NCBI RefSeq assembly: GCF_000731095.1
Contig: NZ_JMTZ01000012.1
Location: 1 to 64,000, forward strand
Length of the DNA stretch: 64,000 nt
Origin: Lysobacter antibioticus
GTDB taxonomy: Bacteria > Pseudomonadota > Gammaproteobacteria > Xanthomonadales > Xanthomonadaceae
Direction: 5' to 3'
Part shown: positions 1-64,000 of the stretch, piece after piece
How positions within the stretch are numbered: position 1 is the first letter of the stretch
Layout: every line of letters starts with the position of its first letter
Program-made: the position numbers and the translations under genes
Notes under the pieces: model-generated
What the model was told of the DNA's origin: nothing
Database searches by the model: none
Seen by the model: only the letters and a program-made list of their open reading frames with translations

Positions 1-500
1 GTCACGCTCGGGCCGCCGGCGATGGTCAGGCCGGTGTTGTTGAGCGTGGTGGCACCCGCGGTGACGCTGTTGACGGTGATGTCGTCGGCCAGGTCGAAGT
101 TGACGTTGTCGTCGGCGCCGGTCTTGCTGACGAGGATGTTGCCGTCGGTGTTCTTCAGATCCACCGTTTGGCCCGGAGCGACGTTGGTGCCGTTGGCGCC
201 CTGCGCGCTGACGTTGAAGCCCGCGTTCGCAGTTGCGCCAACCGCATCGAGCTGGCTCTTGTTGACGCCATCGGTCCCGGCAACGCCCGCGGCGACATTG
301 GTGATCACCTGATTACCGGCATTGATACCAGCCGCGGTCACGCTCGGGCCGCCGGTGATGACCAAGCCGGTGTTGTCGAGCCGGCTGTTGCCGGCGGTGA
401 CGCTGTTGACGGTGATGTCGTCGGCCAGGTCGAAGTTGACGTTGTTATCGCCCGCGACCTTACTGACGGCGATGTTGCCATCGGTGTTGCGCAGGTCGAT
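1..500 (-). repeat. 336-bp in-frame direct repeat in the adhesin stalk
   Basis: DNA from base 1 recurs from base 337 with few changes: both copies contain the complement of GGPSVT, then DLADDITVNSV and GANG-NV segments. The period of 336 bp equals 112 codons, so gain or loss of a copy would keep the reading frame. The first copy continues beyond the left edge. Confidence 0.75.
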
Positions 501-2297
501 CGCCTCGCTGGGGTCGACGTTGGAGCCGTTGGCGCCCTGCGCGGTCAGGCCGAAGCCGGCGCCGGCGGCCTGCACCGCCTGGTTGGTAGCGAACAACTGA
601 CTGCCATTGACCGCGTCGGTGCTGGTGCCGCTGAGGCGGCCGGCGGCGACGTTGGTGACGGTGCGTTCGGCATTGGCCGCGCCCACGCTGACCGTGCTGG
701 TCGGGGCGGTGCCGGCGAAGTTGTAGGTGGTGCCGCGGATCACGGTGCTGGCGGTGCCGACCGCGGCGGCGGTCGTCGAACCGCTGCCCAGCGCGACGCT
801 GCGCGCGATGTTGGCCGAGGCGCCGTCGCCGATGGCCACCGCGCCGGCGGCGCCGGCGGAACTCGAATTGCCGAGGGCCACCGAGCCCTGCCCGGTCGCG
901 GTGTTGAGGTTGCCCAGGGCCACGGCGCCCTGGCCGTTGGCGTTGTTGTCCGCACCGACCGCCACCGCACCGGTGCCGGTCGCGGTATTCGGATCGCCGA
1001 TGGCGACCGCACCGTTGCCGTTGGCGGTCTGAGCGCGGCCGATGGCCACGGCGCCGCCGATGGCGCTGCTGCTGTTGGCGGTGGTGCCGGTCGAACCGAT
1101 GGCGACGTTGCGACCGGTGGCGCCGGAAACGACGCCGTCGCCCTGGGCGATGCCGAAGGCGCCGTTGACCGTGGCGCCGCGGCCGAGGGCAATGCCCGAA
1201 GTGTTGGCTGCGCCGACCCCGGCCCCGCGGCCGATCGCGACGGAATCGACGGCATTCGCGTGCGCCGCTGCGGTCGTGCTGGTACCCGCGCCAAGGGCGA
1301 CGGCGCCGGCGGCAGTCGCTTGGGCGAACTCGCCGAGGGCGACCGATTCGATGCCCGTCGCATCGGATTCGGTGCCGACCGAAGTGGACCGCTGCCCCGA
1401 TGCCGTTGCCAGGTAGCCTACTGCAGTGGCGCTGAGGGCCGAGGCGCTGGCCGAATCGCCGAAGGCAGAAGCGTACTGGGCCGATGCCGTGGCCGATTGA
1501 CCCAGTGCGACGGCATCCAAAGCATTCACCTGTGCCTTGTTGCCGATGGCGATACTGCCGATGCTGATCGCGCTGACGTCGGACTCACGGCCGATCGCGA
1601 TGGAATCAATGGCTGCAGCCTCGGCTCCCGCGGTGGTATCAAACGCACCACCCAGGGCAATGGATCCTATGCCGCCCGCATTCGCATTCTCGCCAACGGC
1701 GGTGGATTCGCTGCCGGAAGCCTTGGACAAGGTGCCTAATGCGGTGGAATAGGTCCCCGAGGCACTCGCATCCTTGCCCACTGCCGTAGCACTAGTGGTA
1801 GTCGCCTTGGCGCCCTTGCCTATGGCGGTGGAGTGTTGGCCCTCCGCACTCGCACCGTTACCAAGGGCTGTCGCGTTTGTTTCACTCGCCTTGGCGATGC
1901 TGCCTACGGCAGTGGAAAAATCCCCCGATGCCTCCGAGTCGTAGCCCAATGCGGTGGCGCTGACCTTGGTAGCCTCGGCGCTGGACCCTAGGGCCGTCGC
2001 ATAAGTTCCGCTCGAGATGGCCCGATAACCTACTGCCGTTCCCCAGGTCGTAACGCCGTCGGGGATGTCGGAAAATTCGCCGCAACGGAACCCACCTGCC
2101 TGGTTATCGTTGTAACAGGTCCAAGCCACCTCCGCAGATAACACAGGCGGCGCCGCACCGGCCAACACCAGCGCCACCGCCGACACCACCGCCGACGAAG
2201 CCTTGCGCGCCTGCTTCTTCCCGCCCTTAGCCAACTCCGAAGCCACCACCCAGGTTCCCAGGCTCTTGCTCCACACCTTGCAGTAAATAAAGTTCAT
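1..2297 (-). CDS. YadA-type trimeric autotransporter adhesin, 5' part (runs off window)
   Basis: The frame is open from ATG 2297 to the left edge, at least 765 codons. The N-terminus reads MNFIYCKVWSKSLGTWVVAS and continues ELAKGGKK, the extended signal peptide region (ESPR) typical of large type V autotransporters, followed by a hydrophobic segment and a cleavage site near LSAEVAW. Residues about 75-450 are YadA-head left-handed beta-roll repeats of the ATALG / STAVG / AVALG kind with a period of roughly 14 residues. From about residue 475 there are neck/stalk motifs (TDAVNGSQL, GTDGVNKSQL), which end the head and feed a coiled-coil stalk. The membrane anchor lies outside the window. Expected role: surface trimer binding host, prey or matrix. 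The stalk contains a 336-bp in-frame DNA repeat. Confidence 0.93.
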   Translation of the reverse strand, partial: MNFIYCKVWSKSLGTWVVASELAKGGKKQARKASSAVVSAVALVLAGAAPPVLSAEVAWTCYNDNQAGGFRCGEFSDIPDGVTTWGTAVGYRAISSGTYATALGSSAEATKVSATALGYDSEASGDFSTAVGSIAKASETNATALGNGASAEGQHSTAIGKGAKATTTSATAVGKDASASGTYSTALGTLSKASGSESTAVGENANAGGIGSIALGGAFDTTAGAEAAAIDSIAIGRESDVSAISIGSIAIGNKAQVNALDAVALGQSATASAQYASAFGDSASASALSATAVGYLATASGQRSTSVGTESDATGIESVALGEFAQATAAGAVALGAGTSTTAAAHANAVDSVAIGRGAGVGAANTSGIALGRGATVNGAFGIAQGDGVVSGATGRNVAIGSTGTTANSSSAIGGAVAIGRAQTANGNGAVAIGDPNTATGTGAVAVGADNNANGQGAVALGNLNTATGQGSVALGNSSSAGAAGAVAIGDGASANIARSVALGSGSTTAAAVGTASTVIRGTTYNFAGTAPTSTVSVGAANAERTVTNVAAGRLSGTSTDAVNGSQLFATNQAVQAAGAGFGLTAQGANGSNVDPSEAIDLRNTDGNIAVSKVAGDNNVNFDLADDITVNSVTAGNSRLDNTGLVITGGPSVTAAGINAGNQVITNVAAGVAGTDGVNKSQLDAVGATANAGFNVSAQGANGTNVAPGQTVDLKNTDGNILVSKTGADDNVNFDLADDITVNSVTAGATTLNNTGLTIAGGPSV

Positions 2298-3003
2298 CGG
2301 TCATTCCCCTTCGCCTTCCCGGCGATTCGCTCAGTTGTGAATACCGATCTCGGACCGATATCCGCCCGCGGTTAAGACGCCCCGTGAAAGGCGAACCGTG
2401 TAATGGAGGGTCTTGAATGCCGATGCGCTGCCGTTCGATTGCTCGAACCGAGGCCGTCCCGGGTATGGCCGATGGGCCTGCCATCGAATCCCCCCGCGAG
2501 CAGCAGCCACTCGGCTGTGTCGCTGTCCCTATGGCGGCCAGACTAGGGACGCCGATCGAAGCGGGCATCTAAGGAGATATATTTTTTTTGTGATTTTTTC
2601 GGGCCTTTTGCGCACCTCCTTCGACGACAAAGCTGAATGCCCTGGCGGCTTTTGCCCAGGCTGGGAAAGCCTTTCGCGGCCTGGGCCGACGGGGCGCGGC
2701 GGCCTGCGCGGGCCGCTCGCAGGCCCGGAAAAACGAGACTTAATCCACAAAAAAATGTGCGCCAGTACCGCCATGGAGATCTCGAGAAGAAAAATTGATC
2801 TTTCCCCGCAAGCGTTCCGGCGCGAAATGAACGCTACTGGGCGGATGCCCCACCCCCTCGGACGGCTCACGGGGGTCCGCCCTGCACGCTCACCGAGAGG
2901 ACGGCCTTGCCAGAGCCGGCAACCGCCCATCCGTTGCCCACCTGACGGAATCCTCCGCCGCCGCGTCGCCGCGCAGCGCGCGCCTTCACCCACCGAGAGC
3001 GTC
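2298..3003. other. Intergenic region with A/T tracts, no supported gene
   Basis: This is a 706-bp gap between the adhesin start and the next plus-strand gene. It holds a T8 tract (2582-2589) and a T6 tract (2594-2599), unusually AT-rich for this genome, about 285 bp upstream of the adhesin start. Read on the minus strand they are A-tracts. The frames here lack family motifs and a convincing start. It probably carries the adhesin promoter, but no clear -35/-10 pair could be chosen. Confidence 0.4.
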
Positions 3004-3405
3004 ATGACCGAAGCCGAGTTCGAGATCTTCATGGATTCCCTTCGCGTCCCGGGCTCGACCCATATCTCGCCGAAGCGGGTCATCACCGCCCTAGGCATCC
3101 GGGCCAAGGACCTCACCGCGATCTCCAACCCGCACGGCAACGCGACGATCCGCAATCCGCACGGCTCGGCGAAACTGCAGCTCGCGCTGCGCAACCTGGT
3201 GCGGATCCTGTCGGCGGCCAAGGCCAACCACGAGAACGCCGAGCAGATGCTGTATTGGTTCATGAATTACCCGATTCCGCAGTTCTATTACCGGACCCCG
3301 TTCGAGCTGTACGCCGACGCGCGCACCGAGGAACTGCTATCGCTGTTGTCGATCAGTGCCCACCATCAAGCGGCCGGCGACGTCGCCGAGGCGCGCAAAG
3401 GCTGA
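3004..3405 (+). CDS. Small MbcA/ParS (DUF2384)-like protein, orphan
   Basis: 133 residues beginning MTEAEFEIFMDSLRVPG. The start is the ATG preceded by GAGAG, where protein-like composition begins; the frame is open further upstream but without homology signs. The last 50 residues (about 80-125: W, PIPQF, RTPFELY, ARTEELLSLL) resemble the toxin-binding C-terminal domain of Xre/MbcA/ParS antitoxins, in which a Trp and an NP-x-f-x-x-x-TPLEL-x-x-GRTEEVL pattern are typical. No RES or other toxin gene is next to it: the neighbours are an adhesin and an autotransporter protease. It may be an orphan antitoxin or a housekeeping DUF2384-type protein. The family call is by motif only. Confidence 0.6.
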   Translation: MTEAEFEIFMDSLRVPGSTHISPKRVITALGIRAKDLTAISNPHGNATIRNPHGSAKLQLALRNLVRILSAAKANHENAEQMLYWFMNYPIPQFYYRTPFELYADARTEELLSLLSISAHHQAAGDVAEARKG

Positions 3406-3454
3406 ACCCGATACGCAGGCGTACAGGGCTCGATCTCGCTCGGACATAAAGAAA

Positions 3455-3480
3455 GCCACGACGGTCGCGACCGCCGTGGC
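3455..3480 (-). terminator. Rho-independent terminator of the autotransporter protease
   Basis: Near-perfect palindrome (GCCACG...CGTGGC, 26 bp with two wobble positions), followed on the minus strand by TTTCTTTAT. It lies about 24 bp after the protease stop and may also serve the convergent small gene. Confidence 0.75.
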
Positions 3481-3503
3481 TTGGGGTGCCCCCTCGGGTC
3501 GGC

Positions 3504-6500
3504 TCAGAAGCGCAGCGAGTAACGCGCGTTGATGCCGTGGTCGTGCGCTTCGTCGGCGAACTGGCCGCTGTAGTTCAATTCCAGCAGGCTGCTCGGGCTC
3601 AGGCGTGCCGCCAGGCCGGCTTCGACCAGGGTGGCGTCTTCGCCCAAGGGCGCGCCGGCCACGCTGAAGCTATCGCCGCCGCGCCAGGCCACCTGGGTCT
3701 GCGGCGTCAGCTCGCCGCCGGCATGGCGACGCGCAAGGCCACCGCGCAGGCTCAACCAACTCCGATCCTGCTGCTCCCCCTTCAGGCCGACATCGAAACG
3801 CAGCCCCAGCGTCGACAGGTCGACGCGGCTTTCGGCGGCGCGACCGCTCAAGGCTGCGGCGGCACCACTTTCCTGGAAGGCATCGCTGTCCACCCGCACC
3901 TGGGCGAACTGCGCATAGGGCTCGAAGCCCCAGGCGCCGGCCTGCAAGCGATACGCGCCTTCGACGAAGCCCTGGCGCGTGTCGGCGTCGTAAGACGCAC
4001 GGGTGCGATCGGCGAAACCGTCGAAGCCGATGCGGCGATCCAGCTCCACGCTCTGGCGCGCAACGGCCACACCGGCGCTGAGGCCGAACCCGCCCCAGCG
4101 ACGGCCGCCGTACAACCCAAACTGGGTGGCGCGGACGCGGCCCCGGTCGAGACGGCCGTTGTCGCTGTCGATGCGGCCGCGGCCGGCGAGCGCACCGAGG
4201 CGCCAGCCGCCGTCGAAGCGATAGTCGTAGCCGAACAAAGTCGTCGAACCGCGGTACTTGTTGCGCGCGGCATTGCCGTCGCCATCGAGGGTGCCGCCGG
4301 ACTTCAACAGCTCGATCCACGCTCCTTGCCTCAGCTCGTCACCCTCGCCGTCGCCCTCGCCGGCCCATCCGCTGCCGTTGCGCGCGCGCACCAGCGCGGC
4401 TTCGCGCAGGTGGCGGCTGTCGTCGAGCAGGATCGAACGCAGGCTGGCGTGGCCTTCGCCGCTCAAGCCATCGAGCGCGGCCAGCGCCTGTTCCGGGAAC
4501 AACTGGGTCAACGGTTGCGGCAGGCCCTGCCCGACCGCGAGGCGGTCGGCTGCGGCCGCCGCGGCGAGTTGATTGCGGGTGCGCGCCACCGAAGCGAACG
4601 AGGCGCCGCGTACCACGCTCAGATCGACCTGGCTGGCCGCATAGCTGAGGCCGAACTTCAGGAACGGCGACAGCCAGGCCTGTTCCAGGGCCGCGAACTG
4701 CCCGGCGACGCCGCCGGCTGCATTGATGACGTTGAAGCGCTGGCCGAGCAGGTACTGCCCCGGCGCATACGCCACCTGCAAGGCGCCGCCTTCGATGGTC
4801 GCCTTGCCGCTCACCTCGATGCGGTCGGCGCGGCCGTCGGACGCGAGTTCGACGAGATAGCTGGAGCCGGCGGCTTGCACGTAATCGCCCTGCACGCTCA
4901 AGGTGCCGATGGAATTGCCGGGCGACACCCGGCCTTGCATCAGCACATCGCCGACGATGCGGCCGCTGCCGGCGAGTTCGCCCTGGGCCCGCACCGGCAG
5001 CGATGCGCTCGTCAGGCTGCCGTTGACCAACAAGGTGCCGCCTTCGACCTGTGCGGGATAGCGGTTGTCGCCAGTGAGTTCCAGTACGCCCTGTTTGACG
5101 TTGAGGCCGCCGAAGGCGTTGTCGCCGCTCAGGCGCAACCAACCCGCGCCGGACTTGCTCAACACGCCGGGGCCGCCGATGTCGTTGCGCCAGTCGTCCC
5201 AGGCATCGCCTTCCCACACCTTGAGGCCGCCGGCGGCGCGGTCCATCGCCACCTCGCTGTCTTTCAGGATTTGAGCCGGCCCGTCGATCGCCTTCTTCAG
5301 GTCGATCAGGCCCCAGCCGTAAATCACGTCGACGCCGGGCGCACCGAGGTCGGTCGCCGTGGTCAGCAACACGTCGCGCACCTGCGGGCCGCTCAGGTAC
5401 GGGAAGCGCTCGAACAACAACCCCATCGCGCCGATCGCGTGCGGCGCGGCCATCGAAGTGCCGCTGAGGTCGGCGTAGTTCAATACCGGCTTGGTCTGGC
5501 CGAGCCGGATCTGCAGGGCCTGCTCGCCACTGAGCTCGCCTTCGATCTGCCCCTGCAAGGAGCCGCCGATGCTGGTGGAGTTGATCAAAGTGCCCGGCGC
5601 GGCCACGCACCAGTCCTTGGTGTAGGCGCAGATGCTGGAACTCGGCGAGATGACGTAACCGCCGTCGCCGGAGCGCTGCACGTTCGCCACGCTGAGCCAA
5701 TACGGCTGCGCTTCGGGCCGGAACGCCGCCATGCCGGGATAGATGTTGGCGATGCGGCCGGAGTCGTTGCCCAAGGCGACGACGTTGACGATGCCGTGCC
5801 GGATCGCGCCGTCCATGTAGGCGTCATAGGAGGACTGATAGTCGCGATACGTTTGTTCGACCGCGGCCAGGGTGTTGGCCTGCGGCGAGTTGGCGATAGG
5901 CAACCAGATCTCCAGGTTCGCCGCACGCACACCGTGCGCACTCAGTTGCCGATAGAAATCCGTAACCACCTCGGCCTCGCCGCCGACGCCGCTGCTGGCG
6001 ATGGCTGCGCGCTTCCAGGTGCCGTCGGCGCCCTGGTCCCAACGATAAATGGTGTCTCCGAAGAAACGCGCTGTCACCAGTCGCGAGCCCATCGCCACGC
6101 CGTGCATGCCGACGCCGTCGCGCTGAGCGACCATGGTGCCGGCCACGTGCGTGCCGTGGTTGCCGTAACCGGCGTATTGATACGGCGCGGTGCGGGCGGG
6201 ATAGACGAAACTGAATTCGCGCGTGGGCGCATCGCCGCGCGTCGAGAAACAGCGGCCCGGCCCGCGAAAGACGATGACGCCGGGGTCGGAAATACAGCCC
6301 GATGCGCCCAGGCTGAGACTGACGTGCCCGCGCCCGGCGAATTCGGCATGGTCCAGGGCCACGCCGCTGTCGTACTGGCCCAAGGCGATGCCCGCACCGG
6401 TCAGGCCGCGCGCGTAGGCATGATGGGCGTTGATCGCGCCCAGGCCCCAGTCCCTCTCGAACTCTTTGCTGCGCCAACTGTCGGCATCGCCGTAGCGGCC

Positions 6501-6641
6501 GTCGTGCTCGCCGGGTGCGGCGACTTGCGCCGACGAAGGCGCGGATGCGAACAACAGGACACAAGCGATCGCGAGGGACAAAGGCTGAGCGCGTGCGCCG
6601 AGCGCTCGCGGAACCGCAACCGGGGCAATACGGGATGGCAT
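3504..6641 (-). CDS. Subtilisin-like (S8) autotransporter serine protease
   Basis: 1045 residues. A signal peptide (Arg-rich start, then LSLAIACVLLFASAPSSAQ, about 1-39) precedes a subtilase domain (about 60-450) with the full triad: Asp91 in YDSGV, His162 in NHGTHVAGT and Ser396 in GTSMAAP, plus the oxyanion Asn292 in ALGND. Residues about 470-660 carry beta-helix passenger and PATR-like repeats (GGLNVKQGVLELTGDN; SPGNSIGTLSVQGDY), and about 760-1045 is the autotransporter beta-barrel ending in the expected aromatic (RYSLRF). It is thus a type Va self-secreted protease on the cell surface or released. The gene is transcribed alone and ends at a hairpin terminator. The AGGAA upstream of ATG 6641 supports this start. 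Confidence 0.95.
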   Translation of the reverse strand: MPSRIAPVAVPRALGARAQPLSLAIACVLLFASAPSSAQVAAPGEHDGRYGDADSWRSKEFERDWGLGAINAHHAYARGLTGAGIALGQYDSGVALDHAEFAGRGHVSLSLGASGCISDPGVIVFRGPGRCFSTRGDAPTREFSFVYPARTAPYQYAGYGNHGTHVAGTMVAQRDGVGMHGVAMGSRLVTARFFGDTIYRWDQGADGTWKRAAIASSGVGGEAEVVTDFYRQLSAHGVRAANLEIWLPIANSPQANTLAAVEQTYRDYQSSYDAYMDGAIRHGIVNVVALGNDSGRIANIYPGMAAFRPEAQPYWLSVANVQRSGDGGYVISPSSSICAYTKDWCVAAPGTLINSTSIGGSLQGQIEGELSGEQALQIRLGQTKPVLNYADLSGTSMAAPHAIGAMGLLFERFPYLSGPQVRDVLLTTATDLGAPGVDVIYGWGLIDLKKAIDGPAQILKDSEVAMDRAAGGLKVWEGDAWDDWRNDIGGPGVLSKSGAGWLRLSGDNAFGGLNVKQGVLELTGDNRYPAQVEGGTLLVNGSLTSASLPVRAQGELAGSGRIVGDVLMQGRVSPGNSIGTLSVQGDYVQAAGSSYLVELASDGRADRIEVSGKATIEGGALQVAYAPGQYLLGQRFNVINAAGGVAGQFAALEQAWLSPFLKFGLSYAASQVDLSVVRGASFASVARTRNQLAAAAAADRLAVGQGLPQPLTQLFPEQALAALDGLSGEGHASLRSILLDDSRHLREAALVRARNGSGWAGEGDGEGDELRQGAWIELLKSGGTLDGDGNAARNKYRGSTTLFGYDYRFDGGWRLGALAGRGRIDSDNGRLDRGRVRATQFGLYGGRRWGGFGLSAGVAVARQSVELDRRIGFDGFADRTRASYDADTRQGFVEGAYRLQAGAWGFEPYAQFAQVRVDSDAFQESGAAAALSGRAAESRVDLSTLGLRFDVGLKGEQQDRSWLSLRGGLARRHAGGELTPQTQVAWRGGDSFSVAGAPLGEDATLVEAGLAARLSPSSLLELNYSGQFADEAHDHGINARYSLRF

Positions 6642-7291
6642 GGAGCGAGGTTCCTCTTCGGTAACGACGATGAAGGACGGCGACGAAGGCCGCCGACAGT
6701 GGATTCCGATCTGCCGATCGACAGTTGCAGATCAACAGCTGCCGATTTCCGACGGCCGCTTTCGCGGCCCGCCGGTTCGTCTCGGTCGGTTTGGGTCCAG
6801 TGAGTGGGCGCCCGCTGCAATAACGTGATGACCTCCGTATCCCCCTACACCGCCGCGCGCCATGCGTGACGGTTTTCTCGTTCACCGTGATCGCGGGCAC
6901 GCTGGCGACGGCTTGCACTCGAAGCCGAAGGCCGCAAACGTACGCGCGAATCGAAAGCAGGAGCCGACCGTACTCTTGCGAATACAGGCGGCATTGCTTC
7001 GCCGGGACGCCGCTACACCGACATCGAACGGCGTCCCGATCTTGTAACGCATGCAAGACAACGACACCCCAACGCTGTCACACCTGTAGTCGCGCGCATC
7101 GAAGGTCTTCGTTCAGGCGCTTGCACGGTCGCAGCCCGGCCTGAAACGAATCACCGATGCCGGCATCGGTCCGTTTGCAGAACGTCGCCGTCGATTACCG
7201 CGAAGGCACTGCGCGGCCTGTCCCAGTCGAATACCTGCACCGGCATGGGCGACTCCGACGGCGGCAAACCCGATGCAGCAGACCGATCTCC
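6642..7291. other. Intergenic region, no supported gene
   Basis: A 650-bp gap between the autotransporter start and the M16 peptidase stop. I see no family-like reading frame, repeat or terminator. It presumably contains the protease promoter. Confidence 0.4.
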
Positions 7292-10138
<2,847 letters not shown>

Positions 10139-10296
10139 GGGCTTTCCTAAAATCTAACGAGTCGCCTGCACGCTGCAGGCGAGGCTCGCGATAGACGGAA
10201 AGCAATCGGCAATAGTTCCCGCACCGGGCCGCTCACAAGTGTGATTCGGTAGGCCGGGCATTCAGCGCGAACGAACGCGGCAACTGAAATTTAACG

Positions 10297-10327
10297 AAGC
10301 CTCGCGGCGGTTACGCTCGCGAGGCTT
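10297..10327 (-). terminator. Hairpin terminator after the 89-residue secreted protein gene
   Basis: Arms AAGCCTCGCG / CGCGAGGCTT (10 bp, perfect) with an 11-base loop, followed on the minus strand by CGTTAAATTTC. It lies 40 bp beyond the stop at 10367. The U-tract is weak. Confidence 0.55.
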
Positions 10328-10366
10328 GGGACTGGCTTGCGCGGTGAACCCGGCGCAGGCAACCGA

Positions 10367-10636
10367 TCAGAACACCTCTCGGATGTCGGTGATCTTGCCC
10401 TCGGTGATCGTGATCAGCACGCTCTTGCCGGTCAGGTAATACTCGAAACGTTCGGCGATGGTCGCGCCGTATTTGTTCTGGATGGGGACGATGCGATCGG
10501 GCTTGCCGGCAACGTGCTGGAGCGTGCCGACGGTGTCGCCGACGTTGATCAATTTGTTGCCGAACGATACCGACTGGGCCCAGGCCGGCATGGCCAGAGT
10601 GGTGGCCAGGGCCAGGGCGATGACGAGACTGCGCAT
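10367..10636 (-). CDS. Small secreted DUF2845-like protein
   Basis: 89 residues: a clear signal peptide (MRSLVIALALATTLAMPAWA, cleaved near AWA-QS) and a mature domain of about 70 residues with GNKLINVGDTVGTLQHVAGKP and a C-terminal ITEGKITDIREVF. The layout of a G-x-x-L-I/V-x-G-D-T segment followed by G-x-P and a final beta strand resembles DUF2845/BamE-type small periplasmic proteins; unlike typical DUF2845 members it lacks the paired cysteines. A GGAG lies upstream of the ATG. It is monocistronic with a terminator after it. Function unknown. Confidence 0.72.
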   Translation of the reverse strand: MRSLVIALALATTLAMPAWAQSVSFGNKLINVGDTVGTLQHVAGKPDRIVPIQNKYGATIAERFEYYLTGKSVLITITEGKITDIREVF

Positions 10637-10914
10637 GGGAACTCCGTTTCGCGTGGGGGAACCGCCGACCGCGCGAGGCTTGTCGTCGGCCGGCGATGAT
10701 GGACGCTCGACGCCCGCGTTGCGTAAGGCGACCAGGCCGGTAATCGCCGTTAACGTAATGCCGGATGGCGGGTCGGCGATGTGATGGCGTTCGCGGTGTT
10801 ACATGCCGCTACGTCCAATCGACACATACGGCCAATCGACAAGCAATAACAAGCCTGCTCCCCGCGAGCGAGGAGGTTCTTCGCCGGTACGGATGGCCCG
10901 AATCCGGCTCCGGA

Positions 10915-11301
10915 TCAGCGCTTGCGCCGCGCCAGACGCCGGTGGTTGGCCGACACCGTGCGCGCGACCGGCGCCAGCCCGGCCGAGAGGATGCGTTCGC
11001 CGCTCTGGGCGCCGCGCACCCACCAGTCGGCCGGCGACGGCATCGACCAAGGCGTCCAGGCGCCGCTCATGAGGTTGGACCAGGCGTCGTAGTACGCCTC
11101 CCACAACGCCCCCGACATCGCCCACGAGCCTTGCAGGGCGGCCGTCCACTTTTCCTCGAGCATGCGCTGCCACTCGCGTTGGTCGAGGACCGAAGGATCG
11201 GCGCCGGCCGCGGCGAAACGCATCAGGCGCTCGGCGATGACGAAGGGTGCGGAATACGCGACGCTGGACAATTGCGTGGTCGAATGCGCGCGGCGTGTCA
11301 T
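10915..11301 (-). CDS. Putative phasin-like protein
   Basis: 128 residues, no signal peptide, mostly helical and rich in Ala, Trp and Met, with a basic tail (NHRRLARRKR). The middle (SAPFVIAERLMRFAAAGADP then REWQRMLEEKWTAALQGSW) resembles the PHA-granule-associated phasin proteins annotated in Xanthomonadales, which coat polyhydroxyalkanoate granules. This is a weak similarity from memory of the family. If right, it fits the 3-hydroxybutyrate oligomer hydrolase further along the window. Neighbouring genes are small and separately transcribed. It could equally be an uncharacterised cytoplasmic protein. Confidence 0.5.
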   Translation of the reverse strand: MTRRAHSTTQLSSVAYSAPFVIAERLMRFAAAGADPSVLDQREWQRMLEEKWTAALQGSWAMSGALWEAYYDAWSNLMSGAWTPWSMPSPADWWVRGAQSGERILSAGLAPVARTVSANHRRLARRKR

Positions 11302-11438
11302 GGCTCATCCCATCGGATCGGAAAAATCCAGTCTGACAGGGCCGTGCGTTGCCCACGTGACGAGGCATCGCATTGCAGCGACCAAGCCACTGGCTGAACG
11401 ATTAAGCCGACATCGCGGCATCCCTGTTTTGCATAGGC

Positions 11439-11470
11439 AAAAAAAACAGGCCCGCCATTGCCGGCGAGCC
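11439..11470 (-). terminator. Rho-independent terminator after the 66-residue protein gene
   Basis: On the minus strand GGCTCGCC / GGCGGGCC (8 bp with one wobble) with a short loop is followed by TGTTTTTTTTG. It lies about 80 bp beyond the stop at 11548. Confidence 0.75.
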
Positions 11471-11547
11471 AAGAGGAGAGACGAGATGAGACATGAGATG
11501 AGAGATACGGAGATGAAAGGCTGCGCAGATAAGGAAGGCGCGGATGC

Positions 11548-11748
11548 TTAGGCGGCAGGCCACCCCGGCTCGTCGGAGCCGTCCACGCGATTGAACAGAT
11601 GGTCGACGCGCTGGAAGAAATCGGAGATGTTCTCGAACACCTCGTGACGCAGCACCAGGCCGCCGGCCTCGCGAACGAAGTACTTGAACACCCAGCCGTT
11701 GTCGGCGCGCTCGAATTCGCCGGTCTTTTCCGCAGGGGTCGGGGTCAT
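11548..11748 (-). CDS. Small conserved hypothetical protein (66 residues)
   Basis: The start chosen is ATG 11748 (MTPTPAEKTGEFERADNGW), because GGAG lies six bases before it; an in-frame ATG four codons upstream overlaps that Shine-Dalgarno, and the longer frame before it is not protein-like. The acidic, aromatic-rich protein (NGWVFKYFVREAGGLVLRHE, then ISDFFQRVDHLFNRVDG) has no signal peptide or membrane segment. It is flanked by terminator hairpins on both sides, so it is its own transcription unit. No family recognised. Confidence 0.65.
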   Translation of the reverse strand: MTPTPAEKTGEFERADNGWVFKYFVREAGGLVLRHEVFENISDFFQRVDHLFNRVDGSDEPGWPAA

Positions 11749-11860
11749 GTGGATCTCCATGAAATGCCGGCATCCGTCCCTGCCGGCAGGGTGTAGGCGT
11801 TGCGCCCGATGCATTATCGCAAGCCGCACTCGCACCGCCTGAGATGGCCGAAAACGCGAA

Positions 11861-11882
11861 AACCCCGGCGCGGGCCGGGGTT
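11861..11882 (-). terminator. Hairpin terminator upstream of the 66-residue protein gene
   Basis: Arms AACCCCGGC / GCCGGGGTT (9 bp, perfect, 4-base loop), followed on the minus strand by TTTTCGCG then TTTT. It lies about 150 bp beyond the stop at 12031 and separates the two minus-strand genes. Confidence 0.7.
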
Positions 11883-12030
11883 TCGGGGTCGTTGAACCAG
11901 TGTTGGCGAGGAGTGGATGCGGAACTCATCGCCGGTCGGTGTTCAAGCTTGCGGCCGCGTCATCGCACGATGCCGTATGCGGTTCGCATCGCCCGCGGCC
12001 GCTTCGGCCCAGGCCACGCCGCGCGCGGGA

Positions 12031-12477
12031 TCAACGCACCAAACGACCGCGGAACGCCGGCACCAAGGCCCCTTCGGCCAACTTGCCGTTCGGCTTCCAG
12101 ACCACGGTCTGGGCCGGAAAGGATTTGTCTTTCGCATAGGCTGCGACCTTGCCGGCGAGCAACTTGACCGCGCCGCGGGCGCCGGGATTCCAGGCGAACA
12201 CGCCTTCGCGGCCGTACCAGACCACCGGCGTCTGCGAGTCCAGGCGTCGGTCCGGGCACAGGGCGTAGTTGCGTTGCTCGATCACCCGCAATGCCGCGAC
12301 GGGAATGCTTCTGATGCCGGGCCCGGTGCGTTCCGGCGAATGGTCGGGACACACGCGAGAGGCGCGCGCGATGGCTTCGTCGTAGACCTGGCGGTCGCCC
12401 GGGGCCGCCTGCGCCACGGACGCCGCGGCCAAGGCCCATCCGAAGCAAGTGGCGAAGATCTGCGCTTGGCGGTTCAT
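12031..12477 (-). CDS. Secreted hypothetical protein
   Basis: 148 residues with a signal peptide (MNRQAQIFATCFGWALAAASVAQA, cleaved near QA-AP). The mature part has two cysteines (SRVCPDHSP and YALCPDRRL), which could pair in the periplasm, and a Trp-rich end (VVWYGREGVFAW; TVVWKPNGKL). GGAG six bases before the ATG supports the start. No catalytic motif or known domain recognised. It is monocistronic, ending at a downstream hairpin. Confidence 0.7.
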   Translation of the reverse strand: MNRQAQIFATCFGWALAAASVAQAAPGDRQVYDEAIARASRVCPDHSPERTGPGIRSIPVAALRVIEQRNYALCPDRRLDSQTPVVWYGREGVFAWNPGARGAVKLLAGKVAAYAKDKSFPAQTVVWKPNGKLAEGALVPAFRGRLVR

Positions 12478-12776
12478 GGAAACTCCTTACGTTTAACGAT
12501 TGCGTTGACGCGTTTCGAGCGACGGCCCAGCCGGCCATGCAGAGCATAGCAACCGTAAATGGCTCTTCGATGCAGTACCAATGGCGGATGGACTCCATCG
12601 CAAACCAACGCGGAACGGCGGCGATGCAGGCCCTGCGAGCGGCTGGAAACACCGTTCGTCGACCGCCGCCGACGCTACCGGAAGCCTCGGACCGGGCATG
12701 TGAAATCCGCGCTCCTCGCACGCCGGCCGCTGCCTTTCCGGCGTTCGCTCAACCGGGAAAACGGCTTGCCATCAAT

Positions 12777-13247
12777 TTACGGCGTAGCCGTCTCAAGGCC
12801 TGCGCCCACGCCCGCGTTTGCGCCGGGCGCGTAGATATCCGGTACGTACCGCTCCATGAAGGTCTGCGGGTAGCGCGGCGCGGTGAAGCCGTAGCGGGCG
12901 TAAAGCCCGTGCGCATCGCCGGTCGCCAGGGTGAAACGGCGCAGCCCCTGCAACTGCGGATGCGCCAGCACCGCCTCCATCATCTGCTTGCTGAAACCGC
13001 GGCCGCGGCATTCGGGCAACACGAACACGTCGACCAGGTTGGCGAAGGTGGCGTAGTCCGACACGACGCGTGCGAACGCGACCTGGCGGTCGCCGAGGAA
13101 GCCGCCGAAACACAGCGAGTGGGCGATGGATTTCTCGACCAGGGCCAGCGGGATGCCCTGGGCCCAGGTGCTGTGCTCGGACAAAAACCGATGCACGAAG
13201 CCGATGTCGATATGCTCGCGTTCAGAGGTGATGCGTAGTTCGTTCAT
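12777..13247 (-). CDS. GNAT family N-acetyltransferase
   Basis: 156 residues from ATG 13247 (MNELRITSERE). The acetyl-CoA binding motif A is seen as LVDVFVLPECRGRGFSKQMM (the V-x-x-x-x-R/Q-x-x-G-x-G/A pattern with RGRG), followed by LRRFTLATGDAHGLYARYGF, the typical YxxxGF end of motif B. The start of the family domain matches this ATG; the frame open upstream to 13616 is not part of the protein. Substrate unknown. The gene is divergent from the toxin-antitoxin pair. Confidence 0.88.
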   Translation of the reverse strand: MNELRITSEREHIDIGFVHRFLSEHSTWAQGIPLALVEKSIAHSLCFGGFLGDRQVAFARVVSDYATFANLVDVFVLPECRGRGFSKQMMEAVLAHPQLQGLRRFTLATGDAHGLYARYGFTAPRYPQTFMERYVPDIYAPGANAGVGAGLETATP

Positions 13248-13437
13248 TCCCCAGTCTCGATGGATGGCCGATCGCGACGGCAAGCCGATCCATCCGCGAC
13301 GATGGATCGCTGCCCATGAACCGGTAATTTTGCCGCCGATCGCAGGCGCACGCATCCGCCTGCGTTCGCGGCCGATCCAGGGCGCCGGACCGGAACGCCG
13401 GTCGGCCCCGGACAGGCTCGGGCGGGCCAGGCGCCAC

Positions 13438-13468
13438 TTGTGATGGCCGTCCAGTTTTGTGCTAGAGT
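13438..13468 (+). promoter_or_regulatory. Candidate promoter of the Xre-RES operon
   Basis: Extended -10 TGCTAGAGT (13460-13468) with a TTGTGA -35-like hexamer at 13438-13443. The 19-bp spacer is long, but the TGn extension compensates. It lies 28 bp before the antitoxin ATG. Confidence 0.45.
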
Positions 13469-13495
13469 GAGTCCCGATCCAGACAGAGCCCCGCC

Positions 13496-14119
13496 ATGAG
13501 CAAAGCCGCCAAGAAGCCCTCGCCGGCCAAGCCGCTCGCCAAGTCGGCGGGGCGCGCGCAGTCCAGCGTGCACGAAAGCAAGCTCGGCCTGCAGGAATCG
13601 CAGGCCTACCCCGCATCCCAACGCCAGCGCGGCCTGTCGGTCAAGGAGCCGCCGCTGGACGTCCACGGCGCCCCCGCCACGCTCAAGGGCTATGTCAGTT
13701 ATCTGCGCTCGGCCACGCCGCTGCAGCGCGTGGCGGCCGAACGCCAGGGCGTGCCGGCCCAGGTCGTCAAGCACATGGCCGCGAGCATGGAGTTGCCGGC
13801 GGTGCGCATGTTCAACATCCTCGGCATCGCGAAGGCCACCGCCGAAAGCAAGGCCGCACAACAGGCGCGCATCGCCGGCGCCAGCGGCCAGGCCGCGCTC
13901 GGCATCATGCGCTTGCTCGGCATCACCGAGGCCATCGTCGACGCGAGCACCGCCGAAGGCGCGCGCGGCTTCGATTCGGCCAAGTGGCTGGGGCGCTGGA
14001 TCGAGCAGCCGCAGCCCGCGCTCGGCGGCCGCAAGCCGGCCGACCTGCTCGACACGCCGACCGGCTTCGACGTCGTCGCGCGTTTGCTCGGCTCGCTCGA
14101 AAGCGGCTCTTACCAGTGA
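13496..14119 (+). CDS. Xre/MbcA/ParS-type antitoxin of a RES toxin
   Basis: 207 residues. A long basic, disordered N-terminus (Lys/Ala/Pro-rich, 1-45) leads into a helical Xre-like domain (about 60-125: LQRVAAERQGVPAQVVKHMA, MFNILGIAKAT) and a C-terminal toxin-binding DUF2384 domain (about 130-205: GRWIEQPQPALGGRKPADLL then FDVVARLLGSLESGSY). The final segment is the part that inserts into the RES toxin active site in characterised pairs such as MbcTA. The RES toxin follows 34 bp downstream in the same direction, so this is the antitoxin, probably also an autorepressor. The N-terminal extension is longer than in many relatives. Confidence 0.9.
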   Translation: MSKAAKKPSPAKPLAKSAGRAQSSVHESKLGLQESQAYPASQRQRGLSVKEPPLDVHGAPATLKGYVSYLRSATPLQRVAAERQGVPAQVVKHMAASMELPAVRMFNILGIAKATAESKAAQQARIAGASGQAALGIMRLLGITEAIVDASTAEGARGFDSAKWLGRWIEQPQPALGGRKPADLLDTPTGFDVVARLLGSLESGSYQ

Positions 14120-14153
14120 CGTCCGGCGCAGCCGCAAGGACGAGGCCGGCCTC

Positions 14154-14630
14154 ATGAAACTCTGGCGCATCGCCACCGAAACCCGCGCTTATCGCGCCGA
14201 CGATCTCAGCGGCGCCGGCGCGGCCGCGCGTCCGGGGCGTTGGAACGACGACGGCCAGCGCGTGCTCTACACCGCGACCTCGCTGGCGCTGGCGGCGCTG
14301 GAAACCGCGGCCTATGTCGACGCGCACGGCCTGCCCTTGAATCGGCACGTGGTGTCGATCGAGGTGCCGGCGGCGGTATGGAAGGCGCGCCTGCAACTGT
14401 CGCCGCAAGAACTGCCCGGCGCCTGGGACGCGGTGCCCGCCGGCATGGCCAGCGTGCGCGTGGGTTCGCAATGGCTGGCCAGCCAGGCCTCGGCGATTTT
14501 GCTGGTGCCGTCGGTGATCGTGCCGGAGGAATACAACGCCCTGATCAATCCCGAACATCGCGACGCCAAGAAGCTGCGCGCGACCACGGGCCGGCGCTTC
14601 CACTACAACGTGTTGTTCCGGGTGGCCTGA
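14154..14630 (+). CDS. RES domain toxin (NAD+-degrading)
   Basis: 158 residues from ATG 14154, preceded by AAGGACGAGG. The family-defining residues are present: Arg29 in GRWN, Glu50 in ALAALETAAY and Ser120 in LLVPSVIVPEEYN, with the terminal INPEHRDAKKL motif. RES toxins (MbcT, Res) cleave NAD+ by phosphorolysis or hydrolysis and stop growth when the antitoxin is lost. Gene order antitoxin-toxin is canonical. The pair looks intact and functional; no mobile element adjoins it. Confidence 0.93.
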   Translation: MKLWRIATETRAYRADDLSGAGAAARPGRWNDDGQRVLYTATSLALAALETAAYVDAHGLPLNRHVVSIEVPAAVWKARLQLSPQELPGAWDAVPAGMASVRVGSQWLASQASAILLVPSVIVPEEYNALINPEHRDAKKLRATTGRRFHYNVLFRVA

Positions 14631-14757
14631 GCCGCAGCGACGCAGTGTGGCGCCGCATCGCGCGGCGCCCTCGCCCAACCCGCGCCAGGCCGTCCATGGC
14701 CCCTGCGCCGTCCTTGTCGGCGCTTCCTTGCGCCCCTCCCCGCGTCTCCTTCGCCGG

Positions 14758-15534
14758 TCAGACCCACGCCGCTTCCATGCGCTCGAAGGTTCCGTCCTGA
14801 TGGAACAGCGGTCCGAACCACGGGTGCACGACATCGATCGTGACTTCGAAATGCGCTGCATCGAGGTCTCTATGCACAAGAACGAAGCGGCCCGGCCAGA
14901 GCGGCCGCGGCAACGGCAAACGCAGGCCGCGCCAGTGCAGGAAAAACCCCTGGTCGACGAACACCAGCCGGTTCGGCAGCACCTCCAGGCGCACGCGCAT
15001 GCCCAGGCCGCCGCCGAAATGCTCGAGTAATTCGCCGTTTTCGCCCAGGACCATACGCGAGCGGAAACTGAACACCTCGTCGATGAAGTGATAGGTGCGG
15101 GTCTTGATCCAGCCCAGGCCGCTGCGCAAAGGCTGCACGTCGAAACGGAACGGCACTTCGTCGGCGTTCTGGTGCGGCAGCACGCGCGCATAGCGGATCG
15201 CACGCGCGAACAAGCCGCCCAGGCGCGTGCAGCGCACCTGGTGCATGTTGCCGACGTACTCGGCCTGGGCCTCGCCGTCGCCGAGGGTGAAGCGCGCCTG
15301 GATATGCGGATGCAGCAGCTTCCAGCGCGCTCCGAGCGCAGCCCGCAGCAAGGCGGCGAGATCGCTCGATGCCTCGGGTAAACGCGTTTCGCCGCGCGAA
15401 CCGGCAAGACCGCGGTCGCTCGCCGCAGCGGCGCTCACCGAAGCTGCAGTGGCTTGCGGCGTCGAAGGCAGCGGGCCGGTACCGGCCGGATCGAGAACGG
15501 TGGGCTTAAAACAAGCCGGATTCAACAGTTCCAT
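14758..15534 (-). CDS. DUF4166 domain protein
   Basis: 258 residues from ATG 15534 (MELLNPACFKPT), which has GGGGA just upstream; a GTG at 15558 would add 8 residues. An Ala/Ser/Pro linker (20-60) precedes a DUF4166-like region (about 65-258: LHPHIQARF, HQVRCTRLGGLFARAIRY, RTYHFIDEVFSFRSRM, WRGLRLPLPRPLWP, then HPWFGPLF). No signal peptide. The start overlaps the end of the upstream epimerase gene by 29 bp, so translation is probably coupled. DUF4166 is often found next to TIGR01777 epimerase-like proteins, as here; biochemical function unknown. Confidence 0.85.
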   Translation of the reverse strand: MELLNPACFKPTVLDPAGTGPLPSTPQATAASVSAAAASDRGLAGSRGETRLPEASSDLAALLRAALGARWKLLHPHIQARFTLGDGEAQAEYVGNMHQVRCTRLGGLFARAIRYARVLPHQNADEVPFRFDVQPLRSGLGWIKTRTYHFIDEVFSFRSRMVLGENGELLEHFGGGLGMRVRLEVLPNRLVFVDQGFFLHWRGLRLPLPRPLWPGRFVLVHRDLDAAHFEVTIDVVHPWFGPLFHQDGTFERMEAAWV

Positions 15535-17017
15535 GTTGGTCCCCTGGGTGTTCGTCACCCGAATGAGTAGAACGGCAAGCGCGGTCGCTACCGGCGCTCA
15601 GTGCGCCGTCGAGATCGGGATGCAGGAAGCGGTAGCGCTGATCGAGCAGGCGGCGCGGTTCGACCTTGGGGCCGTCGAGCAGCATCGTCGCCATTTCGCC
15701 GAGCGCGAGCCGCAATGGCCAGGCCGGCATGCGCAGGAAGGCCGGCCGATGCAGGCTGTGCGCCAATGCGCGGGTGAAATCGGCCTGGCTGCAGCCGCCC
15801 GGCGCGACCAGGTTGTAAGGACCGCGGATACCGGCATGTTCGACGGCTTGTTCGACGAAACGCAGCACGTCGTCCAGGTGCACCCAGGCGAACCATTGTT
15901 TGCCGTCGCCGAGCACCGCGCCGGCGCCGAGCGAGGCCGACAACGACAGCATCGGCAACACGCCGCCGCTGCGATGCAGGACCAGGCCCAGGCGCATCGT
16001 GATCAGGCGCACGCCCCACTCGCTGACCGGCGCGGCGGCGCGTTCCCAGTCGCAGCACAACTCGCTGGCGAAATCGCCGGCCAGCGCCGTGGGTTCGCGC
16101 AATTCCGGGCCGCTGCGCGCCTGCGCGCCGTACACGCCGATCGCGCTGGCCTGCAGCCACAGCGCCGGCTTGCGTTGCGAACGCTCGCACCAGGCGCGCA
16201 AAGCCAGGGTGGTGTCGATGCGGCTCGCGCGCAACGCACGCTTGCGCGCCGGCGACCAGCGCGGGCCGACCACCGGTGCGCCGGCGAGATTCACCACCAC
16301 ATCGATGGCCTCGTCGTCGCGCAATTCGGCGGTGTCGGCGATGCAGCGCACGCGGCCGCCGAAACGCAAGGCGGCACGGCGCGGATCGCGGCTGAGCACG
16401 GTGACGCGATGGCCGCCGGCGATCAAACCTTCGACGAGAGCGGTGCCGATGAAGCCGGTGCCGCCGCTGATCAAAAAACCGGTCTGCGGCTGCCCGGCGA
16501 GCAAGGCGCGCGGCGCCGGTTCGGCGGCATTGACGCCTGCGGCGAGTCCGTCGCGCAGCGCCGATACGCCGATGCCGAGCGCCGCCGCGGTCAGCGCCCA
16601 CGACGCCCAACCGTGCGAGACCGGCAGCAAGGCGCTCGGCGCGCTCCAGTCCTGTGCGGTCGCCAGGGCATACACGGCGAACATCGCGCCGCCGTTGACG
16701 GCGAGGATGGTGTGCAGCACGCGCTCGGTCGGCGGCAGCAGGCGCGTCGCGTCCTCGACGACGAAATCCCACAAGGTGATGGCGACTTCCACCAGCACCA
16801 GCGCCCACACCAGCGCCAGCCACAGGCCTTGCGGATGCAGCCAGGCGAACACCAGGAACAACGCGCCGTAGATGAAGGCGCGCGCCGAATGCAGTTTCAG
16901 TTCGAGCGCGGCGCTGCGGCGATTGGCGAGTTTTTCCATCAGTTCGTGATGGGCGACGGTGTCGATCGCGCCCAGCACGACCTGGATCAGCAACAAGGCG
17001 ATGAAGACACGTTCCAT
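15506..17017 (-). CDS. Fusion of a membrane domain and a TIGR01777-type SDR epimerase
   Basis: 503 residues. The first 160 contain four hydrophobic segments (MERVFIALLLIQVVLGAID; ARAFIYGALFLVFAWL; WLALVWALVLVEVAITLW; TILAVNGGAMFAVYAL) of DoxX-like type. From about 178 (FLISGGTGFIGTALVEGLI) there is an NAD(P)-binding Rossmann domain with GGTGFIG, VVNLAGAPV, a possible active-site YG in IGVYG, and WFAWVHLDDV, the signature of YfcH/TIGR01777 epimerases. The C-terminal 30 residues are low-complexity where the next gene overlaps. It is the second gene of a DCC-epimerase-DUF4166 operon, 13 bp after the DCC gene. The membrane fusion suggests action at the inner membrane. Substrate unknown. Confidence 0.9.
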   Translation of the reverse strand: MERVFIALLLIQVVLGAIDTVAHHELMEKLANRRSAALELKLHSARAFIYGALFLVFAWLHPQGLWLALVWALVLVEVAITLWDFVVEDATRLLPPTERVLHTILAVNGGAMFAVYALATAQDWSAPSALLPVSHGWASWALTAAALGIGVSALRDGLAAGVNAAEPAPRALLAGQPQTGFLISGGTGFIGTALVEGLIAGGHRVTVLSRDPRRAALRFGGRVRCIADTAELRDDEAIDVVVNLAGAPVVGPRWSPARKRALRASRIDTTLALRAWCERSQRKPALWLQASAIGVYGAQARSGPELREPTALAGDFASELCCDWERAAAPVSEWGVRLITMRLGLVLHRSGGVLPMLSLSASLGAGAVLGDGKQWFAWVHLDDVLRFVEQAVEHAGIRGPYNLVAPGGCSQADFTRALAHSLHRPAFLRMPAWPLRLALGEMATMLLDGPKVEPRRLLDQRYRFLHPDLDGALSAGSDRACRSTHSGDEHPGDQHGTVESGLF

Positions 17018-17030
17018 GATCGCGCTCCGC

Positions 17031-17468
17031 TCAGAAGTGGGTCGGGCAATGCTCGTTGTCGCAGCGCGGCGCAGGCTCGTGCCCGGCTTCGCGATAACCG
17101 AGCCAGCGCGACACGCGGTGCCGGTTCGGTGCGATCCAGCGGTAAGCGCGCGCAGCCATGCGTCCCGCTCCCGGCACGCGCAGCGGCCAGGTCAGCCAGC
17201 CGAGGCCGACCGCGCGATAGGCCTCGGCGATGCCGGGCACGCCGATCCGCCATTCGCCGTTCGGCAGTCGCACGTGCAGGGCATTGCGCAGCGCTTCGAG
17301 TTCGAAACCCCATTGCGCGGCGTCGAACTCCGGCGCGGCGATGTCGACCAATTGCAGGCGGCCGCGGCGGTCGTGGGCCTTGAGCCGGTGCATCTCGGTG
17401 CGGCACAGCGGACAGGCGTGGTCGTACAGGGCGATGACGGCGTGCGGGACGGGATCGTGCTTGCTCAT
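17031..17468 (-). CDS. DCC-family (DUF393) thiol-disulfide oxidoreductase-like protein
   Basis: 145 residues. The N-terminus ALYDHACPLCRTEMHRLKAHDRR carries the family CxxC (CPLC) after a beta strand ending in YD, as in the DCC family (YDGxCxxC). Middle: LQLVDIAAPEFD; end: a basic helix and a Cys-rich tail (CDNEHCPTHF) that could bind metal. AGGAG lies seven bases before the ATG. It is the first gene of the operon with the epimerase and DUF4166 genes, downstream of a GbsR/MarR-type regulator. A 24-bp operator-like sequence ends 15 bp before its start codon. Confidence 0.88.
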   Translation of the reverse strand: MSKHDPVPHAVIALYDHACPLCRTEMHRLKAHDRRGRLQLVDIAAPEFDAAQWGFELEALRNALHVRLPNGEWRIGVPGIAEAYRAVGLGWLTWPLRVPGAGRMAARAYRWIAPNRHRVSRWLGYREAGHEPAPRCDNEHCPTHF

Positions 17469-17483
17469 GGCCTGCTCCTACAG

Positions 17484-17507
17484 TTATTTCGGTAATTAGA
17501 GAAATTA
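17484..17507 (-). promoter_or_regulatory. Operator-like site before the DCC-epimerase-DUF4166 operon
   Basis: Read on the minus strand it is TAATTTCT-N9-GAAATAA, the same ends and spacing as the site before the regulator gene at 18212-18235. It also contains a perfect inner repeat GTAATT-N5-AATTAC (17492-17508). It lies so close to the start codon that it must overlap the core promoter, so repression is likely. Confidence 0.6.
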
Positions 17508-17523
17508 CTGGACAAAAAAACGC

Positions 17524-18201
17524 TCAGGACGGGTCGTCTCCGGCGCGCGCGCGGCCGGCTTCGGGCTGACGCGTTTCGGGGTGGCCTGCTTCGGGATCTG
17601 CTTCGGAGGCGGCGCCCGCTTCGGGATAAGGCTCGACCGGCGGAGCTTGGGGCGGCGGCAGCGGCTTGACCGGGCCGCGCACGTATTGCTGGATGCGCGC
17701 GCCCATCTTGAGCAGCTTGATCAGGGTCTTGGGGTCGAGCCGGTTCATCTCGTCGATCCAGCTGGTGCCGGTCTCCATGAAGTCCAGCACCTCGCGCATG
17801 CGCTCCAGGGTGCGCTGGTCGCGCGGATCGGCCGGGTGGCTGGCGCTGTCGAGCACCGAGCTGCGCAGCATGCTCAGGGTCGGCTCGATCTCGCGCCGGC
17901 GCCGCTCCTGGACCACGGCGCGGAAGATGTCCCAAACGTCCTTGTAGGTCTCGAAGTGGTCGCGGCGGTCGCCAAGCACGTGGGTGACCCGGGCCAGGTT
18001 CCAGCCCTGCAGTTCCTTGAGGCTGGTGCTCACGTTGGAACGCGCCAGGCTGAGGGTTTCGCAGATCTCGTCGGCGGTGATCGCGCGCTCGGACAGGAAC
18101 AGCAGCGCATGAATCTGGGCGACGGTGCGGTTGACGCCCCAACGGCTGCCCATCTCACCCCAGTGGAGGATGAATTTCTCTTGGAGCGGGCTGAGCTGCA
18201 T
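17524..18201 (-). CDS. GbsR/MarR-type transcriptional regulator
   Basis: 225 residues from ATG 18201 (MQLSPLQEKFILHWGEMGS). A winged helix occupies about 25-95: INxxxAQIHALLFLSERAIT, then DEICETLSLARSNVSTSLKELQGW (recognition helix) and DRRDHFE (wing). Residues 95-165 form the dimerisation helices; the last 45 residues are Pro/Glu-rich and disordered. This matches GbsR-like regulators (long MarR relatives, which often respond to small organic molecules). The upstream extension to 18258 crosses the operator and is not coding. A 24-bp palindromic site sits 10 bp before the start, pointing to autorepression, and recurs before the downstream operon. Confidence 0.9.
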   Translation of the reverse strand: MQLSPLQEKFILHWGEMGSRWGVNRTVAQIHALLFLSERAITADEICETLSLARSNVSTSLKELQGWNLARVTHVLGDRRDHFETYKDVWDIFRAVVQERRRREIEPTLSMLRSSVLDSASHPADPRDQRTLERMREVLDFMETGTSWIDEMNRLDPKTLIKLLKMGARIQQYVRGPVKPLPPPQAPPVEPYPEAGAASEADPEAGHPETRQPEAGRARAGDDPS

Positions 18202-18211
18202 GGGTTTTCTC

Positions 18212-18235
18212 TTATTTCTGTTTAGACAGAAATTA
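18212..18235 (-). promoter_or_regulatory. Palindromic operator before the GbsR/MarR-type gene
   Basis: On the plus strand ATTTCTGT-TTAG-ACAGAAAT (18214-18233) is a perfect 8-bp inverted repeat with a 4-bp spacer. On the minus strand the wider site reads TAATTTCT-N9-GAAATAA, identical at both ends to the site at 17484-17507. It lies 10 bp before the regulator's start codon. Confidence 0.65.
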
Positions 18236-18304
18236 AAGAATGATCCGGCGGGAGTCAATCTCCGTTCGTCGGTTTAGGGGCCGCTCGGATCAAGGGCTTC
18301 AAGG

Positions 18305-18328
18305 GTAGGAGCGGCGCAAGCCGCGACC
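18305..18328. repeat. REP-like palindromic element
   Basis: A 24-bp unit beginning GTAGGAGCGGCG and ending CGCGACC. It can fold on GCGGC-x-x-x-GCCGC. The same unit occurs inverted at 18409-18432 and 18466-18489, and elsewhere in the window. Confidence 0.75.
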
Positions 18329-18393
18329 ACTCGAAGCCCGAATACGCAGGCCCTACGAATCATTCCAAAGCTACGCAGCTTTCGGCCGGCGAC

Positions 18394-18507
18394 GACCTCG
18401 CGGCCCGAGGTCGCGGCTTGCGCCGCTCCTACCCCGAAGCCCACAGCACGGACCTCGCGGCCCGAGGTCGCGGCTTGCGCCGCTCCTACCCCGAAGCCCA
18501 CAGCACG
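18394..18507. repeat. Two tandem 57-bp repeats containing REP-like units
   Basis: Bases 18394-18450 and 18451-18507 are identical 57-mers. Each starts GACCTCGCGGCCCGAGG and contains an inverted copy of the GTAGGAGCGGCG unit followed by CCCGAAGCCCACAGCAC. The block lies between the regulator and lexA. With the element at 18305 it fills most of this intergenic stretch. Confidence 0.85.
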
Positions 18508-18611
18508 CAGCATCGGTCTCAGCCTGCGCGACCGCCCCGACGCAGGCTCGCGCTGCGAGCCGGACCATCCGTCGGCTGCTTCGATCAAGTCTTACCGGCT
18601 TGCCCATTTGT

Positions 18612-18625
18612 TACTAAGATTAGTA
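18612..18625 (+). promoter_or_regulatory. LexA (SOS) box overlapping the lexA promoter
   Basis: TACTAA-GA-TTAGTA is a perfect 14-bp palindrome that ends one base before the lexA start codon. TAAGAT (18615-18620) inside it can serve as -10, placing the transcription start at or next to the ATG. The palindrome resembles the TTAGTA/TACTAA boxes known for LexA proteins of imuAB cassettes in Xanthomonadaceae. Confidence 0.75.
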
Positions 18626-18626
18626 C

Positions 18627-19295
18627 ATGAGCCTGACCGACACCCGCCGCGCCCTCCTCGCCTACCTGCGCGAACGCATCGCCGCCGACGGCCTGCCGCC
18701 GTCGCAGCAGGAGATCGCCGCGCATTTCGGCTTCCGCCAGAACCGCTCGGCCGGCTATCACCTGCAAGCCCTGCAGGCCGAAGGGCTGATCGAGCTGCTG
18801 CCCGGCCGCGCCCGCGGCATCCGCCTAGTCCATGAGGCCGGTCTGGACGGCGAATTCGATACCAGCGGCTTCGACGACAGCGACCGTGCCGATGCCGCCG
18901 CCAACGACGATTCGCGCCTGTCCCTGCCGATCCTCGGCCGCGTCGCCGCCGGCGCGCCGATCGGCGCCGCCGCCGAGGCCGAGAGCCACGTCCTGATCGA
19001 CCGCCTGCTGTTCTCGCCGCGCCCGGACTACCTGCTGCGGGTCAAAGGCGATTCGATGCGCGAAGACGGCATCCTCGACGGCGACCTGGTCGCCGTGCAC
19101 CGCACCCGCGACGCCGCCAACGGCCAGACCGTGGTCGCGCGCATCGGCGAGGAAATCACCATCAAGCGCCTGAAGATCACCGCCGACGGCATCGAGTTGC
19201 TGCCGCGCAATCCCGACTACGCGCCGATCGTGATCGCCGCCGACGCCGACTTCGCGATCGAAGGCATCTACTGCGGCCTGGTACGCCGGGCCTGA
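18627..19295 (+). CDS. lexA: LexA-type SOS repressor of the imuAB-dnaE2 cassette
   Basis: 222 residues. The N-terminal winged helix (1-68) reads RRALLAYLRERIAADGLPPS, with recognition-helix region FGFRQNRSAGYHLQAL; the S24 autoprotease domain spans about 98-222. The cleavage bond is Ala108-Gly109 (GRVAAGAP), Ser143 lies in KGDSM, and Lys180 in EITIKRL. The Ala-Ser and Ser-Lys spacings (35 and 37) equal those of E. coli LexA. A linker of about 30 acidic residues (72-96) is longer than usual. It is the first gene of an SOS operon with imuA 8 bp downstream. No Shine-Dalgarno precedes the ATG and the LexA box abuts it, so the mRNA may be leaderless. Confidence 0.95.
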   Translation: MSLTDTRRALLAYLRERIAADGLPPSQQEIAAHFGFRQNRSAGYHLQALQAEGLIELLPGRARGIRLVHEAGLDGEFDTSGFDDSDRADAAANDDSRLSLPILGRVAAGAPIGAAAEAESHVLIDRLLFSPRPDYLLRVKGDSMREDGILDGDLVAVHRTRDAANGQTVVARIGEEITIKRLKITADGIELLPRNPDYAPIVIAADADFAIEGIYCGLVRRA

Positions 19296-19303
19296 GCGCG
19301 GCC

Positions 19304-20137
19304 ATGAGCCACATCGTCGCGCTCGACCGCTTGATCGACACCCGCCAAATCTGGCGCGGGCAGTCGGCGAACCTGGCGCCGTCCTCGCAATCCACCGGCC
19401 ACGCCGCGCTCGACGCCGCGCTGCCGACCGGCGGCTGGCCCGAGGCGGCCCTGAGCGAGTTGCTGCTGCCGGCCAACGGCGTCGGCGAACTGGAACTGCT
19501 GTGGCCGGCGCTGGCGCGGCTGTCGCAAGACGACGCCCTGCACGGCGGGCGCATGATCGTGCTGGTCGATCCGCCGTTCGTACCGTATGCGCCGGCCTGG
19601 CGCGATGCCGGGGTGGCGCCTGCGCGCTTGCAATGGATCCGCGCCCTGCATCGCGATGCCTTGTGGGCGGCCGAGCAATGCCTGCGTTCGGGCGCTTGCG
19701 CGGCGGTGCTGTGTTGGCCGCAGCGCGCCGACGACCGCGCGCTGCGCCGGCTGCAGGTCGCGGCCGAGACCGGGCAATGCCTGGGCTTCGCCTTGCGCGA
19801 CAGCCGCGCCGCGTTGAACCCTTCGCCGGCGGCGCTGCGCATCGCCATCGACACCGCGCCGCGGCAGTTGCGCGTGCTCAAGTGCCGCGGCGGCAACGCG
19901 CCGGCCCGGCCGATCGCCTTCGCCCATGGCGCGCGCAACGGCATCGCCGATGCGGCAGTATCGACGCGTATCGAAACGATCCGCAACGAAAGCGAGCCGG
20001 GCCGGAACGAACCCGCCGTTTTGCCATCGATCCGCCTCGCCACGCAGCCGAGCCGAGGCGGGCGTCTCGATCTTGCACGGCATGAACCGTCGCCCGCGCC
20101 GCATCCCGCGCCGGTCCTGACCCTGCGCCCGCGTTGA
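19304..20137 (+). CDS. imuA: ImuA, RecA/SulA-like translesion mutagenesis protein
   Basis: 277 residues. The RecA-like core is recognisable: GHAALDAALPTGGWPEAALSELL, ELELLWPALARL, the MIVLVDPPFVPYAPAW strand and RLQVAAETGQCLGFALRDSR. The Walker A lysine of RecA is absent, as usual for ImuA of the proteobacterial type. The last 70 residues are low-complexity (Pro/Arg/Ala), the region that contacts partners. It works with ImuB and DnaE2 in damage-induced mutagenesis. It starts 8 bp after lexA and ends 10 bp before imuB, so it is cotranscribed and under LexA. Confidence 0.92.
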   Translation: MSHIVALDRLIDTRQIWRGQSANLAPSSQSTGHAALDAALPTGGWPEAALSELLLPANGVGELELLWPALARLSQDDALHGGRMIVLVDPPFVPYAPAWRDAGVAPARLQWIRALHRDALWAAEQCLRSGACAAVLCWPQRADDRALRRLQVAAETGQCLGFALRDSRAALNPSPAALRIAIDTAPRQLRVLKCRGGNAPARPIAFAHGARNGIADAAVSTRIETIRNESEPGRNEPAVLPSIRLATQPSRGGRLDLARHEPSPAPHPAPVLTLRPR

Positions 20138-20147
20138 GCCGGCCGAC

Positions 20148-21587
20148 ATGCGCTGGGCCTGCCTGCTGTTGCCGCAATTGGCGTTGGACGTGGTCCTGCG
20201 CAGGCATGCACAGCCCGAGCGCGCGCTGGCCCTGGTCGACGGCCCGCAGGCGCGGCGGCGCCTGTATGCGGTCAACGCCGGCGCACGCGCACTCGGCCTG
20301 AAACCCGGCATGTCGCTGATCGCCGCGCAGGCGATCGCCGACGGTTTCCAAACCGTCGACCACGACCCGCAAGCCGCCGAACAGGCGCGCCAGTTGCTCG
20401 CCGCCTGGGCCTATCGTTACAGCTCGCAGGTCAGCACCGCCTTCGCGCATGCGATCGTGCTCGAGGTCGGGCGCAGCCGGCGTTTGTTCGGGCCCTGGCC
20501 GCAGTTGCGCGAACGCCTCGCGCAGGAATTGCGCGAGCTCGGTTTCCGTCATCGCATCGCCGCCGCGCCGAACCCGCATGCCGCGCGTGTGCTGACCAAT
20601 ATCGAAGACGGGCTGTGCTGCGACGACGACCGGCTCGAAGCGATGTTGGCGAAGTTGCCGATCGAACGTTGCGGCTTCGACGCCGACACGGTCGAGGCGC
20701 TGCAGCGCATGGGCCTGCGCAGGCTCGGCGCGGTCTTCGCCCTGCCGCGTGCGCCACTGGCCCGGCGTTTCGGTCAGGACGTGCTGACTCGCCTGGACGC
20801 ATTGCGCGGTGCGGCGACGCCGCCGCTGATCTATTTCCAACCGCCGGATGCCTTCGATGCGCGCATCGAACTGGGCCACGAAGTCGAATCCAGCCAGGCC
20901 CTGCTGTTTCCCTTGCGCCGGCTCACCGCCGACCTGTCGGCGTATCTGTCCGGCCGCGACGGCGGCGTCGAACGCTTCAAGCTGATCCTCGAACACGAGC
21001 GCCACGCCCACCATCTGAACCACCCGCCCAGCGAGGTCGTAGTCGGGCTGCTCGCGCCGGAACGCGATGCGACGATGCTGTTCGAACTCGCACGCGGGCG
21101 TTTGCAGCAGGCGCAGCTGCCGGCCGCGGTGGTCGGTTTGCGCCTGCTCGCCGAGGCCCTGCCGCCGTTCGTGCCGGCGCGCCGCGACCTGTTCGACACC
21201 CGTCCGCAACAGGCACTGCCGTGGACGCAATTGCGCGAACGCCTGCGCGCGCGGCTCGGCGACGACGGCGTGCAGGGTCTCGCGCCGCAGGCCGACCATC
21301 GCCCCGAGCGCGCCTGGCGCAGTCTGCCCGGCGACGTCGCCGCGCGCGCCGCCCCGCAGGCCGGCAAACTGCCGCGCCCGGGCTGGCTGCTGCGCGAACC
21401 TGAGCCGCTGCACGACAAAGTCGCCCAAGTCCTGGCCGGCCCGGAGCGCATCGAATCGGGCTGGTGGGACGAAGACGACGTGCGCCGCGACTACTACCTG
21501 GTCGAAACCGTCAAAGGCCAGCGCGCCTGGGTCTACCGCAGCGCCGGCGGCGACGGCCCGCTGATCCTGCACGGCTGGTTCGCATGA
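20148..21587 (+). CDS. imuB: ImuB, catalytically dead Y-family polymerase-like adaptor
   Basis: 479 residues. Y-family fold: N-terminal palm ([19 protein letters not shown]) where active enzymes have DxDxFFxxVE, so the first catalytic acid is missing; a second site ([13 protein letters not shown]) replaces the catalytic acidic pair. A helix-hairpin-helix thumb lies near 170-225 ([23 protein letters not shown]), followed by the little finger (240-370) and a C-terminal tail ending [19 protein letters not shown]-like, typical of ImuB ([16 protein letters not shown]). ImuB tethers DnaE2 to the sliding clamp. Its TGA overlaps the dnaE2 ATG. Confidence 0.95.
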
Positions 21588-24500
21588 GCGCCCTGCCCGA
21601 CCGCGCCCTGCCCGATTACGCCGAACTGCATTGCCTGTCGGCCTTCAGTTTCCAGCGCGGCGCCTCGATCGCCAGCGAGTTGTTCGAGCGCGCGCAAGCC
21701 TTGGGCTATCGCGCCCTGGCGATCACCGACGAATGCAGCCTGGCCGGCATCGTGCGCGCCTGGCAGGCGGCGAAGCAGACCGGGCTGGCGCTGATCGTCG
21801 GCAGCGAGATCCGCATCGACGGCGGGCCCAAAGTCGTGCTGCTGGTCGCCGAGCCGGTCGGTTACGCCTCGCTGTGCGGGTTGATCACCAGCGCGCGGCG
21901 ACGCGCGAAAAAAGGCGAATACCGCTCGCTGCGCGAAGATTTCGACGGCCGCTGCGAAGGCCTGCTGGCGCTGTGGCTGCCCGACGGCGATGCCCATGAC
22001 GACGCTCACGCCGATTGGCTGCGCGAGCGTTTCGGCGCACGCCTGTGGCTGGCGGTGGAACTGCATCGCGGCCCCGACGACGACGCGCGCCTGGCCCAAC
22101 TGCAGGCGCTGGCCGCGCGCCACGGCCTGGCGACTGTGGCCGCCGGCGACGTGCACATGCACGAGCGCGCTCGCCGTCCGCTGCAGGACGTGCTGACCGC
22201 GATCCGCCATCGCACCACCGTCGCCGAGGCCGGCCATCGTCTGTTCCCGAACGGCGAACGCCACCTGCGCATCCGCAAGGCGCTCGCGGCGATCTATCCG
22301 CGCGCGATGCTCGAAGAAACCCTACGGATCGCGGCTATGTGCCGCTTCGACCTCAAGCGCGACCTCGAATACCAGTACCCGCACGAACTGATTCCGGCCG
22401 GCGAAACCCCGAAGACCTGGCTGCCGCGCCTGGTCGAAAAAGGCGCCGCGGCGCGCTGGCCCCGGGGCGTGCCCGCGGATGCGCAAAAACAGATCGAACA
22501 CGAGCTGCGTGTCATCGCCCACCTCGACTACGAGTCGTATTTCCTCACCGTCCACGACATCGTCGATTTCGCCCGCTCGCAGGACATTCTCTGCCAGGGC
22601 CGCGGCTCGGCGGCGAATTCGGTGGTCTGTTACGCGCTGGGCATCACCGAGATCGACCCGATCCGCATGGGCATGCTGTTCGAGCGCTTCATGTCGATCG
22701 AACGCAACGAACCGCCGGACATCGACGTCGACTTCGAGCACGAACGGCGCGAGGAAGTGCTGCAGTACGTGTTCAATCGCTACGGCCGCGAACGCGCGGC
22801 GCTGACCGCGGTGGCGATCAGCTACCGCGGCCGCAGCGCGGTGCGCAACGTCGCCGCCGCCCTGGGCATGCCGCAGGACCAGATCGGCGAGCTGGCGCGC
22901 ACGCTGGACCGCTGGAGCGAGGACGTACCCTTGCCCGAGCATCTGCGCGAACGCGGCTTCGACCCGGATTCGCCCCTGCTGCGGCGCGTGGTCGCGCTGT
23001 CCTCGCATCTGGTCCAACACGGTTTCCCGCGCCACCTCTCGCAGCACCCGGGCGGCTTCGTGATCTCCGAGCGGCCGTTGCACACCCTGGTGCCGGTCGA
23101 GAACGCGGCGATGGACGATCGCACCGTGGTGCAGTGGGACAAGGACGATCTCGACGCCCTGGGCATCCTCAAGGTCGACTGCCTGGCCCTGGGCATGTTG
23201 ACCGCGGTGCGCAAGACCTTCGCCTCGCTAGAACGCCAGGGCCACGGCCAGCTCGACATGGCCGGCATCCTCGCCCGCGGCGAGGACGGGGCGGTCTACG
23301 ACATGATCTGCGAGGCCGACACCATCGGCGTGTTCCAGATCGAATCGCGCGCGCAGATGTCGATGCTGCCGCGGCTGCGCCCGCGCACGTTCTACGACCT
23401 GGTGATCGAGATCGCGATCGTGCGGCCCGGGCCGATCCAGGGCGACATGGTTAATCCCTATCTGCTGCGGCGCAAGAATCCCGACTTGGTCGAATACCCG
23501 TCGGAAGCGCTGCGCACGGTGCTGGTGCGCACCCTCGGCGTGCCCCTGTTCCAGGAGCAGGTCATGCAGATCGCCATCGTCGCCGCCGACTACACGCCCG
23601 GCGAGTCCGACGAGCTGCGCCGCTCGATGGCGGCCTGGAAACGTCACGGCGGGCTCGAACCGCACCGCGACAAACTGCGCAGCGGCATGTTGAGAAACGG
23701 CTATACGGAAGACTTCGCCCACCGCATCTTCGAGCAGATCAAGGGCTTCGGCAGCTACGGCTTTCCCGAATCGCACGCCGCCAGCTTCGCCCTGATCACC
23801 TACGTCAGTTGCTGGCTAAAGCATCACCACCCGGCCGCGTTCGCCTGCGGGGTCATCAACTCGATGCCGATGGGCTTCTACACGCCCGGGCAGATCCTCC
23901 ACGACGCGCGCCGGCACGGCGTCGCGGTGCTGCCGGTCGACGTGCGCTACAGCGAATGGGACTGCACCCTGGAACCGGTGCACGGCCGGGTCGGCAAGCA
24001 TCCGCATGCGATCCGCATGGGCCTGCGCCTGATCAACAGTTTCGACGAAGCCTCGGCCGAGCGCATCGCCGACGCGCGGGTGCGGGCGCCGTGGCGCGAC
24101 GTCGAAGACCTGTGCGCGCGCGCCGCCATCGACGCCCGCGTGCGCGCCCTGCTCGCCGATTCGGGCGCGCTGCGCGCGCTCGCCGGCCATCGCCACCGCG
24201 CGCGCTGGGCGGTCGCCGGCGTCGATACCCAGTTACCGCTGTTCGCCGGGGTGGCCCGCGACGAGGCGCCGGTGTCGCTGCCGTTGCCGACCGCGGGCGA
24301 AGACGTGCAGGCCGACTACGCCCTGCTCGGCACCACTCTCGGTCGCCATCCTTTATCGCTGTTGCGCAGTACCCTGCACGCGCGGCGCTGCCGGCGTTCT
24401 TCGCAACTGGCCAAGACCGAGTCCGGCACCCAGGTGCGTTTCGCCGGCCTGGTGACCGTGCGCCAGCATCCGGAAACCTCCGGCGGGGTGACCTTCCTCA

Positions 24501-24709
24501 GCCTGGAAGACGAAGACGGCACGGTCAATGCGATTGTCTGGCGCGATCTCGCCCAGCGCCAGCGCCGGGTCTTGGTGGAAGCGCGGCTGATGGCGATCGA
24601 CGCGCGCCTGGAACGCGTCGACGGCGTGCAGAACCTGATCGTCTCGCGCATGGAAGACCTGACCGCCCTGCTCGGCAGCCTGAGCACGCATTCGCGCGAC
24701 TTCCACTGA
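21584..24709 (+). CDS. dnaE2: Error-prone DNA polymerase DnaE2
   Basis: 1041 residues from ATG 21584, which overlaps the imuB stop as ATGA. A PHP domain at about 12-210 ([15 protein letters not shown]) starts the protein. The C-family polymerase palm carries the Asp pair Asp379/Asp381 in [14 protein letters not shown], with the third in [10 protein letters not shown]. Further motifs are [36 protein letters not shown] (helix-hairpin-helix side) and a C-terminal OB fold ([20 protein letters not shown], about 950-1020). The length fits DnaE2 (about 1040), shorter than replicative DnaE. It performs translesion synthesis after SOS induction with ImuA/ImuB. It is the last gene of the LexA-controlled operon. 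Confidence 0.97.
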
Positions 24710-25080
24710 AGCGCCGCGGTGGCTTGCATGCGAGAAGCGGATCGCTAAGAGCCGAGAGCAAATCCCCCCTGCCCCCCTTTTCCAAAGGGGGGACAGCAAC
24801 GGCCGGGGTGGGTGTCGAAGAGTGCTGCGTCGTAGCCGGCAGCATTCCTTGGCATTACTAGCCGGCCAATCAACGGCCACTCCACCACGTCCCCTCCCAG
24901 CCTCTCCCCCCTTTGAAAAAGGGGGGCCGGGGGGATTTGCTTCTGCCCGTCGAACACCGCCCCATCGAACGCTTGCTTCGCTCGCGCCTGCAACCCATCG
25001 GCTGCCGTCTCGCAGACGGGATCGGCCAGCTGCGCGCGCCGCCGCCTTCGACGCAGGACACGCCCACGCAAGGACTTCGA
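24710..25080. other. Convergent intergenic region mostly filled by a MITE-like element
   Basis: 371 bp between the dnaE2 stop and the pssA stop. Half of it is the palindromic element at 24757-24941; the rest has no gene-like frame. Confidence 0.7.
24757..24941. mobile_element. MITE-like element, copy 1 (185 bp)
   Basis: Begins AGCAAATCCCCCCTGCC and ends with the inverse GGGGGGATTTGCT. Each end continues into its own hairpin (CCCCCC-TTTTCCAAA-GGGGGG and the reverse). There is no coding capacity. Two further copies are at 32525-32701 and 49764-49920. Confidence 0.7.
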
Positions 25081-25695
25081 TCAGGGCTTGGGGATACGCA
25101 AGGTCTTGCTGATCATCAGCGAACCCGATAGCGCGAACATCAGCACCAGCGGATGGAACTGCCAGGGCCCGAGCTTGAACATGCCCAGCCACAGATCGGC
25201 GCCGATGTCGCCCTGCACCGCGGCGATGGCGAGCACGATCACCAGCAGCAGGCTGGTCGGGATCGGCGTGCCCTCGAAGTATTTGACCTTGCCCTCGTCG
25301 CCGGCCAGGGCCTCGGCGGTGACGTTGTAGCGCGCCAGGCGGCTGACGCCGCAACCGACGAAATAGCTCAGCACCACCCAGTCCCAACCGCCCTGCAGGC
25401 CGCAGGCATAGGCCAGCGCCGCCGGCGCGACGCCGAAGGAGATCACGTCGGCCAGCGAATCCAGTTCGCGCCCGAGCGTGGACGAGGACTTGCGCCAGCG
25501 CGCGACGCGGCCGTCGAGGGCGTCGAAGATGAAGGCCAGCGGGATCAGCGCCATGCCGATCATCAAATCGCGCACGCCGCCTTCCTGCAGGAAACGCATC
25601 GCGGCGAAGATCGCGCCGGTGCCGCAAAAGGCGTTGGCGAGGGTGAACCAGTCCGCGAGATGGAATTCGCGGAGCATCGAAAAATGACGCGCCAT
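25081..25695 (-). CDS. pssA: CDP-diacylglycerol-serine O-phosphatidyltransferase
   Basis: 204 residues from ATG 25695 (MARHFSMLREFHLADW), with GGAG upstream; the frame open beyond it is not family-like. The CDP-alcohol phosphotransferase signature D-x2-DG-x2-AR-x8-G-x3-D-x3-D is complete in FDALDGRVARWRKSSSTLGR and the following ELDSLADVISFG. Six hydrophobic segments (such as DLMIGMALIPLAFIF, WVVLSYFVGCGVS, LLLVIVLAIAAV and FHPLVLMFALSGSLM) place it in the inner membrane. The type (subclass II, short) makes phosphatidylserine from CDP-diacylglycerol and serine, the precursor of phosphatidylethanolamine. It is monocistronic and convergent with dnaE2. Confidence 0.93.
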   Translation of the reverse strand: MARHFSMLREFHLADWFTLANAFCGTGAIFAAMRFLQEGGVRDLMIGMALIPLAFIFDALDGRVARWRKSSSTLGRELDSLADVISFGVAPAALAYACGLQGGWDWVVLSYFVGCGVSRLARYNVTAEALAGDEGKVKYFEGTPIPTSLLLVIVLAIAAVQGDIGADLWLGMFKLGPWQFHPLVLMFALSGSLMISKTLRIPKP

Positions 25696-25974
25696 GCGGT
25701 GCTGCTCCGTGGCGAACGGCCGCGGGGCCGTCCAGTAAGGGCGTTCAGCCTGCCAAAGCCGATGCGCCCGCCGCAAGAGGCAGAGGTCGCAAAGGCATCG
25801 ATCCTCGCCGGTAGCGGCCCTCGTCACGCCCCTCGCAAGCGCTAGCGTCCCAGCCGGCGAACCACGCAGCGAGCCGCGTCGAGCCTGCTTCAGGCCTGCA
25901 TGGCGGCGGTTGCTGCGCGGATGAACCCCGTGTTCGCGCCTGGCTTGCGCGCGGATGAACGGCGCGCCGGCGCC

Positions 25975-27948
25975 TCAGCGCGGAATCGCCAGGTCGGCGG
26001 CCTTCAAGGCCTGCCCTTGCGCGCGCGGCGCGGTCTGGATCAGCGCATCGGCCGGCAAGGGCTGGTCCCGGTCGAGGTGCGCGTCGACGCGGTCGAGCGC
26101 CTCGTAGACATAGGGCAACAAGGGCAAATAACGCGTGCTCAGCGCCGGCAGGCCGAGGAAGGCATCGAAGTGCTGGACGTTGCGCACCTGCCAGTAACGC
26201 ACCTGCGCGCCGGCCTCGCGCGCCATCGCCACATAGGGCGCGCTGCTGAAGGCCGGCGGGATCAGGCCGTCGTCGAGGCCGTGCACGACCACGATCGGCA
26301 GGTCCTTGCGCGGCGCCGACGCGCGGGTCGCCTCGATGCCCTTGCGCACGCGTTGTTGCGCGGCGGCGAGCGCGGCGCCGCGCCCGGGCTGTTGCTCAGC
26401 GAGCGGTTCGCCGTTCCACAACTCGCGCAGGCCCGCCAGCGGCGCGAGGCGTTGCTCGGGCTGCGCCGCATTCGGGCCGAACAGATACACCCCCGCGCCC
26501 GGCGGAATGCCGCTGGCATCGGACCACCAGGCCGCGCGTTCGGCTTCGCTGGCGGCGCGTTCGCTGATCGGCGCGCCCGGAGCGACCTGGCCGGCGCTGT
26601 AGACGTAGCGGACCCAGGGCTGGTCGGGATTGCGCGTGCGCGGCTGCTGTGCCGCGCTGAAGCGGCCGTAGGCCGAGGCATAGGTCGCCGCGACCGCGCG
26701 CCACAGATCGAAGTTGACCGACAAGGCGCCGGCGCGCAGTGCGTCGTCGCTCCAGCCGTTGCCGCGCATGCGCTCGTAGGCGGCTTGCGCACGCACCTGC
26801 GTGCTCGCCTGCTTCGCCGCCTCGCCGAGCAAGCCCAGGGCGGCGGCGTAGTTGCAGAACGATTCCGCGCTGTCGCCGCTGATCGGCGCCACCGGCATCG
26901 CACCCAGCGGCTTGTGCAACAAGGCGCAAGGCATCAACAAGGCGGCTTCGGTGGTGTAGTCGTACAAGGGCCGCGCGCCTTCGACGTAGACGTTCGGCTC
27001 GCCGGCCACGACCGCATCGAGCCAGCGACCCTCGCGCCCGCCCTCGTCGTCGAGTTCGGCCGCGCGTAACACCGCGCCGCCGCCGTTGGAAATGCCGACT
27101 GCGATCACCCGCGTATTGGCGAAGGTGAAAGGCGCCTGTTTCGGAAAGGCTTGGTCGAGCGAGCGCAAGCCGAACTGCGCGGCCTGACGCACGTGCCGGC
27201 CCCAATCGGCCTCCGGGTTGTCGCGCGAGTGCGCATGCTTGAAGGCGACGCCCTTCGAAGCTTCGCGTTCGTTCGCATTCGGAGTGAAGGCCAGCCCGCC
27301 TTCGGCGACCGGGCCGGTGGTGCCGTCGGCACGCACGCCGATGCCGGCATCGAAATCGAAATAGTCGGTGCCCGCGCCCTTGTCGGTGTAGGCCACCGCG
27401 CAGCCCTTCGGCAGGCCCCAGGCGCCGGCGACCGCGATCGAGCCGTAGACGCCGCGCGAGCCCGACGAGGCGCTGACCACCAGGCAACGCTTCTTGGCAT
27501 CGAACTCGTCGGGCACCTGCACCAGTACGCGATGCGGCTGATGGGCGCCGGGCAAATTCGCGAACGCGCTGAACTCGCGCCCGGGCACGCGCGCGAGGCT
27601 GCCGTACAGCTCACCGTAGCCGCCGCCCGGGGCGAGGTCGGCGATGCCGCGCCAGTTCGCCCACAAGGCGCGCCGACGCAACTCCGCAGCGGTGGGATGC
27701 GCGGCGTCGGCGAACGCCGGCGGCAGCATCGCGCGCAAGCCGTCGAGGCCGAGGCCTGCGCTGAGCAGGTCGTCGTGCTCGCCGCGATGCTCGGTCTGGC
27801 GTTCGGCGCTGAACATCGATGCGGATTCCTGGCGGGCGTTCGGGGCGGCGGAGCGCTGCTTGGCGGCGACCGCCACCGGCGATGCCGCGCAAGCCAGCAA
27901 GACGAGGGCGGCGGTGGCCGCGGCGGTGCGAAGGGATTGGGCGCTCAT
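25975..27948 (-). CDS. Secreted D-(-)-3-hydroxybutyrate oligomer hydrolase
   Basis: 657 residues with a signal peptide (AAATAALVLLACAASPVAVAA, about 8-29). The family is recognised by length, by RRALWANWRGIADLAPGGGY and GAGTDYFDFDAGIGVRADGT, and by the nucleophile Ser287 in VGISNGGG. The acid is likely the first Asp of VHGLDDGLIPP and the histidine is in NVQHFDAF. The enzyme splits water-soluble 3-hydroxybutyrate oligomers, the products of PHB depolymerases, to 3HB monomers in the periplasm or outside. It is divergent from a NarL-type response regulator gene with 100 bp between starts; a GTACTTTCGTACA motif lies in that gap. Locus partners: hybrid kinase, TonB receptor and GntP permease. Confidence 0.92.
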   Translation of the reverse strand: MSAQSLRTAAATAALVLLACAASPVAVAAKQRSAAPNARQESASMFSAERQTEHRGEHDDLLSAGLGLDGLRAMLPPAFADAAHPTAAELRRRALWANWRGIADLAPGGGYGELYGSLARVPGREFSAFANLPGAHQPHRVLVQVPDEFDAKKRCLVVSASSGSRGVYGSIAVAGAWGLPKGCAVAYTDKGAGTDYFDFDAGIGVRADGTTGPVAEGGLAFTPNANEREASKGVAFKHAHSRDNPEADWGRHVRQAAQFGLRSLDQAFPKQAPFTFANTRVIAVGISNGGGAVLRAAELDDEGGREGRWLDAVVAGEPNVYVEGARPLYDYTTEAALLMPCALLHKPLGAMPVAPISGDSAESFCNYAAALGLLGEAAKQASTQVRAQAAYERMRGNGWSDDALRAGALSVNFDLWRAVAATYASAYGRFSAAQQPRTRNPDQPWVRYVYSAGQVAPGAPISERAASEAERAAWWSDASGIPPGAGVYLFGPNAAQPEQRLAPLAGLRELWNGEPLAEQQPGRGAALAAAQQRVRKGIEATRASAPRKDLPIVVVHGLDDGLIPPAFSSAPYVAMAREAGAQVRYWQVRNVQHFDAFLGLPALSTRYLPLLPYVYEALDRVDAHLDRDQPLPADALIQTAPRAQGQALKAADLAIPR

Positions 27949-27984
27949 CCTCTCAGGCTAGCAAGTCGCGCGCAGCGCCTCATC

Positions 27985-27997
27985 GTACTTTCGTACA
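27985..27997. promoter_or_regulatory. Candidate response-regulator site, copy 1 (GTACTTTCGTACA)
   Basis: A short inverted repeat, GTAC-TTTC-GTAC, midway between the divergent starts of the hydrolase (27948) and the response regulator (28049). The same pattern, 11 of 13 bases, occurs at 35242-35254 between the TonB receptor and the GntP permease. Confidence 0.55.
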
Positions 27998-28048
27998 GCC
28001 GTGCACGGCGGCCGCGGCCGGTGCGCCGGGCCTGTTAGGCTAAAGACG

Positions 28049-28714
28049 ATGCCGACCCTGCTGATCGCCGACGACCACCCGCTGTTCCGCGCCGCGCTGC
28101 GCCAGGCCGCGGCCGATGCCGTGCCCGACACCATGATTCGCGAAGCCGGCACGCTCGACGACACCCTCGCCGCGCTCGAAGCCGAGCCCGGCATCGACCT
28201 GGTTCTGCTCGATCTGCACATGCCCGGTAACCACGGCCTGGCCGGGCTCGCGGCGATCCGCGCGCAGTACCCCGGCACCGCGGTCGCGGTGGTGTCGGCC
28301 AACGACGATCCGCGCGTGGTGCGGCGCGCGCTCGACCATGGCGCCGCCGGTTATCTGCCCAAGAGTTCCGGCCTGGACGAATTGCGCGATGCGATTCGCG
28401 CGGTGCTCGCTTGCGAGCAGTGGCTGCCGGCCTCGTTGCGCGCCGCGGTCGCGCGCACTCACAGCGAGCGCGGCGACGCCGACCTCGCCTCACGCCTGGC
28501 CAGCCTGTCGCCGCAGCAGTTCCGGGTGCTGACCCTGGTCGCACAGGGCTTGCTCAACAAACAGATCGCCGATCGCCTCGACGTGCAGGAGCGCACAGTC
28601 AAGGCGCATCTGTCGGCGATCTTCGACCGCCTCGGCGTGCGCAACCGCACCCAGGCCGGCGTGGTCTTGCGCGAACTCGAATTGTCCGACCCGGCGCGGC
28701 GAATCGAAGACTAA
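28049..28714 (+). CDS. NarL/LuxR-type response regulator (CrbR/ErdR-like)
   Basis: 221 residues from ATG 28049 (MPTLLIADDHPLFRAALRQA). The receiver domain covers 1-120 with acidic pocket Asp8-Asp9 and phospho-acceptor Asp55 in VLLDLHMPG, a switch Ser near VVSAND and Lys in GYLPKSSG. The LuxR-type helix-turn-helix is at about 150-215: LSPQQFRVLTLVAQGLLNKQ, then RTVKAHLSAIFDRLGVRNRT. Together with the SSF-containing hybrid kinase next door (convergent, 348 bp away) it fits the CrbS/CrbR (MxtR/ErdR) system, which controls acetyl-CoA synthetase and acetate use in other gammaproteobacteria. Here it likely governs hydroxybutyrate use. Pairing is inferred from position. Confidence 0.88.
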   Translation: MPTLLIADDHPLFRAALRQAAADAVPDTMIREAGTLDDTLAALEAEPGIDLVLLDLHMPGNHGLAGLAAIRAQYPGTAVAVVSANDDPRVVRRALDHGAAGYLPKSSGLDELRDAIRAVLACEQWLPASLRAAVARTHSERGDADLASRLASLSPQQFRVLTLVAQGLLNKQIADRLDVQERTVKAHLSAIFDRLGVRNRTQAGVVLRELELSDPARRIED

Positions 28715-29062
28715 GCGCTAGCGTCGGCTCGGACGTTCGGCGCCCGCCGCTCGACCCCGGATTCCTTGGTGGCGTCTAGCGTCGGACACTCGCGCCGTCA
28801 AGACTGCGCACGCCATCGCGGATCGTGATAGGCCTGCGACGAAGCACGCGGCACAGACCTTGGCACATTCAGGCTGTTTATCGTTTTCGCGGCCCGTGTT
28901 GTCCACACAGCCTGTGGACAAGCCTGCGGACAGTTCTCTTCCAACCACTCGCAACGCATTGCTACGCAAGCATTGCAATAGGGTTGGCTAGAAAATGACC
29001 ACCAAATTTCCTTGACTTTGCTCACGCTTGGTCACCACCCGAATTGGGCGCGGCGATGGCGC
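28715..29062. other. Convergent intergenic region with paired DnaA-box-like sites
   Basis: 348 bp between two stop codons, with no gene-like frame. It contains the inverted 9-mers at 28899-28921, a repeated TAGCGTCGG (28721 and 28778 area) and a relatively AT-rich right end with two GCATTGC copies. Confidence 0.5.
28899..28921. promoter_or_regulatory. Inverted pair of DnaA-box-like 9-mers
   Basis: TTGTCCACA (28899-28907), spacer CAGCC, TGTGGACAA (28913-28921): a perfect inverted repeat. TTGTCCACA is one mismatch from the E. coli box TTATCCACA and equals the consensus box of high-GC genomes. A weaker TGCGGACAG follows. Confidence 0.55.
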
Positions 29063-32000
29063 TCAGCGCTCGATTCCGCCGGCGGCGAGCAAACGGTCGA
29101 GCACCGATTTCAGGGCCAGCGGCTTGACCGGTTTGGCCAGCAGCGACCAGCCGGCGGCATGCACCGATTGCCGCACCGCAGCACCGGTGTCGGCGCTCAG
29201 CAGCAGGCAGGGCCGTGCGCCGAACTCGTCACTGAGCCGCTGCGCCAGGGCCACGCCGGTGTCGTCGTCGTCGAGGTGGTAGTCGAACAGCCACAGCGCC
29301 GCGGGCTGCTCGCGCATGGCCCGGCGCGCGTCCTCGCCGACGCTGGCGGTGACCACCGCGCAGCCCCAGCGCCGCAGCGTCTCGCTCAATGCGCCCAAGG
29401 CCTGCGGATCGTTGTCGACCGCGAGCACGCGCAGCCCGGCGATGCCGCGCGCCGCGCCGGCGGACGCGATCGGCTGCGATGCGATCGGTTGCGGCACGGG
29501 CAGGCTCGGCACGCGTACGCCGAACGCGGTGCCGTGGCCGACGCGGCTGTGCAGGCTCAGCGGCGCGTTGAGCAATTGCGCAATGCGGTCGGCGATCGAC
29601 AGGCCCAGGCCGAGGCCCTGCCCCGGCGCGTCCTCGCCACGGCGGAATTCCTCGAAGATCATCGTGCGCTGGTCGGCCGCGATGCCCGGGCCGCTGTCGT
29701 GCACTTCGATCGACAGGCCGCCACCGCGCCGACGCACGCCGATCAACACCCGACCCTGCGCGGTGTAGCGCACCGCATTGGCGAGGAAGTTCTGCAATAC
29801 GCGGCGCAGCAACTGCGGGTCGCTGCGGGTCCAGGCGCGCGAGGCGACATAGCGGAAACGCAGGCCGCGCGCGGCGGCGATCGCGCCGAACTCCGAGGCC
29901 AACGGCTCCAGCACTTCGGCCAGCGGAAACTCGCGCGGCTGCGGCACCAGGCCGCCGGCCTGCAAACGCGACATGTCGAGCAAACCGGTCAACAGATCGC
30001 CGGTGGAATCGAGCGCGCCGCCGATCTGGGCCACGGTTTCGCGTTGCGCCGGCTCGGCGACCTGCTGCGCCAAGGCATCGGTGAACAACTGCGCGGCATG
30101 CAGGGGCTGCATCAGGTCGTGGCCGACCGCGGCGAGGAAGCGGCTCTTGGCTTCGTTGGCACGCTCGGCCTCGCGGGTCGCCACTTCCAGGTCGGCGGTG
30201 CGCTCGGCGACGCGCTGCTCCAGGGTTTCGTTGGCCTGGATCAGGCCGGCCTCGGCGCGCCGGAACGCGGTGACGTCGGTGAAAGTCGCGACGAAGCCGC
30301 CGCCGGGCATCGGGTTGCCGCGGATTTCGATGATGCTGCCGTCGGCGAGCACGCGCTCGGACAAATGCGCGGTGCCCGCGCGCATGAAGGCCAGGCGCCG
30401 TTCCAGCGAATATTCGATATCGGCCTGCATCGGCAGGCGCTGCATCGCCCAGCGCGCGAGATCGGCGATCGGCCGGCCGACCTGCAGCAACTCGGCCGGA
30501 TAGCCGAACAGCTCGGCATAACGGCGGTTCCAGGCGACCAGGCGCAGTTGCGCGTCGACCACGCTGATGCCTTGGCTCATGTTCTGCAACGCCGCTTCCA
30601 GCAGACGCTGGTTGAAACGCAGGTCGGCCGAGGCCTCGCCGACGATCGCCGCCACGGTGTCGAGATCGCGCCCGGCTTCGCGCCGCGCCGCGTCCAGCAG
30701 CACCCGCGCCGAGGCCGAACCCAGCACCGCGGCCAGTTCGCGTTCGACCCCTGCTTCGACCGTGGCATCGACCGCGCCGCCGGCCGGCACCCCGTCGAGC
30801 AATTGCGCGACTCTTTCGCGCGACAGAAAGCGCAGGCCGGCGTCGCGCAAGGTCTGTGCATCGAGCCCGCGGCGCGCATGGCGCGGCGATTCGCGCCGCC
30901 ACAGCGCCGCCAGCACGGTGGTCAGGGTGCCGATGAACAGACTGACGCCGACCGCGCGACCGAGCCGGCTCCAGCCGGTCAGGCCGAACAAACGTTCCGG
31001 CGCCAGCCAATGCCAACCGAACGGCCCCTCGTGCAGCCACGACGGCGCGATACCGCGCGCTTCGTACAACAGCGGCAGCAGCAACACCCAGGCCCAGGCC
31101 GCGAAGCCGGCGACGATGCCGGCGAAGGCCGCGCGCGCCGGCGTCTGCGGCCGCCACACCGCGAACGCGAGCGCCGGCGCCAGGGTCGCCAATGCCGAGA
31201 ACGACACCGCGCCGACGTCGGCCAGCGCCTCGCTGCCGGCGATCAGGCGGCTATAGCCCCAGGCCAACAGCATGATCGCGACGATGCCGGCGCGGCGCAG
31301 CGCGAGCACGCGCCCGCGCAAGTCGTCGTTGCGTGCCCAGGCGCCGCGCAGCAGGCCCGGCGCGAACCAGTGGTTGCCGATCATCAGGCTCAGGGTCAGG
31401 GTGCTGACCACGACCATGCCGGTGGCGGCGCTGAGCCCACCGAGGAAGGCGAACAGCGCCAGCGATTCGTGCCCTTGCGCCAGCGGCAGGGCCAGCACGT
31501 ACAGGTCCGACGGCACCTGGGTGCCCAGCAGGGACTGGCCGACCTTGGCCAGCGGCAGCACCGGCAAGGCGATCAACAACAGATACAGCGGGAACTGCCA
31601 ACGTGCGGTGCGCACGTCGGCTTCATCGCGGCATTCGACCACTGCGACGTGGAACTGGTGCGGCAGGATGAACATCGCCAGCCCGCCGAGCAGCACCAGC
31701 GGCACGAAACCGCCGGCCGGCTGCGCCGGTGCGTCGACGGCGACCGTCGCGGCTTGCGGCAGATCGCCGAGGCCGAACCAGACGAAGGCGCCGAGCGCGA
31801 GCATTGCGGCGAGCTTGAACACCGACTCGAACGCCATCGCCAGGACCAGGCCGCGGTTGTGCTCGGCCGCGCTGGCGCGGCGGGTGCCGAACAACATCGC
31901 GAACAAGGCCATCGCCAGGGCCACGTACAGCGCGCTGTCGCGCCAGGCCGGCAGCGCGCCGCCGTCGGTCGCGCGCGTGGTCAGCATCGCGAAGCTCATC

Positions 32001-32413
32001 GCCACGGCCTTGAGCTGCAGGGCGATGTAGGGGATCAGGCCGAGCGCGGCGATCAAGGTCACCAGCGCGGCAAGCCAGGCGTCCTTGCCCAGGCGCGTGG
32101 CGATCAGGTCGGCCAGCGAGGTCGCGTTGGTTTCGCGCGCCAGCTTGACCAGTTTGACCATGAAACCGAGCGCGAGCGCGTAGAACAGGATCGAGCCGAG
32201 GAAGGTCGGCGGCAACGGCCAACCGTAACGCGCCGCCTGCGTGACCGTGCCGTAGAAGGTCCACGAGGTGCAGTGCACCGCGAGCGACAGCGCATAGATG
32301 TGGCGCCAATGCCGCGCCAGCACGTTCGGCCGCCGCTCGGCGAACAGCGCGGTGCCGAACATCAGCGCCAGCCAGGCCAGGCTGGCGAAGGCGACGACGG
32401 TAAGGCTCAGCAT
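29063..32413 (-). CDS. Hybrid sensor kinase SSF-STAC-PAS-HisKA-HATPase-REC (CrbS/MxtR type)
   Basis: 1116 residues. A sodium:solute symporter-like domain fills 1-505 with 13 or so membrane segments (SLADLIATRLGKDAWLAALV, FILPHQFHVAVVE, FAFLGGLSAATGMVVV). A STAC-like linker domain (about 515-585: LRFLSRERVAQLLDG, ASARVLLDAAR) precedes a PAS domain (605-720), a coiled coil (725-755) and HisKA with phospho-acceptor His765 in AAVGHDLMQPL. The ATPase has N-box Asn875/Asn879, DSGPGI at 906 and GLGLGLSI; the C-terminal receiver has Asp1044 in LFDYHL. This architecture is that of CrbS/MxtR/NahK-type sensors, which link substrate transport or recognition to regulation of acetate-like metabolism. The presumed partner is the NarL-type regulator at 28049. 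Confidence 0.93.
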   Translation of the reverse strand: MLSLTVVAFASLAWLALMFGTALFAERRPNVLARHWRHIYALSLAVHCTSWTFYGTVTQAARYGWPLPPTFLGSILFYALALGFMVKLVKLARETNATSLADLIATRLGKDAWLAALVTLIAALGLIPYIALQLKAVAMSFAMLTTRATDGGALPAWRDSALYVALAMALFAMLFGTRRASAAEHNRGLVLAMAFESVFKLAAMLALGAFVWFGLGDLPQAATVAVDAPAQPAGGFVPLVLLGGLAMFILPHQFHVAVVECRDEADVRTARWQFPLYLLLIALPVLPLAKVGQSLLGTQVPSDLYVLALPLAQGHESLALFAFLGGLSAATGMVVVSTLTLSLMIGNHWFAPGLLRGAWARNDDLRGRVLALRRAGIVAIMLLAWGYSRLIAGSEALADVGAVSFSALATLAPALAFAVWRPQTPARAAFAGIVAGFAAWAWVLLLPLLYEARGIAPSWLHEGPFGWHWLAPERLFGLTGWSRLGRAVGVSLFIGTLTTVLAALWRRESPRHARRGLDAQTLRDAGLRFLSRERVAQLLDGVPAGGAVDATVEAGVERELAAVLGSASARVLLDAARREAGRDLDTVAAIVGEASADLRFNQRLLEAALQNMSQGISVVDAQLRLVAWNRRYAELFGYPAELLQVGRPIADLARWAMQRLPMQADIEYSLERRLAFMRAGTAHLSERVLADGSIIEIRGNPMPGGGFVATFTDVTAFRRAEAGLIQANETLEQRVAERTADLEVATREAERANEAKSRFLAAVGHDLMQPLHAAQLFTDALAQQVAEPAQRETVAQIGGALDSTGDLLTGLLDMSRLQAGGLVPQPREFPLAEVLEPLASEFGAIAAARGLRFRYVASRAWTRSDPQLLRRVLQNFLANAVRYTAQGRVLIGVRRRGGGLSIEVHDSGPGIAADQRTMIFEEFRRGEDAPGQGLGLGLSIADRIAQLLNAPLSLHSRVGHGTAFGVRVPSLPVPQPIASQPIASAGAARGIAGLRVLAVDNDPQALGALSETLRRWGCAVVTASVGEDARRAMREQPAALWLFDYHLDDDDTGVALAQRLSDEFGARPCLLLSADTGAAVRQSVHAAGWSLLAKPVKPLALKSVLDRLLAAGGIER

Positions 32414-32826
32414 GAGGCGGCGACGGGAGGCATCGGCGCAGGATAGCGCAGCGGTTCGGTGCGGCGGATGGGCCTGCGGATGAAAAGGGGTCGCTTTGGC
32501 TACGCGAAGCGAAGGCTGGGCAAAAGCAAATCCCCCCTACCCCCCTCAACAAAAGGGGGAACAGCATGGGCTTTGGGTGGGGAACGAATCTCCCGGAAGC
32601 ACTTCCCTGTTTACAAGAGAGAACGGCACGAGCTTCGGGATCGAACGAATCGTCCCGAAGTACCTCCCCCTTTGGAAAAGGGGGACCGAGGGGGATTTGC
32701 TCTCGGCTCTCGGCTCTCGGCTTTCACTTCTCAATATCCGACCCAAGCCAAACAAAACGAATCCCCGCCATCCGTGGCAGAGGATTCACGCCGTCACGGC
32801 GACGTCGTCGGTCGCCGCGGCAACGA
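32414..32826. other. Intergenic region holding the MITE-like copy 2
   Basis: 413 bp between the kinase start and the receptor stop, both minus strand. Apart from the element and the TCTCGGC repeats, no gene-like frame is seen; the kinase promoter should lie at its left side. Confidence 0.5.
32525..32701. mobile_element. MITE-like element, copy 2 (177 bp)
   Basis: Starts AGCAAATCCCCCCTACC and ends GGGGGATTTGCT, with hairpin-forming C/G runs at both ends (CCCCC-TTTGGAAAA-GGGGG at the right). It lies in the 413-bp gap between the kinase start and the TonB receptor stop, so it may separate the kinase promoter from the receptor's 3' end. A short TCTCGGC tandem repeat (32699-32722) follows it. Confidence 0.7.
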
Positions 32827-35070
32827 TCAGAACGCGTACTTCACCGACAGCGTGTACTGGCGCGGCGGGCCGTAGAAGCCGGTGTAGACGCCCAAGGCCG
32901 AGTTGAGGCTGTAACCGGTGGTGCGGTATTCCTTGTCGGCCAGGTTGGTGCCCTGCAGCGACACCGTCCACGGGCCCGGGCTCTTCCAGGTCACGCCGGC
33001 GTTGACCAGGCCATAGCCGTCCTGGGTGATCGGCACTGCGCCGGTACGGATGATCTCGGTGGTCGCCACCACGTCGCTCTGGTAGCTGTAGCCCACGCGC
33101 GCCGACAGATTGCTGCCGTTGCTCAGGTCGGTGCGGTACTCGACGTTGAGCGCGCCGGAGAAGTCCGGGGCGTTGGTGAACTCCTGCTCGTTGGCGATGT
33201 TGACGCCGGCATAGATGAATTCGTCGTACTTGGCGTCGAGCCAGGCCAGGTTGCCCGAGATCAGCCAATGCTCGTTCGGCAGCCACTGGTATTCGACTTC
33301 CAGGCCCTGCACCGTGCCGGAGCCTGCGTTGGTGAAATCGCCGAAAAAGGCATCGTTGGTGCCGTCGCCGTTGCTGTCGTAGGCGGTGAACACCGACAAC
33401 TGGATGTCTTTGTAGTCGTTGTGGAAATAGGCCAGGTTCAAGAACAGGCGCTGATCGAAGAAGGCCATCTTGCTGCCGACTTCGAAGCTGTCGACGACCT
33501 CGTCGTCGAAGGGCTCGGCCGAGCGCGGCACCGCGGCGGCCTGTGCGCGGATGTTGTAGCCGCCGGACTTGAAGCCGCGCGTGGCCAGGCCGTACAGCAG
33601 AATGTCGGGCGCGATCTGGTAGTCGAGCGAGATCTTCGGCGAGGTGTTCTTGAAATTGATCTTGCGGTCGAAATTCGCCGCGACCAGGCCGTTGGGCACG
33701 CTGAAGCTGGCGTCGCGGTAGCCGCGGTTGAGCACCTTGGCGCGCTTGTCCTCGTCGGTGTAGCGCACGCCGACGTCGAGCTTGAGCTTGTCGGTAAGAT
33801 CGAAGGTCCAGTCGGCATAAGCGGCGATGCTCTCGGTGAAGACCGTGCCCTGGGTGTCGCCGAAGCTGGCGTTGAAGAAGTTGTTGAGCACCTGGCCGCC
33901 GGCCTCGCCGTCGAAGGCGTACACGCCCATGACACCGCGGGCGCGGCCGCCGCCGTCGTAGTTGGCCTGCAGCTCGTGGGTGATCTGCTGGTCGCTGTAG
34001 AACGCCTTCACGTCGGCAATCTTGTTCTGCAGAGTGTCGAAGTCGATGTTGGTCTCGGTGTCCGACTCGCGCTTGGCCAGCACGTACTTGAAGCTCCAGT
34101 CTTCGCTGGCGCGCCAATTGACCGTCGCCGACGCGCCCTTGATGGTGGTGTCGTTGATGTTGGGCATGCCGCTGCGGATGTCGTAGCGCGAATTCAGCGG
34201 CGCCTGGCCCGGGGCGAAACGGTTGGCGGCGAGCATCTTGGCGCCGCGCACGCCGGACTGGTCGTCCATCCAGTCGAAGGCGAACTGGATATCGAGGGCA
34301 TCGCTGACGTAGGCGCCGAGGCTGCCGCGCAGGGCGAGAATCTCTTTATCGCTGACGTCCTGGCCGGTAACCACGTTCTCGCCAAAACCGTCGCGGTTGA
34401 GGCTGGCCACCGAGAGGCGGCCGCGCAGGGTGGCATCGCCGCCCTGGGTGCTGCCGCCGATCGGGCCGGCGATCGCCGCCTTGACGTCGAGCTGGCCGTA
34501 GTTGCCGACCGTGACCGAAGCGAAGCCGTCGAGCGAAGTCGGCAGGCCGCGCGAGATGTACTTGATCGCGCCGCCGATGGTGTTCTTGCCGTACAGCGTG
34601 CCCTGCGGGCCGCGCAGCACTTCGATGCGCTCGACGTCGAACACGTCGAGCAAGGCCCCCTGCGGACGGGCGATGTAGACATCGTCCATGTAGATGCCGA
34701 CGCCCGGGTCGACGCCCCACAGCGGATCGGACTGGCCGACGCCGCGGATATAAGCGGTGATGGTGCTGCTGGAGCCGCGCGCGGCGTAGATGGTCAGATT
34801 GGGCACCTGCGCGTCGAGGTCGCTGAGGTCTTCGACATTGAGCCGATCCAGCGCCTCGGGCGTGAACGCGGTGATCGCGACCGGCACCTCCTGCAAGGTC
34901 TCCTCGCGCTTGCGCGCGGTCACGGTGATCGAACCCAGCGTCTTGGCCTGCGCCTCGGCGGCCGGCGCGGCTTCCTGCGCCCAGGCGGCCGGCGCCAGCA
35001 ACGCGCCGGCGATGGCCAGGCTCAACGTGCTGTGACCGATCTTGCTGCGTGTCTGCTTGCCTTGCTTCAC
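32827..35070 (-). CDS. TonB-dependent outer-membrane receptor (hydroxybutyrate locus)
   Basis: 747 residues from GTG 35070, which has GGAGAG seven bases before it; ATG codons further upstream lie in non-coding sequence. Signal peptide: STLSLAIAGALLAPAAWA. The TonB-box-like GSITVTARKREE is followed by the plug (about 50-165: EVPVAITAFTPEALDRL, VDPGVGIYMDDVYIARPQGA, RIEVLRGPQGTLYGKNTIGG) and a 22-strand barrel ending in RQYTLSVKYAF with terminal Phe. The class resembles Xanthomonadaceae/sphingomonad receptors for organic nutrients rather than siderophores. It shares a divergent promoter region with a GntP permease, and probably imports hydroxybutyrate oligomers or related compounds. The substrate is inferred from context only. 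Confidence 0.9.
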   Translation of the reverse strand: MKQGKQTRSKIGHSTLSLAIAGALLAPAAWAQEAAPAAEAQAKTLGSITVTARKREETLQEVPVAITAFTPEALDRLNVEDLSDLDAQVPNLTIYAARGSSSTITAYIRGVGQSDPLWGVDPGVGIYMDDVYIARPQGALLDVFDVERIEVLRGPQGTLYGKNTIGGAIKYISRGLPTSLDGFASVTVGNYGQLDVKAAIAGPIGGSTQGGDATLRGRLSVASLNRDGFGENVVTGQDVSDKEILALRGSLGAYVSDALDIQFAFDWMDDQSGVRGAKMLAANRFAPGQAPLNSRYDIRSGMPNINDTTIKGASATVNWRASEDWSFKYVLAKRESDTETNIDFDTLQNKIADVKAFYSDQQITHELQANYDGGGRARGVMGVYAFDGEAGGQVLNNFFNASFGDTQGTVFTESIAAYADWTFDLTDKLKLDVGVRYTDEDKRAKVLNRGYRDASFSVPNGLVAANFDRKINFKNTSPKISLDYQIAPDILLYGLATRGFKSGGYNIRAQAAAVPRSAEPFDDEVVDSFEVGSKMAFFDQRLFLNLAYFHNDYKDIQLSVFTAYDSNGDGTNDAFFGDFTNAGSGTVQGLEVEYQWLPNEHWLISGNLAWLDAKYDEFIYAGVNIANEQEFTNAPDFSGALNVEYRTDLSNGSNLSARVGYSYQSDVVATTEIIRTGAVPITQDGYGLVNAGVTWKSPGPWTVSLQGTNLADKEYRTTGYSLNSALGVYTGFYGPPRQYTLSVKYAF

Positions 35071-35241
35071 GTGTGTCTCTCCCCTTGTAGCGGCCGTTTG
35101 CAGCAGCCGTTCGTAGCGATCGCGATGGGCCGGTGTCCGCACCGCCGCCATTCCGCCCCCACGCGAGAATGGCGGCGGCAGCTGGACGAAGGCCCCCGTC
35201 ATGCCGCGCAGACTATGAGGACGCGGTCACGCCGGGCAGCT

Positions 35242-35254
35242 GTACCTTCGGACA
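35242..35254. promoter_or_regulatory. Candidate response-regulator site, copy 2 (GTACCTTCGGACA)
   Basis: Lies 76-88 bp before the GntP permease start and 172-184 bp before the TonB receptor start. It matches the site at 27985-27997 in 11 of 13 bases (shared pattern GTACYTTCGKACA). Confidence 0.55.
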
Positions 35255-35329
35255 ATGCCCCGTCCGCCCGCGCTTGCCGACACTGCGCGCACCGACGGGC
35301 CTGGACGTTCGTCACGGGGAAACAAACCG

Positions 35330-36727
35330 ATGGCGTTCGTGATCGTGCTGGCCGCGCTGTGCTTTCTGATGTATGTCGCCTATCGCGGCCACAGCGTGAT
35401 CCTGTTCGCGCCGGTGGCGGCGCTCGGCGCAGTGCTGCTGACCGACCCGAGCCTGGTCGCGCCGATGTTCACCGGCCTGTTCATGGACAAGATGGTCGGC
35501 TTCCTCAAGCTGTATTTCCCGGTGTTCCTGCTCGGCGCGGTGTTCGGCAAGCTGATCGAGGTCTCGGGCTTCTCGAAATCGATCGTCGCCGCGACCATCC
35601 GCCTGCTCGGGCGCGAACGCGCCATGCTGTCGATCGTCGCGGTCTGCGCCCTGCTCACCTACGGCGGCGTGTCGCTGTTCGTGGTGGTGTTCGCGGTGTA
35701 TCCCTTCGCCGCCGAGCTGTTCCGCCAGAGCGACATTCCCAAGCGCCTGATCCCCGGCACCATCGCGCTCGGCGCGTTCACCTTCACCATGGACGCGTTG
35801 CCGGGCACGCCGCAGATCCAGAACATCATCCCGACCGCGTTCTTCGGCACCGACACCTGGGCCGCGCCCTGGCTGGGCCTGATCGGCGGCGTGTTCATCC
35901 TGATCGTCGGCCTGCTCTATCTGAACTGGCGCCGCCGCGTGGCGCTGCGCGCCGGCGAAGGCTACGGCGAGAATCTGATCAACGAGCCGGCGCCGTTCGC
36001 CGGCGGCCGCCTCGCCCATCCGGCGGTCGCGATCCTGCCGCTGCTGCTGGTCGGCATCGCCAACAAAGCGTTCAGCGTGTGGCTGCCGCAGGTGTACGGC
36101 GCTCGACACAGTTTCGACCCGGCGGTCATCGGCGACGCCGCGCCGGTAGTGCAGGAGGTGTCGAAAATCGCCGCGATCTGGGCGGTCGAAGGCGCGCTGT
36201 TGATCGGCATCGCCGCGGTGGTCGTCTTTGCCTGGAAGCCGGTGACGGTGAGCTTCGCCGAAGGCAGCAAGGCGGCGATCGGCGGCGCCCTGCTCGCGGC
36301 GATGAACACCGCCAGCGAATACGGTTTCGGCGCGGTCATCGCCGCGCTGCCGGGCTTCCTGGTGGTCGCCAATGCCCTGGCCGCGATTCCGAACCCGCTG
36401 GTCAACGAAGCGGTCACGGTGACCGCCCTGGCCGGCATCACCGGCTCGGCCTCGGGCGGCATGAGCATCGCGCTCGCGGCCATGGCCGACAGCTTCATCG
36501 CCAACGCCAACGCCGCCGGCATCCCGATGGAAGTGCTGCACCGCGTCGCCGCGATGGCCTCCGGCGGCATGGACACCCTGCCGCACAACGGCGCGGTCAT
36601 CACCCTGCTGGCGGTGACCGGCCTGACCCATCGCCAGGCCTACAAGGACGTGTTCGCGATCACCCTGATCAAGACCATGGCGGTGTTCGTGGTGATCGGG
36701 GTGTTCTATGCGACCGGGGTGGTGTGA
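35330..36727 (+). CDS. GntP-family permease (candidate hydroxybutyrate transporter)
   Basis: 465 residues from ATG 35330, preceded by GGGGAAA. About twelve hydrophobic segments, starting MAFVIVLAALCFLMYVAYRG. GntP-family features: LLTYGGVSLFVVVFAVYPFA, FTMDALPGTPQIQNIIPT and the C-terminal SGGMSIALAAMAD, SGGMDTLPHNGAVITLL. GntP members import gluconate, and related ones carry 3-hydroxybutyrate in pseudomonads. With the 3HB-oligomer hydrolase in the same locus, hydroxybutyrate is the best guess. It is divergent from the TonB receptor, with a shared regulatory motif between them. It is inner-membrane and proton-coupled by family. Confidence 0.9.
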   Translation: MAFVIVLAALCFLMYVAYRGHSVILFAPVAALGAVLLTDPSLVAPMFTGLFMDKMVGFLKLYFPVFLLGAVFGKLIEVSGFSKSIVAATIRLLGRERAMLSIVAVCALLTYGGVSLFVVVFAVYPFAAELFRQSDIPKRLIPGTIALGAFTFTMDALPGTPQIQNIIPTAFFGTDTWAAPWLGLIGGVFILIVGLLYLNWRRRVALRAGEGYGENLINEPAPFAGGRLAHPAVAILPLLLVGIANKAFSVWLPQVYGARHSFDPAVIGDAAPVVQEVSKIAAIWAVEGALLIGIAAVVVFAWKPVTVSFAEGSKAAIGGALLAAMNTASEYGFGAVIAALPGFLVVANALAAIPNPLVNEAVTVTALAGITGSASGGMSIALAAMADSFIANANAAGIPMEVLHRVAAMASGGMDTLPHNGAVITLLAVTGLTHRQAYKDVFAITLIKTMAVFVVIGVFYATGVV

Positions 36728-36806
36728 GGCCGGCGTTGCGGCGGCTCATCGATCGTTCGTTGCGTATCGATCTGCCCTTACCTCACCTCATCCGCCCTCA
36801 CCCCCA

Positions 36807-36832
36807 CCCCTCTCCCGCACGCGGGAGAGGGG
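36807..36832. terminator. Strong bidirectional hairpin between convergent genes
   Basis: CCCCTCTCCCGC-AC-GCGGGAGAGGGG, a perfect 12-bp stem, followed by CTTTAAGC on the plus strand. The preceding CCCTCACCCCCA makes it look like a dispersed hairpin repeat of Xanthomonadaceae used at gene ends. Confidence 0.6.
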
Positions 36833-36852
36833 CTTTAAGCGGGTAGGAAGGC

Positions 36853-38940
36853 TCAACCCGCGCAGTTGTAGCAGACCAGGGCGAAGTCCTGGTCGGTGTC
36901 GTCGCCGGCGTTCGGCAGTGCGTTGGAGTTGATGTCGGTCGCGCGCACTTCGACGTTGACGCTGCCGCCATGCTGCGCGGCCTGCAGGAACACGCCCTCG
37001 CCGTTGTTCCTGGCATCGGCGCTGCCGCCGGTGACCGACCAGCCGCTGCTGGAGAAAACGTTACCGAGGTAAGTGCTGGCGCCGGCGGTGACGCGCAGAT
37101 CGAGGTTATTGTTCCAGGCTGGGGTGGTGCCGCCGAGGCCATGGCCGGGCGCATCGGTCCAGACCAGCATGATCCGGATCGGCTTACTCGGGTCGGCCGC
37201 GGTGAAGGTCCTCGTCCAGGTCTCGCCGCTGGCATTGAACACACGGCTCTGATCGACGTATTGCACGCTCTGCGCCGGCTGCAGCACCGGCTTGATCAGC
37301 ATCCGCCCCCAGCCCTGCTTGCTGTCGGGCGCGGTGCCGAGGGTGCCGCCGTCGGCATCGAGACGGCCGATCAGGTTCTGCGCGACCGCGGTATAAGCGG
37401 CCTTGGTCAACGCCGGGCTCGGATCGACGCCGAAGCGTGCGCGGTAGTACTGCACGAACAAGGCGCTGGCGCCGGCGACCTGCGGCGAGGCCATGCTGGT
37501 GCCGCACATCAGGCCGTGGCCGCTCGCGCTGTTGGCCGAGTCGATCGAACACCCCGGCGCGACCATGCTCGGTATGCGCCGGCCATCGAGCGCCGGCCCG
37601 TGCGCGGTGTTGCTGGACAAGTCGTTGATCGCGGTCAGCTGCACCGTGGCCGAGGTCTGTCCCTTGGTCGAGCCGATGGTGAAGGTGTTCTTGGCTTCGT
37701 CCGGCGTGCCCTGGCTCTGGGTGCCGCCGTTGCCGTTCATGAACGACAGCACGTAGTTCAGCGGCTGATCGCCGGGCGCATCGGGGTCGGCATCGCGCAC
37801 GCCGACATCGACCTGGCGGGTGGCGTTGTCGTAACCGCGCGGCGAACCGGCCGGGCCCCAGCTGTTGCCGGAGATCACCGCGCGGTTGCGCACCGACTGG
37901 GTCATCAACAGCAACATGCCGCCGGCCTGGCTGTAGGTCGGCGAATAACGCTGCTCGACCAACTTGGCGCCCGGCGCCACGCCGAGACCGCGGCGGAAGC
38001 TGCCGTTCGGCGTGGTCGCGTTGACGTTCGATGCGCCGTCGCCGGCCATGATCGCCGCGGTGTGGGTGCCGTGCGCGCTGCTCGCCGCCGCGCCGCAGGT
38101 GCTGCCCACGCAGGCGGTCATGCGCGCGGCCAGGTCGGGATGGGTGTGGTAGATGCCGCTGTCGACGTTGGCCATAGTCACGCCGCTGCCGTCGACGCCG
38201 ATGGACGTCAGATAAGCGCGATAACCGGGCAAGGCGAAATTGCTCGCGTTGACGTTGCCGGCGTTGATCTGGCTGCTGATCTCGCCGCGCAGGCCGCCGT
38301 CGGTCGGCACGCTCTGCACGCTGTAAACGCCGGGCGTCTGCGCCAGCGCCGAGAGGCGGTCGGCCGACAACCGCAGAGTCTGCGCCTGCAGATGACGATC
38401 GATCGCATGCGCCTCGGCGCCGACCTTGCTCGCACCGAGCACGTTCAATGCAGTGACGAAGCCGGAGTTGCCGCGGCGGCTGACGACATCGACCTCGACC
38501 GGCCCGGCCGCGGCCTTGCGCAGGTCGGCCTTGCGCAGTTCTGGTTGCACCCGATACGCGGGCAGGAAATCGCCGCTCCAGCGCACTTCAGGGCGGCCGG
38601 CAAGCCGCGACAAAGCATCGCGACGGCCCCAGGCGACATAAGTGTAGGGATGGACGTACTGCACCGGCTCCAGGCCGGCACGACGCAGTTCGTCGAGCCA
38701 GGCCTGGCGCACCGGGCCGCCGAACTGGATCAGGCGCCAGTCTTCGCCATCGGCGCGCGCGCGGCCCCAGGCGCTGCTGGGCTGCACCGGCGTGGATGCG
38801 AGCGGGTCGAAACGCAATCCGCCCAGATCGAGTTCGAAACGCGGATCGGCGCCCGGCGAGGCGGCCGGAGCGGAAGAAGCGGTGGCGGCGAAGCCGATCG
38901 CTACGGCGATGGCGAGATGCAACAGACGACGGTCGGTCAT
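36853..38940 (-). CDS. Secreted subtilisin-like serine protease (S8, KP-43-like)
   Basis: 695 residues from ATG 38940, with GGAGAA before it. Signal peptide: LLHLAIAVAIGFAATASSAPA. A propeptide-like region (30-235) precedes a catalytic domain with Asp260 in MANVDSGIYHTHPD, His290 in SAHGTHTAAI and Ser482 in CGTSMASPQVAG. A C-terminal beta-sandwich (about 570-695: RIMLVWTDAPGHGLGGTTP, WNNNLDLRV) is as in KP-43-type alkaline proteases. Cysteines (CVGSTCG; CYNC) suggest disulfides. It is secreted into the periplasm/medium via Sec and type II secretion by analogy. Convergent with the GntP permease, single gene. It adds to the lytic enzyme set of a predatory lifestyle. Confidence 0.94.
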   Translation of the reverse strand: MTDRRLLHLAIAVAIGFAATASSAPAASPGADPRFELDLGGLRFDPLASTPVQPSSAWGRARADGEDWRLIQFGGPVRQAWLDELRRAGLEPVQYVHPYTYVAWGRRDALSRLAGRPEVRWSGDFLPAYRVQPELRKADLRKAAAGPVEVDVVSRRGNSGFVTALNVLGASKVGAEAHAIDRHLQAQTLRLSADRLSALAQTPGVYSVQSVPTDGGLRGEISSQINAGNVNASNFALPGYRAYLTSIGVDGSGVTMANVDSGIYHTHPDLAARMTACVGSTCGAAASSAHGTHTAAIMAGDGASNVNATTPNGSFRRGLGVAPGAKLVEQRYSPTYSQAGGMLLLMTQSVRNRAVISGNSWGPAGSPRGYDNATRQVDVGVRDADPDAPGDQPLNYVLSFMNGNGGTQSQGTPDEAKNTFTIGSTKGQTSATVQLTAINDLSSNTAHGPALDGRRIPSMVAPGCSIDSANSASGHGLMCGTSMASPQVAGASALFVQYYRARFGVDPSPALTKAAYTAVAQNLIGRLDADGGTLGTAPDSKQGWGRMLIKPVLQPAQSVQYVDQSRVFNASGETWTRTFTAADPSKPIRIMLVWTDAPGHGLGGTTPAWNNNLDLRVTAGASTYLGNVFSSSGWSVTGGSADARNNGEGVFLQAAQHGGSVNVEVRATDINSNALPNAGDDTDQDFALVCYNCAG

Positions 38941-39453
38941 GCGAGTTCTCCGATGGATCGATGGAACGCCGTCGGCGACGACGGCGGCTCGGGTTAGAGA
39001 AGTGCTGAAGAGCGACTGCGGGCGTCCCTGCTGCTGGCGTCGTGGGACGGCTACCGACACTGCGCCCGCGCCGGGGCGGCGTCCACGTGAATACGAACGG
39101 CGTTCCGCCGGCGACGTTGAGTGGCATCACAGAAAGCGATGCGCGCCGTTGGGTGCCGGCGGCCCGCGGCCGTGGCCTGAGACGGCGGTCGCGGCTTGCG
39201 CCGCGGCGGGGTTCGGCCGAAGCCAGGCCATCGGCCTTCAGCGCGACCGTCCGGCCATCCAAAAAATTCCAAACGAATCGAAAAATATTCGCCCTGGACG
39301 ACGTGTCGGCGAGCGCAGCAGCGAAATCATCGGGGACCCGATGCGTTTCGACGATTTCGACAATGCCAAAACCGCGCGCTGCCGCTGCGCCGGCGCTGTG
39401 CGCGACGCGCGCGGCGTCCTATAGTCGGGCGGTCGCCGCTGCCCTACTCGTCC
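38941..39453. other. Divergent intergenic region, no supported gene
   Basis: 513 bp between the subtilase and the GH99-like gene. A short AT-rich patch near 39250-39285 may hold a promoter, and a fragment of the REP-like unit (39187-39204) is present. No gene-like frame. Confidence 0.4.
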
Positions 39454-40563
39454 ATGCGCCTGCTCTTACTGCGTTGCCTGTTGTCGATCGTCTCGCTGCT
39501 GTCGCCCTTGCTCGCCTCGGCGGCGGATGCGCCGCACGCATTGAATCCGCGCGCGATCGCCTTCTACTACAACTGGTACGGCAGCCCGACGCTCGACGGC
39601 GCGCCGCTGCATTGGGCACACGATGTATTGCGCGAGAACGACCGCGACCGGACGGCCAAGCGCCTGCCCGGCAACGGCGACATCTCGGCCAATTTCTATC
39701 CGCAACTCGGCGAATACAGCAGCGCCGACCCGGCGGTGATCGAGCGCCACATGGCGATGATCGCCTCGGCGCGGATCGGTGTGATCGCGGTGACCTGGCT
39801 CGGCGTCGACGACCCGAGCTACAAGAGCCTGCGCCCGCTGTTCGAAGCCGCACAGCGCCACGGCGTGCGCATCTGCTTCCAGATCGAGCCGGCCGCGCGC
39901 AAGACCGCCGCCGACGCGCGCGCCTCGATCCGCTATCTGGTCGAGACCTTCGGCGCGCATCCGGCCTTCTATCGCGATCCGGACAGTAAACGCCCGCTGT
40001 TCTTCGTCTACGACTCCTATGTCATCGACGCCAAGGACTGGGCCCAGGTGCTCGGCCGCGACGGTGCCGACAGCATCCGCGGCACCGCTTTCGATGCCGA
40101 TGTGCTCGGGCTGTGGGTCGGCGCCGACGAGCATGCCTTCTTCGAGCAGTCCGGCTTCGACGGCTTCTACACCTATTTCGCCAGCCGCGGCTTCAGCTAC
40201 GGCGCCACGCCCGAGCATTGGCCCGAGTTGCAGCGCTGGGCCAAGCAACACGGCAAGCTGTTCGTTCCTTCGGTCGGCCCGGGTTATATCGACACCCGCG
40301 TCCGCCCCTGGAATGCCAAGAACACGAAGGAGCGCGACGGCGGCCGCTATTACGACGCGATGTTCGAGGCGGCGATCGACAGCGGCGCGCCGTTCATCGG
40401 CATCACCTCGTTCAACGAATGGCACGAAGGCACCCAGATCGAACCGGCAGTCGCGTTCAAGCACGCCGCCTTCGAGTATCTGGATTACGCACCGCGGGCA
40501 CCGGAGTATTACCTCGAACGCACCGCGCATTGGCTGCAGCGCTATAAGTCCGCCGCCGAATAG
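39454..40563 (+). CDS. Secreted GH99-like endo-mannosidase/mannanase family protein
   Basis: 369 residues from ATG 39454. Signal peptide: MRLLLLRCLLSIVSLLSPLLASA. The mature enzyme starts with FYYNWYGSP, typical of GH99 and related WbsX-like families. Further motifs are HMAMIASARIGVIAVTW and VCFQIEP-like RICFQIEP, and the active-site loop ITSFNEWHEGTQIEPA with the catalytic Glu pair (NEWHEG, as EWxE in GH99). Family enzymes cleave internal alpha-mannose linkages in N-glycans or yeast mannan by retention. In this genome it could process fungal or glycoprotein mannans. Single gene, followed by REP-like elements. The specific activity is inferred. Confidence 0.87.
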   Translation: MRLLLLRCLLSIVSLLSPLLASAADAPHALNPRAIAFYYNWYGSPTLDGAPLHWAHDVLRENDRDRTAKRLPGNGDISANFYPQLGEYSSADPAVIERHMAMIASARIGVIAVTWLGVDDPSYKSLRPLFEAAQRHGVRICFQIEPAARKTAADARASIRYLVETFGAHPAFYRDPDSKRPLFFVYDSYVIDAKDWAQVLGRDGADSIRGTAFDADVLGLWVGADEHAFFEQSGFDGFYTYFASRGFSYGATPEHWPELQRWAKQHGKLFVPSVGPGYIDTRVRPWNAKNTKERDGGRYYDAMFEAAIDSGAPFIGITSFNEWHEGTQIEPAVAFKHAAFEYLDYAPRAPEYYLERTAHWLQRYKSAAE

Positions 40564-40581
40564 CGCCTCACCGCTTCAAGG

Positions 40582-40746
40582 GTAGGAGCGGCGTCCCACG
40601 GGGATTTCCTGCGGTCACAAGCCGCGACCGCGCCGCCGCAGAGCCGGCGCAACGCGATGTAAAAGGTCGTGGCTGAAGCGTTCCCCACCCTACCGGGCTG
40701 ACGAAGCCGCTTGAGATAGCGCGGTCGCGGCTCGCGCCGCTCCTAC
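40582..40746. repeat. Inverted pair of REP-like units, one interrupted
   Basis: The left unit (40582-40629) is split by 24 extra bases after GTAGGAGCGGCG; the right unit (40723-40746) is inverted and nearly intact (GGTCGCGGCTCGCGCCGCTC then CTAC). The pair could form a large stem-loop between the GH99-like gene and the RegA gene. Confidence 0.65.
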
Positions 40747-40782
40747 CCTTTACAGGCGCCGCGTCTTGCGGATTCGTCGCGG

Positions 40783-41325
40783 CTATCGCTCGCGCACCGG
40801 CCGTTTGGCCAGGCGCCGCTGCAGGGTACGCCGATCGACGCCGAGCACGCGCGCGGCGGCGGAGACGTTGCCGCCGCATTCGGCCAAGACGCGCTGCACG
40901 TGTTCCCAGCCCTGGCGCCTCAACGACGGCGGGTCGAGCGGCGGTTCCGGCGGCGGCGCTTCGGCCGCGGGCGACTCGAACGACTGCGCCAACGCTTCGA
41001 TGTCGAACGGCTTGGGCAGGTAGTTCCAGGCACCGCGCCGCATCGCGTCGACCGCGGTGGCGATGCTGGCGTAGCCGGTCGCGAGCACGATCCGCGCCTG
41101 CGGGCAGCGCTCGCGCAGGTCGCGGATCAGCAGCAGGCCGTTGTCGGCGCCGAGCTTGAGGTCGAGCAGGATGCCTTCGGGCGCGAACTCGTCCAGCGCC
41201 GCCAGCGCACTCGCCGCATCGTGGCGCGCCTGCACTTCGACGCCGCGACGCTGCAGCAAGCGCGCCAGCACCTGGCAGAAGGCCAGGTCGTCGTCGATCA
41301 ACAGCATGCGTGCGGGCAGGCTCAT
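40783..41325 (-). CDS. RegA/PrrA/ActR-type redox response regulator
   Basis: 180 residues. The receiver domain has acidic pocket DDD at 11-13, Asp55 in GILLDLKLG and Lys105 in YLPKPF. A Pro/Glu-rich hinge (118-133) precedes the Fis-type helix-turn-helix at 145-175 (ECGGNVSAAARVLGVDRRTL). RegA homologues share nearly invariant helix-turn-helix sequences and regulate respiration, carbon and nitrogen genes by redox state. ATG 41325 overlaps the kinase stop (ATGA), so the two are cotranslated. Note that the kinase gene precedes the regulator gene. Confidence 0.92.
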   Translation of the reverse strand: MSLPARMLLIDDDLAFCQVLARLLQRRGVEVQARHDAASALAALDEFAPEGILLDLKLGADNGLLLIRDLRERCPQARIVLATGYASIATAVDAMRRGAWNYLPKPFDIEALAQSFESPAAEAPPPEPPLDPPSLRRQGWEHVQRVLAECGGNVSAAARVLGVDRRTLQRRLAKRPVRER

Positions 41326-42530
41326 GCCGGCGCCCCGGTCAGCGGCAGATCGACTTCGGTAACGCAGCCCCCGCCCTCGCGTTCGAACTGGCGCACGCGG
41401 CCGCGGCTGCGTTCGATGCTGGCCTTGGAGATCATCAGGCCGATGCCGAGCCCCGGCCCCTCGCTGTCGTGGCGCGGGCGCGCGGCAATGCCGGCGGGGC
41501 CGGCGCCGCGGTCGAGGATCGTCACCACCAACCAGCCCTCGCGCACCTGCGTGGCGACCTCGACCGGCTCGTCGCGGCCGCGCGCGGCATTGGCGTCGGC
41601 GGCGTTGTTGATCAGGTTGATCAGCGCCTGCGGCAAGGCCGCGTCGATGCGCACTTCGCGATCGGCGGCGCCGCCGCGGAACACCGCGGTCGCGTTCGGC
41701 CGCAGCAAACGCCAGCGATCGACGCAGGCGTGGACGAAACGGTCGGCGTCTTCGACGGTGGCTTCGCCGGCGGCGCCACGGCGCGCCATCTCGGCCAGCG
41801 CGCGCACATGGTCGCGGCAATGCGCGAGCTGGCCGCGCAGCAGTTCGACGTCCTCGCGCGCCGGCGGCGCGTCGCTGGCGATCCAGTCGTCGACCAACAG
41901 GCTCATCGTCGCCAGCGGCGTATTGAGTTCGTGCGCGGTGCCGGCGGCGAGCGAACCCAGCGCCGACAACGACTCGTCGCGGATCGCGCGTTCGCGCGCT
42001 TCCGACAATCGGCGGCGCTGGTCGCGCACGATGCTCATGAAGCGGCTCAGGACTACGCCCATGATCACCGCCGAAAGCAGGAAATTGACCCACATGCCGG
42101 TCACGTGCAGCTCGAAATCGCCGCCGTGCACGTGCGGCAGCGGCACGTGGTGTTGCAGCAGCCAGGTGTAGAGCGCCGCAGTCAGCACGGTCAGGCCGAG
42201 CATCGGCGCGATTTCCAGGCCGATCGCCGCCACCGCCACCGGCACCAGGTACAGCGACACGAAGGGGTTGGCCGGGCCGCCGGAGAAATACAGCAAGGCG
42301 GTCAAGGTCAGCAGATCGACCAGCAACTGCAGGATCAAGGCGCGCGCACCGGCGTTGCGATGGCGCAGCCACCACACATGACTGACCACGTTGAAGGCCA
42401 GCAGGCCGGCCGAAATCGCCAACAAGGGCCGTGCCGGAATCGGCAGATTCAGGCGCTCGACGACATAGGCGACCGTGAGCATCTGCCCGGCCACCGCCAT
42501 GTATCGCAGGTAGATCAGCAGGTGCAGCAA
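41322..42530 (-). CDS. RegB/PrrB-type redox sensor histidine kinase
   Basis: 402 residues. Six membrane helices lie within 1-165. The RegB quinone-site heptad GGPANPF (84-90) sits in a periplasmic loop. The H-box has His200 in AAGTAHELNTPLATM; Cys238 (LAHCRDHV), 38 residues on, corresponds to the redox-active cysteine of RegB that forms disulfides under oxidising conditions. The ATPase has NxxxNA (NLINNAADANA), DRGAG and GLGIGL. It forms a cotranscribed pair with the RegA-type regulator, overlapping by 4 bp. Senses ubiquinone/redox state by family analogy. Confidence 0.93.
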   Translation of the reverse strand: MLHLLIYLRYMAVAGQMLTVAYVVERLNLPIPARPLLAISAGLLAFNVVSHVWWLRHRNAGARALILQLLVDLLTLTALLYFSGGPANPFVSLYLVPVAVAAIGLEIAPMLGLTVLTAALYTWLLQHHVPLPHVHGGDFELHVTGMWVNFLLSAVIMGVVLSRFMSIVRDQRRRLSEARERAIRDESLSALGSLAAGTAHELNTPLATMSLLVDDWIASDAPPAREDVELLRGQLAHCRDHVRALAEMARRGAAGEATVEDADRFVHACVDRWRLLRPNATAVFRGGAADREVRIDAALPQALINLINNAADANAARGRDEPVEVATQVREGWLVVTILDRGAGPAGIAARPRHDSEGPGLGIGLMISKASIERSRGRVRQFEREGGGCVTEVDLPLTGAPA

Positions 42531-42749
42531 AGGCGGAGTCCACGGAGCGGGAGCGGCGATTATCGCATCCGCGCCAATGCGCCCGCGGGCCGCCCCGGAG
42601 CCTGCGTCATCCGGTCGCAGCCGCGGCCCGCGGCCGCGGCGGGGACTCGTGACGGCCCTGTCAGTTCCGACAGCCCGCGGCCCCGCCCGATATCCGCGCG
42701 TTATCCTCGGCCGGGCCAGAATCGTCTGGCCACTTCAGGAACGGACCTC

Positions 42750-43184
42750 ATGAAATCAAAGGGATTGGCTCTCATGAACACCCTGTTCGGCAGCGCGCTC
42801 GTCGCCGCCGCGGTCGCCGCCTCCGCATTCGCGCCGGCGGCCGCGCAGCAGATCGCACCCCAAGCCATCACCGGGCCGGTGCTGTATTGCTTCGTCAGCC
42901 CCAACGACCAACCGCCGGTGGGCAACTTCGGCCGCTGCACCTCGTTCTATCCGGCCAGCAGCTACACCGCCGCGTTCGAGATCCGCAATCTGCCGGCCGG
43001 CAGCTACAGCTATGTCTGGACCACCGAGCTGGGCCTGGTGCTGCCCTGCACCACTTCGCGCTGCAGCCAGCAGTACCGCGGCGGCATGGCGATCTCCGAC
43101 ATCGTCAACGTGACCTACACCAACCTGGCCACCGGCGAAGCCAAGACGCTGAGCCGCTCGCTGGCGATCAACGGGCCGTTCTGA
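42750..43184 (+). CDS. Secreted hypothetical protein
   Basis: 144 residues from ATG 42750, with AGGAACGG upstream. Signal peptide with SALVAAAVAASAFAPAAA, cleaved near AAA-QQ. The mature part is a small beta-rich domain with cysteines (YCFVSPND, FGRCTSFYP, LPCTTSRCSQQY), possibly two disulfides, and a repeated YT pattern. No known family recognised. Divergent from the regBA operon and closed by a strong terminator. Perhaps an extracellular or periplasmic protein; function unknown. Confidence 0.7.
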   Translation: MKSKGLALMNTLFGSALVAAAVAASAFAPAAAQQIAPQAITGPVLYCFVSPNDQPPVGNFGRCTSFYPASSYTAAFEIRNLPAGSYSYVWTTELGLVLPCTTSRCSQQYRGGMAISDIVNVTYTNLATGEAKTLSRSLAINGPF

Positions 43185-43214
43185 GCGCAGGTTCGGCCAC
43201 GTCCGCCGGATAAG

Positions 43215-43240
43215 AAAAAGCGGGCCGAGGCCCGCTTTTT
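43215..43240. terminator. Bidirectional Rho-independent terminator
   Basis: AAAAAGCGGGC-CGAG-GCCCGCTTTTT: an 11-bp perfect stem with A and T tracts on both sides, so it works for the secreted protein gene (plus) and the TonB receptor gene (minus). Confidence 0.92.
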
Positions 43241-43276
43241 CTTTGTCGATGCAGGACTCGCGCCTGTGCCGCGTCC

Positions 43277-46018
43277 TCAGCGGAAACGGTAGTCGAGCTC
43301 GAGCCAGAACTGACGGCCGTAGGGGTCGTAGTTGCCGACCGGATAGAACGGCCAGCCGCCGCCGCTGCGGTCCGCCGGCGGCTTGGAATCGCGCAGGTTG
43401 TTGACGATGAAGGCGATCGAACCGCGGTCGTTGAAGCGATACGAAACGCTGCCGTTGTAGCGCGTGTACGGCGCGATGCGGCCGCTGCCGTCGCTGTTGG
43501 GCAGGCTGCCGTAGCGCAGGGCGACGAGGTTCGAGCTCCAGGGGCCGATGTTCCAGGTCACGCCGGCATTGATCTTGCTGCGCCAATCGGTCGCGTCGAG
43601 CGAATCGCGGCGATCGGTCTTCTCGTCGTCGGAGAACTGCTGGTAATCGTGCTTGAGCACCAGGGTGTAGCCCAGGCGGCTGCTGAAGTCGCCGTAGCGG
43701 CCGGCGTTCCAACGGAAGTTGGTCTTCAGGTCGATGCCGTCGGTGCGTTCGGACGCGGCGTTGATCGCATTGATGAGCACGCGGCGAACCTGGTTCGGCT
43801 GCACCGCGGCATCGGCCGGGTTGCGCAGCACGCGGCTCAGCGCGTTCTGGCACAGCGGCGAGTTGATGTCGCGGCCCTCGCCGCCGACGGTCGCGCCAAG
43901 ACGGCAATCGGCCTCCTCGCGCAGGATGCGGCTGCTGCTGAGGTTGGTGACTTCGTCCTCGAGACGGATGCTGTAGTAATCCAGCGAAACGTCGAAGCGT
44001 TCCGACGGCGACCAGACCAGGCCGAAGCCGTAGGACTTGCCGCTTTCCGGCTTCAGGTCGCGGTTGCCGGCGCTGGTGTAATCGATCGCCAGCCCCGAGT
44101 AATCGCAATTGTCGTAAGGCTGGCCGGCGGTGCGGCAACGCCAGTAGTCGGTCATGCCCGGGTTATAGCCGCGTGTTTCCGCGGCGAAGATGTAGTTCAT
44201 GTCCGGCGCGCGGAAACTGGTCGAGGCGCTGCCGCGCAGCAGCAGGCTGTCGAAGGGGCGGTACTCGAGGCCGACGTTCCAGGTGCCCTTGCCGGATTTG
44301 CGCCCGGCGAAGCGGAACTCGTCGTAGCGCGCCGCCGCCGATGCGGTCAGGGTGCTGAAGATCGGCACGTTGATCTCGGCGCCGATCGCATAACGGTCGC
44401 GCTCGCCTTCGGCACGCGTACCCGAGCTGGTGTTCCAGAACGTGCCGTCGCCCAGGCGCGCATCGGGGCGGTTGCTGTAGCCCTGGTTGCCGGCTTCGAG
44501 CACGCCGGCGAAGCCGACCGTGCCGGCCGGCAGCTCGAACAGGTCGCCGTTGACGGTGAAGCTGAGGTTCTGGATCCAGGCGGCGTTCTCGCTTTCGTAG
44601 AAGCCGGTCAGGCGCTGGTAGTCGGCCGGCGTCAGCGGTTGGTACAGGCGCGAGGGACTCGGGTTGTACACGCCGATGCCGTTGCGCGTGCCCAGGCGCG
44701 GGCCGAGGTAGAACTCGTTGATGCCTTTCAGGAACTGGCGGCGCTTGGTGCGGTTCTCGTAGCGGCCGCGGTTGTAGGCGACCTCAAAGTCCCAACCCGA
44801 CTCGCCGAAGCTGCCGCGCAGGCCGGTGGTGAACGCCCAGGAGCGTTCGAGGAAGCGATTGTTGTTGGCGTGCGCCGAGCCGATCTCTTCCGGGGCGATG
44901 CGGCGGTACCAGATTTCGTTGAGGCCGCTGGCCTGGTTGTAGAAATAGTTGTTGTCCGAAGTCCAGCTCGGCGCGCGGGTGTTGTTCTCGATGCTCGAAA
45001 TGCCCAGTTGCAGGTCGGCGAACACCTCGGTGCGGTCGCTCAGACGCCAGGTCAACGAACCGTAGGCATCGGCGTTTTTCTTCTGGGTCTGCACGGTCCA
45101 GAACGCCGGCGAGGCCTCGTTGCTGCCGCAGTACCAGCCCTGGCGAGGATTGCGCGTGCGCTGCACCGAGCCGTGGTACAGCCCCGAGACCGCATCGCAG
45201 GCCGCGCCCGGGTCGATGAAACCGTTGCTCTGCGCGTTGCGCCGGAACGCCACCTGGGTCGGCAGCAGCGCCGTGCCGGAAGGTTGGTCGAGCAAGGAAT
45301 CCATGAAGTCGCGCTGGTCGCCCCAGATCGCTTCGCGATGCAGCAGCTCGATGCCGAAGACCGCGTCGAACTTGTCGCCCGACAAACCGCTGACCACCTG
45401 CAGGCGCTGGTTCTGGCCGCCGCCCTGCTCGGTGCCGCCGACGCGCAGATTGACTTCGGTGCCTTCGAACTTGTCCTTGAGGATGATGTTGACCACGCCG
45501 GCGACCGCGTCCGAACCGTAGATCGCCGAGGCGCCGCCGGCCAGCACTTCGATGCGCTTGATCAGCGCGGTGGGAATGTTGGCGAGGTTGACGACGTTGA
45601 CCGAACCCTCATACGCCAGCGGGTAATCGACCAGGCGCCGGCCGTTGACCAGCACCAGGGTGTGGTTGGGACCGAAGCCGCGCAGGTTGATGGTGTTGGC
45701 CGCGGGCGTGAAGGTATTGCCGAAATCCTCGCCCTGCACCGAGCCGGTGTTCTGGGTCAGCGCGCTGATCGCATCGAAGGCACTGCGATAACCCTGCGCG
45801 TCGATCTCTTCCTTGCTGATGATGGTGACCGGCGACGGCCCTTCCAGGGTTGCGCGCGGAATGCGCGAGCCGGTTACGACAACTTGTTCGAGATTGGTCG
45901 CGGCCCGGTCGGCCGGCGGTGCCTCCGCGGCCTGGACAGCGGACGCGGCCATCATGGGCAACGCCAGGGCGAGAACGACGGAAAGCGGACGGCGTTGCAG
46001 CCGCAGGACAGCGTGCAT
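43277..46018 (-). CDS. TonB-dependent receptor (large, next to DUF1800/DUF1501)
   Basis: 913 residues from ATG 46018, with AAGGA upstream. Signal peptide: RRPLSVVLALALPMMAASAVQA. The TonB-box/plug start is LEQVVVTGSRIPRATLEG; the plug is about 50-200 (INLRGFGPNHTLVLVNGRRL, RIEVLAGGASAIYGSDAVAG). The long barrel ends FWLELDYRFR. This family (RGxGxxxTLVLVNGRR, GSDAVAGVVN) is abundant in Xanthomonadaceae and takes up organic substrates, often peptides or glycans. Divergent from the DUF1800-DUF1501 operon with 482 bp between starts. Substrate unknown. The terminal residue is Arg rather than Phe after FR, a slight departure from the usual aromatic end. Confidence 0.92.
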   Translation of the reverse strand: MHAVLRLQRRPLSVVLALALPMMAASAVQAAEAPPADRAATNLEQVVVTGSRIPRATLEGPSPVTIISKEEIDAQGYRSAFDAISALTQNTGSVQGEDFGNTFTPAANTINLRGFGPNHTLVLVNGRRLVDYPLAYEGSVNVVNLANIPTALIKRIEVLAGGASAIYGSDAVAGVVNIILKDKFEGTEVNLRVGGTEQGGGQNQRLQVVSGLSGDKFDAVFGIELLHREAIWGDQRDFMDSLLDQPSGTALLPTQVAFRRNAQSNGFIDPGAACDAVSGLYHGSVQRTRNPRQGWYCGSNEASPAFWTVQTQKKNADAYGSLTWRLSDRTEVFADLQLGISSIENNTRAPSWTSDNNYFYNQASGLNEIWYRRIAPEEIGSAHANNNRFLERSWAFTTGLRGSFGESGWDFEVAYNRGRYENRTKRRQFLKGINEFYLGPRLGTRNGIGVYNPSPSRLYQPLTPADYQRLTGFYESENAAWIQNLSFTVNGDLFELPAGTVGFAGVLEAGNQGYSNRPDARLGDGTFWNTSSGTRAEGERDRYAIGAEINVPIFSTLTASAAARYDEFRFAGRKSGKGTWNVGLEYRPFDSLLLRGSASTSFRAPDMNYIFAAETRGYNPGMTDYWRCRTAGQPYDNCDYSGLAIDYTSAGNRDLKPESGKSYGFGLVWSPSERFDVSLDYYSIRLEDEVTNLSSSRILREEADCRLGATVGGEGRDINSPLCQNALSRVLRNPADAAVQPNQVRRVLINAINAASERTDGIDLKTNFRWNAGRYGDFSSRLGYTLVLKHDYQQFSDDEKTDRRDSLDATDWRSKINAGVTWNIGPWSSNLVALRYGSLPNSDGSGRIAPYTRYNGSVSYRFNDRGSIAFIVNNLRDSKPPADRSGGGWPFYPVGNYDPYGRQFWLELDYRFR

Positions 46019-46500
46019 GGGGAATCCTTGGCAGAGGGGTGGGCCAGGCCGCCGGGTGTTGCGATCCCCGGACACTGGCGACTGGCGTTCGATTCATCTT
46101 TGTTGCTATGCAGCACACACAGAAATGAAGGCGCTGCATCTGCATATGGCGACCGGGAATTTGCTTTGCGACGCAGAGCCTGCCGAGCCCGTCGAAACGG
46201 CGATGTGCGCTTGCGCACGAAGCCGATGCGAGCCGCTCGTGAACGTGGCGTCGGCAAATCGACAGAATCGGCAAAGCCGCACGCAATGCGATTCGATAAG
46301 TGCTCGTTATCTGCGTGACCGTTCGCACGTTGATGGGGATAACTGCGCCATCGTGGTGAATTCGCCGTCGCCTGTGCGCATTCGAACAGTGACGTAGCGC
46401 ATCCCACGACACATTGATCTGTGACGCAACCAGGACTTTGCGGCTTGCCGGCCGACATAAGCTCGCGCTCCCCGACACGACCGATGACAGGAGCGCGCCG
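46019..46500. other. Divergent intergenic region, no supported gene
   Basis: 482 bp between the TonB receptor and DUF1800 starts. No repeat, RNA-like fold or gene-like frame was identified; it should carry both promoters. Confidence 0.4.
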
Positions 46501-48258
46501 ATGACCCGCTCGATAACCGCCTCCGAACAGGCCGCGATCCGCACTCGACTGCAGGATCGTTACGGCACGCTCGGACGCAGCACGCCGTCGAAAGCCGCGC
46601 GCGCCAAACTCGACGCGACGCAAAGCGCCGCGCCGGACGTGCAGGCCTCGCCGCTGCTGGTTTCGCCGCTCGACCTGCCGCGTCCTCCGTTCGTGGTGCG
46701 CGCGCTCGCCAGCCTCAGCTATGGCGCCACCGCGCAATCGATCAGCGAGTTCAACGCGCTCGGCACCACCGATACGCAACGGCTGGCCAACTACGTCGAC
46801 TGGCAACTGGACTGGGCCAACATCGACGACAGCGCGGTCGAGACGCGTTTGCTCAACGCCGGCTACACCACCCTGGGCAAATCGCTAACCCAGTTGTGGG
46901 CCGACCATGTCAAGCCGAACCCGGCCTACGAAGTGCGCATGCGCCCAGCCTGGGAAGCGCAACGCGCTGCGCTGGTGCGCGCGGTGCATTCCAAGCGCCA
47001 GTTGCGCGAGGTCATGGTCAATTTCTGGCACGACCATTTCAACGTCACCGCCAGCGACTACGACGCCGGCCCGGTCTACGTGCATTACCAGCGCGACGTA
47101 TTGCGCCCGCATGCCTTCGGCAATTTCCGCGCGATGCTCGAGGAAGTCGCCAAGAGCACCTCGATGCTCTACTACCTCGACAACGCCTCCAACACGCGCG
47201 CCGGCCCGAACGAAAACTTCGCCCGCGAATTGCTGGAACTGCATACGCTCGGCGCCGAGCATTACCTGGGTTTCATGGACCCGTTCCAGGTTCCGCCCGA
47301 TGCCGAAGACCCGACCTACCCGGCCGGCTACACCGACATCGACGTTTACGAGACCGCCTCGGCCTTCACCGGCTGGTCGATCAAGAACGGCCACTGGCAG
47401 TACCCGACCGAGAACGACGGCAGCTTCGTCTATCGCCAGGCCTGGCACGATGCCGGCCCGAAGTTCCTGCTCGGCCGCATGCTCTATCCCGAGCAGCCGG
47501 CGCTGAAGGACGGGCGCGACGTACTCGACCGCCTCGCCAGCCACCCCGGCGTGGCCCGCTTCATCTGCAAGAAACTCATCCGCCGCTTCGTCAGCGACAC
47601 GCCCAGCGCGGCTCTTGTGACCAGCGCGGCGGCGATCTTCCGCCAGAACTGGCGCAGTGCCGACCAGATCGCGCTGACGCTGCGCCACATCGTCTTGTCG
47701 AGCGCGTTCGCGCAAGCCTGGGGCCTGAAGTCGCGGCGCCCGTTCGAGGCCGTCGCCGCAGCGATGCGCACGCTCGGCAGCGACTGGACGATTGCGGTCG
47801 GCACGCCGAAGAGCGACGAGTTCGCCTGGCGCATGGGCTTCACCGGCCACGCGCCCTACGAATGGCCGGCGCCGAACGGCTATCCCGACACCCAGGCCGC
47901 GTGGTCGGGTTCGGGCAGTTATGCGATGACCTGGAAGATCCTCAACTGGATCACCGAAACCCAGGACGGCGGCGTGCCGATGGCGCCGATCCTCGCCACC
48001 ACGCGCAGCAAGGTGCCGTCGTGGACGCCGACCAAGCTGGTCGATTTCTGGTGCAAGCGCATCCTCGGCTATCTGCCGACCGCGGCGCGCCGCCAGACCT
48101 TGATCGCCTTCATGGCCCAGAACGGCGACCCGCTCACTTACGTGGTCACCGACACCAACACCTGGGCGGCGAGCGACCTCAAGCGCCACTACAACCAGGA
48201 CCGATTGCGCAGCATGGTGTCGCTGATCCTGATGTCGCCCGAATTCCTCAGCCGCTAG
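46501..48258 (+). CDS. DUF1800 family protein
   Basis: 585 residues from ATG 46501, with AGGAG upstream. DUF1800 features: an early helical part (FVVRALASLSYGATAQSISE), LREVMVNFWHDHFNV, ENFARELLELHTLG, YTDIDVYETASAFTGWS, KKLIRRFVSDTPS and MGFTGHAPYEWPAPNGYPD. No evident signal peptide, which is unusual because the partner DUF1501 protein has a Tat signal. The partner gene starts 12 bp downstream, the usual arrangement for this pair; their shared function is unknown, though they are thought to act in the periplasm or at the surface. The adjacent divergent TonB receptor may be functionally linked. Confidence 0.9.
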   Translation: MTRSITASEQAAIRTRLQDRYGTLGRSTPSKAARAKLDATQSAAPDVQASPLLVSPLDLPRPPFVVRALASLSYGATAQSISEFNALGTTDTQRLANYVDWQLDWANIDDSAVETRLLNAGYTTLGKSLTQLWADHVKPNPAYEVRMRPAWEAQRAALVRAVHSKRQLREVMVNFWHDHFNVTASDYDAGPVYVHYQRDVLRPHAFGNFRAMLEEVAKSTSMLYYLDNASNTRAGPNENFARELLELHTLGAEHYLGFMDPFQVPPDAEDPTYPAGYTDIDVYETASAFTGWSIKNGHWQYPTENDGSFVYRQAWHDAGPKFLLGRMLYPEQPALKDGRDVLDRLASHPGVARFICKKLIRRFVSDTPSAALVTSAAAIFRQNWRSADQIALTLRHIVLSSAFAQAWGLKSRRPFEAVAAAMRTLGSDWTIAVGTPKSDEFAWRMGFTGHAPYEWPAPNGYPDTQAAWSGSGSYAMTWKILNWITETQDGGVPMAPILATTRSKVPSWTPTKLVDFWCKRILGYLPTAARRQTLIAFMAQNGDPLTYVVTDTNTWAASDLKRHYNQDRLRSMVSLILMSPEFLSR

Positions 48259-48270
48259 CAGGCCGCCGAC

Positions 48271-49704
48271 ATGACGCTGACCCGACGCGAGTTTCTCAAA
48301 GGCACTGCCGCCGTCACCGCCGGTGCGGTGGGCGGCCCCGCCCTGCTGTTCGCCAACCCCGCCTTCGCCGCCGCCAACGGCCACGACACTGTCGTGCACC
48401 TGTTCCTGCGCGGCGGCCTGGACGGCCTCAACCTGGTCGTGCCGATCAGCGGCAACGACCGCAGTTTCTACGAGCAGGCACGGCCGAATCTGTCGATCGC
48501 CGCGACCGGCACCTACGGCGCCTTGCCGTTGACGCTCGGCACTGGCGCCGCCACCGGCTTCGGCTTGCATCCCTCGGCGAACGGCCTGCGCGATCTGTGG
48601 AACGCCGGGCACCTGGCCATCGTGCACGGCTGCGGACTCGCTACCAGCGTGACCCGCAGCCACTTCGATGCGCAGCTCTACATCGACCTGGGCACGCCCG
48701 GGCAACAAGGCATCGGCAGCGGCTGGTTGACGCGCGCGATGAACACCCAGCCGAACCTGAGCGGCGCGGAAAAACTGCCGGCGCTCGGCGTCGCTTCGCG
48801 GCAACCGGCCGGGCTGTTGGCTTCGGTGCAGGCGCTGACCATGGCCAGCCCGAGCGATTTCGCCCTCAACGCCGGCGCCTGGTCGTGGCAGACCGCGCGG
48901 CCCGATTCGCCGGTCGGCTTCCGCGGCGTCAACGAAACCCTGGCCAGCCTGTGGGCCGGAACGACCGCGCTCGAACTCGGCGGCCAACGCGCCGACCGCG
49001 CCTTGCAGGTGATCGCGCGCCAGTCCTACAGCGCGCCGCCGGCGGGCTGGCCGAGCAGCGGCTTCGCCCAGCAACTGTGGACCATCGCCCAGTCGATCCA
49101 GTTCGACCTCGGCCTGCACTACGCCACGCTCGACCTCGGCGGTTGGGACACCCATGACGGCCAGGGCACGGCCGGCAGCGGCTATCACTACTACCAGAAC
49201 AAGATCGCCGAACTCTCGCAGGCCTTGTCGGCGTTTTATGCCGCGCTGGATGCGAGCGGACACGCCTCGCGCGTGACCGTGGTGGTGCAGTCCGAATTCG
49301 GCCGGCGCGTGCGCGCCAACGCCAACGGCGGCACCGACCACGGCTACGGCAATCCGGTGCTGGTGCTGGGCGGCCCGGTCAACGGCCGGCGTTTCTACGG
49401 CACCTGGTCCGGGCTCGATCCGGAAATCCTGTCGCCGCATTTCGGCGACGTGCCGGTGACCACCGACCACCGTCAGGTGCTGTCGGAAATCCTGGTGCGG
49501 CGGATGGGCAATACCGACCTTGCGACGGTATTTCCCGGCTACACCGGCTATGCGCCGCTCGGGATCATGCGCGATTTCGGAACACTGGCGAAACCGCTGC
49601 CGGAGCTGCGCCGGCTGTACAAACCGGCGACGAAACCGGCGGCGGCGGACGATCCGGATTTGCTGGAGCGTTTGCTGCGGTATATGCGGCAATTGGTGGA
49701 CTGA
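48271..49704 (+). CDS. DUF1501 family Tat-exported protein
   Basis: 477 residues with a twin-arginine signal (TRREFLKGTAAVTAGAVGG, cleaved near FAA-AN). DUF1501 motifs: VVHLFLRGGLDGLNLVVP, HGCGLATSVTRSHFDAQ, LDLGGWDTHDGQ, VVVQSEFGRRVRANANGGTD with HGYGN, and VTTDHRQVLSEIL. DUF1501 is related to the alkaline phosphatase/sulfatase superfamily, and the HDG and TDHG-like histidines could bind metal. It folds in the cytoplasm and is exported by Tat, suggesting a cofactor. Cotranscribed with DUF1800. Function unproven. Confidence 0.92.
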   Translation: MTLTRREFLKGTAAVTAGAVGGPALLFANPAFAAANGHDTVVHLFLRGGLDGLNLVVPISGNDRSFYEQARPNLSIAATGTYGALPLTLGTGAATGFGLHPSANGLRDLWNAGHLAIVHGCGLATSVTRSHFDAQLYIDLGTPGQQGIGSGWLTRAMNTQPNLSGAEKLPALGVASRQPAGLLASVQALTMASPSDFALNAGAWSWQTARPDSPVGFRGVNETLASLWAGTTALELGGQRADRALQVIARQSYSAPPAGWPSSGFAQQLWTIAQSIQFDLGLHYATLDLGGWDTHDGQGTAGSGYHYYQNKIAELSQALSAFYAALDASGHASRVTVVVQSEFGRRVRANANGGTDHGYGNPVLVLGGPVNGRRFYGTWSGLDPEILSPHFGDVPVTTDHRQVLSEILVRRMGNTDLATVFPGYTGYAPLGIMRDFGTLAKPLPELRRLYKPATKPAAADDPDLLERLLRYMRQLVD

Positions 49705-49763
49705 CGCCGGACCGTCCGCGCGCTGGCCGAGGGACGTTGCTTCTTTTCGCGGGGCGAGCAAGA

Positions 49764-49920
49764 GCAAATCCCCCGCGCTCTGCCTTCGCGCTCTTCACCG
49801 ATTTCCGTCGGCGCCGCCCCCTTCTAAAAAGGGGGCCATCGGTCAGCGCTCGCTGTCCCTTGCTTGATGCAACCCAAGTTCTTCCCCCCTTTGAAAAAGG
49901 GGTCTAAGGGGGGATTTGCT
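49764..49920. mobile_element. MITE-like element, copy 3 (157 bp)
   Basis: Starts AGCAAATCCCCC and ends GGGGGGATTTGCT, with hairpin-forming CCCCCTTCTAAAAAGGGGG and CCCCCCTTTGAAAAAGGGG inside. It lies between the convergent DUF1501 and LysR genes. The centre differs from the other two copies. Confidence 0.65.
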
Positions 49921-49942
49921 GTTGCTGTTGCTGTTGCTGTTG
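49916..49942. repeat. TTGCTG simple-sequence repeat
   Basis: Four and a half copies of TTGCTG directly abut the end of the MITE-like element and end 15 bp before the LysR stop codon. Confidence 0.85.
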
Positions 49943-49956
49943 TAGCGCCCACCCCA

Positions 49957-50862
49957 CTACTCCGCCCCGAACTTCTCCGCGAACAGCACCGACACCCAGT
50001 CGACGAACACCCGCACCCGCGGCGACAGCTGCCGATGCTGCGGATACAACACCGACACCGGCACGCCCGGGCTGCGGTAGTCGCTCAACACTTCCACCAG
50101 GCGGCCATCGCGCAGATGCGGTTCGATGTGATGCCGCGGCAACTGGATCAATCCGCAGCCGCGCAAGGCCGCGGCGACATAGCATTCGGCTTCGTTGACC
50201 GAGATCCACGAGCTCAGCGGCACCTCGCGCAATTCGCCGTCGACGATGAACTCGAACGGATACCGCACATCGCGGTTGCTGGAGAAAAACCCCACCGACT
50301 GGTGCGCGGACAATTCGTCGGGATGTTTTGGGGTGCCGAAATACGCCAGATAGTCGGGGCTCGCACAGGTCGCTTCCGGCATCACCGCCAGGCGCTTGGC
50401 GATCAACGACGAGTCGCGCGGGTTGCCGGCGCGCACCACGCAGTCGATGCCCTCGCGCACCAAGTCGACCAGGCGGTCGCCGCTGCTGATCGCCAGGTCG
50501 ATATGCGGGTAACGCGCGCGGAACTCGTCGATGCGCGGCAGGATGATCCCGGTCGCGTGCGAGCCGTGCAGGTCCAGGCGCAAGGTGCCGCGCGGATTGC
50601 TCGCGACCGAGCGCAGCGCCGAATCGGCATCGTCGAGTTCGGCCAGGATGTGCACGCAGCGTTCGTAGTAGGCCTGGCCGTCGAGGGTCGGCCGCACCTG
50701 GCGCGTAGTGCGTTCGAGCAGGCGCACGCCCAGGCTCGCCTCCAGCTCCTTGATCGCATGGGTCGCGGTGGCCTTGGGCAGGTCGAGCACGCCGGCGGCG
50801 CGGGTGAAGCTGCCGAGCTCGACGATGCGGGTGAACAGGCGCAGGGCCTCGAAACGGTCCAT
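49957..50862 (-). CDS. LysR-type transcriptional regulator
   Basis: 301 residues from ATG 50862 (MDRFEALRLFTRIVELGSFT), the usual LysR start; the 13 codons upstream are not family-like. Winged helix-turn-helix at 1-60 (AAGVLDLPKATATHAIKELE, then RTTRQVRPTLDG); effector domain about 90-295. Belongs to the group found beside SDR oxidoreductase genes. It is divergent from an SDR gene, and the 154-bp gap contains an LTTR-type inverted repeat, so it most likely regulates that SDR gene and itself. The substrate-sensing ligand is unknown. Confidence 0.93.
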   Translation of the reverse strand: MDRFEALRLFTRIVELGSFTRAAGVLDLPKATATHAIKELEASLGVRLLERTTRQVRPTLDGQAYYERCVHILAELDDADSALRSVASNPRGTLRLDLHGSHATGIILPRIDEFRARYPHIDLAISSGDRLVDLVREGIDCVVRAGNPRDSSLIAKRLAVMPEATCASPDYLAYFGTPKHPDELSAHQSVGFFSSNRDVRYPFEFIVDGELREVPLSSWISVNEAECYVAAALRGCGLIQLPRHHIEPHLRDGRLVEVLSDYRSPGVPVSVLYPQHRQLSPRVRVFVDWVSVLFAEKFGAE

Positions 50863-50894
50863 GACGGGCTCCCGGGCGGCCGGCGGCGACATTG

Positions 50895-50921
50895 TTGGCA
50901 ATTATTGAATTGTATTGCCAA
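50895..50921. promoter_or_regulatory. LysR-type operator TTGGCAAT-N11-ATTGCCAA
   Basis: A perfect 8-bp inverted repeat with an 11-bp AT-rich spacer, flanked by T and A as in the T-N11-A box. It lies 33 bp before the regulator start and 96 bp before the SDR start. Confidence 0.75.
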
Positions 50922-51016
50922 TCCAGCATGGTTTATCCAACTCAGAACAATCAGCAGACTGCCTCCACCGCGGAACCCTGGCATCCCGCCCCCGCCGCCC
51001 AACCTGGAGCCCAGCC

Positions 51017-51769
51017 ATGTCGTCCACCCAGCCCGTCCAGACCCAGACCGCCCTCGTCACCGGCGCCTCGCGCGGCATCGGCCGCGCCATCGCCCTGCGC
51101 CTCGCCGCCGACGGCTACGCGGTCGTCGTCAACTACGCCGGCAACGCCGCCGCCGCCGAGGCCGTGGTCGCGCAGATCCGCGACGCCGGCGGCCAGGCCA
51201 TCGCCGCCCAGGGCGATGTCGCCGATCCCGTCGCGATGGAGCGCGTGTTCGCCCTCGCCTTGCAGACCTACGGCCGCCTCGACGCGGTGGTCAACAGCGC
51301 CGGCATCATGCCGTACGTGCCGATCCAAGGCGGCGACCTGGCCGAGTTCGACCGCGTCATCGGCACCAACCTGCGCGGCAGCTTCGTCGTGCTCGGCCTG
51401 GCCGCGCAGCACCTGCGCGACGGCGGCCGCATCGTCGCCCTGTCGACCAGCGTGATCGGCAAGGCCTTCCCTACCTACGGCCCCTACATCGCCTCCAAGG
51501 CCGGCGTCGAAGGCCTGGTGCACGTGCTCGCCAACGAACTGCGCGGCCGCAACATCACCGTCAATGCGGTCGCCCCGGGCCCGGTCGGCACCGAGCTGTT
51601 CCTGCACGGCAAGAGCGAAGAACAGATCGCACACTTCCGCGGCCTGGCGCCGCTGGAACGCCTAGGTACGCCGGAGGAAATCGCCGCGGCCGTGTCCTTC
51701 CTCGCCGGCCCCGACGGCAGTTGGGTGAACTCGCAGGTGCTGCGCGTCAACGGCGGCTACGTTTTCTGA
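51017..51769 (+). CDS. SDR family oxidoreductase (classical)
   Basis: 250 residues from ATG 51017, with GGAG nine bases before it. Cofactor motif TGASRGIGRAIA (TGxxxGIG); NSAG (VVNSAGIMP); active-site Ser in LSTSVIGK and YxxxK in YIASK; C-terminal NGGYVF. Classical SDR of about 250 residues, 3-oxoacyl/glucose dehydrogenase-like. Likely NADPH-dependent from the Arg after TGAS. Divergent from the LysR gene, and 90 bp before a second SDR gene, so perhaps one operon. Substrate unknown. Confidence 0.93.
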   Translation: MSSTQPVQTQTALVTGASRGIGRAIALRLAADGYAVVVNYAGNAAAAEAVVAQIRDAGGQAIAAQGDVADPVAMERVFALALQTYGRLDAVVNSAGIMPYVPIQGGDLAEFDRVIGTNLRGSFVVLGLAAQHLRDGGRIVALSTSVIGKAFPTYGPYIASKAGVEGLVHVLANELRGRNITVNAVAPGPVGTELFLHGKSEEQIAHFRGLAPLERLGTPEEIAAAVSFLAGPDGSWVNSQVLRVNGGYVF

Positions 51770-51859
51770 TCGTCGGCGGCGCGGTCTTCGCCGCGCCGTC
51801 TCCCGCTACCCATCCCCTTCATCGCGGGCGTCGACGACGCCCGTCAGCGGAGCTTTGCC

Positions 51860-52789
51860 ATGAACCAGCAGATCGTTCTCGTCACCGGCGCCTCCAGCGG
51901 TTTCGGCGCCCTCTCCGCGCGCGCGCTCGCCGACGCCGGCCACACCGTCTACGCCAGCATGCGCGACACCGCCGGCCGCAACGCCGTCCAGGTCGAGGCC
52001 GCCCGCGCCTATGCCCGCGAGCACCGGGTCGACCTGCGTGCACTCGAACTCGACATCGCCTCGCAGGCCTCCGCCGACGCCGCGATCGCGCACGTCGTCG
52101 CCGCGCATGGCCGCCTCGACGTGCTGATCCACAACGCCGGCCACATGGCCTTCGGCCCGGCCGAAGCGTTCATGCCCGAGCAGTACGCGCAGCTCTACGA
52201 CACCAACGTGATCGGCAGCCAGCGCGTCAATCGCGCCGCCCTGCCACAGTTGCGCGCACAAGGCCGCGGCTTGCTGCTGTGGGTGTCGAGCAGCAGCGTG
52301 CGCGGCGGCCCCCCGCCTTATCTAGCCCCCTATTTCGCCGCGAAGGCGGCGATGGATTCGCTGGCGGTCAGCTATGCCGGCGAACTCGCGCGCTGGGGCA
52401 TCGAGACTTCCATCGTGATGCCGGGTGCGTTCACCTCGGGCACCCATCACTTCCTGAATTCGGGCACGCCGGCCGACAGCGCGCGCAACGCCGACTACGA
52501 GGCCGGCGTCGCCGCCGGTTTCGGCGAGGAGATCCTGGGCAAACTCGCCGGCACCGTGCCCGAGGACGCCGACGTCGCCAGCGTCGCCGAGGCCATCGTC
52601 GAGATCGTCGCGAGCCCTTACGGCCGGCGCCCGTTCCGCGTGCACGTCGACCCGGCCGGCGACGGTTGCGACGTCGTCAGTGCGGTCGGCGACCGCATCC
52701 GCGCCGAGTTCCTGCGCCGCGTCGGCCTGGGCGACCTGCTCGGAGTGCGCCTGCCGTCGAATACCCAGCCGCAGCGCGACCGCGGCTGA
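51860..52789 (+). CDS. SDR family oxidoreductase (second)
   Basis: 309 residues. TGASSGFGALSARALADAGH (TGxxxGFG variant), HNAGHMAFG (NAG), Ser in LWVSSSSVRGG and YFAAK (YxxxK); a C-terminal extension of about 60 residues. The GFG variant and length match the SDR group that includes many atypical carbonyl reductases. Same strand as the LysR-adjacent SDR gene, 90 bp downstream, likely cotranscribed or read through. Substrate unknown. Confidence 0.92.
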   Translation: MNQQIVLVTGASSGFGALSARALADAGHTVYASMRDTAGRNAVQVEAARAYAREHRVDLRALELDIASQASADAAIAHVVAAHGRLDVLIHNAGHMAFGPAEAFMPEQYAQLYDTNVIGSQRVNRAALPQLRAQGRGLLLWVSSSSVRGGPPPYLAPYFAAKAAMDSLAVSYAGELARWGIETSIVMPGAFTSGTHHFLNSGTPADSARNADYEAGVAAGFGEEILGKLAGTVPEDADVASVAEAIVEIVASPYGRRPFRVHVDPAGDGCDVVSAVGDRIRAEFLRRVGLGDLLGVRLPSNTQPQRDRG

Positions 52790-52822
52790 GCGCGCGACGG
52801 CCGGCATGCGGCCGCCGCCGGC

Positions 52823-53263
52823 TCAGTTCTCGGGCTTGGAAGCGTCGAGCTCGAAACAGTGTTCGCCGGCCGGATGACGCCAACTGCGCGGATGCCATTC
52901 GTTCGTAGCTCGACGCTTGGCATCCTCGCGCCCGGTGTCGGTGGCGAAGCTCGCGCACAGGCGAAAGCGGCCGGCCTCGCCGGCGAGGTAGCGGTAAGGC
53001 GCGGCGGTAACCGGATCGACCGTGCTCAGGGCCACGCCCGGTTGGTTCGCCAGGCTCGGCAGATCCGCCGGCAGGCGCGCCTGCTGTTTCCAATAGTCGC
53101 GCACCTCGTCGTTGATACGGTCCAGTTCCTGCGTGCGGCGCTGATCGAGCTTGGCCTCGCGCTGCGAACCTGGGCCGCCCATGACCACGATCGCCGCCGT
53201 CACCGCCGCCGCGATCGCCACTGCGGCTGCGATCAGCAGCCAACGTCCGACCGGTGCGCTCAT
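52823..53263 (-). CDS. Membrane-anchored protein with pilin-like C-terminal part, partner of DUF5671 gene
   Basis: 146 residues from ATG 53263. One N-terminal membrane segment (RWLLIAAAVAIAAAVTAAIVVM), then a helical stretch (LDQRRTQELDRINDEVRDYW) and a beta part (LPSLANQPGVALSTVDPVTA then PYRYLAG, FRLCASFATDTG, CFELD). The pattern DxINxxVxxYW-x-LPxxL-DPxTxxPYxY recalls type II/IV pseudopilin-like small proteins, without a prepilin cleavage motif. It overlaps the stop of the DUF5671 gene by 4 bp and so is cotranslated. Role unknown. Confidence 0.78.
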   Translation of the reverse strand: MSAPVGRWLLIAAAVAIAAAVTAAIVVMGGPGSQREAKLDQRRTQELDRINDEVRDYWKQQARLPADLPSLANQPGVALSTVDPVTAAPYRYLAGEAGRFRLCASFATDTGREDAKRRATNEWHPRSWRHPAGEHCFELDASKPEN

Positions 53264-53910
53264 GCCTGGCTCTCCTCGCGACGCAGGTCCCACAGGTAGT
53301 AACCGAATACGCTGCCGGCGATCGTCGCGACCACCAACACCTTGAGCACGAAACGCAGGCTCAATTCGCCGCCGAGCAGGTTGTAGACCAACGCGGTCAT
53401 GTCGCCGATCAACACCGTCGCGGCGATGAACAAGGTCAGGTAAGTCAGCCAGCGACGCACCGGCGACAGGCGCTTGATCGGATGCCGCGCAACGTCCTGG
53501 GCGACCCGGTGGGCGACGAAAGCGAACACCGGGAAAGCGATCACCAGCGCCGACACCGACCAGCGCAGCGAGTCGTCGACGCTCTTGCGCCAAAACTCGT
53601 AACCGTTGTCGGCGGCATCCGGCCAGGCGATGTTGATCAGATCGAACAACAAGCTGCCGAGGTGGTAGGCGACGAAGTACAGGGTGGTGAACATCACTAG
53701 GTAGGCGAAGGCCTCGCGCGCCGACAACGAGGCGCGCGGCTTCGGCACCGGCAGCACGAAACCGACGTCGGCATAGGCGTCGAGCGCGCCGCGGGTCTGC
53801 TCGGCACTCCAGCCGGCCGCCGCCAGCGCCTGTGCGGTCGCCTCCTTCGATTGCCCACGCAACAAGGCTTCGCGGACGAAACCCTCCAGTTCCAGACTTC
53901 CCGAGGCCAT
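53260..53910 (-). CDS. DUF5671 membrane protein
   Basis: 216 residues from ATG 53910 (MASGSLELEGFVREALLRGQ); the longer upstream frame is not family-like. A cytoplasmic N-terminus with a SHOCT-like/AAxGWS segment (ATAQALAAAGWSAEQTRGAL) leads to a DUF5671 region with five or so membrane helices (EAFAYLVMFTTLYFVAYHLG; LRWSVSALVIAFPVFAFVAH; YLTLFIAATVLIGDMTALVY; FVLKVLVVATIAGSVFGYYL). First gene of a two-gene operon with the membrane-anchored protein. No function is known for DUF5671. Confidence 0.85.
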   Translation of the reverse strand: MASGSLELEGFVREALLRGQSKEATAQALAAAGWSAEQTRGALDAYADVGFVLPVPKPRASLSAREAFAYLVMFTTLYFVAYHLGSLLFDLINIAWPDAADNGYEFWRKSVDDSLRWSVSALVIAFPVFAFVAHRVAQDVARHPIKRLSPVRRWLTYLTLFIAATVLIGDMTALVYNLLGGELSLRFVLKVLVVATIAGSVFGYYLWDLRREESQA

Positions 53911-54260
53911 GGCCACCGCTCCATAAAGGGACGCCCGGAATGTAGCAGTGCCGGGGCTGGCCGGCGCAGGGATCGGCGAGGTAGCGGAAAACGCTACCCG
54001 CGGGGGACCGACGTCGCTACGCCGAGTCTTCGCCGCGCAGACCTTGCCGACAAGGGGCCGCGCGGCGGCGGCCTGCACCGCCGCTCGTCGAGCCTGGCCG
54101 TCGTCGTGCCCGAATGCGGCTATATTCCGCGAACGCGCCATGGACGGCCCGGCGCAAGCGCACGAGCCGGAGCCATCGCCGCCGCACAGGGGACATGCTC
54201 ATCACAGCAGGCCCACCCACACAGCAGGCCCACTAAAGCACGCCCACCACAGGTCGAACC
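53911..54260. other. Divergent intergenic region, no supported gene
   Basis: 350 bp between the DUF5671 start and the NTF2-like gene start. A TATATT hexamer near 54120 could be a -10 for the plus-strand gene; no good -35 accompanies it. Nothing else seen. Confidence 0.35.
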
Positions 54261-54764
54261 ATGCGCCACACAGACGATGCAAGGCCAGCACGACTGTTGA
54301 TGCTGGCATCGGCTTTTGTCCTGCTGCTGCCGTGGTGCAGCGCCGCAGCGCAAGCCCAAGCCGCGCGCCCGCCCGCGCCGGAAGCGAGCAAGCTCGTAGC
54401 CACGGCCTCTCCGGAAGACTATGCCGCCGTGCGCAAGGTCCTCGACCGCTATATCGAGGCCGGCCGCCAGGGCAAGAGCGAGCTCATGCGCCCGGCGTTC
54501 CTGCCGCAAGCGACCATCCACGGTCTCGCGGCCGACGGCAGCATCGGCGGCAGTCCGATCCGCAGCCTGTTCGACTACATCGACAGCGCACCCGCGGCCA
54601 AGCAACTGCAGGCGCAGATCGTCTCGATCGAGATCGTCGGCACCATCGCGCAGGCACGGGTCGAATCCGACCAGTGGAACGGCGCCCGCTACAGCGACCT
54701 GTTCCAACTGCTGAAGGTCGGCGGCGAGTGGAAGATCCTCAGCAAGATCTACCACACCCACTGA
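54261..54764 (+). CDS. Secreted NTF2-like (putative lumazine-binding type) protein
   Basis: 167 residues. Signal peptide: LLMLASAFVLLLPWCSAAAQA. The mature domain of about 125 residues follows the NTF2/DUF4440 pattern: YAAVRKVLDRYIEAGRQGKS, MRPAFLPQATIHGL, GSPIRSLFDYID, IVGTIAQARVESDQWNGARY, DLFQLLKVGGEWKILSKIYH. It matches the putative lumazine-binding group (helix then curved sheet, terminal WKIxxKxYxx). Likely periplasmic small-molecule binding or an enzyme-like cone fold. Monocistronic, followed by REP-like repeats. Confidence 0.85.
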   Translation: MRHTDDARPARLLMLASAFVLLLPWCSAAAQAQAARPPAPEASKLVATASPEDYAAVRKVLDRYIEAGRQGKSELMRPAFLPQATIHGLAADGSIGGSPIRSLFDYIDSAPAAKQLQAQIVSIEIVGTIAQARVESDQWNGARYSDLFQLLKVGGEWKILSKIYHTH

Positions 54765-54779
54765 CCTTCCTACTCTGGA

Positions 54780-54818
54780 GTAGGAGCGGCGGGAGTAGGA
54801 GCGGCGCAAGCCGCGACC
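54780..54818. repeat. REP-like units, one partial and one complete
   Basis: A partial GTAGGAGCGGCG (54780-54791) is followed by a complete 24-bp unit (54795-54818) ending CGCGACC, just after the NTF2-like stop codon. Confidence 0.75.
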
Positions 54819-54871
54819 ACGCGGCTGCGGTCGGCGACGTACGATCCATCGGGAACCAAGCGCCCACGACC

Positions 54872-55315
<444 letters not shown>

Positions 55316-55659
55316 CGGCGCGATCCTGCCATGCCCGGCGCGAGCCGCCTAGCGCGATCGGCCTGGTGCGATCGGCCTCGTCCAAGCATCGGCGACGCTG
55401 GTTGCGCCCGCGCTCCATCGAAGCGCGATCCGAAACTGCGGACGGCTGCTCTTAAATCGCCCTCCGCGCGGGCGCAGGCCTGGGTTGTGCGCTGCCGGGT
55501 TCCACTAATCTCGCGATTGGATCGATCTAAACCGTTCCGGTCGGTCCCCGTCGCGGCGGCGCCCCGCCGTTCCTGGCCAGTTCCAGTCGTCCCCTGCCGC
55601 AGCCCCTTCGCGGCAACGATCGTCGAGCCGGCCGCCTTCGCACCGACAAGGACATCCTC
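55316..55659. other. Divergent intergenic region, no supported gene
   Basis: 344 bp between the AraC-type gene and the discoidin/PNGase F-like gene. No gene-like frame, strong hairpin or clear promoter pair was recognised. Confidence 0.35.
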
Positions 55660-57225
55660 ATGCCATCGAGACAGAGCGCTTCACCCCGACCGGGCCTGCA
55701 CGCAGGCCCGAGGCTCATGAGCCTGACGTTCACCAGCCTGCAGTTGACCAGCTCGCAGTTCGCGGGCCTGCTGCTGTGCCTGGGCTTCGCCGGCACGGCC
55801 TCGGCCGCCAACCTCGCCTTGAACAAACCCGCCACCGGTTCGACCGCCTGCAACGCCAACGAAGCGCCGGCGAAGGCTTTCAACGGCAGCACCGGCGGCG
55901 GCAACAGCGACAAGTTCTGCTCCGCGGCCAGCAGCCGTTGGTTGCAAGTCGATCTCGGCGCCAGCCGTTCGATATCGAGTTTCGTGATCAAGCATGCCGG
56001 CGCCGGCGGCGAACCGGCGTCGTTCAACAGCAAGAGCTTCAACATCCAGACCTCGGCCAACGGCAACGCCTGGAGCACCGCGGTCAGCGTGAGCAACAAC
56101 AGCGCCAACGTCAGCACGCACCCGATCGCGGCGACCAGCGCGCGTTACGTCCGCCTCAACATCGCCACGCCGACCCAGGGCAGCGACAGCGCCGCGCGCA
56201 TCTACGAGTTCGAGGTCCACGACGCGCCGCCGGCCACCGAGAAGCTGGTGCAGGTGCTCGACCAGGTGCCGCAGTTCGGCATCTATCGCAGCACCGAGCC
56301 GACCACCTACACGCCGCCTGCGGGCGTACTGATGTGGAAGCGCGGCACCGAGTACGCGCGCAAGCTCAGCGACGCCGAGAAGGCCAAGATCGGCGACGAC
56401 GTCGCCCTGCGCATCGTCTATCACGCCCAGTGCGACCCCTACGATCGCTTCGCCTCGGCCTTCTTCATCAGCACGCCGAAGGGCATTGCGCCGACCGTCG
56501 ACACGCCGCGGGTGACCTTCACCGACTTCATTTCGCCGTTCAGCGACATGTGGCAGGGCGCGAAAGCGACCCGGGTGTATCCGGATGCGCCGATGAACCC
56601 CTATGCCGCGGCGCTGGCCAATCCCGACCGCGACATCTGGGTCGGCATCAGCGGCGGCGCCAATCCGCAATACGGCGGCGATGCCTGCGAACAACACGGC
56701 GTGACCGACCCGGCGATCGCCGAAGTCGGCTTCAAGTACTCGCTGGCGTTGGTCTCCACCCAGGCGCTCACGCCCGGCAGCGACCCCGACGTGATCGGCC
56801 TGCTGTCGCGTTCTTCGGAAAAGGACGACAGCATCGCCACCGCCACCGTCTCGCACACCGCCAACCTGGGCATCGCCACCCTCGCGGTCAGCATCGCCGG
56901 CTACGGCGCTTCCAGCGGCGGCCAGGAATACACCAACACCAACATCGCGGTGAAGCTCAACGGCACGCAGATCGCGACCTTCAGCACCAAGATCGATTGC
57001 GCGAGCTACGAGCAGTTCAGCCCGCGCGGCAACCCGGGCATCTTCCGCAACAACAACACCACCAACCCGCGCAGCTGGTGCCCGGGCGCGCTGGTGCCGA
57101 TGCGTTATTTCGACCTCGGCAACATCGCCGGCAAGACCCTGCAGGTCGGTCTCGGCGTCGGCAATCCCTCGCCGTGGACCGCCGACTCGCAATACGTGAC
57201 CAGCGTGAGCGTGCTCGAACACTGA
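55660..57225 (+). CDS. Secreted F5/8-type C (discoidin) and PNGase F-like fusion
   Basis: 521 residues. ATG 55660 has AAGGA in place; a second Met at residue 20 could also start the signal peptide (LLLCLGFAGTASA, ends near 49). Residues 51-187 are an F5/8 type C carbohydrate-binding domain (NLALNKPATGS, RWLQVDLGASRSISSFVI, ARYVRLN, IYEFEVHD). Residues about 200-521 resemble PNGase F: CDPYDR (258-263) equals its CDEWDR with the catalytic Asp (here Asp262), and FTDFISPF equals FITPY. GQEYTNTNIAVKLNG with Glu423 aligns with the PNGase F Glu206 strand, and RSWCPGALVPMRYFDL equals GWCPGMAVPTRIDVL. It would cleave the Asn-glycan amide bond of glycoproteins. Function inferred from motifs. Confidence 0.8.
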   Translation: MPSRQSASPRPGLHAGPRLMSLTFTSLQLTSSQFAGLLLCLGFAGTASAANLALNKPATGSTACNANEAPAKAFNGSTGGGNSDKFCSAASSRWLQVDLGASRSISSFVIKHAGAGGEPASFNSKSFNIQTSANGNAWSTAVSVSNNSANVSTHPIAATSARYVRLNIATPTQGSDSAARIYEFEVHDAPPATEKLVQVLDQVPQFGIYRSTEPTTYTPPAGVLMWKRGTEYARKLSDAEKAKIGDDVALRIVYHAQCDPYDRFASAFFISTPKGIAPTVDTPRVTFTDFISPFSDMWQGAKATRVYPDAPMNPYAAALANPDRDIWVGISGGANPQYGGDACEQHGVTDPAIAEVGFKYSLALVSTQALTPGSDPDVIGLLSRSSEKDDSIATATVSHTANLGIATLAVSIAGYGASSGGQEYTNTNIAVKLNGTQIATFSTKIDCASYEQFSPRGNPGIFRNNNTTNPRSWCPGALVPMRYFDLGNIAGKTLQVGLGVGNPSPWTADSQYVTSVSVLEH

Positions 57226-57233
57226 TCGCGCGC

Positions 57234-57266
57234 AGGACGCCGGCCGCTCGCGACGGCCGGCGTCCT
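57234..57266. terminator. Hairpin between convergent genes
   Basis: Arms AGGACGCCGGCCG / CGGCCGGCGTCCT (13 bp, perfect) with a 7-base loop directly after the discoidin/PNGase-like stop. There is no U-tract, so termination may need help. Confidence 0.55.
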
Positions 57267-57355
57267 CCTGGGTCGATGAAATCGCCTTGGTGGGCCGCGG
57301 CATCGGCGCAGCGGACAGGCGCGTCCCGGCGCCGGAATGGACCGTTTGCGGCCGG

Positions 57356-58396
57356 TTACGGCGCCTCGACCTCAAAGCCCTTGGCCTGCAGCTTGGCGAC
57401 GACGCCGTCGGCCTTGAGCAACTGCGATATCGGCAGGACGGTGAAGACCACCCGCTGTTCCTTCAGCGCGCCGTCGACGGCGTGATACCAGTGCTCGGCC
57501 ATCTGCGCCTGGACATCGTCCATACCGAGCTTCTGCGAGAAGCCCGAGCCGGTCAGTGCGTCCAGACAAGCCTCGTGCTGATCTTCGTAAGGCAAGGCAC
57601 GCAGCGCGTCGATGTCGCCGGTGGCCCAGGCATTGGCGCGCGTAGTCATGATCGCCAGGTCGGTTTCGAGCCGGTCCAGCGTCTTGCGGAAGCAGGCCAC
57701 GTCGTCGAGCGTGGTCGCATTGAAGGCCTTGAGGGTCTGTTTCGGATCCTCGACCTTGAGCGGCAGGCTGGTGGAGCGCGTTTCGATCCCGGCCGCCTCG
57801 ACCGCCTTGCGGATCGCCGGCCCGACGATGCCGGTTTCGTCGAGACCGCTTTTCTTCAGCGCCGCACGATAGAGCTCGCTCGCCGCGAACAGCGGCCGCC
57901 AGTTCTCGACGCTGTTGTCGCGGCCGATGTATTTGAGCTTCAACACCTGCCAACGCGCATGCAAGTCCGCCGGCAGCACGTCCTGCAGTTTCGCGCCGCC
58001 GGGGTTCTTGCGCAGCTTCAGCATCGAAGGCAACAACGACAGGCGCCCGAACAGGCCGATATCGGCGCTGACCGACAGGCGCGGCGGCTGCAATGCGAGC
58101 TGCGATTGCGCGATCGCGGCATCCATGTCGCGCGACAGCCAGGTGATGTCCTTGGGCAGCGGCGACAGCGTTCCCAGGATCCACAACACGCGATCGCCCT
58201 TGTGGAATTTCCACAGGCCGGGCCCCGGCTGCACGCCGGAAACCACCACCACGTCCATGTCGACGATGGGCGGCGGCGCCACGGCCGCCACGGCCGCGAC
58301 AGAGGACGGTGCACCGCCTTGCGTTGACGACGGCTGCGCCGCCGCGGGCGCGGCCAGCATCGCGGTCGCCAGACCTAACAGCAGCTTCCTTCGCAT
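57356..58396 (-). CDS. TraB/GumN family protein
   Basis: 346 residues with a signal peptide (KLLLGLATAMLAAPAAAQ). The TraB/GumN opening is clear: GLWKFHKGDRVLWILGTLSP (lW-x-G-x-x-x-xLxGT), followed by a helical bundle (LQDVLPADLHARWQVL, TTLDDVACFRKTLDRLETDL) and a C-terminal VVFTVLPISQLLKADGVVA then KLQAKGFEVE. The usual GT.H signature has TLSPLP here, so a histidine ligand of the Tiki/TraB protease fold is missing, and activity is doubtful. Single gene, convergent with the discoidin/PNGase-like gene. Likely periplasmic. Confidence 0.88.
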   Translation of the reverse strand: MRRKLLLGLATAMLAAPAAAQPSSTQGGAPSSVAAVAAVAPPPIVDMDVVVVSGVQPGPGLWKFHKGDRVLWILGTLSPLPKDITWLSRDMDAAIAQSQLALQPPRLSVSADIGLFGRLSLLPSMLKLRKNPGGAKLQDVLPADLHARWQVLKLKYIGRDNSVENWRPLFAASELYRAALKKSGLDETGIVGPAIRKAVEAAGIETRSTSLPLKVEDPKQTLKAFNATTLDDVACFRKTLDRLETDLAIMTTRANAWATGDIDALRALPYEDQHEACLDALTGSGFSQKLGMDDVQAQMAEHWYHAVDGALKEQRVVFTVLPISQLLKADGVVAKLQAKGFEVEAP

Positions 58397-58565
58397 CTCG
58401 GCGTTCTCCTTTGGTCGAACCGCAGTCGAGGCAGGGTTCGGCCACGATGGAAGCCCATCCGCGAGCCCGGCGCAAGTCGATCCGCCGCGACTGTCCCAGG
58501 CAATGCCTGCCGGTATGTCGCCGGCTGCTTCCGCCGCAGGCGCGAAGCTAAACGGCGCACAAAAG

Positions 58566-58589
58566 AAAAGCGGGCCGAAGCCCGCTTTT
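58566..58589 (-). terminator. Rho-independent terminator of pnp
   Basis: AAAAGCGGGC-CGAA-GCCCGCTTTT, a 10-bp stem with A/T tails, placed 27 bp after the pnp stop on the minus strand. Confidence 0.9.
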
Positions 58590-58615
58590 CTCGAATCCGA
58601 CGTTGCGCGTGCCGA

Positions 58616-60724
58616 TTACTCGGCGACGACGCCCTCGCCTTCTTCGACGGCCTTCATCGACAGGCGGATACGGCCCTGCTTGTCGACTTCCAGCACCTTG
58701 ACCTTGACCACGTCGCCTTCCTTGAGCTTGTCGCTGACCTTCTCGACGCGCTCGTTGGAGATCTGCGAGACGTGGACCAGACCGTCCTTGCCCGGCAGGA
58801 TCGTCACGAAGGCGCCGAAGTCCATGATCTTGGCGACCTTGCCTTCGTAGATGCGGCCCGGCTCGACGTCGGACACGATCTGGTCGATGCGCGCCTTCGC
58901 GGCCTGAGCGGCGGCGGCGTTGACCGAAGCGATGACGATGGTGCCGTCGTCCTGGATGTCGATCTGGGTGCCGGTTTCCTTGGTGATCGCCTGGATGGTC
59001 GAGCCGCCCTTGCCGATCACTTCGCGGATCTTGTCCGGGTGGATCTTCATGGTCAGCAGACGCGGCGCGTACTCGGACAGCTCGGTGCGCGATTCGGTGA
59101 GGGCGTGAGCCATCTCGCCGAGGATGTGCAGACGGCCGGCCTTCGCCTGGCCCAGCGCGACCTTCATGATCTCTTCGGTGATGCCCTGGATCTTGATGTC
59201 CATCTGCAGCGCCGAGATGCCCTCGGAGGTGCCGGCCACCTTGAAGTCCATGTCGCCGAGGTGATCTTCATCGCCCAGGATGTCCGACAGGACGACGAAG
59301 TTGTCGCCTTCCTTGACCAGGCCCATCGCGATGCCGGCGACCGGCGCCTTGATCGGCACGCCGGCGTCCATCAGCGCCAGCGAGCTGCCGCAGACCGAAG
59401 CCATCGAGGACGAACCGTTCGACTCGGTGATTTCCGAGACGATGCGGATGGTGTACGGGAATTCTTCCATCGTCGGCATCACGGCGAGCACGCCGCGCTT
59501 GGCGAGGCGGCCGTGGCCGATTTCGCGACGCTTCGGGCCCATCATGCGGCCGGCTTCGCCGACCGAGTAAGGCGGGAAGTTGTAATGGAACAGGAAGTGT
59601 TCCTTGTACTCGCCCGAGACGGCGTCGATGATCTGGCCGTCGCGCGCGGTGCCGAGGGTGGCGACCACGATGGCCTGGGTCTCGCCGCGGGTGAACAGCG
59701 AGGAGCCGTGGGTACGCGGCAGCACGCCGACGCGCGAAGCGATCGGACGCACGGTGTCGAGGGCGCGGCCGTCGATGCGGACCTTGGTGTCGAGCACCGA
59801 GTTACGCATGGTCTGGTACTCGAGCTCGCCGAATTCCTTCGACAGCTCCGAGGTGCTCCAGCCGTCGGCTTCGGCGCGGCCGGCGAGGCTCTGCAGCACG
59901 TCCTTCTTGATCGCGCCGATGGCGTCGCGGCGCTGCAGCTTGTCGCGCACTTGGAAAGCGGAGGCGAGCTGGCCGCCGACGGCTTCCTTCAGCGCGGCGA
60001 TCAGCGCCTCGTTCTTGACCGGAGCTTCCCACGTCGACGGCTTGGTGCCGGCTTCGACGACGAGCTCGTTGATGATGTTGATGACCTTCTGCATTTCGCG
60101 ATGGCCGAACATCACCGCGCCGAGCATGACGTCCTCGGACAGCATCTTGGCTTCGGATTCGACCATCAGCACCGCGTTCGAGGTGCCGGCGACGACGAGC
60201 TCGAGCTCGGATTCGGCCAGCTCGGCGGCGGTCGGGTTGAGCAGGTACTGGCCGTTCTTGTAACCGACCTTGGCCGCGCCGATCGGGCCCTGGAACGGGG
60301 TGCCGGCCAGCGCGAGCGCGGCCGAGGCACCGATCAGGGCCGGGATGTCGCCGTCGATTTCCGGATTCATCGACATGACCGTGGCGATGATCTGGACTTC
60401 GTTACGGTAGTCCTCCGGGAACAGCGGACGGATCGGACGGTCGATCAGGCGCGAGATCAGCGTTTCCTTCTCGGTCGCACGGCCTTCGCGCTTGAAGAAG
60501 CCGCCCGGGATGCGACCGCCGGCGTAGAACTTCTCCTGGTAATCCACGGTGAGCGGGAAGAAGTCCTGGCCTTCGCGCGCGCTCTTGGCGGCGACGGCCG
60601 TCACCAGCAACACGGTGTCCTCCATCTTCACGATGACGGCGCCGCCGGCCTGACGGGCGATTTCGCCGGTCTCCAGGGTCACCTGATGGTTGCCGTATTG
60701 GAAGGTCTTGGTAATTTTTGCCAC
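58616..60724 (-). CDS. pnp: Polynucleotide phosphorylase
   Basis: 702 residues from GTG 60724 ([20 protein letters not shown]), with AAGGA eight bases before it; the ATG further upstream lies in the leader. Two RNase PH cores: the first at 10-220 ([34 protein letters not shown]); the second at 310-540 with the phosphate/metal site region [36 protein letters not shown] and [22 protein letters not shown] domain at 555-615 ([16 protein letters not shown]) and S1 domain at 620-690 ([20 protein letters not shown]). It performs phosphorolytic 3'-5' RNA decay in the degradosome. It lies downstream of rpsO with a hairpin between. Confidence 0.97.
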
Positions 60725-60942
60725 GGGTGGGTTCCTTCGGTATCTATGCGTTCCGGTCGGGGCCCTTGCCCCGCTCCGGTCGGTCGCCGGCGCCGGCGAC
60801 CAATAGGTGGGTGTGCGTTGCGCCGGTCCGACCGGCCGCGTTGCACGTGACCCGGTTTCGCCAGGTCGAAGCCATGCGCTCATCAAGCGCAGGCGGCGTT
60901 GCGTCCTGCAGCGCCACGCGGGTTTTCATGCCCGCCAAAACA

Positions 60943-60970
60943 AACCGCGGCGCATCGCTGCGCCGCGGTT
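60943..60970 (-). terminator. Hairpin terminator/attenuator between rpsO and pnp
   Basis: AACCGCGGCGCA-TCGC-TGCGCCGCGGTT: a 12-bp perfect stem followed on the minus strand by TGTTTTGG. Placed 11 bp after the rpsO stop, as the t1 terminator is in E. coli, where partial read-through feeds pnp. Confidence 0.85.
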
Positions 60971-60980
60971 GGGTGTCCGG

Positions 60981-61241
60981 TTAGCGGCGCAGACCGAGCT
61001 TTTCGATCAGAGCCTTGTAGCGATCGCCGTCTTTGCGCTTGAGGTAATCAAGCAGGCTGCGACGACGGTTGACCATCATCAGCAGGCCGCGGCGGCTGTG
61101 GTGATCCTGTTTGTGCTGCTTGAAGTGGCCGGTGAGCAACTCGATGCGAGCGGTGAGCAGGGCGACCTGGACTTCCGGCGAACCGGTGTCGGCGGCGCCG
61201 CGCTTGTTGTCTTCAATGATCTTGCTGGTGTCGATCGACAT
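60981..61241 (-). CDS. rpsO: 30S ribosomal protein S15
   Basis: 86 residues, the usual S15 length, starting [20 protein letters not shown]. The S15 signature is intact: [40 protein letters not shown] and [20 protein letters not shown]. It binds the 16S rRNA central domain and often represses its own translation. The upstream sequence lacks a strong Shine-Dalgarno. Gene order rpsO-pnp is conserved; the pair is separated by a terminator hairpin. Confidence 0.98.
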
Positions 61242-61387
61242 GACTTATGTTCTCTGTAGATGCGGGGCCCGCAGAAGCGAATCGGTCGCGACAAAATCGC
61301 CCCGACGCACCGCCTGGCCCGCCGCTTGCTTTAGTGAGGATTGCCGTCCAAGCAGGTCCCGTTTGGAAGTGCTTGAAAAGCGGCGGG

Positions 61388-61393
61388 ATTGTA
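61388..61393 (-). promoter_or_regulatory. Candidate rpsO promoter, extended -10
   Basis: On the minus strand TGG-TACAAT (-10 TACAAT at 61388-61393, TG extension before it). The -35 is poor. It would give an approximately 140-base leader before rpsO. Confidence 0.45.
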
Positions 61394-61463
61394 CCAGCCC
61401 GCGGCGGCGAATGCGACCCGTGGGTCACTGGGCGGTGCCCGCCCGGACAGCTGCGACACCCGT

Positions 61464-62111
61464 TCAGTTACTGGTCGCCGGCTCGGCCTCTCCCGCCGCC
61501 TGCCCGGCCGCTTCCGGCGCCCAGGGACTGCCTGGCCGCGAACGCAGTCGCTTCAACAAATGGCGTATTTGCTGGAAATCCTTGGGCGGCTGCAGCCGCC
61601 AGCGCCCGTCGACCTTGCTCAGACTGATGATCCGCATCTCCCAGGCCGGACCGGCCCCGCCGCTTGCGTCATAGGTCGCCCGTCCCACCGCGTGATACAG
61701 GTCGGCCCCTTCGTAGAGCCCGCCGATGAGAGTCAGACTCTTCACTCGCTGCACCCCAGGCTGCCGGGTGAGGCCTGCCAGGAAGGTCGCGAAGAACTGG
61801 GCATCGTCCAGCGCTTTCAGTTCCCCTGGCGTCTTGCCGCCCAGCACCTCCAGGAATTCCGAGGGAATGAACTCGGGCTCGACCTGCTCGAAAACCTCGG
61901 TGAACACCTCGCGAATGTCCCTGAGCACCGCTGGATCGGCGAGATAGGCTGCGCACAACCCGTCATTGGAGACTGCGCAGCCGCGCGCCTGCTCGGCGAC
62001 CGTTTCCGGGCGGCTGCGATCGAGCCGCTGCAGCCATTCGGGCTCATCGGCGAATACCGGAGCAGCGATCGCCAGCAAACCGGCCAGCGCCGCACAAACG
62101 ATGGATTTCAT
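61464..62111 (-). CDS. Secreted hypothetical protein in the truB-rpsO interval
   Basis: 215 residues from ATG 62111 (MKSIVCAALAGLLAIAAPVF, signal cleaved near FA-DE); the frame open to 62318 is non-family sequence overlapping truB. The mature protein is helical with a REVFTEVFEQVEPEFIPSEF segment, a possible Cys pair (GCAVSNDGLC), and a strand series (QRVKSLTLIGGLYEGADLYH, WEMRIISLSKVDGRWRLQPP) that reads like a small NTF2/lipocalin-type sheet. Ends in a Pro/Ala-rich tail. No known family. It lies 58 bp after truB in the same direction, so may be in that operon. Function unknown. Confidence 0.78.
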   Translation of the reverse strand: MKSIVCAALAGLLAIAAPVFADEPEWLQRLDRSRPETVAEQARGCAVSNDGLCAAYLADPAVLRDIREVFTEVFEQVEPEFIPSEFLEVLGGKTPGELKALDDAQFFATFLAGLTRQPGVQRVKSLTLIGGLYEGADLYHAVGRATYDASGGAGPAWEMRIISLSKVDGRWRLQPPKDFQQIRHLLKRLRSRPGSPWAPEAAGQAAGEAEPATSN

Positions 62112-62169
62112 TGCGGCCCCTGCCCGTTGCGATTCGGTTCTGTGGTTGCTGCCGCCTCGCGGCAGCCGC

Positions 62170-63102
62170 TCAGCCGCCTTGCGCCGCCCAACGGAACAGG
62201 CGCTGCGGCTGCAGCCGCCCTTCGGCCTGGCGTAAACCGAGGCCCAGGCAGCGCCCGGCTTCGCCGAACACCGCCACCAGGCCCGGTTCTCCGGGCTCGC
62301 AGCTGACCGCCTGGCCATGGCCTAGGCGCTCGGCCGCGGTGGCATCCAGGCTGACCCGGCCGAAACCGCTCAGCCCGGCCTCGATCGGCAGCAGGCAGGC
62401 GTCGAGGGCGGGGTCGCTGCCCTGCTCGGCCAGTTCGCGCAGCGCATCGAGGGTGATCATGCGCGGCTGCATGAACGGTTCGACCCAGAGCCGGCGCAAG
62501 GTCGCGACGTGAGCGCCGCAGCCGAGGGCCTCGCCGAGGTCGCGGACCAGGCTGCGCACATAGGTGCCGGAGCCGCATTCGATGTGCAGCTCCAGGCGCG
62601 GGCCGTCGCGGCCGGTCACGCTCAAAGAGTGGACGACGACGTCGCGCTCGGGCGCTTCGATGACTTCGCCGCGGCGGGCCTTCGCATACAGCGGTTCGCC
62701 GCCCTGCTTGAGCGCGGAATAGATCGGCGCGCGCTGGCGGATCGGGCCGCGCAAGGGCGCCAAGGCGGCTTCGATCGCCGCGTCGTCGAATTCGGGCACC
62801 GGACGTTCGAGCAGGGGCGCGCCGTCGGCGTCGTCGCTGTCGGTGGTCAGGCCGAGCACCGCGGTCGCGCTGTAGGCCTTGCGCGCGCCGAGCAGCAGCC
62901 CGGCGATCTTGGTCGCTTCGCCGAAGCACAGCGGCAGCAGGCCGGTCGCGAGCGGGTCGAGGCTGCCGGTGTGGCCGCCCTTCTCCGCACGAAACAGATG
63001 ACGTGCCTGCTGCAGCGCCTGGTTGGAGCTGATGCCGGGGGGCTTGTCGAGCAGCAGCAAGCCGTCGACGTTGCGCCAATTGCGTTTACGCGTCGTGTTC
63101 AA
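62170..63102 (-). CDS. truB: tRNA pseudouridine(55) synthase TruB
   Basis: 310 residues from TTG 63102, the only plausible start near the family's N-terminus ([18 protein letters not shown]). No ATG lies between the upstream gene's stop and this region; the start overlaps that gene by 17 bp, suggesting coupling. The catalytic Asp49 is in [13 protein letters not shown], with further motifs [38 protein letters not shown] and [20 protein letters not shown]. It makes pseudouridine 55 in the T-loop of all elongator tRNAs. The C-terminus ends in a PUA-like short domain. Neighbours: rbfA and a GlcG/HbpS gene upstream. Confidence 0.96.
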
Positions 63103-63520
63103 GCAAGCCGTCCGCCCCTGCCTGCGCGATTTGCGCGTCCTGAACCGCCTGCATCCCGGACACGCCGATCGCACCGATCAACTCGCCGCCCACGATCAGG
63201 GGCAGCCCGCCATCCAACGGCAACAGACCATCGATTCCGAGCAATCGCAGCCCCAACCCGCCGGCAGCGACCGCGTCTTCGAACGCCTTGGTCGGACGGC
63301 GGAACTTGACCGCCGTCTCGGCCTTGGCCTGGGCCACGGGAATGCTGCCATATTGCGCCTGATCGAGCTTGTGCAACATCACCAGATGGCCGCCGCTGTC
63401 GACGATGGCGATGACCATCGGCCATTGCAGGCGTTCGGCCTCGGCCTGCGCGGCGCGCATGACCCGGCCGGCGGCCGCTAACGAAATCGGCGCGCCGTAA
63501 CGCGGCGGTGGCTGCGACAT
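63086..63520 (-). CDS. GlcG/HbpS family protein
   Basis: 144 residues, starting [20 protein letters not shown]. GlcG/HbpS signature: [55 protein letters not shown], then [20 protein letters not shown]. HbpS-type members bind heme or sense oxidative stress and are often secreted, but there is no signal peptide here, so it is cytoplasmic. It sits between rbfA and truB, which are usually adjacent, so it is an insertion into the translation operon. The stop overlaps the truB start by 17 bp. Confidence 0.92.
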
Positions 63521-63715
63521 GCGAGGGCTCCTGCTCGGGCAAGAAAGAAGGGAAAGAACGCCGCGCGAAGGCGGTCGGGGTGCTGTGAGACGCGCCGCGC
63601 GCGTAGATCGGACAGAGCCACGATCGAGTCCTCGCGGATCGCGAACGACTGCGCCGGACTTGGCGGCTTCGCGCCGGTACCGACCGACGGACCGGGCGCC
63701 AGCGCCTGCCTGCGC

Positions 63716-64000
63716 TTACTCCGGCTTGGCGTCGCCGTCGCTTTGGCCGGCGGCCCGATCGCCGTCGGCTTCAGCGTCGGTTTCCAGCGGCGGCAGATCG
63801 CGCAACAGGATGCCGATGCGCTCGCCGCGATCGACCGAATCGTCGTAATGGAAATGCAGTTCGGGTACGTGACGCAGCTTCATCGCCCGGCCCAGCTGGT
63901 AACGCAGCTCGCGCGAGAGTTCCTTGAGCGCCTTGACGGCCTCCTTGGAACGCTCGGCCTGCAGCGCGGTCACGAACACCTTGGCATGGGCCAGGTCGCG
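63716..64000 (-). CDS. rbfA: Ribosome-binding factor A, 3' part (runs off window)
   Basis: The last 94 codons are visible. RbfA features: RDLAHAKVFVTALQ, LRYQLGRAMKLRHVPELHFH and DDSVDRGERI, as in the KH-like fold of RbfA. The C-terminal tail is acidic (LETDAEADGDRAAGQSDGDA then KPE), longer than in E. coli. RbfA matures the 30S subunit's 16S 5' end. The start lies beyond the right edge. A 195-bp gap with no gene separates it from the GlcG/HbpS gene. No terminator was recognised in that gap. Confidence 0.93.
   Translation of the reverse strand, partial: RDLAHAKVFVTALQAERSKEAVKALKELSRELRYQLGRAMKLRHVPELHFHYDDSVDRGERIGILLRDLPPLETDAEADGDRAAGQSDGDAKPE

Follow-up and report, generated by a model that had tools for sequence, protein, structure and literature searches.

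The closest described relative of the regulatory pair considered here is the acetate system CrbS/CrbR (MxtR/ErdR), which acts through the ACTU motif. According to PMC5715377 and PMC8402216, it shares with our pair, encoded in a 64,000-nucleotide stretch of Lysobacter antibioticus DNA (the window), a SLC5-type hybrid kinase, a LuxR-type regulator and an operator that is an inverted repeat and closely precedes the promoter. The two systems differ in the inner half-site (GTAC in our operator, CGAC in ACTU) and in their targets; further, the window regulator does not lie beside acs, and the genome keeps a true acs-side pair. Characterised SLC5 transporter-kinases are few: PMC9100948 (2022) counts two and contributes a third. 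It also describes the pyruvate system RpuS/RpuR of Sinorhizobium fredii, a SLC5/STAC pair that is likewise the second in its genome beside CrbS/CrbR and controls a transporter gene. The RpuS/RpuR motif, which precedes mctP, is a direct repeat, whereas the window operator is an inverted repeat accompanying 3-hydroxybutyrate (3HB) genes, and mctP is not among the five window genes. The SLC5 domain of the window kinase is homologous over residues 3-453 to that of the transceptor CbrA (PDB 10ed) and keeps the lysine equivalent to K196; CbrA binds histidine, whereas the pocket residues of the window kinase differ (PMC13022988, a preprint). Finally, the sigma-54 enhancer-binding regulator PA2005 of Pseudomonas aeruginosa resembles the proposed system in that both 3HB dehydrogenase and growth on 3HB are under its control, but unlike the window pair it is no transporter-kinase two-component system (PMC13390443).

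We propose, with a probability of roughly 0.7, that the five genes of Table 1 constitute a dedicated regulon for scavenging of 3HB/PHB oligomers, run by a paralogue of CrbS/CrbR. The SLC5 domain of the kinase would bind 3HB or a close relative, the hybrid kinase would phosphorylate the NarL-type regulator, and the regulator, bound at both operators, would act as a class-II activator. Oligomers would then cross the outer membrane through the receptor, the exported hydrolase would cleave them and the permease would import the 3HB monomer, which 3HB dehydrogenase (whose gene many genera have inside the block, and this genome at another place) would oxidise to acetoacetate. A sequence-only reading of the window had already suggested a single pathway. 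At the level of inference, this interpretation is now supported by confinement of the motif, its conservation, split loci, promoter spacing and the adjoining dehydrogenase.

Table 1. Genes and candidate regulatory elements of the block (positions in the window)
Feature	Position	Strand	Remarks
3HB-oligomer hydrolase	25975..27948	-	PF10605 profile match, 416.4 bits (cut-off 27)
NarL/LuxR-family response regulator	28049..28714	+	REC and GerE domains; paralogue of CrbR/ErdR; Q180 and R182 in recognition helix
SLC5-PAS-HisKA-HATPase-REC hybrid sensor kinase	29063..32413	-	paralogue of CrbS
TonB-dependent receptor	32827..35202	-	longest ORF; true start probably near 35070
Permease	35330..36727	+	possibly ion-transporter superfamily; "GntP" tentative
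Operator 1, CATCGTACTTTCGTACA	27981..27997	+	between hydrolase and regulator genes; candidate site by conservation
Operator 2, GGCAGCTGTACCTTCGGACAATGCC	35235..35259	+	between receptor and permease genes; found in 20/20 genus genomes
Extended -10-like element TGCTAGCCT of hydrolase gene	27955..27963	-	TANNNT spacing
-10-like TAGGCT of regulator gene	28036..28041	+	distance to operator 1 variable
-10-like TAGTCT of receptor gene	35210..35215	-	TANNNT spacing
-10-like GACACT of permease gene	35279..35284	+	GANACT spacing

The block is present in all 19 fetched relatives of the genus, and hydrolase orthologues occur in 20 of 20 genus genomes. Adjacency of a hydrolase, a NarL-type regulator and a TonB receptor, as first described, is borne out by Pfam domain and profile matches; the conserved start of the regulator is ATG 28049. 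The receptor start, as implied by the earlier reading, is plausible because the alignment of several orthologues begins no earlier than about residue 42 of the longest ORF. The kinase is indeed a hybrid kinase and its residues 3-453 are SLC5-like (profile match to 10ed, E 4e-80), fused to PAS, HisKA, HATPase and REC as in CrbS, but no Pfam SSF match was obtained. The "GntP" label of the permease is tentative, since there is no family profile match (no Pfam match better than E 3, no NCBIfam match) and a middling AlphaFold model (mean pLDDT 66) resembles ion-transporter-superfamily structures. The best structure matches of this model are MleN, TRAP and INDY, with TM-scores to query of at best 0.57-0.58. 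Searched against solved structures by sequence, the permease gave one match at E 0.77 and none with a single sequence. Judging from the model, it may belong to the ion-transporter superfamily, to which GntP is also assigned.

The motif of both divergent promoter regions lies where it was first placed (27985-27997 and 35242-35254, 11 of 13 bases identical), and the full operator can be written as an inverted repeat, CATYGTAC-YTTS-GKACRATG. The exact 13-mer GTACYTTSGKACA has two matches in each of 20 of 20 genus genomes and all 40 are found at this locus; the reversed control has seven matches in the same number of genus genomes. Loose matching gives no enrichment: at up to three mismatches the window holds 22 matches against 17.6 expected, which is near chance, and at one mismatch the whole genome holds 7 against 10 for the reversed pattern. 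Similarly, the shorter 12-mer GTACYTTSGKAC is rarer in the genus than its reversal (42 and 70 matches, 18 genomes), and two further copies of it lie on C14 of the own genome. Single-genome scans would therefore mislead, and it is place and recurrence, not raw counts, that carry the evidence. The worry that the motif might be common in random intergenic DNA applies to loose matches, which occur at chance level; a promiscuous motif is rejected for the exact 13-mer.

Comparison with other genera strengthens the original observation, which on sequence grounds is confirmed. The site is kept beside the hydrolase in 26 sampled genera and beside the permease in 29 (best locus with at most two mismatches in each); over more than two dozen genera the predicted operator has hardly changed. 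Its exact core is present in 55 of 62 upstream regions of hydrolase genes and 51 of 63 of permease genes, the reversed pattern in 0/62 and 0/63, and the exact operator in none of 64 upstream regions of the kinase gene; loci L142 and L167 were scored as misses of operator 1 (four mismatches, misplaced gene start) though exact sites are present. Among 80 named loci, the operator is exact in 65 and within two mismatches in all. As the loci compared here are related, none of these counts is independent. Where the block is split, the site stays with both halves; in six genomes with distant halves (L163-L167, L169) it is kept between hydrolase and regulator.

The position of the operator relative to promoters is conserved as well. 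Using -10-like patterns that were picked after inspection of the consensus, we measured how far they lie from the site start: TANNNT is at 36 nt for 52 of 59 hydrolase promoters and at 37-38 nt for 58 of 62 receptor promoters, and GANACT at 37-38 nt for 59 of 62 permease promoters. The operator lies about 42 bp upstream of the presumed starts of the hydrolase, receptor, permease and (where present) dehydrogenase genes. Such a fixed distance corresponds to placement like that of a class-II activator. The regulator gene's own promoter does not keep this distance: the spacing is dispersed (41 loci with no dehydrogenase gene between), and the mode of activation proposed for the other promoters probably does not extend to it. 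In 47 of 54 loci the hydrolase ATG stands 12 nt downstream of where the -10 element begins; we infer that its A is the +1 position, which would make the message leaderless.

What speaks for 3HB as the substrate is mainly the hydrolase and its neighbour. The PF10605 profile predicts a 3HB-oligomer hydrolase. Whether it is secreted, as originally claimed, is uncertain; a lipobox-like LLAC near residue 20 makes it possibly a lipoprotein, and a permissive pattern finds such a tetrapeptide in the N-termini of 54 of 62 orthologues. A 3HB dehydrogenase gene adjoins the hydrolase gene in 19 of 62 loci or, counted by genus, in 15 of 26; it stands behind the same operator and in 16 of 18 cases has the hydrolase-like -10 spacing. 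Two different dehydrogenase types occupy this slot. Of three scanned, two exceed TIGR01963, and the third falls below it but above the same-named NF009093. It is conceivable that the pair co-regulates the operon in response to some other small acid of the hydroxy or keto type, such as acetoacetate or lactate, or that the receptor and permease cargo is unrelated to PHB. No characterised family matches the permease, which in g22 and g5 is about 36% identical to that of the window, and the receptor is only 31-35% identical in some genera, all of which would fit this idea. However, the hydrolase and both dehydrogenase types in one slot indicate 3HB, and we regard the idea as unlikely.

Another explanation, that the pair is simply the acetate system CrbS/CrbR of the organism, with the hydrolase and transporters as additional members of the acetate regulon, agrees with the domain order of the kinase (as described for CrbS in PMC5715377) and with ErdR as the best NCBIfam match of the regulator (214.5 bits, below the cut-off of 390). 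But the same genome possesses a second pair, consisting of a regulator beside acs (52% identical) and a SLC5 kinase on the same contig, and the acs-side regulator scores higher on ErdR (242, also below the cut-off). ACTU is present in 27 of 30 acs promoters and our operator in 0/30; at the block, ACTU is absent from all hydrolase (0/62) and permease (0/63) upstream regions. The two regulators also differ in the recognition helix. We thus reject identity with CrbS/CrbR as quite improbable. Judged by sites, the suggested extension of the motif to acs is not supported, nor is that to the genome's own 3HB dehydrogenase gene (C90), which is not among the two exact 13-mer sites of the genome. Binding of the operator by a different regulator, with the neighbouring pair incidental, is very improbable given that 70 of the 71 named loci for which sufficient sequence exists have the regulator gene close to the hydrolase, that the operator is an inverted repeat positioned like ACTU for CrbR, and that from one pair to the other a change of operator class goes along with a change of recognition-helix class.

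From these comparisons, the window pair is best read as representing a separate, new branch of the SLC5 transporter-kinases, one dedicated to 3HB/PHB-oligomer use and insulated from the acetate paralogue. Three or four of nine sensor-pocket positions differ between the pairs, which is only suggestive because 73 columns discriminate the classes overall. A bolder version of our proposal is a ketone-body transceptor, whose transporter domain would read 3HB directly and drive a private regulon with a TonB receptor importing PHB oligomers; we offer it tentatively and would not bet on it. A search of open-access literature on that cargo gave no account of TonB import of polyester (PHB) oligomers, and the matches listed from open-access literature included none of a 3HB-specific SLC5 two-component system. 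PHB is a common bacterial storage polymer and a commercial bioplastic, and the locus offers a specific candidate for how soil bacteria may take up its fragments. Further, it adds a SLC5 branch for which a ligand can be predicted and two operator sites are defined; since the cell also has a paralogue, choice of ligand and choice of DNA can be compared residue by residue.

As to distribution, 209 of the 297 genomes of the family contain a permease match at E <= 1e-30. Four of 19 chosen motif-centred loci (L168, L171, L177, L179) have none of these genes nearby. Outside the order, five of six sampled genomes harbor the hydrolase without the pair (within the 14-20 kb fetched), and one genome carries the whole block, with one site at one mismatch and one exact site.

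The gene set named by the sequence-only reading (oligomer hydrolase, NarL-type regulator, hybrid kinase, TonB receptor and permease) is present in the window, within a genome of 5.5 Mb in 168 contigs, and both motif copies lie where it had placed them. The order of the five genes is kept in all 19 other genus genomes searched. The SLC5 domain forms the N-terminus of the kinase (profile match to CbrA, PDB 10ed). The permease gene stands as well, with GntP as a working name only, because Pfam and NCBIfam profile searches gave no family match and its middling predicted model (mean pLDDT 66) is nearest to MleN, TRAP and INDY-type transporters.

Coordinates of the block, its operators and related loci
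Feature	Location	Positions	Strand
Hydrolase gene	window	25975-27948	-
Operator 1 (13-mer, hydrolase/regulator)	window	27985-27997	
Regulator gene	window	28049-28714	+
Kinase gene	window	29063-32413	-
TonB receptor gene	window	32827-35202	-
Operator 2 (13-mer, receptor/permease)	window	35242-35254	
Permease gene	window	35330-36727	+
Third CrbR-related regulator	G000:C63	13852-14472	
Kinase piece adjoining it	G000:C63	14857-16416	
Second, diverged block (L311)	G047:C8	413200-433100	
Palindromic site CAGCGTACCTAGGTACGCTG	locus L311	8844-8855	

Loose matching in a single genome is uninformative: the window holds 22 hits at ≤3 mismatches against 17.6 expected, the own genome 7 at 1 mismatch against 10 for the reversed pattern, and the 12-mer GTACYTTSGKAC is rarer in the genus than its reversal (42 versus 70 hits, 18 genomes). 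The deciding evidence is recurrence across genomes. Exact GTACYTTSGKACA occurs twice in each of 20 genus genomes, all 40 hits at the block locus, against 7 hits in total for its reversed pattern in the same genomes. In one of them (G003, locus L020) operator 1 and the regulator gene are set apart by an insert of ~400 bases that contains a short open frame, and the operator remained with the hydrolase.

Permease matches at E ≤ 1e-30 were found in 209 of 297 family genomes. The family loci comprise 40 permease-centred ones from this match list, 19 motif-centred ones, mostly second sites, and the genus loci; being related by descent, they do not count as independent events. The exact operator core lies upstream of the hydrolase in 55/62 loci (58/62 at ≤1 mismatch) and of the permease in 51/63 (57/63), the reversed pattern being exact in 0/62 and 0/63, and the core is exact upstream of the kinase in 0/64. 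Counted by genus, exact sites occur in 22/26 (hydrolase) and 22/29 (permease), and for both genes each genus has at least one locus with no more than 2 mismatches. Among 80 named hydrolase loci (the best 80 of 328 confirmed, partly overlapping the other genome sample), which include Luteimonas, Pseudoxanthomonas, Thermomonas, Stenotrophomonas and Tahibacter, 65 carry an exact operator, 75 one with ≤1 mismatch and all 80 one with ≤2; the permease is visible in 44, 34 of them with an exact site. The 12-mer is scarce in two other family genera without a permease among the matches listed (g7, 2 hits; g17, 9 hits; 17 genomes each). Fifteen of the 19 motif-centred loci adjoin a block gene; the other four (L168, L171, L177, L179) hold the exact 12-mer with no block gene in the fetched stretch, by chance or as further targets. 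L173, L174 and L182 have, in place of the permease, a relative with only 36% identity, and the receptor of L182 has 33% identity; the operator between receptor and permease is kept.

As an inverted repeat, the operator is best described by CATYGTAC-YTTS-GKACRATG. Measured from the start of the site, TANNNT starts at 36 nt towards the hydrolase (52/59 loci), 36-37 nt towards the dehydrogenase (16/18) and 37-38 nt towards the receptor (58/62), and GANACT lies at 37-38 nt towards the permease (59/62); these patterns were picked after the consensus was viewed, and what matters is the sharp single spacing. Towards the regulator, spacing is dispersed (41 loci without dehydrogenase). Class-II activators bind near -42. 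The sharp operator-to-hexamer spacing would put the operator centre near -42 relative to the presumed starts, close to the place of ACTU, the DNA motif of the acetate two-component system CrbS/CrbR, at acs (-52 to -36; PMC5715377). Operator-based regulation is inferred from sequence throughout. The hydrolase ATG falls on the presumed +1 in 47/54 loci, which suggests a leaderless message.

That the block is itself CrbS/CrbR we reject, since the own genome holds a separate acs-side pair with another operator and another recognition helix. There, a regulator 52% identical to the window's lies 790 bases downstream of acs, a second SLC5 hybrid kinase is on the same contig, and the acs promoter contains TACGACCAAGGTCTAAA, which resembles published ACTU sites. 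The ACTU pattern was itself derived from the published site table together with acs promoters of this analysis; by this pattern, ACTU-type sites occur at acs in 27/30 genomes and at the block in 0/62 hydrolase and 0/63 permease upstream regions. The block operator, which the sequence-only reading had thought worth seeking at acs, stands at 0/30 acs promoters. A regulator adjoins acs in 24/30 loci. Block regulators carry Q180 (58/59) and R182 (59/59) in the recognition helix, where acs-side regulators have S and A (24/24). At the sensor positions that align with the histidine pocket of CbrA the block has T49, L67, F71 and G243 versus S, F, Y and A in acetate-type sensors, a contrast that is suggestive only: 73 columns overall discriminate the two classes, and all 20 sensors of the acetate type are from one genus. 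K200 is common to both. Four acs promoters (L038, L183, L184, L185) share CACCATTCGCCATTGGTCGTAA just upstream of ACTU, perhaps a second half-site. Genome G000 has a third CrbR-related regulator (46%), adjoined by a kinase piece that matches the PAS-kinase-REC part only (46%), with no SLC5 match.

Several observations link the block to 3-hydroxybutyrate (3HB). A dehydrogenase gene adjoins the hydrolase in 19/62 loci (15/26 genera) and in 36 of the 77 named loci with enough sequence; in the loci inspected, operator 1 is on its hydrolase side. Of three scanned dehydrogenases, two pass the cut-off of the 3HB dehydrogenase profile TIGR01963. The remaining one represents a second type; it falls short of that cut-off but passes that of NF009093, likewise a 3HB dehydrogenase profile. 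In six genomes (L163-L167, L169) hydrolase and permease are >100 kb apart or on separate contigs, and the second site is found in the gap that parts the hydrolase from the regulator or dehydrogenase. L180 is a third site in one genome, before a stand-alone dehydrogenase gene, with TANNNT beginning at 37 nt (read by eye). The window genome's own 3HB dehydrogenase gene (contig C90), another place proposed for the motif, has no exact site. A profile search of this genome gave no PhaC_N match, which fits scavenging rather than storage; it has two Esterase_PHB-type genes.

A permissive pattern finds a lipobox-like tetrapeptide in 54/62 hydrolases, which makes a lipoprotein, exposed to the periplasm or the medium, the probable usual form. 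Of the eight others, one has a misplaced start and seven belong to the window's genus (7/20 there), part of which may have turned the hydrolase soluble.

At class level the hydrolase family PF10605 occurs in 10 of 369 sampled genomes. One from another family of the same order (G662) has hydrolase, dehydrogenase, regulator, kinase, part of the receptor and an exact site. Outside the order, one of six PF10605 genomes (G583) has the block complete: its site next to the dehydrogenase has 1 mismatch, and the one next to the permease is exact. The other five showed no such pair within the 14-20 kb fetched. The second, diverged block of G047, a genome of the window's own family (kinase 53%, regulator 66%, recognition helix Q-L-R) has a perfectly palindromic site and offers a natural test of operator-regulator co-change.
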